In this document: positions 1-64,000 of the stretch, piece after piece
Layout: every line of letters starts with the position of its first letter
Numbering within the stretch: position 1 is the first letter of the stretch
DNA from: Maylandia zebra
Lineage: Eukaryota > Chordata > Actinopteri > Cichliformes > Cichlidae
Direction of reading: 5' to 3'
Assembly (NCBI RefSeq): GCF_041146795.1
Contig: NC_135168.1
Location: 15,614,131-15,678,130 of the forward strand
DNA: 64,000 nt
Notes under the pieces: model-generated
Seen by the model: the letters and a program-made list of their open reading frames with translations, nothing else
Databases searched by the model: none
What the model was told of the DNA's origin: nothing
Translations under genes and position numbers: made by a program

Positions 1-480
1 TTAGATGGGACTCGCTCCTTCTGGGGATTCTTGGGGACAGGATTGTCCGGCCTTCAGTTAGCCATTCTGGTTGTATTTCATCCATGAGCAGCTGGTTCAT
101 TTGTGGTGCCAGAGTGCAGTTACTTTCTCTAACCAGTAGGCGGAATCATGTCAGGGCCTGATGCCGTCCAACTCTTCATACTTAAGACTGTGTCTTAAAT
201 GTCTACCACTATGATAGTTACAGGATCCTGTTTAGGTACTTGTTCTCATGTTGTTCACCTACCGCTGAGAGTACACCTTAGATGATTTATTGGAGAACAT
301 CTGGTTTATTTTCCTAGCTTCAATTTCTCAGGTTCAATTGGCAGGTTTAGGCTGAAAGTCTTTGCTTGGCAGTTTCCAAGCCCTTAGGTATGTGAGTTAC
401 TATCATAAGGGGTAGTGGATAGTGGATAGTTTTTAATCCACATAATTTCCTTAGGGATTAATAAAGTATTCTGATTCTGA
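1..480 (+). mobile_element. LINE 3'-end remnant
   Basis: The last 50 bases (about 433-480) read as a teleost LINE 3' terminus: a stretch resembling aatttcc-ttagggattaataaagtat, followed by a short TTCTGA-type tail. That ending is common on non-LTR elements of fish. Upstream to base 1 I find no reading frame that survives, so this is at best a decayed 3' untranslated piece, truncated by the window edge. The family is not assigned. Confidence 0.4.
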
Positions 481-525
481 TTTTCATGCATTCAGCAGCT
501 TTATGGTCATCAATTCTGCCACATT

Positions 526-575
526 ACTTGTAACAAGTTGTTTTCCGTTTTTCAGGAAAACAACTTGTTACAAGT
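526..575. repeat. perfect 21-bp inverted repeat with 8-base loop
   Basis: Arm 526-546 is the exact reverse complement of arm 555-575, with loop 547-554. It lies outside the transposon that starts at 1129 and outside any gene I can support. It could be the core of a tiny palindromic MITE or a foldback scar. I see no terminal duplication that would decide this. Confidence 0.7.
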
Positions 576-1135
576 ACAAGTAACTCTTACACCTGCATTG
601 TGGGTGTTGTGATGTCTAAGTCTGGTGAAACAACGTTTGATGTAAATGTAAAATTATATGTTTGATGTGATGCACTGCTTTTAGAAAACAAGGAATCACA
701 TTCAACTTGCTGAATTTGTCTGTACAAAACCTTTAGTACAATTTTTCTTCCACACAATTCAAAAATTCTTACAGAATTGTTTGTATTCGTGAAAGAACAA
801 ATGGTAAACTTTTTTAAAATAAACTTTCAACCAAATCATTTTCTTGAACAAGATGATTATAAATTGGCCAATCTCACCAGAAAGAAGCAGTTCAATTGCA
901 AATTCCCCAGTAACTTAAAAATGTTTCATAAGTAGTGGGGAATTTGCCATCTTCTCTATGGGACCATGGATGAATGTGCTAAAAGTCCAAGCAAAACTGC
1001 AATATCATCAGCACACTATCTAAAGCCTGTGAAAGAGCACAGTTTGCATATCAGTGATGAAATTCTATAACTTCCATGAGAAAGTATCAGCTTTGTTGTT
1101 TATAGGTGAGAGTTCTACTACTAAGATACACTGTT

Positions 1136-1136
<1 letters not shown>

Positions 1137-1166
<30 letters not shown>
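1137..1166. repeat. poly(A) tract, about 30 bases
   Basis: A homopolymer A run starts 8 bases inside the left end of the CMC transposon. The right end has only six A (as T on the plus strand) at the same place, so the run is probably a slippage expansion of the terminal repeat. Confidence 0.85.
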
Positions 1167-1167
<1 letters not shown>

Positions 1168-1172
1168 GTGCT

Positions 1173-1226
1173 GTTTTTACAGGAAAACCCTGGCAGCTGG
1201 GGTTACCAGGGACTTCCTGTAAAAAC
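1173..1226. repeat. subterminal stem-loop of the CMC transposon
   Basis: The 13-base arm 1173-1185 is the exact reverse complement of 1214-1226. A second, inner pair (1188-1193 with 1206-1211) extends the stem. The arms contain the TTTTTACAG word that recurs elsewhere in both subterminal zones, which makes this a plausible transposase or accessory-protein binding array. Confidence 0.65.
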
Positions 1227-2165
1227 GCTTTACAGATGCAACTTGTAAATTGATTTACAGTGAATGAATCTCAGATTAAAACTTAAATCTACAGGAAAAA
1301 GAAGTTAATTTCACACAGATGTAAAAGATACAGGAAAGTGTATTTATATATCACAAGTAATAAATGCTTTTTGTGGATCCATAAACTGCAAAATTAACAG
1401 GGAAATATCGTACAAAGAACTAATTTAAAATGGTAGAACTACAGTGAAACTGTGCATATTAAATGGAGCTGCTCTGTAAATTATACATAAAATCTATGCT
1501 GAATATTATATGTTTTAATGTAAAATTTTAACCATAACCCAGCAAATTTCTTACTGCTACGCCTACACCCAAACATGCAAAAATACATCTTGAGAAAACA
1601 CAAGAGAGGAAAATATCACTTTTGGGAAATTTATTTTGCAGCCACATTAGCAAAATGACAGCAAATGGATCCATTTTTCCAACTAACACAATATGCAAGG
1701 CACACAGCAACTACACAATTCAATCAAAATATAGGCTATAAAAGCTGTGGAACATTCCTGCAAAGTAAGAACCATGTTCATGAAACAAGCATTTGTTAGA
1801 CCCTCCACCAGAAAAAGTTAACTAACCTGTTAAGACTTTAAAACAAAAAACACATATTGTGTCAAAAATGATCATAATCACCGTGCAACGCAACACGCAC
1901 CCTGCTGTCACCACAACCATGGCCCTGGTCAGAAAACATCAGCAAAACCACGTGGTGAAACAAACCTACACATGTGGTCTAGAAACACTGCAGTAGCAGC
2001 ATGTTGTTTTTTTCTTTTCTTATGTAAATAAAGAACATTCCTACAAAGAAAGAACATCTTCATGAATTGGCTTCATGCATTCGACCAGTAAAAGGTTCCA
2101 GTACACATTGTGGAACAAAATTAACAAACTAAAACTAACAGTCCACAGAGAGTCAAGATTTAGGC

Positions 2166-4489
2166 TTAGCGCCACTCGTGGTCGGCGAGATCCTGAATCA
2201 GGGTGAGGACTCGAGGGTTCACACTGAGACGACGCTTTGAGTTTTTGTTCTCTACTTTGGTTCCTTTTTCTGGGTTTATGGAGAAGAAACACCTGTAGAA
2301 TAACAATCATATAAAAGTTTATTAAGCATTTTTATAATTGATCAGTTAAAATACACGTACAAAGTAAGTAAAAATTAAGTATATACATATATATACACAC
2401 ACAGTCATGGCCATGACCACGTTCAAGACAAAGTATAACCAAAATGCTGTGGGGAAGTGAACAATGCATGGTCAAAAGTATTGGCACCCTTCACGAGTGT
2501 CTTCTGCAGTGATATGTCACACTTTAGCATTGTTAAAATCCAAAGCAAAGGTTATAGGTAGTCAGACGTCAGTTGACGCTTGGTCTAGCCCTGAGTCTCG
2601 GCCAGGCTTGGACCCGGATTCAGACTGTTAATGTATTTAAAAAAAAACAAACAAAAAAAAAAACAACAACAACAAAAAACAGAAAAAAAACAACTGAAAC
2701 CGGCTCCAAAGCCGACCGAGACTCAGAGCCAGACCTGGACTCGAACCACATCAAAGCCAGACTCCAGATCCCAGAGTCTCAGTTATGAGAAATAACAAAG
2801 CCATATTTGTTCACCTCTGAAGAAACTCTAAAGTGGAAGCCAGCTCAGATGGATAATGGATGTTGAAATTGTAGTAGCTCCCGAACATGAGGCACAGTGC
2901 AGAAATGAAGGAGGATATGTTTGTGCTGACGAGGTTCCGATCAACACTCAGCATGTATCTTCTTGAGGAATAGCAGGACTGTCCTGTGAACAAATTATTT
3001 AACAGGTTATATCAATAAACACGGCAGTCACATGACATTCTATAAAAAGTGCACTTAAAAAAAAAAAAAAAAAAAAAAGAGAGCTATGAAACAGACTTAC
3101 CACACACGATAATAGTGGGTGTCAGAGGCACTTGCTCCAGTTGTACCTCATCTGCCAGACATGTATCTTCAACACAGAGAAGCATGGACTCCTCCTTCTC
3201 TTCAAAGTAGCTGAGCAGAAGCAGGACCATCTCTTTCACATCATCTGAGCAGCCACTCTGCGGTCCCCGCATCCTCTGAAGCCTTGCATAAGTCTGAAGG
3301 AACACCTTGCTTTTGCTGACAGCAACTGTGGTCAAGTAGTCCAGTAGCCTTTTCCCCTTCAAATCCAAATTACGTGTGAATGTCTCTTTGAGGTCAATCC
3401 CAGTAAGTTCCTTGAAGTGGACAGACATGCCAAGTTCATCAAACCAAAACGGCCACTCCTCCCTAAGGCATTTGATACTTTTCCCCTGATTGACATGCAG
3501 ACGTTGTGTGTAGTAAGTGGACTTCATTAGACTTTTTACCTCTTCTGGATTGGTGTCAGCTTGCTGGAACATCACCTTGAGTTTTTCCATCTTTTGCTGT
3601 TGGCTCTCTGGAGTTTCTTCAAGAGGCAGAAATTCTACATTCCATTTAATGCACCCGTATGTATCCTGCATGGCTGCTCTTTCTTCTAAAGGGATCTCGT
3701 CTGTGTGGTCTGAGTCAGTCTGATGTTTTCTTTTTCTTATTTTGGGTGTTGAAGTGCGCCTTACATTTTCAATTCTGTTCTGCAACTGTTTGACAAGTGA
3801 AAGGTAGCCTGCGCCAACAATCTCACCCTCTATTAAATCTTGCAGAGAATTGGGATATTTTGCCACCATTTTTCTTGCAACGTCAATTGAATGTTTTCTA
3901 CCTACATGAGGGCATTTTTCCATCATCTCAGTCACAACAATCCGGACCATTTGCCTCCTCAGTTTTGGGCGAGGCCTTTTCCCCCTCTCAAGAAAATGCA
4001 TCACTTCTGCAGGAAGTTTACTCCATGGAATTTCAAAGTTGTCATCCCATTGTGTGTCACATCCTGGGCTGCTGGAAGAGGTCGACGATAGACTTTGGGG
4101 TGAAAGTGAGAGCAATGACAGCGACTGGGTTGATGAGGCTTCCACAGATGATAGCGAGCTGTTCTCTGGAGTTTGGTCTTTAAATTACAAAACAAATACA
4201 ATTATGATTCACACTGTATGTCTGTTCATGACCATCTCTGCTTTTGAGTTTGAATAGTTGTTTGTTGTTTTTACTTACATTTCTGTTTCCAAGCAGAAAG
4301 AAGCTTTCTTGCTTGTACAGGTCTTAATGCTGTCATCAAATCTGCCTCCGTTACGAAGCGTAGATCATCACTTGTCTCAACTCCAATGGACTGCAAGTGC
4401 TCCTCCAGGATGTTTTTGTTCACAGCTTGAAGTTCTGGTAGGACTTCCGTGATGGCGACATCTAGGAAGGTTCGCTCTGAGTCACTCAT
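2166..4489 (-). CDS. SAM-domain protein (SAMD3-like), transposon-encoded, 4 exons
   Basis: Joined exons on the minus strand: 4489-4279, 4177-3101, 2983-2815, 2292-2166 (211+1077+169+127 = 1584 nt, 527 aa). Every junction is GT-AG and in phase. Residues 1 to about 70 form a SAM domain beginning MSDSERTF and including the LEEHLQSIGVET helix. Exon 2 starts with a Ser-rich linker, then a Pro/Arg/Lys-rich stretch (PWSKLPAEVMHFL...) and a long helical central part. The C terminus ends in SVNPRVLTLIQDLADHEWR. I recognise this as the type annotated in fish as sterile alpha motif domain-containing protein 3-like. SAM domains usually mediate protein-protein or nucleic-acid contacts. The start was chosen at the ATG just after a TTCTTCAG acceptor (about 4499), so a 5' untranslated exon probably lies upstream, perhaps shared with the transposase. 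The gene lies wholly inside the transposon; an accessory role like plant TNPA is inference. Confidence 0.72.
2402..2520. repeat. Tc1-TIR-like fragment inside intron 3 of the SAM gene
   Basis: Positions 2402-2415 (cagtcatggccatg) and 2469-2493 (tggtcaaaagtattggcacccttc) resemble the ends of fish Tc1 elements that read cagtcatggccaaaag...ttggcaccc. Only these end-like pieces remain. The fragment sits in the 2814-2293 intron, so it need not affect the protein. Confidence 0.4.
2581..2742. repeat. imperfect inverted repeat around an A-rich spacer
   Basis: About 25 bases at 2581-2606 (containing CTGAGTCTCGG) pair imperfectly with 2713-2742 (containing CCGAGACTCAG). Between them lies an A-rich run (2640-2698). 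It is in the third intron of the SAM-domain gene and could be a small MITE, but no target duplication was identified. Confidence 0.45.
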
Positions 4490-4634
4490 ACTTGCACTGA
4501 AGAAGAAATGCCACATCCAAACAAAATAGAAAATCACATACAGTTCATACACTTGATGGAGCAGGGTGTGGATTACGTGACACTTATATTAATGTTAAAC
4601 TATTTACAGTGAGAAGTGAGCTATTAGTTGGACA

Positions 4635-7277
4635 TTATTTTGCCACAATACTATGCTTTAGTGGAATGACTCTGTATTCTTGAAGAATGTATGATACCAA
4701 AGGATAGAAATCAGGCAGGTCATTAATGTTGATACACTGTAACCCAAGACTGTCCTTTGTCACAGAATACAGATGGTATTCTGAGAGGAAGATGCCTTTG
4801 TGGATATCCATTAGAACATACACAGATGTGTCATTTTGAATCAAGATGAGTAGAAGTTCACCAAACTCCATACACTCGTCATTTCTGTACACAAGAAACT
4901 GTCCCTTTTTATATGCAGTGCCCTTGTACTGAATGTCTGTGGTAACTGTGGTATTGCTTTCTGAAAAAGCTAACTCCCTGACCGCATGCTGAATAGTGTC
5001 ACTGTAGAGGTTGGGATAAAACGCACAGCTCTCCTTGACTTGCAGCAGTTCACGGCATTCTTGCCCTGCTAAAAGATAAGCCTGATACATCTGATGACGT
5101 GTTGACAAAGTTTGACAAATATTTTTGAAGCTTTTCAAGTGTCTGGCACATCTTTTGAAGTAACTGTGTTTACATTCAAACCTAAGCGTCCATAACCTCA
5201 TCAATGGACCAAATTTCAACAACAGTGCTGAATAATGGCGCAAATAGTGGTGCTTGGGTTTTAGTTTAATTCCAGGAAACAACATCTCTCTCATCTCCAA
5301 ATATTCTTGGATCAAAATGTCAGCGAATGCTATCTGGGACAAGGAAATGCTCTGAGCACAAATAAGATCCACAATGTCTTTCAACTGGAGAGCTAACTGC
5401 CATACTTCATCCTCATGATTTTGTACTTTGTCACCAATCAAAACTGGCAGCAATCTCAAAAGGTTCCAGTTTTGAACGGCTTGCCCTGATAATTTGGATC
5501 CGTCAGGTTTGACAGTACATGGCTTTGTAAGTGCTTCGGATCCTTTATATTTAAACTGTTTAATGCGTCTGTTTAAAAGGGAGTATGTGAACCATTTTTT
5601 ATTTTTTATAATGTTCTTCAGGTACAGTGCTAGATCATATGACACAACTCCTTCAAAGAGGTCATGACCTAGACAAGGTGGGAGACCAGGCTGGGATACG
5701 TGAAAAGACTGAAGGGTATTGAAGATGGAGTTTACCTTTATTCCTCTGACGTCTTGGATAGTTTCAGACTGGAGATCAGCAACAGCCGCGTCATATGTCT
5801 CTGGAGTGCGTGGAGGACCACAGGCATTCGGATCAGCATAAAACTCACTTCGTGTTACTTCACAGTACCTGCAAAAATATTGAGAGCAGCTGAAGTTTTC
5901 TGTAAACCCTCCTATGCAATGAGAACCCAAGTTGTCCCCAGCAATACAGTAAAGACCCCCTTTTACAGTTTCTCCATCTACATCTATTCCATCTGTCTCC
6001 AAAGATTTCAGATCTGCCAACAACTCTGAGAAAACTTTGGCTATTCCAAAACGCTTGAAGTCATTCTCAACACACAACAAGACTAAAAACATGTTATCTG
6101 TATTTGAACGCAAATGAATGGGTAAATTTGCTAATGACAGATAGACTGCAAGAAGTTTGTGCGTCTTTTTAGCAGAACCCAGGGGATTCACTACCTCAAA
6201 TGAATCTTGGTACAAAATCAGTTTGAGGCTTTCAGGGTTTTCATTAAAGAACTGGTGACATTTGAAAATTTTGCCATCATATAAATCCTTAAAAATTTCT
6301 ACATCAGGACCCCCAAACTGTTGTGACTGTGTATTCCTCCATAACTGTGACTCTAAAAAGCTCTTCAGGGTTTCTCCAACTGGTATGTAGTAAGCACATT
6401 TTTCTGTCATGTTTTCATCCATTCCCAATGGCACTTTCTTGGGTTCTGTGTATTTAAACATTTTTTTGAATGTTTGATTTCTGGTGTGTGTTGTTCCTAG
6501 TTGTCCCTGATGGCAAGCAGAGAACAAATCTGACTCTTTAATGCAGTCACAGATTTTAGTGACTGCTTCATCTGATAGGTTCATTTCATTTTTTAGTAAA
6601 CAACTTACCTTATTAATTGTGTAGGCTTGACCCAATTCGTGCACATTCTGCATTTCCTCAGCAATACTCTGTATAGTAGAGGCAGGAATTAGCAGCTGTC
6701 CTTGCAGTTTAAGGTAAAAGAGACACATGTTTCTGAGATAAGAATGACTATCCTTCTCTGGCATATCACTGGCTGAACTAGCAGATGCCATGGTTTCATG
6801 TGTGTTTTCTGAATATTCTGTACTGTCATTTGGGGGCTGAGGACGAGATTCCTTGTACATGTCATCAATACCATCTGGAGAACAAGCTTTATGCTTCCTA
6901 CACATGTGAGAAGTAAATGATGACTTTTTTGTAAACATATGCTTACAACCACTTACTGGACATGACACAGACCTGCCCTCTGCAATATGATCGTTTAAGT
7001 GAGACACTAGCTCTTTCACTGTTTGAGAATGGCGGGCACATAATGAAACCGCACATTTTAAATCTGCAACAAGAGCTTTAGGAGTAGCTTGAAGTGCAGG
7101 TGCATTGTGCACACGATAAAAATGCCCCTTGAAAGCAGAGTACGTGGTGAATGTTTGGCTGCAATTGGCGCCAACACATTTAAAAATACAACAAGGCTCA
7201 TTCTTATGCACTCTGCAATGTAGTACATAGCCTCTTAATGTGACCAATACCTTTTTACAAAAGACGCAGATGATCAT
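4635..7277 (-). CDS. CMC/tnp2-like transposase with N-terminal C2H2 zinc fingers, 880 aa
   Basis: A single uninterrupted frame of 880 residues. Residues 1-130 hold about four C2H2-type fingers: C4/C7/H20/H24, then 29-57, 74-97 and 106-129. A low-complexity linker follows (about 140-180). The transposase core shows YQDSFEVVNPLG (D358), IAGDNLGSH (D448), a CRYC CxxC motif at 469-472, LGHDLFEG (HD 538-539) and LRFECKHSYFK (E700). That order matches what I remember of the CMC DDE transposases (tnp2 plus the DUF4218-like C-terminal half), giving D358/D448/E700 as a candidate catalytic triad. It would bind the element ends and cut and paste them in the nucleus. A 5' untranslated exon ending at 7408 (donor CG|GTAAGT) probably splices to an acceptor a few tens of bases above the ATG. 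No frameshift or stop is seen, so it may be active or recently so. Confidence 0.75.
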   Translation of the reverse strand: MIICVFCKKVLVTLRGYVLHCRVHKNEPCCIFKCVGANCSQTFTTYSAFKGHFYRVHNAPALQATPKALVADLKCAVSLCARHSQTVKELVSHLNDHIAEGRSVSCPVSGCKHMFTKKSSFTSHMCRKHKACSPDGIDDMYKESRPQPPNDSTEYSENTHETMASASSASDMPEKDSHSYLRNMCLFYLKLQGQLLIPASTIQSIAEEMQNVHELGQAYTINKVSCLLKNEMNLSDEAVTKICDCIKESDLFSACHQGQLGTTHTRNQTFKKMFKYTEPKKVPLGMDENMTEKCAYYIPVGETLKSFLESQLWRNTQSQQFGGPDVEIFKDLYDGKIFKCHQFFNENPESLKLILYQDSFEVVNPLGSAKKTHKLLAVYLSLANLPIHLRSNTDNMFLVLLCVENDFKRFGIAKVFSELLADLKSLETDGIDVDGETVKGGLYCIAGDNLGSHCIGGFTENFSCSQYFCRYCEVTRSEFYADPNACGPPRTPETYDAAVADLQSETIQDVRGIKVNSIFNTLQSFHVSQPGLPPCLGHDLFEGVVSYDLALYLKNIIKNKKWFTYSLLNRRIKQFKYKGSEALTKPCTVKPDGSKLSGQAVQNWNLLRLLPVLIGDKVQNHEDEVWQLALQLKDIVDLICAQSISLSQIAFADILIQEYLEMREMLFPGIKLKPKHHYLRHYSALLLKFGPLMRLWTLRFECKHSYFKRCARHLKSFKNICQTLSTRHQMYQAYLLAGQECRELLQVKESCAFYPNLYSDTIQHAVRELAFSESNTTVTTDIQYKGTAYKKGQFLVYRNDECMEFGELLLILIQNDTSVYVLMDIHKGIFLSEYHLYSVTKDSLGLQCININDLPDFYPLVSYILQEYRVIPLKHSIVAK

Positions 7278-7563
7278 TTTTAGTATTTCAAAAGTTTGCC
7301 TGTGCTTTTCAGCTGAACTAGCATGCTAGCGCTAGGTTATGAGCATTGGTCTAAATATCAACTGGTGCTTTTATCTCGAAAAAACGTCGCCAAGATATTG
7401 AACTTACCGTGCAGACTTTCTGACGAACAAACACAGATCCTCAAAAAACACTTGAAATCGTATGTTTGTAATTTGTCCTAACAACGTAGTTGCTGAAAGT
7501 TCGACGTTTTCTTCTCTAGTGCTGGCTCGTTAGCTAAGTTCGTGAACTAGGCGCTCTTCTCCT

Positions 7564-7587
7564 CCCGCCCTCACGTCATTATCCAAT
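7564..7587 (-). promoter_or_regulatory. putative promoter of the transposon genes (CCAAT, CRE-like, GC box)
   Basis: Read on the minus strand, an inverted CCAAT box (ATTGG, 7587-7583) is followed by TGACGTGA (7578-7571, CRE-like) and GGGCGGG (7570-7564). The cluster lies about 290 bases upstream of the transposase ATG and about 160 upstream of a consensus splice donor at 7408/7407. The tight arrangement of NF-Y, CREB/ATF and Sp1-type sites is a common TATA-less vertebrate promoter layout. Its function is inferred. Confidence 0.5.
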
Positions 7588-8414
7588 CAGAGACGAGCTT
7601 CAGATGCACATTCAAAATTAGGCGCGCTCAGTGCAACGTGAGTGGCCTGAAGTAGCTTACAGCTCTGTGGAGATGAGGCACCATAGAGATCCTATGGGAG
7701 GCACTGTAAGTTTGTTTAGCCTGTAATAATGAGACATTGCTGACCTAACCCAAAAAAGTATTCTAGTCTAAGTATCACATTGCAATTAAAAGAAACATAA
7801 AGAATACAAGCATTATGACAGAAGCATTACTTAGTCGTTAAATAATAATTTCTTATTGGTTACCCTACAATAGGCTGCAAATAGCCCGAATGATTTAAGA
7901 AAAAAACATGATGTAAACAATTTTAATTGTATATTTTTATATAGCCTATAAATGGAGAGGCAACCTCTCAGGTTCACAATGACATCTTCTGTGAAAACAT
8001 TTTTATTAGTCCTATCCATGACTTTGCATCATTTCATGAATCATGTTAAAAGTAGGCCCAGTACATCCATGCAATTGTAAAGTGACTTATAGGTCATGTG
8101 TTTTTAAGAAAAACTGACTAAAACTGTGATTTTTACAGTATTTGCATGTCAAATTAACATGATTGTTTGGTTATGAGTATTACGGTGTTTCACTGTTTTT
8201 ATTCACAGTATTTGTAGTTTTAACCAATAAATTTGATTATAATCACACATTCATGTTGTAAATATAACAGGAACATTCTGTTTAAAGGTTTACAATAATT
8301 CACTGTGATCGAAACAGGAAAGTTGTGTTTTGGGGTTTACTATACATTTCTGTAGGGGTTTTACATGGTTTTTATGTCAATTTCACTGCCCTTTTTTACA
8401 GTGTAGTTCACCCC

Positions 8415-8424
8415 ATCACCCCAC
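8415..8424 (+). promoter_or_regulatory. SRE-1-like SREBP site upstream of elovl6
   Basis: ATCACCCCAC occurs exactly here, identical to the classical sterol regulatory element of the LDL receptor promoter. ELOVL6 is a well-established SREBP-1c target, so the site is plausible. It is about 1.44 kb upstream of the elovl6 start codon and only 12 bases outside the right end of the CMC transposon, farther than most proximal SREs. Chance occurrence of a given 10-mer in a 1.5-kb upstream region is roughly 0.3 percent on both strands. Confidence 0.35.
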
Positions 8425-8664
8425 CTATTTACCTTACCAGATATAGAAATTGCTTGTACCTGGATAAGCAGATAAGGCAGCTATTACAAAATCCTTTCTA
8501 AATGTTGGGAAACAGCTACTGGCCTAGTGATTGCAGAATAAAGTGACACGTCATTCATGCTAAAGTAATAAAAATTTCATTGAATATAAAATAATGTTTA
8601 ATTTTAAACAAAATGAAAATGTTTGCTATGACAAAAATTTGACGAAAAGAAGTACGAGACTGTA

Positions 8665-9475
8665 GGTAAAGTAAAGTAAAGTTTATTTATATAGCACCTT
8701 TCACAGACATATGTCACAAAGTGCTTTACAAGGTAAAAACATAATACAGTCATAAAATACACCATGAAAACCCTGGTCTAATTAAAAGCTTTTTGAAATA
8801 AAAATGTCTTTAGCTGCTTTTTGAAGGTCTCCAAACCCCGTAGAAATAGGGGAAGTGCATTCCACAATTTGGGTGCAACGGCTTGGAAAGATCGGTCCCC
8901 TCGGATTTTAAAACGACTGTGGGGGACCACTAAAAGGTTTTAGTTTGCTGACCTCAGGTTACGAGTGGAGGTATGTGTATGAATCAGATCAGCAATGTAG
9001 GGGGGGGAGGCGTCTCTGTAATGCTCTAAAAGTTAAAACTAGAATTTTAAAATGGAACCTGAATCTGATTGGTAGCCAGTGCAGCGACTTTAAAACAGGG
9101 GTCATATGAGCACCCTTGTTTGAGCGGGTCAGTAGCCTCGCTGCAGAGTTTTGAACAACCTGTAGGCGGGCTAGCCCTTTCATGTTTAGACAAGTAAACA
9201 GGCTGTTACAGTGGTCAAGTCTTGCAGAGATAAAAGCATGCATTATCATCTCGAGTTCACTTGTTGACACGATGGATCTAAGTTTAGAAATGTTCCTCAA
9301 GTGAAAAAAACAGGTTCTTACTGTCTGATTTAAATGTCCCTCCAAAGAAAAAGCTTCATCAAAAATGACACCCAAGTTTCTAAGGTTATGTTTCTGTGAG
9401 GAACCTAAGTCACCCAGTTTCTGTTTTGGCAGGTTTAGCTGTAAGCAGTTATTGTTCAACCATTGTTTAATGTTG
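8665..9475 (-). pseudogene. L2-type LINE, 5'-truncated reverse-transcriptase C-terminal fragment
   Basis: The minus-strand frame 9459-8989 reads as the region after the RT catalytic core of L2/CR1-clade LINEs: LGVIFDEAFSLEGH, ARLDHCNSLF, ARLQVVQNSAARLLT, LKSLHWLPIRFRFHFKIL. The frame shifts at an 8-base G run (9000-9007) and continues as YIADLIH, NLRSANLKPLVVP, GDRSFQAVAPKLWNALPL. The 3' end carries the usual tatatagcacctttcacagac sequence and a GTAAA-type tail (8665-8683). It is 5'-truncated near 9475, the typical product of incomplete target-primed reverse transcription. It lies between the SRE-like site and the elovl6 promoter. Confidence 0.8.
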
Positions 9476-9639
9476 GTTAAACAGACTGCTTACACAAGAC
9501 ACAATATAATCCTATAAACTGGGCTTCAATATTACCCACATGTTCTGTGTTCTTATTTATTGACAATGACCATAGAATAAAATATGAAGGCATCAAATTG
9601 AACTTTCAAGGGAGTAATATGACGGCTTTAGGACCCTAA

Positions 9640-9861
9640 CGTCACCCTTCTTCAGGAAGAGGGCGTCGGCTCGGTAGCCGGTGGAGGAGGAAGGTGCTGT
9701 GACTGGCGAGCTGCTCGCGCAGTGACGCGTACAACCGCGAGGTCAGGACATTGGCGCGAGCGATGCGAGTCAGGGGCTGCGAGGAAACAGACTAGAGAGA
9801 AACACCTCAGCCGGGTATCGTCTTGTTTCAGCGGTGTGAAAAGAAACACAGTGCAGTGAGC
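9640..9861 (+). promoter_or_regulatory. CpG-rich elovl6 promoter and 5'UTR
   Basis: This is the most CpG-dense stretch of the window, with repeated GCG/CGC words and little AT. It ends at the elovl6 start codon (9862). A CRE-like TAACGTCAC occurs at about 9638-9646. I see no TATA box at a fitting distance, so initiation from a CpG-island-type promoter is likely. The exact transcription start cannot be placed. Confidence 0.5.
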
Positions 9862-12800
9862 ATGTCGGTGCTAGCTTTGCAAGAGTATGAATTCGAGAGA
9901 CAGTTCAACGAGGACGAAGCTATCCGATGGATGCAGGAGAACTGGTAAGGCTACACTGTAATCTTAGCGCCCCGTTTATAATCCCATATATAGCAATGAA
10001 CGGTTTTTCTACAGCACATTCAACGCGCCGTGCTCGTGCTAAATGTGTGTTGGAGCCTGTCGCGTGGAACATACATCCACCTCGTTTACCGGGATTAAAC
10101 CTAGCCGTATCCTCTTACATCAGCCTCTTTGTCATCATCCGCGAATTTCTGACTGCTTCATAAAATGAACAAATTCATGCAGGCCTTCAGCCGCGTGCGA
10201 AAACGCCGCTCTGCCACATTTCAGTCTGTCTGCTCTCATTGGATGCTACATGCTCTTCCACTGTTGCATTGTGCATCTTTCATGAGAAGGATTTGTCCTT
10301 GAATTCCTGTGATTTATTCTCCCGGCATCACTGCCGCGATAGTATTATAAAGGTCATCCATTCCTCCAGCTGTCGCACCGCCATCCACTCACTGGATCCA
10401 CGCACCACTCATCCAGTATGTTTTTATCCACTGATTGACTGATTTTCCATGGTCAAGAGTGGGCACCAGTCATGGTTTATTTTTGTCCTTTAAAATAAAG
10501 ATATTTGTTATTAATTTAGGAATTATTTGTTCTGTGTTTTAAAACAGTTTATTTTTCATTATGAGTCATATATTGATTGTTTTCAATCAATGGAGTATAA
10601 AATGATTAAAAACTGTCATCACAAACCCCAGACTCTAAGGGGTCTAATAGCGTGCTTGGTCCAATACATTTCCTATGTAAATGAAAAGAGAAAGTGTTTG
10701 GAGCTCTACTTTAAACAAAATGGCTGGAACTATTATTAACCTATCAAAATTGTTGATATTTTATTGATTGAGTAATAACCCAGTTCTGTTAGCTCTAAAT
10801 AAGACGCCTTTCCAAATGAAAGAATATGAAATCCCAATTAACCTAAAGATTAATTGCTACACAAAATATAAGAGACTAACTTGCAGCAAAAGCCTTTTTT
10901 AACCGTACTAATTGGAGTCACTGATGAATCACAGCTTCCCACAAATCAAATGTGTTTTCTTCCTCTAGCCGTAAACATGCATTTTTTTTAAACAGCTTTT
11001 TTTTTACAATAGAGTGTATAAGTTGACCTTTTACAGACATTTCATTTTTAAGTATCTTGTTAGGGGGAGGAAAAACAAAGCAAAACAAAAATCTGAGTGA
11101 TGTTAAGAAACTGGATTAGCAGTTCTCCACATGCTGCAGATTCTGTTAGAGTGGCCTTTCAAGTTGCAGCTGATCTACAGAACAGAAGGACTATTCTCCC
11201 AACAGCTGTCCAAGGTGGTGTGGATGGAGTATATATGAGAAAGCAGGATGAGATCCTTTCGTGGAAGGCAGCTGAATATTCTTGTTTTCTTCTTCAAAAT
11301 AAGAGTGAGGTGGCTTGTCCTCAAAATACCCTGTACTAGTACAAGATGCTGCAAATGAAAGCTGAAGTCACCTTCTGGCATCGTTGTTCATTGATAAGAA
11401 GCGTCAATATTTAAAATGTCTCATTGTTTACTTAGGGTGGTGTCTGCTATGCTTTGCACAATCTGTAACATTACTCCAGGCTGAAATTTCCCTGTTGCTA
11501 CTAACGGATGAGTAAATATTCTTCATGATTGTGTGCAGTCATGCATTGCAATCGTGGGTCATGTACTGGTCTGTCCACCCATCTTTTGCATGAATTAATA
11601 GAGGGTTATTTTTGTCCAGGTCCACGCCAGGTTGAGCAAGAAATGGTTCCAAGCAAAACAAAATGATTCATGGGTAAAGTTAGTATGAGCTTCATTCACT
11701 GGTAGTGGGTTTTTAGAAGGCAGCACACAGAAAGTAAGAGGTATTTGTCTAGCTTCATCTGTTTCAACTGCCTGATAAAAGGCAGATTATTTTTAAAGCA
11801 TATTTTCCTTGAGTGCTTGGAATGAGTTATAGAACAGTTTCAGTCTTATTCAGTAAAATTAAACCTGTGTGTGAGTGTGAGAGAGAGAGAGAGAAAGAGA
11901 CCGAGCGAGAGAGAGAGTGAGTGAGAGACCACATGGGAGTAATGTGTAGGAGCTGTCCATACCCTAGTACTGACAACCAACCAATAACGTTCATCTTCTG
12001 ATGTCTGCTGACAGAGAATTAGCCAATCAGGTTGCAGCTGATCTGTGATGACCTCTCTCTGCTATTCCTGTAGTGGAAGATGTCAGACAGGGCCAGTGCA
12101 CATGGCTAATAGAGACAACAACTATGGAAAGAGGGACTGTATAAGTTTATGAGTTGACATTAGGAATGTAATAAAGGGTGACATGTTTTTATGGCTTAAG
12201 GGTGAGACATAAGGAGCTCTTATGAAAGCATGTGCCTTAGAAAAAAAAATGCCTCTGTTTAATGGTTAGCTCAGTGCAGTACTTAAACCACCACACAATA
12301 ACTTTAATCTAATTTGCACAGTTTGCGTTTATGTATTTATTTTGTGTATTTATCCTGCAAACCATTAACAAGGCCAAGTGCAAATATGAACTGATTTCAG
12401 TTCATATTTGCAAAAGCAAATGTCAAGAATTGCATACAGATCTCTGGCTTGGCTGTTTTCAGTCTTGTTTGACTAGAAGAACAGGAGGATCCCTTTTGAT
12501 GGATGTGCCAGGGAATAATTCAGACTCTGAAGGTAAGGCAGATCATATATTTATCATATAACATATGTATCTGATATTTATCTTTGGAAATCACAATAAA
12601 TGTTTATTTTGCATTGCATTTAACTGGCTATTGAGTAGACGCGTGAGTTATATAAAAGCTTGTGTGCATGACAGAGGAGTCATTGATAAAGCATGAAATT
12701 GGCCCTGAAGTTAACACCATTAGACTGTGACTGTTGAACCTAGTTATGTAATAGTGTTGATGATGATAAGCTGGAAAAACAAACAGCTCTAAAACTATTC

Positions 12801-15800
12801 TATTAGTCAAAAGCAAAGATATCTTTAATCAGAATATTTGTTACACTGTTGTTACATTTTTCTCCTAATATTTCCATGTACTGTATTCTCATTGTTGAAT
12901 ATAAGAAAGCATCAGCTTTAGTCATGACGGTCATTTACATTTCAAGCAAAATGTATGTTAACTGAACCATGAATCCTGTTCTTTGGCTGTCAGATATTAT
13001 GTATTATTTCTAGTGTGGTCAGTGTTGCCTGTTTCAGTTTGTATTATTTGATGTTAAATATGCACAAGTTTATTTTTCTTGTTTCATGTTCAGCCAAGTC
13101 CCAGCTAAAGTAACCCCTCTGTTTAAAACAGGACAAGACATAAGTGTACATTGTTATATACTGTGTGTATGTCATTGTTCTGCAGGGATGAATGGAGACT
13201 GGTGCCCTGATCTAATGTCTTTGTTGGACACTGACAGGAGACAGCTCAGTATTGTATAAGAAAGGTCAAAGAGTCGGTTGAAGAACTAAGAAGAGGAGGA
13301 AGAACTAAATACTGTGTGATAACATCAGCATCTTGCCTTTTTGACAACAAAATGTATTCAGTACAATATAAACCTAAATATTATAGGGGCAGGGTGTTTT
13401 CATTTTTTCTCCACTTCAATCTTGTGGCAAAAGATTGTCTGATTTGACTTTGGTAAGGAAATTGTGGTGCACAACCCAAATTTAATTGTGATTAAGTCAC
13501 ACTAGGAAATTGGAAAACCAGTTTAAAATTTAAAAAACCCCAAGATAACGACTTCCATTTACCTCGGAAGTCTCAGCAGCATGTTTCTCCTGGGACCTGA
13601 GTCAGTTGAAGTCAGATGCACTCGTCAGCTAGATCATATTAATATAAGATCATTTTTTTCTTCATCTCAGTTCCTTGGCCCTTCACAACCCATTTCAACA
13701 CTTAATCACTTAACACACAGTAAACCTTATGCAATGCCTGACTGTAATTGCACATATAGTGCATTTATTAACATAACTTTGCAAACTTGTCTTTGATATA
13801 AAATTGTTTAGCATAACATGTGCATCATGTTACTGTTTTGAATAAAGTCTGTTTAAAAACACATGCATGGGTTTCTGTATTTGTTGTTGCAGCTCAAATT
13901 TTGGGAAGAAATGAATAAACAAGCACTTCTCTCATTTTGATAGGCGATAGCATGTCCAGTCTAATGTGGTAATATCTGGACTGCAGTCTTTGGTTATTAC
14001 ATCTGGTGTGACTGTGTGACTGAACTGGTTTGTCATCACTTCAAATGAAAACACTTATCTTCCTAAATATATTAAAACCTCAGATGTGATCCAGTGCAAT
14101 GGATAAAACCTGCTCCATTTCAATATTGCCTGATGTATGTTAAGATTGCAGTGTTCCTTACTATCCATAAAAGACACTTTGTTATTATTCAGTGTTATAC
14201 ACTCACCTTCAACCTGCTGACTCAGTCTGCACTTCCACAAACGTCATCATTTCTCATTAGCATGCAGATTGTTTAGAACCTTATGTTCTGTTTTTTGAAA
14301 ATCCCCTTGTGTGGATAGCATCCCCATGGGTCTCTGCTCTTTTGATGGATCTCTGGTGATTTTGCTTTGGATTGATAACACGGGCTGCACAGTCGTAGAA
14401 TACTGCAGGGAATGAATAATGAAAATTTTGAGTGTGGTCTGACTGTTAATGTTTCTTCTAAAATTTGCTTCATTTGCTGTTGCTTTATAAACGTATTTTT
14501 AGAGTAAAATAATAATGTTTAGACTCTGCCTTCATGAAATGTTTATGAATATTACTTTTAACAGTAGCATTGCTTCTTTTTAGCTAACCATTTGCCTTTC
14601 AATTCAGAAGTATCCTGGCTCACTGACTAATCTTGAAGATCATGTTTCTGGAACTCGATAAGTTGGGGAGATAGCTGTCTTCCATCACAGTTTCATATTA
14701 CTTATTCAGTCCAAGTGCAGCCTTCTCCATTGTTTCGGAGTTCTCATGCCCTATTATTGTACAGATGAGACCAGTAGATGGACTGGATTAAAAAATTATG
14801 TTGCATCAGTGGTTAGTGCATAGTGGCATTTCCCATAGATTTAAACTTTTACTTGTATTGAGTAGAGTATGCACATATGCTTGAGCAACTACAGTCCAAG
14901 AAGGTGCAGTTGGACAATGTTTGATAGGATGAGATGCTCTTTTGAAAAAATATTACTATGACTCGCAAGTTGTTTGGTCCGACCAAAATGAGGAGAAAGA
15001 TCTGGGATTAGTAGTGAGTCAACCTTTAAAATATGAGCAAGGGACTACACTAAAAAGTTCATTTATTATTCTGGAAATCTGTGAAAATAATAATAAAAAT
15101 TCAAAAATGATTTAGCAATTGTACTTGGGCAACCACCTCAAAAACTAAAGTTAAAGTGCTTGAAATGTTAACTAGCTTGTTTTCATTTTTCTCTTGAAAA
15201 ATAATATATGCATTTGTGTGCATTCTCTTATGCAACTTTTAAAAAAAATTCATGATTCAAAGCAGCGCAGACGACGTTAGAGAGATCCTTTTTGAATATT
15301 GAGTATTTTTATCCAAGAAATTATTTTTAGGTATTAGAGACACTTTGTTGTGTTTTTTAGATGATTTCCTGAATTGGATCCGTAGCTATAAGTAAATGGA
15401 TGCTGCTGCCTTTGTAACAAGAGCAGCACATGGTGATGCTAATCTTTCTTGACCATGTTAACCAAGAATATGCTTCAGGCTTGATGTTTGTTCGGCCTGT
15501 TTTCTTCTCACCACTGGTGAGGCGAGGTAGAGACATGCGCTGACTCCTCGGGAACTGATGTCTGCCTGCGGTGTTGCTGCAGTTTTGTTACACTTTCAGT
15601 TTTTATTGGGCTGCCAGTAAAAATCTTTAATGCAAGCAAAAGCAGTTCATATTACAGCTATTTTGTGTTAGTGTGTATGTGTGACTTTGCAAGCCTGTGT
15701 TTATTACCTTATTTTGTTCAAGCTAGAAATGCAAAGACTGAACATTGGTATGGGTGAGATCAACCCAACTGACTGCCTTGTCATTTCTTCAACAGACCCT

Positions 15801-18800
15801 CTGTTAGTGTGGCCATGTAAATCACCAGCTTCTGTAGGTGTAATATGTAGGTGGCCCAGTGCTTTTTGTCCTTATAATGGATACCTTTGGTTAAAATGTA
15901 CATTTAGGAAATAACACATTAAGCCCAAATTATAAACCACTAACACAAAAATATATTTCTACAGAATTTTCAGTTTTTTACTTTTTACAATCGTTTGGAA
16001 AATCTTTTCAAAACGGCACTTACATTTGTTTTTAGTTGGTGGACTTTTTGTTTCCCCATTTCCTCTGGTGAATTGCAGTTTTTCTTGAGTAGTTACATAC
16101 ATGAGTCAATATGGAATGAATGCAGTTGGACTACATTTCTTCTCACTGTAGTTACAAGCGTGTGTGTCTTTTTCACGTTGTACTTGATGATGTGTGTTCC
16201 AATGAAAACAAAGTTTGGGCACATAGATAACATACTGGTGATGCAATTCTCAGACTAAAGGTTTTAAAGCCATCCTTTCTTTAAAAAAAACAAATCAGTG
16301 CTACTTAATAATTAATTAATTAATTTATAAATCCTACAACTTTTGTCAATTATGTAATGACAATCACAGCTTCAGCGTGATTGTTGTGTGATAATGTCAA
16401 TTATTGCACAACAAATGTTAATACTTCATGCACAAACTTCTTAAAGTAACTTTGACTTTTGTACATGCTGCTAAGTGACCTGTAAGTGCATCTCAGTGAT
16501 TCTTGGATGATGACTGGTTATTATGTAACATAGTTAGATTATATTCACTGCAACTTGCGGTATTTTTTCTTTTTTTTCTCTTTTTCTGCTTGTCTGCTCT
16601 TTGACAAAGTTACTCCTTTTACTCTCTATAGGATACAGAAAGTACTGCCAAGGAGTTAACTGTCCTGAACTAAACTAAAATATTGGAAGTGTGCGCACAG
16701 ATACACAGTTCTGCTGTGTGTATATAGTTGTATATGTCTTTGTGACATAGCATACACACACACACACACACACACAGTTAGACACCAGCTCAGTGTCACA
16801 GGCATGCAGACTCATCCTCAGACTGCAAGCACAGGATTACATAAGACATGAAATCTCCTGGACAAGCTAATACAGATCCAAGTTTCACAGCAGGTTATCC
16901 AGCAGCTTTATACGACACTGTCAGTGGGGGAGGGGATGGCCAATGGGATCAACATTCTTATTATAATGTGCAATGTACTAAAGAAGTTAGTACATAAGTC
17001 AACAAAACCAAAACCATAAGGTGGTAGGATATGCTGGCATACTTCAACTTGATGTCTAGAACGAATTGTTTGCTATAAAACTGTAATTTGGGCTGGATGG
17101 CTTGGCTCTCCGTTTGTCATGTTTGAAGTTAGACTACTCAACTTTTACAGGCTAAAAGACCATTTTCATTTGAACCTTTATGGTGGTGATAATATTGTGA
17201 GACTGTAGTGTCAGAGGACATCTCTGGAGCTGTGCTTTGTTGGCTCCATCATCAGTATTCTCTCAAAATTAAATTCCCTTTTTAAACTTTTGTTCATCAT
17301 TTGGCAGCAGTGAAAAATGAGCCAACGCCCAGCGTCTGAAGCTGTAATAATGGTTACGCACCAGAGGGAGAGGGAGTGTGATGCTTTCCTGATTTGACTG
17401 AGCAGCTCTTGTAGACTACACTCAGTGTGCACAGTTTTACATAGAGAGCCGGCTCTGCAGTCATAGATTTCACCTTATTTTAATGTTTTTTACCTCTAAG
17501 CTAGTGCTTCTTGTGCTCATTTAGATGAATGCAGCTGCCAGCCTTGCTGCAAGAAAGAAATCTCTGCTGATTACTGCTTCATGCTGATCCTTCCCAAAAG
17601 AGCTCTGACTTTGTAGTTTTTTATTTGTGCTGCCTCGGCCCACTTTGGCAAACAGCAGAGTCAGGCCATTTGCCACAACCCTTTGCACAAGTAGTTTTTA
17701 CCTTGTGCAGTTTACTATCTTAATTTATTTATTAAATTATATTTTGGGAGGCATTATGACGTACTTCGAGGACTGAGGAAACTTAAGAGAGAACTGAACA
17801 GAAAACTGTAATAAGGAGTCTTAAAATATATACGGTGATCTTTACAAGCACATGCACAACGTGAGTCAGGTCTTAAAAACATGAGCGAAAGCAGCAACAA
17901 ATCACTCATGACAGGTTCTAATGTGAGGGTGAGTAGCTGTGCTACATGGCTAACATTAGGCTATTTATTTTGGTTTTTTTTCCCTGCAGCCAACCAAGTA
18001 ATTACATTTTGGCAAAATAAGAATTTTCTTATTCAGCTAACATTTGGCCATCTTTTTTTATTTATTTTATTTAGGACAGTGCATGTTAATGAACATAAAT
18101 GTAAAAAAAAAAAAATTACATGAATGTAAACATACCAGATTATAGCCAAGGGCTAATTTCCATCTGTTGTCCTTAACCATAAAAAATAGACATAATAATT
18201 CATAAAAATTCATCATTCATTCATAATAAAAACTCCATCACCAAAATTACACATACACACCATTCTGTTCCCAAATAAAACATTAAAACTATACAACTCA
18301 TACATGATCACACACTTGATTTGTCCATAACCAGTTTTTAACCTTTGCCTTAAGCAAATTGAGTGTAGAGCATTCTCTAATGGGTTGAGGAAACAGTCTT
18401 CCTCAAGGGTAGTGCTGGGCTTGTTTTATGGTACTGCCGTTGTGATCATTTGCATAGGAATTTGCTTATGGAGAGCCTATGAACAGGGGTTTTCAGCCTA
18501 TGCAAATGTGGATGACACTGTGTAGGTCGAATGCTGATTGTTGGACAAGAGAGAAGGGACAGCAAAGATAATAACTCCAAAGATTAAGAAATGAAAATCA
18601 CAAATGGTGACTGCAGTGGACACTTGATTGTTAGTAATACTGGGTCTTTGTATGTAGGACTTTGCAGCTGGCTGAAGGACTAAAAACGATGAAAGAGTTG
18701 CCCACAAACAGGTTGAACCACATGCTTTGAATACTGCCTCCAACAGATGCGATCTACTTGTAAATGGATTCTCAGTGGGTGCCTACGGTTTGCCAGTGTA

Positions 18801-21800
18801 CTGGACGTGGACAATCCTCATGAGGCTACTGTAGTTTCTATGAAAGCTTCATCATCACATGATCAGTGCGAGGCTCTGAGTGAACATCACCTGACTGTCT
18901 CTGATCGCTATTTGTGACAGTGTGGACGTGTTAGTGGAGACTCCAGAGCACCAACTGTGCATGCACCCTTAAGGTGGACTTCAGTCAGATTTCGAAGATC
19001 TAACACTATGGCTACTACTTTCTTGTGTTGTCTCCAGCAGCCCATGTCTGTCCCACAGAGTATAATTGTTCTTTAGTGTTTACAAACTAAATTATTATGC
19101 AGTAGACTTCTTGGTCATCATACTGGTGTTTGAGCCAAAACAAATATAAGCTAAATATTAATTTAATTAATTATTAAAAATAAATAGATAAAATGTAAAA
19201 TTCTTTGCTGATGATGAAGTAATCTGTTGCAATAGTTGGTCCTTAGGCTCTAAATTTATTTTCAAAATGTAACTTGTTTGTTGGCTTGACGTTATTAAAA
19301 CAAAGTACACATTGGTTTAAGTAAGTGATTATCCTGTTTTAAATTTGTGTTGTGTGGATTTCAATACTTTATATTTAGGTGGTATGTAGATGGCATTGTG
19401 AGCATTGCCAAGCATCCCTTATGTCTTCATTCAAGCATGCACTAGCAAGCAACTTACTGAAAAAGTTGCATGCTAGTGCTATATTTGTCACCTGCTGGTT
19501 GAAAGAGAGCGCTAAGAACAGAGAAAGAGTGCAGTGAGTTTTGGTTAGGTGGAAGAATCATTACTAAATCTTTGTTCTCACTCTTTTCAAAACTTTAATT
19601 TTGCATTTCACATTTAACATTAATGAACCAAGAAAATCTGCATTTTGCTTTTGAAACATGTTTGCAACCATCAATGGAGTGACAGGATGCGTGACTGCAG
19701 CTTTTTCCAACCTTATAAATAATATTTTTTAATAATAACCAAAACTACCACCAATGACTACCAATGGGCCTTGCAATTAGTCATGATCATTATTGTGCTA
19801 ATTCTCATTACCATTCATCAATGGAAATGTCTGTGCATTACCATTACAGTTGGGGGAATGGCTGTAATCACAGTACTGTAAGATGGTGAAACATATATCC
19901 TTAGAGATGGTTGTAAATGGCCTCCTTGACTCCCCACTCAAACCAGTGTTGCTTTTTGTCAGGATGTGCATACCATCGTCATTGAAAGAGTGATGATGAG
20001 GTAGCTCTTCGGTGTTGTGCTATCTGCTTATCCAGAGGTGGTTTGGTTTCCCCGATGTGTAATTCACAGCAATCTTCCTGGCATTTCACCACGTACACGA
20101 TATTATTCTGTTTGTGCAAGAGGATCCGATCCGTCAGGTGGACCAATTGTTGGCATAGTGTGTCGTGGGGTTTGAAAGCTACAGACACCGTGTTTTGACA
20201 AAATGCGTCTCAGCTGTTCTGTTAAAGGTTTTCATTTAGGCAGCAGTTGTCTTTCTTCTCTCCTGGATCGCCTGGAGCATTCTGTAGGTGCTTTCCCAGC
20301 TTTGACAAATGTCCAGCTGGGATAACCACACTTACTCATGGCCTTTTTGTAATGATGTCATTCTGATTCCCTGGCCGCTGTGTCTGTGGGGATGATAAGA
20401 GTCAAACATTTCTTCCCCTGAAAACGATATGTCCAGTAGGGCTGGGCGATATGGCCTAAAATCCATATCGCGATATAATTTGAAGCATGTGCGGTAACGA
20501 TATATATCGCGATATATTCTTTTCTTCTGTATAACGTATTTTCCACACTATAAGGCAAACTTAAAATCTTTTAATTTTCTCAAAAATCGAGTGTGCCTTA
20601 TGTATGAATTCTGGTTGTGCTTACTGACCTCGAACCGATTTGGGTGTGCAGAAATCTGTTAAAAAATGTTTTGATGCACAGTAAAGCTGGAGGATGTACG
20701 CCAACTTTTCTTCCACTCGATAAAAATTAGGGCTGGGCGATATGACCCAAAATTCATATCTCGATATTTTTTAGCTGGATGGCGATATAAGATATATATC
20801 TCGATATTTTTTTAAAGCCATAAAGTAAGAACAAAAAGAGAGTTCTTAGTCAAAGCTGTGTCCCAGATGTCACACAGGCACTTTTATTAACATAAAGCAT
20901 AGATGTACATGAAAAAAACTACTCAAAAATAAATTATGAGCATTTATTAAAAATAATGCTCTATAAATAAAAGAAAAGTATGTTGTTTTTGTCCATAACA
21001 AAAAGCTCACAATTGTGCAGTCAAAATGTAAACTAAAAGACGTTGAGCATAATAACATAGGCAGATTTCACAGCTGCTCTGTTCCCAACTTCTACTGCGT
21101 GACTGACAGCCTGGAGTTTGAAATCCGCTTCAGGTGCCATTTATGGTCCTTATACACACACACAATACGGTAATATTACGTTGAAGCACAGTGCGTATTA
21201 CTACGCGAGCCTCCTCGGTAGCCGCTCCGACAGTCCATCAAGCGGTGCAGCCCCGTAGCTTACCAAAGTCGTACTAAAACATTTTTTTGACAGATTGCTG
21301 AGCGCCGTGTTCCACATAAAATCGGTTCGCGGTCATCAAGCACAACCAGAATTCATACATAAGGCGCGCTGTCAACTTTTGAGAAAATGAAAGGATTTTA
21401 GGCTGTGCAGCCCAGTGGGCTGCATGGCGTTAGCGTGGTTAGCTCGTTAGCATGTTGACGCCGTCCAGCCCCACGCATGGAGCAACGCGCAGTAACTCGT
21501 TAACGGAATTTTGCCGTGTTCATCTTGTCGCTGCCTGCAGGTGAAGCTATGAGGGAGGAGGGGGAGTTGTGTTCAGTGAAGGAGAGGCGAGGCGGAGTAA
21601 CGTTGCGTAAAGACAAAAGTGGACGAAAGAGAGGCAAACTTGTGGCTCCACAACTATAATTATAACGTATATATCGATATAAAGGATATGGTCACATATT
21701 ATATCTCGTATAAAAATATATCGATATTTTTAAAAAACTCGATATATCGCCCAGCCCTAATAAAAATTCACGTGAGGGATTCTGGTGGTCAGGGACAAAT

Positions 21801-24800
21801 GAAATCTCATAGCAGGATGCTATACACGGGGCAAACTTCAGTCAGGTGAACAACTGAGATTATTCATCCACAATACAAGGTTAGTTATTAATATACTGCA
21901 ACAACATGGGAATAGAACAGCTGCGAGAGAATTCAACATTAATGACTCAATGTTACGGAAGTGGAGGAAGCGCAGTTTTTGGCTTTCCCCATATTTCAAA
22001 AGTGCTTCATCTCTTTGCTATGACTGTCGCCTGGCATAATTTGCAGATGATAATGGTTGTAGCCGCTGCGATGCTTTCGACCAAAACAGGCGCAGTTTGA
22101 TGACATCATCAACATGCGCTATCGCGATAGAGCGGTACAGTCAAAATCTCTATCGTTGGCCAAATTTATATCGTTTCTATCGTATATCGTTTATATCGCC
22201 CACCCCTAATCTCCAGCAAGCAAACAGAATCGAGTCTCTGGAGTAATCAAAATTTATGAGAGAATAAACTGAAAATGAACCTGACTAAAAGCCGCAGGGT
22301 TCAAAGCTTGTGCAAAAAGTAGCGGCTTATAGCCCGACAATTACGGTAATTAAAATGTCACATAATGTCAAGTGCTTTGTGTTTTAATGCTTTTAAATGA
22401 CTATTTTTAATGGACTTTTTACTTAATAGATGACAAAAGACTATTTAAAATAAAATCTGTGTAACCTTTGCCAAACTGTGACCACTGATGATAGACATGG
22501 TAATTACAAATAAATGTAAAAAATAATTTGTATCAGTAGCACAAGCAAACTGCAGTACTATGCCGGCCGTGAGCCACTCCTTGTTTCTTTGTATAATGCT
22601 AGGAAAATAGGCAGTGTGTTTGTTATCAGTGTGACACTGAAAAGTGATGAGATGCTTTCCAGATGATGATGCATGCCAGATTCTGACACCACTAGCTGAA
22701 ATGCAGCCCCCAAATTATGACAGAATCTCCACCATCTTCTTCCATGTGGTTGTAGAAACTCACTTTTGTACCTCTCTCCTAAGCTTCTCTGTACATCATA
22801 ACAATATTTTTGTTTGTTTTTTGAAAATTCAATAGTCTTTGAAACCAAAAATTTCAAATGTGCAGTAATCACTCCATACGCTGCTGATTTTTCACCTTTC
22901 CTCCCCATTTCCCTTCTGTAAGGCTCCTTGACAGCCACCCTTTCACCAAGACTATTTCCAATAAGCCTTCAACAAATAGTAGATGGAACAACTGAAAAGC
23001 CAGATGCATCTGATGTATCTTTATTTATTTGTTTACTTACTCATTTTTGTATTTCTAAAGGACATGACTTTTACATAGTGTTCATCCGTTATCAATGTTT
23101 TTTAAGAAAATGCTCAGGGATAAGGACTGAGAAGTTGTGAATAATAAGCCAGTGTTGACAGAAAAAGGGCTCCAGAGAACCTAGCGAATTAGTGCTCGAG
23201 TGCTTAAAAAATACCAGAAAGCCTGGCTTCTAGGAAGTACAATATTATAAAAAAAATGAGGGGTAGCTCAAGGCACATTACTTTAACTCAATAAATTCCT
23301 TTATAACATGACATCTAATTTGATAACCTTCAAAAACTAATGGCCCTAATAGAATAAGCGAGGCTTGGACACTAAAGGGTAAATTTATTTTGCCCCATCT
23401 TTAGATGATTTCATTGTACTCATAAGGAGTTCTATATATGGCAAATGGACTGATTCTTATATAGCGCTTTTCTACTCTCCCGGAGTACTCAAAGCGCTCT
23501 ATACAACATGCCTCATTCACCCATTCACACCCACTCATACAAGCACTTCTATACACAAGTGCAAACTAACCTGCATTCACACACATTAATTTGGGGTTAG
23601 TATCTTGCCCAAGGATACTTGACATGCAGACTGGGGAAGCCAAGGATCGAACCACCGACCTTCCGATCAGTAGCTGATCTGCTCTACCACCTGAGCCACG
23701 GCCACCCCTTTGAAATCACAGCTTAGACTATGTTCATCGTGCTACCCTTTGACCTTTAACCTTGAATGACAGTAAACCAAAGGGTAATGCTGAGATTGTT
23801 TCTCCTTTGCAATCCCTTCCAGCCACTACACATTATATAGGGCACTGTATTGTGTGTTGCTCCGTTCCCCCCTCCTTCCTGTGTAGTTGAAAAACAGTGA
23901 TGTCATTCTGCAGTCCAACCCTGTTGACATTCTGTAAATGCAGCTGAATTTGACTTTGACAGGTTTGTCCTTTGTTCTTCAGAGGTGGTCTCAAGCATTT
24001 TATGGTCTCCTGCAAGAACAGTTAGGTGACATCCTATATCCTTTGTTGAAAGATGGAAAATAAAGACTTGATACACTATGTGATGGTAAAAGTATTCATT
24101 TATTCAGTTTGAAAAGAGAAAGGGCATCAGCAGCACTACTTTTTTATCTTCTAGCATTGGTTGACCCATAACCATCTACTGACATACACCTTAACCTGAC
24201 TGACCGTCTTACACAACCCTCCTGTATTGAAATTACAAAGTGGGATCCTAAAGTTAGCATCAAGTTCATTCTTGAAGTTCATTTTTGAGAAACTGATGTC
24301 ATGGAATTAAAGATTTAACTGATTATTGTCACATAGCCTTTTACATTTTTTTTTTTAAAAGAAAATAAATTACGCCTTTTTTGTGTGGCTACATTCTTGA
24401 TCAGCAAATTTTAGCGCTGTTGTCGAGAGTGTCATCTGCTAAGGAAGCAGAACAGGTTTGTTCACTGTGTACAAGGTTGCACATGTGTGGGCTCTGTGAG
24501 AAATGTTCAGCAGTGTTAGCAATGTAAGTCTTAACCCTTTAAAGCCAACTATATCATGTTTAAAACACGCGTTTTTGGGACGTCTACATCAGTGTGAACC
24601 CCCATCCCATGGAAAACTGAAATAAATTGCATGATATGCTTTTAAAGAATAAGCTGCAAAAAATGCCTGATGTAGTACTCCTGTGCTTATATACCATATA
24701 TCACAATTCAATTGGCAATTCTGTTTAGAGGCCTTATTTTAATTTTGTATAATAAAGCACTAAATACCTAGGGCTTAAAATCACGTTGTTGTCTTTGTAT

Positions 24801-27800
24801 AACCTCTAAATAACAACACAAACCTCACTGAAGTGGAACATCACTCCTTGGGCTACTTTTACTCAGCTAATTAATCCCAGAGCTGTTGGTCAAGCTCCAA
24901 GAATGCCTCATTCCTAGTTGCTGTGCACTGTCCTCTTGACAGCAAACACAATGTTTTTTTGTTTTTTTTAATGTTTCCAAGGTTGCTGCTGCTGATATTT
25001 CTTTTTTCCAGTATCACCCTGCTGTTACATACATATATCTACTTCTGGCTACCCTGCTGTAGGTCTGATGCCTGACTAACCTGGAACCTACTAACTTACT
25101 CTCATAAGGTTTATTTTCCTGAAGGTTTCCTGGGGGGTTATTTTCTTGGCTATGCTGCTCGAAGCAGTTACTCTGCTCTCTGTCCAATAGAGCAGATCGT
25201 TTTTCGACAATGCTGGTTTAGTGTTTTTCAGCCCTATTCAGCATCCAGTCTGTCAAGTCAGACTACCTGCACCTTGTAATTGTGCTGAGCACTGGCAAAT
25301 ACTTTTCTTTAGATTCAGTTGAGCCAGGTGGTGTTTCACTGACAAGTCAATTAACACAAATTTAGATCACAGGATGGGAGCAGCTGAAACTGAATCCCGG
25401 CAATAGCAATTAACTTGCAGCAAAGTATTAAATGGCAGTTGGAACTGGACTCTGATCATTAAATCATTGCTTCAGGCATTGCATGTGAAGTCACTTTATT
25501 ATGTAAAACGTGTCTTGTGTACATTGTGAAGCAGTGCTGGAAGAAGAACTTCTGTGCATACAAAAATTACATTGTTAGAAATGATTACTTTATGGTGGGA
25601 ATAAATTGCAAATAAATGCTGCTTTCATTTAAAATGTCAGTTTTTTCCCCTCATAGTATCTAAGGATGAAGCTTGAAAATGTTTGTTTCTTCTTTGATGG
25701 ATTACAGTAGAGTGCAAGTCTTAAGCAGTGAATGGAGCAATTTATTGAAATCCAATCGTACATGAAAATATAGTGTATATATTAAAAAAAGAAGCTTGAA
25801 AGTCAATATGTTGTGTAAACCTTTATTGAGGAATAAAAGGTGGAATAAAGCCAGAGCTCTCGTAGGCAAGTTTTTTGGAATTTCTTCAAATAGTGTCCAA
25901 GCTTCTTGATGGACATTCCAAAGCTCTTCTTTGGATGTTGGCTGCCTTTTCTTCTGCTCTCTGTCAAGATGGTTCTACATCTGAAGAATGTTGAGGCCCA
26001 GACTCTGGGAAAGCCAATCCGTGATTGATAGAAAAACATACAGTGGAATACAGTCAAGATATGCTTTCACTGGATTGCTGTTGCCAATCATATACAGTGG
26101 GGCAAAAAAGTATTTAGTCAGCCACCGATTGTGCAAGTTCCCCCACCTAAAATGATGACAGAGGTCAGTAATTTGCACCAGAGGTACACTTCAACTGTGA
26201 GAGACAGAATGTGAAAAAAAAATCCATGAATCCACATGGTAGGATTTGTAAAGAATTTATTGGTAAATCAGGGTGGAAAATAAGTATTTGGTCAATAACA
26301 AAAATACAACTCAATACTTTGTAACATAACCTTTGTTGGCAATAACAGAGGTCAAACGTTTACTATAGGTCTTTACCAGGTTTGCACACACAGTAGCTGG
26401 TATTTTGGCCCATTCCTCCATGCAGATCTTCTCGAGAGCAGTGATGTTTTGGGGCTGTCGCCGAGCAACACGGACTTTCAACTCCCGCCCCAGATTTTCT
26501 ATGGGGTTGAGGTCTGGAGACTGGCTAGGCCACTCCAGGACTTCCAAATGCTTCTTACGGAGCCACTCCTTTGTTGCCCGGGCGGTGTGTTTTGGATCAT
26601 TGTCATGTTGGAAGACCCAGCCTCGTTTCATCTTCAAAGTTCTCACTGATGGAAGGTGGTTTTGGCTCAAAATCTCACGATACATGGCCCCATTCATTCT
26701 GTCCTTAACACGGATCAGTCGTCCTGTCCCCTTGGCAGAAAAACAGCCCCATAGCATGATGTTTCCACCCCCATGCTTCACAGTAGGTATGGTGTTCTTG
26801 AGATGCAACTCAGTATTCTTCGTCCTCCAAACACGACGAGTTGAGTTTATACCAAAAAGTTCTACTTTGGTTTCATCTGACCACATGACATTCTCCCAAT
26901 CCTCTGCTGTATCATCCATGTGCTCTCTGGCAAACTTCAGACGGGCCTGGACATGCACTGGCTTCAGCAGCGGAACACGTCTGGCACTGCGGGATTTGAT
27001 TCCCTGCTGTTGTAGTGTGTTACTGATGGTGACCTTTGTTACTTTGGTCCCAGCTCTCTGCAGGTCATTCACCAGGTCCCCCCGTGTGGTTCTGGGATCT
27101 TTGCTCACCGTTCTCATGATCATTTTGACCCCACGGGATGAGATCTTGCGTGGAGCCCCAGATGGAGGGAGATTATCAGTGGTCTTGTATGTCTTCCATT
27201 TTCTGATGATTGCTCCCACAGTTGATTTTTTCACACCAAGCTGCTTGCCTATTGTAGATTCACTCTTCCCAGTCTGGTGCAGGTCTACAATACTTTTCCT
27301 GGTGTCCTTTGAAAGCTCTTTGGTCTTGGCCATGGCGGAGTTTGGAGTCTGACTGTTTGAGGCTGTGGACAGGTGTCTTTTATACAGATGATGAGTTCAA
27401 ACAGGTGCCATTCATACAGGTAACGAGTGGGGGACAGAAAAGCTTCTTACAGAAGACGTCACAGGTCTGTGAGAGCCAGAGATTTTCCTTGTTTGAGGTG
27501 ACCAAATACTTATTTTCCACCCTAATTTACGAATAAATTCTTTACAAATCCTACCATGTGAATTCATGGATGTTTTTTTCACATTCTGTCTCTCACAGTT
27601 GAAGTGTACCTCTGGTGCAAATTACTGACCTCTGTCATCATTTTAAGTGGGGGAACTTGCACAATCGGTGGCTGACTAAATACTTTTTTGCCCCACTGTA
27701 TATGGTGCATCAGAATCTAGCGTTGACCTCAGCCTCTTCTTCCTGTTTCCTTTTCTTAAGAGTTGCTTTTTGACAGCCATCCTTCCATTTCTGATGGGTT

Positions 27801-30800
27801 TTCACCAAAGAGTAGATGGATCAACTGAAGGCTGTCACATCTTTGCTGTATTTCTTTCCTATTTCTCAAGGATATGACTTTGAGATACTGTCCATCTGCT
27901 GTATATAGCTTTTTAGGCCTGCCACTTCTTTCTCCACCTATCTAGCTTTTTAAAATCTTTAAGGGAGATACAGCTCTCTATGCCAAATGTGTGGCTAATA
28001 ACTCTGGTTACGGTCAACAAGGAATTGCCTTGTGGGTGCAAAAACACTACTGTCAAACGGTGTTATCTTTGGCTTTTTTCCATGAGTTCAGCTAAAGAAA
28101 TGGGAACAGATTAAGTTTTTTACAGCAGGCTGCTAGTAACAAAGTGCCTAAAGATACAATTTAAAAAAGGTTCTATGCTAAATTGTCTGTCTGTTTTGTG
28201 TAGACAAAACAGCGGCCAATCCTTAGTTAGGTGCCGTTTTATGCTTGAATGATTCATAAGTTAGTCTAAAGTGACTTTAAAAGCATTCATCTAAAAAAAG
28301 TGAGGTACAAGTAGTGGACTGAAAATGAGTGAAAAGGAACCAGTGTCCTAAGAAAAACTTTGAAAGATTGTCAGAAAGTACTGAAACCTTTTGCTCAAGA
28401 TCGCTTTACAAGAACGTCTGACGTCTTTGGGAGCAAAATATAAAGAACTGATGGGTGTTTCAAGACTTAACGTTCGGCTATTTTAGTCACTTTAGTGATA
28501 CTTTATAACCTTCATTCCTAATTTGTTGCATTGAACATCAGTCTATCAGTATATTTTCCTGTGTATAGTAAGTCATGCTTTCTCTTTTTGTTGCTTGCAG
28601 GAAGAAGTCCTTTCTCTTCTCTGCACTCTATGCTGCCTGTATCCTCGGGGGCCGCCATGTCATGAAACAAAGGGAGAAGTTTGAGTTGAGGAAACCATTG
28701 GTGCTGTGGTCACTCACCCTCGCTGTATTCAGGTAAGAGGGTTAACATTTGTTTAATGATTATTTAATGTAAACTGACTTCAGTTGTCAAACGTCGCTGC
28801 GTTTCACAACAACTAGAAACAGTAGCAATGTGCACAGTAAGAAAACCTCAGCCTTGTAGAAAGTGCTAGAAATACAAACATTTTAGCTATAATGTGGGAA
28901 GCACTTTCACACTTTTAACACAAATTATTGTCTGTATATGTATGTCCTCCTCACCCCCATGTAGTATTTTTGGTGCCATCCGTACTGGGAGTTACATGAT
29001 GTACATCCTGATGACGAAAGGGCTAAAACAGTCAGTTTGTGACCAGAGCTTCTACAACGGGCCTGTCAGCAAATTCTGGGCATATGCTTTTGTACTCAGT
29101 AAAGCACCAGAGCTGGGTAAGTCCATTTCATTTATTTATTTATTTTAAGTATCTTTTGCATATTTTTTTCTACAATACTGCAAATACTGTAAAAGGCTGA
29201 TGATGTCATCACCCCGTCAGGCAGGTGGTCAACATGGTCACCCAAGTTTGTGAATTTGATAACTTAAGAACCAAGCGGCATACGGCCTTCAAACTAATAC
29301 TAAAAGTGTATTTACTAATAATCTTGGACGAGTTTAAATCCCAGAAACCTCAGTCTTAAGGTCAGGGGTCAGAGTTTCTGAAAATCGTCTGAATGTGATG
29401 ACTGAAGAAGAAAGTCACCTACAATTTTGAAATTGATACAATAGGTGTATCTGCTAGGAGGCTGATGGATACAATTGGCCACCACCAGTACACTTCTTTT
29501 TAAAGATTTTGTGTGAATACAATTTTATTTTTGCTCATCTTTATCTTCCTAGTGTCAGATCTGCAAGCCTAAACCTAGAGCAGTTGTTCCTCTCAGCAGG
29601 AATAAAGAGTGGCAGATGCCATGTTCTCTCTGTCTGGCTAATGTCCAAACTATCATGTTGTGAAGTCTGGAAACTGGAGACTTGGTTGTTTCTGTATCTA
29701 CTAGGTACAGAAAGGTGCAGGCGGCTTAGGGAAACATAAGAAGGTGGACAGAGACCTTTTTGTCATGGGTGGATGTCTCTCTAGATATGTCACTAAAAAT
29801 TCGAGACACTGCAATCCCATTGCACATTCTAAAAACGAACACAAGGCACATATAAGTAGTTATGTTCAATGAAGTACTGCTCTGTTTCATCAAAATACCA
29901 CTATTATCAGGACCAAAAATATGTATGGCTTGGCTTTAAGGATTTGAGTTGAGTACTCATTTAAGAGCTACAGGTCAGAAGCCAAATTTTTGGCACCGTG
30001 CTCACATCTTTTAGCCATCCACTTTTGCCAATACACACTCATATGGACAACATCTTCATCTGTGATTCCAGGTGAATTAACACTACAACTATTGCAATAA
30101 AATCAGGTGGAAAATAACATAAAATTTATAACAGTAAACTCAGGTTTATTTGTAGTAAACTGGCTGCTGCAAGCCTTAATAAATCAATATAAATAATAAT
30201 CATGTTTGAATGATTAAGTAATTCATAATTTTGCATTGTAAAAGAGAAATTCCCACAAATGCCCTATTATGTGCATAATAGGGCAAATTCTAGCAGTATA
30301 AATATAATACCAAAACAGTACTTTGTGCTGTCACTGACTGGTTTCCTGGCTTAGAATGGAACTTGGGGTCTGAAGGTTACATGACAGTAAGCATGGCAGT
30401 GTCAGTGTGACCTTGGTAAATATGTGACTAGTGGAACCTTACTTGGTTATTAAAAGTCTCTATTATGCTTGAGTTAATCATGCTTTGTGTTAAAATCCCA
30501 ACTGTTTAACATACTGCAATTACTGCAGGATTAGTTTTCCATGCATTTAAAGTCATTCAGCCACTACATTCACTAATATATATATTGCAATATTTTTGAC
30601 TGATGTAAAAAAAAAAAAAATGTAGGTAAGTGTACATTTACATTTATACATAAATTTGAAAACAAAAGCCCCAAATTTTCATAAGGAAAAATACATTTTG
30701 TAACCTGGAAACCACTGATATGAAGCATTGATATTATGGTGTTTTGTATTTGTAGCAGTACTTTACTATGTACTTTGTTGTAATAGTTTTCTGTTTTTTC

Positions 30801-31563
30801 AGCTTTTGCAGTTACCGCAACTGTTTATTGTAGAGTACTTATCGGCCTTAGCCTTGTTATGGGTGATAAATGGTATAATAAAAACTGCTTTTGCTGCCAC
30901 TTGTATTTGTGTTTATCAGTTTATTGGGTCCTAAGTTGTCAAACATTTCAGTGCTTCTCTCTGTGTGCCTAAAGCTTTGTGTTTTTACACAGCTTTGCAT
31001 ATTTGAGAGTGATTTGTATCACAGCCAGTTACTTTTTGTTGGACAAATAATAACCATGTTCCTTTTTCTGCTGCTCCGTCCTGTCTTATCCACTCCTAAC
31101 TTCCACTCTCCTATTCGCAGGTGACACTCTGTTCATTGTCTTGAGGAAACAGAAGCTCATCTTTCTCCACTGGTACCACCACATTACTGTGCTGCTCTAC
31201 TCCTGGTACTCCTACAAGGACATGGTGGCTGGCGGCGGGTGGTTCATGACCATGAACTACTTGGTCCATGCTGTCATGTACTCTTACTACGCACTGCGTG
31301 CAGCTGGTTTCAAGCTGTCACGCAAGTTTGCCATGTTCATCACACTGACCCAAATCACACAGATGTTGATGGGCTGCGTAGTCAACTACTTGGTGTACTC
31401 GTGGATGCAGCAGGGCCAGGAGTGTCCATCCCACATGCAGAACATTGTTTGGTCCTCCCTCATGTACCTCAGCTACTTTGTGCTCTTTGTCCAGTTCTTC
31501 TTTGAAGCCTACATCGGCAAGTCCAAATCATCGGCTATGGCTGCCACAAAGAAAAGCGAGTAA
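9862..31563 (+). CDS. elovl6: Elongation of very long chain fatty acids protein 6, 4 coding exons
   Basis: Joined exons: 9862-9944, 28601-28732, 28965-29116, 31121-31563 (83+132+152+443 = 810 nt, 269 aa). All introns are GT-AG and phases match. The N terminus [20 protein letters not shown] and the body match vertebrate ELOVL6 closely. Elovl6 is the multi-pass ER condensing enzyme of the fatty-acid elongation cycle: it joins malonyl-CoA to C12-C16 saturated and monounsaturated acyl-CoA, mainly palmitate to stearate. The catalytic histidine box HWYHH sits in [19 protein letters not shown], followed by [17 protein letters not shown]. The last residues KKSE form a canonical dilysine ER-retrieval signal. 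Length agrees with the family (about 265-270). It converges with egf downstream, as in human. SREBP and ChREBP control is known for the gene; a possible SRE lies at 8415. The first intron (18.7 kb) is heavily loaded with transposons but shows no damage to splice sites. Confidence 0.96.
11878..11928. repeat. GA-rich simple repeat
   Basis: Interrupted (GA)n tract in elovl6 intron 1, mostly uninterrupted at 11878-11893 and again at 11907-11918. Confidence 0.85.
12380..12411. repeat. near-perfect palindrome, 15-bp arms, 2-base spacer
   Basis: Arm 12380-12394 (GCAAATATGAACTGA) is the exact reverse complement of 12397-12411. Only TT separates them. It lies in elovl6 intron 1 and no function can be assigned. 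Confidence 0.75.
16753..16776. repeat. (AC)n microsatellite
   Basis: A dinucleotide run of about 12 units in elovl6 intron 1. Confidence 0.9.
18057..18420. repeat. probable decayed interspersed repeat
   Basis: The stretch starting tttatttaggacagtgcatgttaatgaac and continuing with gctaatttccatctg resembles a repeat I have met many times in teleost introns, possibly a LINE 3' part. It has no coding frame and I cannot name the family. Confidence 0.35.
19700..20428 (-). pseudogene. Penelope-like retroelement fragment with GIY-YIG-type domain
   Basis: The minus-strand frame 20188-19979 reads [52 protein letters not shown]. This is the start of the GIY-YIG endonuclease domain as found in Neptune-type Penelope-like elements of fish and amphibians (canonical IVYxVxC...LYIGET). 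Upstream on the minus strand, 20428-20200 carries the preceding linker ([19 protein letters not shown]...TFVKAG). Downstream to about 19700 a degraded C terminus follows. Stops and frameshifts show it is dead. It is cut at 20429 by the outer hAT element, so the Penelope-like copy is older. Confidence 0.6.
20437..22208. mobile_element. hAT-type non-autonomous element (outer copy)
   Basis: Terminal inverted repeats begin TAGGGCTGGGCGATATGG at 20437 and, in reverse, TAGGGGTGGGCGATATAA at 22208. The 8-bp flanks are ATGTCCAG (20429-20436) and ATCTCCAG (22209-22216), one mismatch, as expected for a hAT target duplication. No transposase frame is present. The element is split by a second copy at 20728-21759. 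It inserted into the Penelope-like remnant. Confidence 0.78.
20728..21759. mobile_element. hAT-type non-autonomous element (inner, nested copy)
   Basis: The 1032-bp element starts TAGGGCTGGGCGATATGA and ends in the inverse of TAGGGCTGGGCGATATAT. It is flanked by a perfect 8-bp duplication ATAAAAAT (20720-20727 and 21760-21767). A segment at 21305-21400 is the inverted counterpart of 20563-20655 in the outer copy (shared words include cacaaccagaattcatacataagg), so the two elements are related and the inner one sits in the opposite orientation. The middle part is GC-richer than its surroundings. Confidence 0.85.
22313..22352. repeat. end of a common vertebrate MITE (cggcttatag...tacggtaa)
   Basis: The segment reads like the terminus of a widespread short DNA transposon whose ends contain (g)cggcttatagtccggaaaatacggtaa. 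A related inverted end may be at 20527-20550 (acgtattttccacactataagg). Because 20437-22208 is a separate hAT unit, I do not join the two. Confidence 0.4.
22550..23200 (-). pseudogene. decayed Tc1-like transposon (copy 1)
   Basis: The minus-strand fragments resemble Tc1 transposase with many stops, for example a GGDSVIIWG motif corresponding to GGGSVMVWG. Positions 22921-23110 align by eye with 27755-27925 (shared dacagcca, caccaag, tagatgga-caactgaa and ggatatgact-type words). It is therefore the same old Tc1 family as the copy interrupted by the intact element at 26095. Confidence 0.6.
23440..23708 (-). mobile_element. tRNA-derived SINE
   Basis: Read on the minus strand from 23708: GGGGTGGCCGTGGCTCAGGT carries a pol III A box (GTGGCTCAGGTGG), and about 45 bases on GGTTCGATCC is a B box. 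After a unique body with CTTGGGCAAGATACT, the 3' end (agcgctatataagaatcagtccatttgcca) looks like a LINE-mobilised tail of L2 type. The structure (tRNA-like head, body, LINE-like tail) defines a SINE transcribed from its internal promoter. The exact family name is not assigned. Confidence 0.75.
25800..26092 (-). pseudogene. decayed Tc1-like transposon (copy 2), C-terminal half
   Basis: The minus-strand translation near 25980-25830 (around [22 protein letters not shown] and related frames) corresponds to the Tc1 C-terminal region, with frameshifts. It is the part left of the intact Tc1 inserted at 26095. The matching N-terminal half lies at 27701-27960. Confidence 0.55.
26095..27698 (-). mobile_element. 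full-length Tc1 element with 200-bp inverted repeats
   Basis: The 1604-bp element is flanked by TA on both sides (26093-26094, 27699-27700). The terminal inverted repeats, 26095-26294 and 27499-27698, begin CAGTGGGGCAAAAAAGTATT and differ at only about 5 of 200 positions by my count. Long repeats of this kind are the IR/DR arrangement, with transposase sites at both ends of each repeat. The transposase frame inside is open, so insertion is fairly recent. It landed inside an older, decayed Tc1. Confidence 0.93.
26311..27333 (-). CDS. Tc1 transposase, 340 aa
   Basis: An uninterrupted frame of usual Tc1 length. The N terminus has the paired helix-turn-helix DNA-binding region ([20 protein letters not shown] ... 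[21 protein letters not shown]). The GAPRKIS stretch is a GRPR-type AT-hook-like linker. The DDE core shows [12 protein letters not shown] (first D), [11 protein letters not shown] (second D) and [10 protein letters not shown] (E, 34 residues after the second D). It catalyses cut-and-paste transposition into TA. One oddity: the conserved NLWRELK is NLGRELK here, a single T-to-G change from TGG to GGG, which may weaken the enzyme. No stop or frameshift is present. Antisense long frames over the same bases are shadows. Confidence 0.92.
27701..27960 (-). pseudogene. decayed Tc1-like transposon (copy 2), N-terminal half
   Basis: On the minus strand it reads [20 protein letters not shown], then [12 protein letters not shown], then [13 protein letters not shown]. 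This corresponds to the GRPRK linker and second helix-turn-helix of Tc1 transposase. With 25800-26092 it forms one old element split by the young Tc1. Confidence 0.65.
28010..28600 (+). other. elovl6 intron 1, distal end
   Basis: Nothing recognisable apart from the acceptor tract tctctttttgttgcttgcag just before exon 2 (28601). Confidence 0.6.
29117..31120 (+). other. elovl6 intron 3
   Basis: AT-rich intron between exons 3 and 4, with donor GGTAAGTCC at 29116/29117 and acceptor ctattcgcag at 31120. No other gene, RNA or clear repeat was recognised. Confidence 0.65.
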
Positions 31564-33818
31564 AAAATAAATGCCATAAGTATGAAAAGAAGGAAGATAA
31601 TGTAAAAAGGGAGTTTGAAATTGAGAGCAGGGACCAGTGTCTTGAGAAATGAATGGGTTTAGGTGTGAGAGAGGTGGCATATAGCCCACGAAGTCTAGTG
31701 GGAGTGGGAGGGTCATGAAATGGTTGGTGTTTGTGCTTGAGCATTATTACTAATGTGCAGGTCTTTAAAAAAAACAAAATAAAAAAACAAAAAAAAAAAC
31801 ATTGAAGGTTCTGTCTCCCTTGAGGGATGCTATAGAAACAGCACCACCATGATCAGAAGCCATCACAATCTGTCCACCTGAAGTTTAAAAGCCCCCATTT
31901 TAAATTCACATTTAAAAGTTTTTCCAAATGTAAAGGATAACAAAAGGATCAAAATCACCAGATTAAAAACAAATTACATCTACCACAAGTATAAGTTTAC
32001 TTATATAGTATATATATATATATTTAAATATATATGTATATTGAAAAAAAGAAGGTACATATGAAGATGGAGTTAACATTAACACAGGCCATCTGAGTAT
32101 GTTTTTGTTTGTGTGTCTGTCTGTCGTCAGTGTTTTTTTTTTTGGTTAGATCTGTCAAAGCAAAAGTTTGGATCGCTGGTGAGTACATGGAGCTGAAGTG
32201 TTGGTGGTTGAGGTGAGCTGATGGGGTGAACGGCACTGTGTCGTCTGTCTTACATTGCAAAATGCGATATTTTTCTCAGGTCTTAGGTTATTTCTTTCTT
32301 AATATAATATGCATATCAAGACAAAGTAGACATGTTTAACATCTGCACCACTTTACAGTATGGCTGAATTTCATCTAGAATGTCTGCATAATTGAGAAAA
32401 AAAGTATGAATGGAGCTGATTGGACTGACTGTTGACCACACCGCTCCCGGCCGTGATGGGAAACAGATGCTGACAGTGCCCTGCTTCACCACTTGTCATG
32501 ACCTTGCAGAAGTTGCCGACCACACTTGGAAAATTACTTGCCATTGACTTCCAAGCACTTCGCTGTGTTAAAGTGTCCCTACCAGTGACGAAACCAGTCT
32601 GTTGGACAATGAATGCTTAAATGGAGGAAGAGCATATTTCTGTCTAGCAAAAGAAAAAAAATTCAAACATGCAAATTGTCAAAATCTGCTGTATTGAAAA
32701 AATAGTATGTATCCTTAATGGTGTCTGTTGTGCTATTGTGCATTTGCACTGTATCAATGTAAAAAATATGTTGCTGACAAACTTAACATATGAACAAAGT
32801 GCAAAAATGTGACATGCCTGTGTTTGTTTGTTTTTTTTCCTCTTGGTATTGCACACCATTGAAACTATTTTAGTGCTAAACCTGAAAAGCCATCTAAAGT
32901 ACTACTAAGCATTTGAAATTAAGAATTACCAGAGTTTAATTATCACTCCCAGACATCCAGTCTTTCTTTACAAGAACTGAAAGACAAAGTGTAGCAGCAA
33001 TCAAACATGTTTTATGCCTGACCTCTCAACATCAGGTGTTACACTTCTGCTTTTAGCTGAGTCACTAAAGTTGATCTGTATCATTGCTGGATGCACTTCG
33101 GTAGTTGTGGGCATAAATGGCACGAGTAGTTAAGCTAAGCAGCTTTTCATCTAAATAATGATAGTAATCCACTATTACTGTTGGTTCAGTATTGAAAAAG
33201 CGTGCTGACCGCCCCCTAGAGGTCACATTACAGGTTGTTTGAGGCTCCATTTAGTTGAGGTTGGAGTGAGACAAACATGGCATGAATCAAAATGTTTTCA
33301 TCTGAGAAAAGTTAATCACATAATAAACATGGATTCTTAATCATTTAGTTGGAAAGACCTAGTAAAGCAAATCAAGAAAGACCAAAAAGCAAATCCTGTG
33401 AAGTGATGGTTGCGTTTTATTCTTGTTGTACAGACACAATTCCATAAGCCATAAAAAGAATAACAAATGGTAAATTTATGCAATATACATGTTCTATAGG
33501 GAAAAGAACACGTTGCCCCATCATATTATAATTTTTAAATAAGTTAAACAAAACAGCAGGATGTGGCCGCCTATCGTTCCTGTCACTTCCGGCTACCATC
33601 TTTGGTAACTAATGAGTTAGCCAACGAAATAAAATGCTACGCTATCAAGACAAAAGAGGGGAGTAAAATTTGTTCAACAAGTTTGATATTTTGTTCAGGC
33701 TGAAGAAACTGAAGGGGCTTTGAAACTGTGGTAAGTGTTAACAAACTCAAAAACAAATTCCCACAAGCACAAATCTTGAATACTTTTATGGTTTAATTAT
33801 TCAGTTTTGAATGTGTAA

Positions 33819-33881
33819 TATATCACAATTATATATTATATTATATATTATGTATTATATATACAATTTATATTATAAAAG
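33819..33881. repeat. AT-rich low-complexity tract
   Basis: Almost pure A/T with tatatta units in the elovl6-egf intergenic space. A similar tract is at 32001-32040. Confidence 0.8.
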
Positions 33882-35369
33882 CGTCAAAGCAGCCTAATGG
33901 ACCATTTCCAGAACACACATGGAAACGTGCAAAGGTCTTTTTCCAGTTAAATGTCTCCTACAGGCTTAGCGGGTGATGGAGCATGTTAGTATAGAAGTCA
34001 TGGGAGTGGCAAAACTTACCGGTGACAAAACTACTGATGATATCCTGAATTAACAGCAGAAGCTATACTTTGTATAAATGTTCAGTAATATGCACTAGTA
34101 GTGAGAGACAACTAGACCATACCAATTTGGTTCCTATTAATATTCTGAGTTTTCTGAAGGTATTTAAAAAAAATGGCTACTTTATTCTTATATTATCTTA
34201 CAAGAAAATAATGATTGCGATTTTGACAGCTTTTCCTGAATTATTGCAGAATTGATTACAGTCTAGAAGTTGTATCTAATTTCAGTTTATTCATAACCAT
34301 AAAATGATTTGCTCTGTGCTACAAAAGGCTTGAATCTCAGGTGCCCCTCTCAAACAGGAATGCTCTTTATCTGAACTGAATGCAGATTATGATAATGAGT
34401 GCAGGTTCGAACTGCTATTGCGATCTTGATGTAAAGAGAGGTCACTGAAGCATTTTTTTGTTTTTGTGTTTATATTTAGCATTTGCTACATATGAAAAAT
34501 GAATAAGAACAGAGTTACTTAATAACCGATTATTCTGTATTGGTTGCAGTTGTATCCTTATATATCCCTATTACTATTAGTTTCTCATCGGTGAGCTATT
34601 TTATTTCTTTGTAACATTGCTGCCATCTAGTGAAAAAAAGCCAACCTGGCTTTTTTTTTTTCTTGACGATTGATTTCTAGGTCATTAATGATAGTACTGT
34701 GGAGCATTTCTCTTTAATTGTTAAATAGTTGTGATGAAGAACTATCCTATTCAGTTTATGTAATGGGAAAAATGGCTAATTGAAATTAAGTTGGGATTGT
34801 GTGCCACTTAAGTGAAGGTGTATCTGTGATTAGTTGTGCTCATTGTTGTTATGTTATTCATTTCTCCCCTGAGACAAAACTACCAAGACAGCTTGCCAGA
34901 TTTGGGACTTTCCCTCCTGTCAATGGTGCAATCATACATTCTGGCTCACGTGTCTATGTCCAATACATGCATTAGACCTTCCCTCCCCTTCTGATTTTAA
35001 CTCTGGACAAATCCTCGAAAACCAGTGTTGCTCTATCCTGCTCAAGAGCTAAAGGGACCAAATACTGACCTGAAGGATCAGGGCAAAGCCTTTGAGTGGG
35101 TGGCTAATTCCCGCTTTAGCCCTCATCAGCTGTCCTCTGGGCAGGAATGGGACCGTGAGCGATAAGACAAAGCTAGACCCATCTGGCAGAAACTATAACC
35201 CCAGTTACAAAAAGTTATGATGGTCTGCAAAACCTAAAATCTGAGACAAAAAATACAATAATATCATTTAAACCCCATATTTTATTTAAGAAAATATTTT
35301 CACATTTTTATATTTTAATGCTTTGGTTTGCTTTTTGTATTTTGAATGTGCACATTTCATACATCTGCA

Positions 35370-35730
35370 CAAGTCTTTCCAAATGTTACAGGTTTTGGAG
35401 AAACACATGCTACCATTCAGACAGTATCTTTTTCAGCAAAACAAAGAGATAGCATACTCTGCAGCACAGCACCACCGCAGTGTATTAGAGAATGTAAGAA
35501 ACCATTCCCAAAGTCCTGACCGGTTGCCAGTTAAAAACATTTGACATTTTATCAAATAAAAAATATGGCCAGGAGGCCATAAACCAAAGAGCTGGAATCC
35601 TATATTGAGCAAGGACAGGATAACATTTTGGCTTTTAAAACTTGATCTCCTGAGTTACAAAATGCTTTTAGGGAGTTGCTTAAAGAAGACATGAGGTAAC
35701 ACAGTGCTTCTGGACTCTCTTCTGTACAAA
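35370..35730 (+). pseudogene. decayed Tc1/mariner-like transposase fragment
   Basis: The segment with ggttttggagaaacacatgctaccattcagacagtatctttttcag matches a repeat I know from teleosts that encodes LEKHMLPFRQYLFQ... of a Tc1/mariner-like transposase. Downstream (about 35560-35720) a divergent C-terminal part follows (tggaatcctatattgagcaaggacaggataacatttt). Stops are frequent; it is an old copy. Confidence 0.5.
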
Positions 35731-38700
35731 GATAACAAATGCTATGTTCTATTTGTACAGTTTTAATTAGATATGGGGTTTTGGATAACAGGTTTTAAAT
35801 TCAAAAAAGTAAAGTAAGCATCAGATGTTTTGGGGGGTTTTTGGCTTCTTGTCATTGGCTATCAGTGGATACAATCGATGACATTTCATTACTTAACAAG
35901 TGTGGACAAAACATAAACTTGAAACTTAAAAGTGTTCACAGCTAATGACTTGAGAATAACACAGTGCAGTGTATCTAGTTAAGTAAGTAAAATTAGTGTA
36001 ACTTTTTCTCTTCTTTAAGACCTCTCTTTTGAGAAATGTAGCTTTCTGATGGATTAAACAACATAATTGTGTCTTCAGGTTTCCAGTTTGAAATCTCTGT
36101 GTTGTGTGAGTGTTGAGTTCTGAATTTTGCCATTGATGAGTTAAGCTAGAAGTGTGCAAGTAGCTTTGGCTAGGCTGCTGAATAAGACTGCTACAGCATG
36201 TGCATCAGCTTGGTGGGCTTTGTCACTTTTAGCAATCTAAGGAGTTAATCCTACTTCCACGAGGAACAGGTATTGATTTTGAAATTTGGGGAGTTTCACC
36301 TGTTTGCTCATTTTTGGGTCTTGGACCCTTTTTTGCATAGGTGTCTCCAGCATCATTGTCTTTTTAGGGTTATTATTGTGTGGTGGATACCTCTCTGTGA
36401 CCCAGTATTAATGTTCTAACCTGCAGTGACCTTCCTAGAAATGTAACTACAACTTGGTGTCAATAAAGCCAGCTTGATTATAAATGCTGGCAACAGTGTT
36501 GGACACTTGCATAGGCAATGTAGTAGGTGAAATACAAATTTGCCACAGAATTAATAAATTATCCATTACTACAACATCCCTGTTGATGACATGACAGTCT
36601 CAAGATGCTATTTTATTTATAAGGTGGTGTAAATCAGCTGTGGTGTAGCCTGACACCTTGGAGCCTATGCAAGTAGTTAGCATTGGTATAGCATTTCCCT
36701 TATTATGCTCACATTGGTGCCTGCTTTTTCTCTGTTACAGTAAGCTAAACTGTGTTGCTGTTGCCTTTGCTATACACCACTGCATTAACTTGATGTACAA
36801 ACCTGTGGAACATACTCCAATTAATTCACAATCATTTTATTTTGGATAGGAAAAAATACAAATCTATGAAGAAATATCATTAAAAATGTATTTATATGTA
36901 TTGTGAAGCATTGTTTATTCCTAAAGCGATACAAAAACGAGTCCCTTGCATCTTCTGTTACTTACAGTGTCAGTGACTCGATTGCCCCCTGTTGCCCCAA
37001 TTCAGAAGTAATACAAGATAAATTGACACTCGGCCCAATTTCATCTTTACTTGAACACTGATCTGCTGCTGTTTAGAGTGGTGGCCTAACCTATCTGTCA
37101 GCCCTAATGGAGCCCAATATATAGATAAGTGTGTCTTGCCACGAAAATCAATATCGATGTGGCCCCTGATGGTTTTTGAGTTGAAGTGCTTTGTTTTCTG
37201 CCATTGCCTTGAAACAAAGAGGCTGTGGGTCCGTCTATTAACAATTCCCAGTCAACCTTGAGACAGACTTGCAGACTGAGATAGAGGTAGAAATAGAAAT
37301 AGACAGATGGAGTGATGGTGAAGGGTGGCGGCATTCGCGCCGACATCACTAGAGCATTAGATTTGGTGGAGGATAGAAAAGCACCATCAATGGACCACAG
37401 AAGGCCTTCAAAGAAGAATGATGACAGTGATGGGGTGTAACAGAAAGACAGAATGGCCAAAATAGTCTTTCAGTGGAGAGGAAATTATGTCATGTGTGTT
37501 TTGCTATAAAAACAAATACAAATAAATGTCAGTGCTAAAGGAAGTTATTGACACAGTGTACATTTATTTAAATATGCCTTTATTGATAAAAAAAAAAAAA
37601 AAAGCAAGTTTCATCTTGCAAATTTCTAATTCCAGTTATAGCCCATAGCTGCTGAAAATAATATGCAATCCGAGTTAGGTACAGTTTTAATGAAAATGTT
37701 GAATGTTGGTCTGTTAACATAATGACTGCATTTTATTCTTTTTCTTTTTTATACTAATTAGAATCTAAAAAAATGAACATAAATCCTAAAATACCTTCCC
37801 TTTCCAAACCACAGTATATATCAGTCAGTCGTTCAGCAGTGTTTTTCTCTGTTTTTAATTATAAACTCTGCAAAGAAGAGAGTTGCCTCTAACTGTAAAG
37901 AAGATAAGATATCATCCCTTTCCAAACCACATTCAACTTTAATTTATTGACCATTCAGCCCATTTGAGTTTATTGCCCTCTTATTTCTTAGAATATAAAT
38001 CATGGAATCATAAAATTTAGACAAAAATAACCACAGTTTAATGTAAAAATAATCAAAATAAAATATTTAAAATGATCACAATTAAGGGTTGTTTAGTGGT
38101 GCAGTGTCATGGCAGTTACATGGCAGTTCTTTGTACTGTGACACATTAGTTATTTATATCAAAAGGAGCTCAATGTCCGTTTTTTTGCTTAAATCTTGAA
38201 ATTATGTGATCATGAAGCCTGCTGCACTGAAACTGAGACAGCTGGATGTCAAAATACAACACACTGATGGGAAAACCTCAAATACACTAATACTCTATAA
38301 GAAAAAATGGAAGATGATTTTTAAACAGCACTGTCCTTTTACTGTAAAAAATAGCTAACAGTTACTGTTCATTTCTCCTATAACTACCTCAAGTCAATGA
38401 AATTTACAATGTTCACATATATAACTGCAATAGTAACCTTAACCCTCTCCTATATGAAACATTTAATAATTTGATGAAAAGGCTACAAAAAGGCATCTAC
38501 ACCAGTTGATACATGGGAGGAACAAAAGAAAAAACAACTTTTCTACATAGCAGCGAGCCTGAGCAAAGCAAATTATAGTGACTTAAACATTTCAAACACA
38601 AAAATATGTAAAGAGCTAAAATATATAAAACTCGCTGAACTTACTAAAATTAACATGATAATATAGAAATAGTCTCAAAAGTTTTGCAAGTGCAAGGAGA

Positions 38701-39615
38701 ATATGAGTGATCTTTTGGTTAGCTGACACTGATGAGTTTATTCTGATCTATCACATAGCCTGTATACTATGTGATGAACAACAATTAGATGTATTTATTT
38801 TTTGAAGTTTCAACATTTAACTTAATGCACAAAACAATATTTGGGGTAATTCAGAAATGCTGTAATCATAGTATCTGCAGCAAAGGGTCATAAAGACTCC
38901 AGAACTTACTACTGTGTGAACCGACCAAAGTAATTACTGCATTTAGATCAGTGGGAAAGCCATCTGTAAATAGGGTGTGGCTCACAGTTCAGATTTGATG
39001 ACCTTTATGCTTGTGTACTGGTGTAATATCTAAAGAAAAACAAAAGAGTAGCTCTTTATCTAAGATTTATCTCAGTGCATGATGCCTGAACTCTTTACAC
39101 TTGCAGTGAGAGGATCCAGTGGCTCTTGTTTTGTTGTGGAAAAAAAAATAATAGCATGGTTTAGATCCACGTTTCCCCTTAGAGGAAAGTGTCACAGATC
39201 GGTATGGGTTATTCTTTTTTCAGAATTATAACGCCCAGATCACTGAATGGCTTGATGAATCAGTCAAGTGTAAAAATTATATGCCTTGGCCTGTATAGAC
39301 ACTAGGTCTTAACCTAATTTGATGCCAAGGGGACTATTTAGACCGACATGTCACTGATAACAATATTACAGTTGGAACAACATGCCATCCCTCCAGCAGA
39401 GTCTCAGAGACTCAGTGCCGAAATACTGAAGCTGGTTCTGGACCACCTTGCTAAGAAACATGGTCAGTATTTTTTTATTGTTAAACTGCCTCGGCCATAC
39501 TCATCTGAGGAGGCATACTCTTCTCATAAACTATAATGATGATATTTTTATGTTTTTAAACTTTGCGCTTGATATTTTTTGACTTCTCAAACAAACGTAT
39601 ACATTTCTAAAAGCT

Positions 39616-39621
39616 TTTATT
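39616..39621 (-). terminator. egf polyadenylation signal
   Basis: AATAAA on the minus strand, 12 bases after the egf stop codon (39635-39633), within TTAAAAAAATAAAAGC. Such a short 3'UTR would be unusual, so a further site downstream may also be used. Confidence 0.4.
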
Positions 39622-39632
39622 TTTTTAATGTT

Positions 39633-58413
<18,781 letters not shown>

Positions 58414-61082
58414 AATCCTGCACTTTGTCCCTGCTGGTCTTCTTCACTCTTTCTCAAGCATTCCCACTATCAGCACTGGCCCACAAAAATTCTCCAGGAT
58501 TACGTACTGTAGGTTTGTGGACTCTTAGCATCCTTTGTCTAATGCTTTAAAGCTAGTAAGAGAGTGGAGCTTTACATACCCGTGGATGTCACACTAAAGG
58601 GAATGCAAAACCCTACTGAGATAGAGAATAAGGGGGTAATGCTGTCAGTGCAGTGTTGAACCCAGAAAAAAAATGTTTGGATCCTGCTCAGTCCCTACTT
58701 TGGGCCCCTGGGCTGCCAGTCTGTTTTGGAAGCAAAGATTGAAATTCCTAACACCCCCATGGTAAATTTTGCACATGCAAGTCCAGCAATGGTGCAAGAT
58801 CTTCTAGAATTTGCAGTTCAGTGCTCCAACAGAATGTGGGATATTCAAGAAATGAGGCAGGGACGAAAAAAGGTCCCACATGATAACAACTTATTAGCTT
58901 TCTCCCCACCCCCTTACATGTGTGCTTTGTGAATGTAGATAGATATCTGTTTAAGATGGAGGTAGGCAGAGACAAGGAGACAGATGTTGCATGGAAAGTT
59001 GTCAGACAGAATCTTACAATACTGAATTTGTCATTTATTAAGGAACTAAATCAACCTTTGGTATTTTTGAGTCATTCTTAAATGGCATACATACAGTACG
59101 AGTGCAATTTACACATGCCGCATACACAGTAGGTCCTCTGTTTTGTGTCCTGTGTGTGTGAATGAAGAGTCAGTGTGTTATACTGTCATCTCTCGAAGTT
59201 CTTCTGGCTCCCAGAAGGAATGAGCAGAATGAGTAATTTATAGAGAACGGTGGAAGAGAGCAGATTATCCTTAAATTGTTTGTCCTCCTCTTGCCCAGCA
59301 TGACAATTAACAGAGGCCAGGAACTACAACCTCTATTCATACCCAGCATGACTAGGACATTGTCAGGAACAACGTCCTCACTAAAGAGCAGCAGTATGAT
59401 TTATAATGCTGAGAAAGTTGCCTTGTCCCCAGACAAACACACTGAAGGGCACTGACCTTTTCCCACAATTTCACCCTGGGAGGTAAGAATAAAAGTCTAA
59501 TGTTCATAATTACTCTTCAGGTGACAGTGTGTTGGATGACAGTGACACATAGCTATGAATCATCAAGTAGAAACAGTATCTGGGACACGGTGAGAGTGTG
59601 GCTATTATAGCTGTATTAAAAACTAACTCCTGCTTCTGTAAGATAAATGTTGCCAGTTCTGAAGACGAGAATAAAATGATTTTTTTATTCCCACAGGGAG
59701 ATTCTTTTGTAAATTGTAAAACTAAAAACATTAAAAAACATACCATTTTAGTTTCAGTCATAATGCAATGAAAAAAGAATTGATTAAGTGTGATTAAGTA
59801 ACTCCATGGACACAGTGAGGAAGCATCTCTTGTGACATTCAATAAAAGATTTATTCATTCTTAGTCTATGGCTAATTGGGTGGCCAGAACACTGTGTAGA
59901 TGTTGGGAGATATTGGAAGATTTGCAACAGCCTCTTCTGAGTCACAGCATGTAGATGGCCTAACACCACCCTCAGTGAGCTGCCCTGAATAAGTTTATTA
60001 CTGTCACATACTTTAAAGGAGTGGTGCTTCCACAGGAAATACAGTTGCCTCCGGAAGAGGGCTGCAGGTAGTTTGGCCTAGTCCTTTCCTATTTGTACTC
60101 CTGCACCATATTTAGCATTTTCCTCCTGATGGAAAGGGGAGTAGCAGATGTCCTGGATCTTATAAATATTCCTTCACCATAACACGGCCCTTTTTGGCAC
60201 CCTTATTATTGGCTTATTTGTTTCCACGGTCTGATTTATTCCTGTTCACCTGAGCCATCAGGAAACCTTGTCAACAATTTTCAGTATTTTTGTGCATGTC
60301 ACATTCAGTTGGTCTGTCTCAATGTTGTTGTTTTTTCAAGCACCTCAGGTAAATAGCACCTATAACGAAACTAAAGACGTCCCCGATGTCACGTCTCTAT
60401 TGATCTCTTGATTCATCTTTTTGTTTTGTCTGTTTTTTCAGCTGTGTGCTCTCAGCCTTTTTGCCTTACTCTGACAGCTGTCATTAAAACCTTTGCCTGT
60501 TCTAGTCAACCATGTATTCATTTTGCTTGTGAAAAAAAAAAAAACAAGCTATGTCAATGACAGAAGCACAGCTGACATCACAGATTATGCTGGTTACATC
60601 CACACCATAGTAGTGTTCCAGAAAATTCCAATTCCCTTGCTGCAATACATATTTATGTTGCCAGAAAAAGAGAACTATAGTGTGTTACTACATGTTAACA
60701 TCGCTGCTGCATCTGCTCGTGTTTTGTTTTTTGGTAATTCTGTGTCAGTTACACAGGATCAATCTGGTGGTGAAGTAGTTTGTGTATTGCATGCAAAAGC
60801 ATGGCCTTCATAAGGGCAGCTCTATTACATACATAAAGAAAGAAATAAAAAGTAAAAATAAATATAAAATATAAAATATAAAAAAAAAAAACTAAAAAAA
60901 AACCAAATGGGAGTGACTGGAAGTTTTACATCTGACAAAAAGTTATAAAAATACTGCAGTGAAACCTCTAGAAGTACATGATGTAGGGAGCTAAACAAAA
61001 GCTCAGATGCTTGTGTTTGCTTCCATACTAGCATAATCATGTTAATAATAACATAACTGCAAAATAGGAACCAAAATCTTCT

Positions 61083-61096
61083 CCCCCCCCCCCCCC
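61083..61096. repeat. poly(C) run, 14 bases
   Basis: Homopolymer followed directly by an A run. It could be a mutational hot spot or assembly artefact. Confidence 0.8.
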
Positions 61097-61799
61097 AAAA
61101 AAAATGAACAACAATATGGCAATCCTCTTTCTTCTGGCCTTACTGTACAGTTAGATGTAATGTGTCTATTGTTCTTGGCGAGAAAATTCTTCCTTGCATT
61201 AGCCTAATGTAGCCTAATGAACACTTATTGCAACTGCTAATTTGGATTTCAACCTCCAAAGTTACTAAAGACTTTACAAAAGCAAGCATCTTCACTAAGA
61301 GCTGAAAACAAAACCCTCAAGGAGTAATTATCATAATGACAGTCTTTTGTAACACACTAAGTTTAGAAGATATATTGGGACTCAAGAACTGGGAGATATT
61401 ACTTCTTTTTTTTTTGGTTTAAATCTGACAGAAAATGTAAATCTAGAGTTGGTTATTGGCTACAGTTACAATATTAGCCACATTTTATCAGCATATATTG
61501 CCCCTTTATCAAACCCTAGTCTAATACATTGTGAGACACTGTACTAGGAGAAGACACACTATCAAACATTGTGTCTATAAAGCAAATTACTGGCAGAACA
61601 CTGGAGCCATGCTCCAAGACTCTTTAAATGATTCTAGAATTGAATCCTCTTTAAACAAATGGGAGTTTTGTGGTGTTTTCCCACTTGGGGCAGTAACTTC
61701 AACCCAAATGGGTATTTCAGCCTTTTCCTCGAGGTACTAATTCTCTTCCCTGCTCCTTCGTGCTAGACTGCAAGCAACCCCAGTATGAGCTACAGTTCA

Positions 61800-62235
61800 C
61801 TGTTTGATAAATCCATCAGGATCACATCCTCTCCAAAAAGCAAAGAGTTGATCCTGAGGCCACACACTAGATATCTTCCACTACTTGGCTGTGCCTAAAA
61901 ATTCTGTCCATAAGATTTATGAACCAAAGAACCAAACCTTCCGCAAAAAGCAAATAGGTTATCCCGAGGCCGCCAAAGAGAAATGCATCCATAATTTGGC
62001 TACTCCTAGATATTCTGTAAAAGTTCATAAATGTTATGAAAAGAATCTGTGACAAAGTGTAGCCCTGGCAGATTCCAACTCCCACCAGGAACAGATTTGA
62101 CTTGTACTGGAAAAGAAAAACCATACTCTCACTAAAATGGTACAGAAACTGTTGTAGTAGTCCATAACAATGCAACAAATAGCTCATACACCAAAAATAC
62201 CCACCCCAGGACACCCCACCCACTCTGCACATAGT
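61800..62235 (-). pseudogene. LINE reverse-transcriptase fragment with an internal tandem duplication
   Basis: Minus-strand frame 62238-61867: FLVGVGICQGYTLSQILFIT, then FMNFYRISRSSQ, FGGLGITYLLFAEGLVL. This corresponds to F.VxxGLRQGCPLSPILF and FGGLRIxxLLFADDVVL of the RT catalytic region of fish LINEs. The usual F/YADD is FAEG here, so it is catalytically dead. Beyond it the text repeats (INLMDRIFRHSQVVEDI, then a second frameshifted CVASGSTLCF), showing that about 85 bases coding the MDRIxRxSQ...LLFA block are present twice in tandem. Confidence 0.6.
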
Positions 62236-63911
62236 CATATCCCTTCTTTAAGTTCATAAAGCACATGTAGAGTGGTTGGGCAAACACCCATGCACCTTCA
62301 CACATCTCTGAGAGGGTAAAGAGCTGATTCAGTTATCTATGGGCCAAAATAATTTTATTTCTCCCTTATCAGAAGTTACTAACAGGTGGACTCTCTTCTT
62401 CAGTGTGGCTGAGGAGTGTGAATGCCCTGAAGTTAGTGCTTATGCTATACATCAGTTTTAACAGTCCAGTGGTAAAACCTGCTTTTCCAGTGGTGAAGGC
62501 AAATCAATTGCCAGCTTACCTGATGTTGCCTTATCACCTGTGCCAGGTAAGGATGGAGTTGCAAAGGATTTAATCTCTGAATCATTGATTCAAGAAGACA
62601 TCCTGATTTTCTGAAGACATTCATGCAGCCGGTGCAGGATATTGTGTGTTCAGGTGCCACTCGTTGTATGCCTCTACGTTTACCAGACCCCACAACACAT
62701 ATAATAATTTTTACACACCTACACAAAAAGCCTATTCATGAGTATAATATGCCTGGACATAGTGCTGACATTTGCAGTACATCTGCAGTCAACAGGCTAT
62801 AATTCTGCAACCTCCTATTTCTGGTAACGTAGAAGTATCGTAGAAAAACAGGATTTAATCCAGTGACTGTTCAGATCAGAGTAAATGGCAGCTGTGACCT
62901 GTTGATTTTGTCAAAGAAATCTACCTCGGCCTGTTGATAATTGAATTATCACATTTAAAATGTCTTTCTAAACTTTTTAAAAATGTGCACTAAGCATACC
63001 ATACAGACATATATTGTTACATATAGTAATTTAAAGCAAATGTATTAAAATCCATCAACAACTTTTCTTTTCTTTAACCAGTTTGTTAGGTTTTGGAAAA
63101 TTGCTTTGAGATGCGTTCTTCATGTGAAAATTTTACACCTATCTACGCAGATCATATAGTGTAGTAATATGTCCAACTTATAATTCCACAGTTGTTCTGT
63201 TTATTAAAAACAAATGCACAGTGCATTTATAGACAATTAGATACATACATCATGTCATATAAAGTGGCAATATTAATGAGTCCGTTATGTACAAACACAC
63301 TGACAGTACTTTTCTATAAAGGCAACGTTTGGCTTAATGTTTAAAGCCAACATGATCATGGAAATGTTATGGAAAAATCTGGGCTTTTCTCTGACACTAT
63401 CACAATATTCATACCTGACACTTTGCAACTTTGGCATCAAAAAAGACATCAAAGATCATATACAGCTAATTACTTGTATGATATCATTTATAACCATGTG
63501 TTGTGCTGTAGTGACATTTAATTTATTTTGTTATATAAGGCTTTAAAAATAAGGAAATCATAAATATATTGTCTGGGGAAGGTTCTTTAACTATGCTAAA
63601 GCCTTTCAAAATAAATTCATAACCAGAGCTGTTACAAAGGAGTGACAGACCACTTAAAAAATCCTGAATTTAAATAGTAATGGCAAAAAAATGTTTGTTT
63701 GGCACATATCCTGCCCCCAAATAATCTACTTTACAAGAGCCGAACCACTTAAAATCAAGTCAGTCCATGCAACTGTACAATTGAGATTCGGGAAAGTTCA
63801 CTTGAAGGTTTATCTTTGAGAAAAACAATGTAGTTTTAGGGCAGTTACCAAACTTTTAAATTGTTAAAATATACATGCAATGATTCATGCAATTTTTTTT
63901 CTTTCCCATTA

Positions 63912-63937
63912 GTTTAACTAGTTTAACTAGTTTAACT
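63912..63937. repeat. short tandem repeat (GTTTAACTA), almost 3 copies
   Basis: Nearly three consecutive 9-base units in intergenic DNA at the window end. Confidence 0.85.
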
Positions 63938-64000
63938 TGGGAGCTGGTCTTGTTAGCACAAAATAACTGCAATGGAAAGTTACCTGACTACCAAGTAGTA

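Follow-up and report, generated by a model that had tools for sequence, protein, structure and literature searches.

A SAM-type gene is the second gene of a mobile, CACTG-ended DNA element in Maylandia zebra

A four-exon gene for a SAM-type protein in the genome of the cichlid Maylandia zebra is no ordinary host gene; it is the second gene of a mobile DNA element. Positions 1129–8403 of the 64,000-nucleotide stretch that we analysed (the window) form an intact-looking DNA transposon with a transposase frame and the SAM-type gene (Table 1). A preliminary description, made from the letters of the window alone, had proposed that the gene is the element's own, and this is borne out by the deep pairing of the two genes, selection on both, the ends, the target duplications and the empty site of one copy (L011).

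Table 1. Features of the window copy of the element (positions in the window)
Feature	Position	Strand	Basis or remark
Target duplication TA, left copy	1127..1128		Same-type duplication in 10/10 two-ended copies
Whole transposon, 7,275 bp in the window copy	1129..8403		Ends, copies, 2-bp duplications, another copy's empty site
Left end CACTGT	1129..1134	+	Followed by a 30-A run at 1137–1166
Left subterminal region with many TTTACAG and ACAGGAA words	1129..1528		Counted together with the right region
Accessory gene exon 4, including stop	2166..2292	-	
Accessory gene exon 3	2815..2983	-	
Accessory gene exon 2, conserved core	3101..4177	-	
Segment deleted in six derivatives (L009–L014), shared breakpoints	3219..6703		Matches stop at 3218 and restart at 6704
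Accessory gene exon 1, SAM-like domain	4279..4489	-	SAM_TNK match under cut-off; five-helix model
Transposase gene, one exon (880 aa plus stop)	4635..7277	-	One open frame
C2H2 zinc-finger region, transposase N-terminus, about residues 1–130	6888..7277	-	Profile against solved structures
Right subterminal region, same words TTTACAG and ACAGGAA	8004..8403		
Right end ACAGTG	8398..8403	-	Inward reading CACTGTAAAAAA
Target duplication TA, right copy	8404..8405		

Ends, target duplications and copies

The matching CACTG ends with TA flanks claimed earlier are present, as CACTGT and ACAGTG with TA on either side. The left end of the window copy is atypical, reading CACTGTTC with the A run next to it; the other copies read CACTGTAA. 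Subterminal TTTACAG words, which had also been claimed, are strongly enriched: counted on both strands, seven lie in the outer 400 bp at the two ends taken together (mean 0.34 and maximum 3 in 300 dinucleotide shuffles). ACAGGAA occurs six times in the same regions, against a mean of 0.12 in 300 such shuffles.

The element is mobile. A search by DNA match of the host genome (962 Mb, 63 contigs) yielded at least 84 matches to the element (best 40 of 107 candidates), and copy counts are lower bounds because 40 of the 107 candidates were scored. Two further full-length copies without large insertions, L002 and L003, were found at 99–100% identity. Among the three full-length copies, both frames are open in that of the window only: the transposase of L002 has one premature stop and that of L003 a 2-bp frameshift. 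All three retain an open SAM-type gene. No relatives outside the host genome were confirmed in viral contigs, prokaryote genome contigs or plasmids.

A search for copies with CACTG ends and 2-bp duplications, and for empty sites, had been proposed as a check; such copies were found, and an empty site for one of them. We examined the flanks of ten two-ended copies (the window copy, L002, L003, L009–L014 and L018), leaving out single-end loci and L025, whose two ends differ in orientation and whose flanks do not match. Matching 2-bp flanks were observed in 10 of 10, with TA in eight copies, TG in L002 and CA in L012. The TG and CA flanks identify the dinucleotide as a target duplication; that TA belongs to the element ends is ruled out by these two copies together with the empty site of L011. 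This site came from a search with the joined flanks of seven copies (window, L002, L009, L010, L011, L013 and L014; best 40 of 765 candidates). L011 interrupts a dispersed repeat, and its joined flanks, with one TA kept, align without a gap over the junction to three unoccupied copies of that repeat. The other six joined sites matched their own flanks only among the same best 40 of 765 candidates; the empty site anticipated at 1128/8404 was thus not recovered, the match being to the window copy's own flanks.

Six copies (L009–L014) share one internal deletion, and each of the six retains both ends and its own matching 2-bp flanks; they have therefore probably moved in trans.

The transposase and the accessory gene

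The preliminary description listed two minus-strand genes without a disabling change, and both are indeed open: a frame of 880 aa and a gene whose four exons, bounded by GT..AG introns, join in frame to a protein of 527 aa (splicing predicted from sequence). It had further called them a tnp2-like transposase and a SAM-domain protein. The frames and exons stand, but the profile matches behind the two names lie under their cut-offs, both for Pfam tnp2 (PF02992, Transposase_21) on the window transposase (E = 0.034; 13.8 bits against 28.6) and for SAM_TNK on exon 1 (E = 0.059).

Five transposases were compared. Transposase_21 matched three of the five and Plavaka two, none reaching the cut-off. 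D358, D448, C469-x2-C472, H677-x3-H681 and E701 are invariant in all five aligned sequences, and we infer from this conservation that the D, D and E residues are catalytic. Sequence comparison with solved structures returned C2H2 zinc fingers and two weak, unrelated-looking rows; a structure model predicted from the single transposase sequence was unusable (pLDDT 33).

The four-exon gene may be of the type named SAMD3-like in fish annotation. Across the accessory proteins SAM_TNK matched three of five members, all under the 25-bit cut-off (best E 0.022), and a Pfam search with the full spliced protein came back empty even with E relaxed to 10. Structure prediction for exon 1 was of moderate quality and gave a five-helix model near SAM domains, with helix-hairpin-helix domains close behind; a Foldseek search with this model gave nothing at or below E 0.001. 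One match of the accessory protein to solved structures (E 1.7) was taken as chance, and matches of the SAM profile to Protein A repeats were rejected as artefactual, caused by a 20-residue stretch that is repeated.

PB1-type relatives

More distant transposases in the same genome have a second protein whose core and C-terminus are homologous to those of the SAM-type protein (hhalign probability 86.5, E 4.5e-6 for the core; 91.9, E 7e-7 for the C-termini), and whose N-terminus is PB1-like. The curated PB1 profile matched one of three scanned accessory proteins, under cut-off (E 0.031), and in a whole-genome scan the best accessory locus (C17:14173389) reached 22.5 bits versus a cut-off of 23.6. 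Profiles of the N-termini, from the SAM side or the PB1 side, hit neither a SAM nor a PB1 chain when compared by sequence with solved structures. We call exon 1 SAM-like and the relatives' N-terminus PB1-like on sub-threshold profile matches, to which a moderate predicted fold is added for SAM. Two PB1-side loci (L031 and L032) have CACTGT..ACAGTG ends with 2-bp flanks.

Pairing of the two genes and selection on both

Pairing of transposase and accessory gene is general in the M. zebra genome. The best 52 of 566 candidates from a transposase search comprised 27 rows that merged into 22 SAM-side loci (41–100% identical to the query) and 25 further rows at 31–33%. At 19 of the 22 SAM-side loci the SAM gene lies downstream on the same strand: 17 have a SAM-gene match within 12 kb, and C11:27555692 and C2:25033677 were added by further search. 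C17:3906783, C8:914970 and C2:26495527 have no partner; the last has a fragment of the SAM gene 13.9 kb away. Among the 25 distant transposases, likewise from the best 52 of 566 candidates, 24 have a second gene 83–937 bp downstream, the sole exception being C1:38794931. L029, at 34–42% identity (41% for the transposase, 34% for the accessory core), also keeps the gene order and orientation. Since the pairing persists at this divergence and, with a homologous core, in 24 of 25 distant transposases, the partnership is old.

From the SAM side we checked six SAM-type loci that had no transposase in the scored table (L034–L039). Pieces of transposase are present near the SAM-type gene in L034, L038 and L039, and L035 has a remnant of 103 aa. 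L036 and L037 showed no transposase in the upstream DNA searched, 6.3 kb from the core and 4.8 kb from the SAM exon, respectively. The expectation that the two genes always occur together thus holds for most transposase loci on both sides, but fails for these two of the six SAM-type loci examined.

Both genes are under purifying selection in one pair of relatives. Between L030 and L033, silent change exceeds replacement change in the transposase (pS 0.739, pN 0.222) and in the accessory exon (pS 0.691, pN 0.249), and both proteins are therefore maintained by selection, which is what a need of the element for both would predict. The remaining pairs are saturated or nearly so at silent sites, where they differ by 0.76 to 0.87, and differ by 0.29 to 0.47 at replacement sites.

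Discussion

We consider it fairly probable that the element is a two-gene animal CACTA/EnSpm-like (CMCT) cut-and-paste transposon whose second protein is an accessory, most likely bridging the subterminal words for the transposase. As is known from the family, the zinc-finger transposase would recognise and cut the CACTGT ends and insert the element with a 2-bp duplication. In the accessory protein a module for self-association, SAM-like or PB1-like by lineage, would precede the conserved core and C-terminus; an oligomer of this protein would coat or bridge the repeated TTTACAG/ACAGGAA words and so may bring the two element ends together for the transposase, as is thought for TNPA in maize Spm (PMC1636069). 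By this analogy the protein probably self-associates on the subterminal repeats in a TNPA-like manner. DNA binding, polymerisation, synapsis and any part in opening methylated DNA are activities that we infer for it.

The main alternative, which we regard as somewhat unlikely, casts the accessory protein as a regulator of the element or an antagonist of its silencing, at the level of methylation, expression, target choice or nuclear import, with no role in joining ends. TNPA also acts on promoter methylation (PMC1636069), and both the pairing and the selection are compatible with any needed accessory function. Against a purely regulatory protein speak, indirectly, the position of the repeated words at the ends and the two N-terminal modules, which both suggest self-association. 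That the SAM-type gene is a captured host passenger without a role in transposition appears improbable: solo SAM-type loci exist (L036 and L037), and SAMD3-like is a name used in fish annotation, but both genes are constrained and their pairing is kept in L029 and, with a homologous core, in nearly all distant transposases. A chance neighbourhood of two unrelated genes amid frequent CACTG words (242 in the window, both strands), with no transposon at all, is refuted to a negligible residue by dispersed copies with the same ends, their own 2-bp duplications and an empty site.

Beyond end bridging by the accessory protein, a wider reading seems possible, and we offer it tentatively. An old animal CACTA-like lineage would need an oligomer-forming accessory protein whose core and C-terminus were kept while SAM and PB1, two unrelated folds that polymerise head to tail, replaced one another at the front; the polymer on subterminal repeats would be the conserved function, and vertebrate SAMD3/SAMD3-like genes would be copies, some of them host-tamed. 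L037 is a candidate for such a solo, host-tamed gene.

The element family itself may already be catalogued, and two-protein CACTA elements are known. What is added here is that the accessory protein of distant relatives is fronted by a PB1-like rather than a SAM N-terminus. Searches of open papers turned up no description of such an element with a SAM or PB1 accessory protein. Naming the accessory protein would reassign a host-looking gene class of fish genomes to their mobile part. The finding also provides a testable model for the joining of CACTA-type ends and a possible origin of a vertebrate gene family.

Comparison with known systems

The target duplication of the classical CACTA/EnSpm elements is usually 3 bp (PMC12730594), versus 2 bp here, and Pfam Transposase_21 scores 13.8 bits on our transposase versus a cut-off of 28.6. 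With its CACTG ends and 2-bp duplication the element differs from the classical type; we have therefore filed it under the broader CMCT group on the strength of its motifs, ends and duplication rather than of a phylogeny. Members of this clade, which includes Plavaka and ESTA (Kojima 2025), are described as having the residues D, D and E together with the motifs C2C and H3-4H, ends that are mostly CA..TG, and duplications of 2–5 bp (PMC12730594). The D/D/E, C2C and H3-4H pattern is common to the window element, whose transposases also give weak Plavaka and tnp2 profile matches. The CMCT members described there carry TET/JBP genes in fungi, whereas ours carries a SAM/PB1-type accessory gene and comes from fish.

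Maize En/Spm encodes a tnp2-type transposase, TNPD, and a second protein, TNPA, and has repeated subterminal words (PMC1636069). The window element resembles it in all three respects, the likeness to TNPA being one of described role. In contrast to maize En/Spm, with CACTA ends and the usual 3-bp duplication, it has CACTG ends and a 2-bp duplication, and its two proteins are encoded in two separate frames, the second fronted by a SAM-like or PB1-like module.

SmTRC1 and the animal TRC elements are likewise CACTA-related animal elements with a Transposase_21 region; SmTRC1 makes further proteins that lack it, and a Danio sequence is among the relatives given (PMC1636069). By the same description SmTRC1 differs in its CCC ends and in second proteins that arise by alternative splicing and are without detectable relatives.

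Fish EnSpm-type elements affect host regulation: EnSpm-N6 in zebrafish through p53 sites, and an element in Betta through a sex-linked dmrt1 insertion (among PMC3485254, PMC9004415 and PMC8742447). Zebrafish EnSpm-N6_DR is non-autonomous, as L009–L014 appear to be, and for Betta drbx1, of the EnSpm-9_DR family, 10-bp direct repeats are reported.

Related elements in the host genome

With the PB1-type accessory protein as query, at least 117 matches were found in the Maylandia zebra genome (117 scored among 256 candidates), and 98 of these 117 lacked an internal stop. The PB1-side lineage, more distant relatives of the CACTGT..ACAGTG element, is thus large in this genome. Near-identical pairs are numerous among the scored accessory matches, which suggests recent activity of this lineage.

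When the element was compared with host genome DNA, the matches at a further copy, L018, were interrupted between positions 3231 and 3235 of the query by approximately 0.66 kb, a split that indicates an insertion within the element. At a SAM-type locus, L037, no transposase was found in the 4.8 kb searched upstream of the SAM exon; L037 is a candidate for a solo gene or for one tamed by the host. An additional upstream frame at this locus may be part of another gene, or of a fusion.

Other frames in the window

Judged by eye, one minus-strand frame resembles a Tc1/mariner-type transposase, another a fragment of a LINE reverse transcriptase, and a plus-strand frame the end of an ELOVL-type elongase gene; this last is probably the resident host gene.

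Loci in the host genome and frames in the window
Feature	Location	Strand	Description
L018	C12:9937000-9946900		element copy, both ends present
L037	C3:13716300-13723400		SAM exon and accessory core, frames open
Upstream frame	L037, 281-643
Frame, 166 aa	window 8989-9489	minus	LINE reverse-transcriptase fragment-like
Open frame, 361 aa	window 26311-27396	minus	Tc1/mariner-type transposase-like
Frame, 169 aa	window 31054-31563	plus	ELOVL-type fatty-acid elongase, last exon-like
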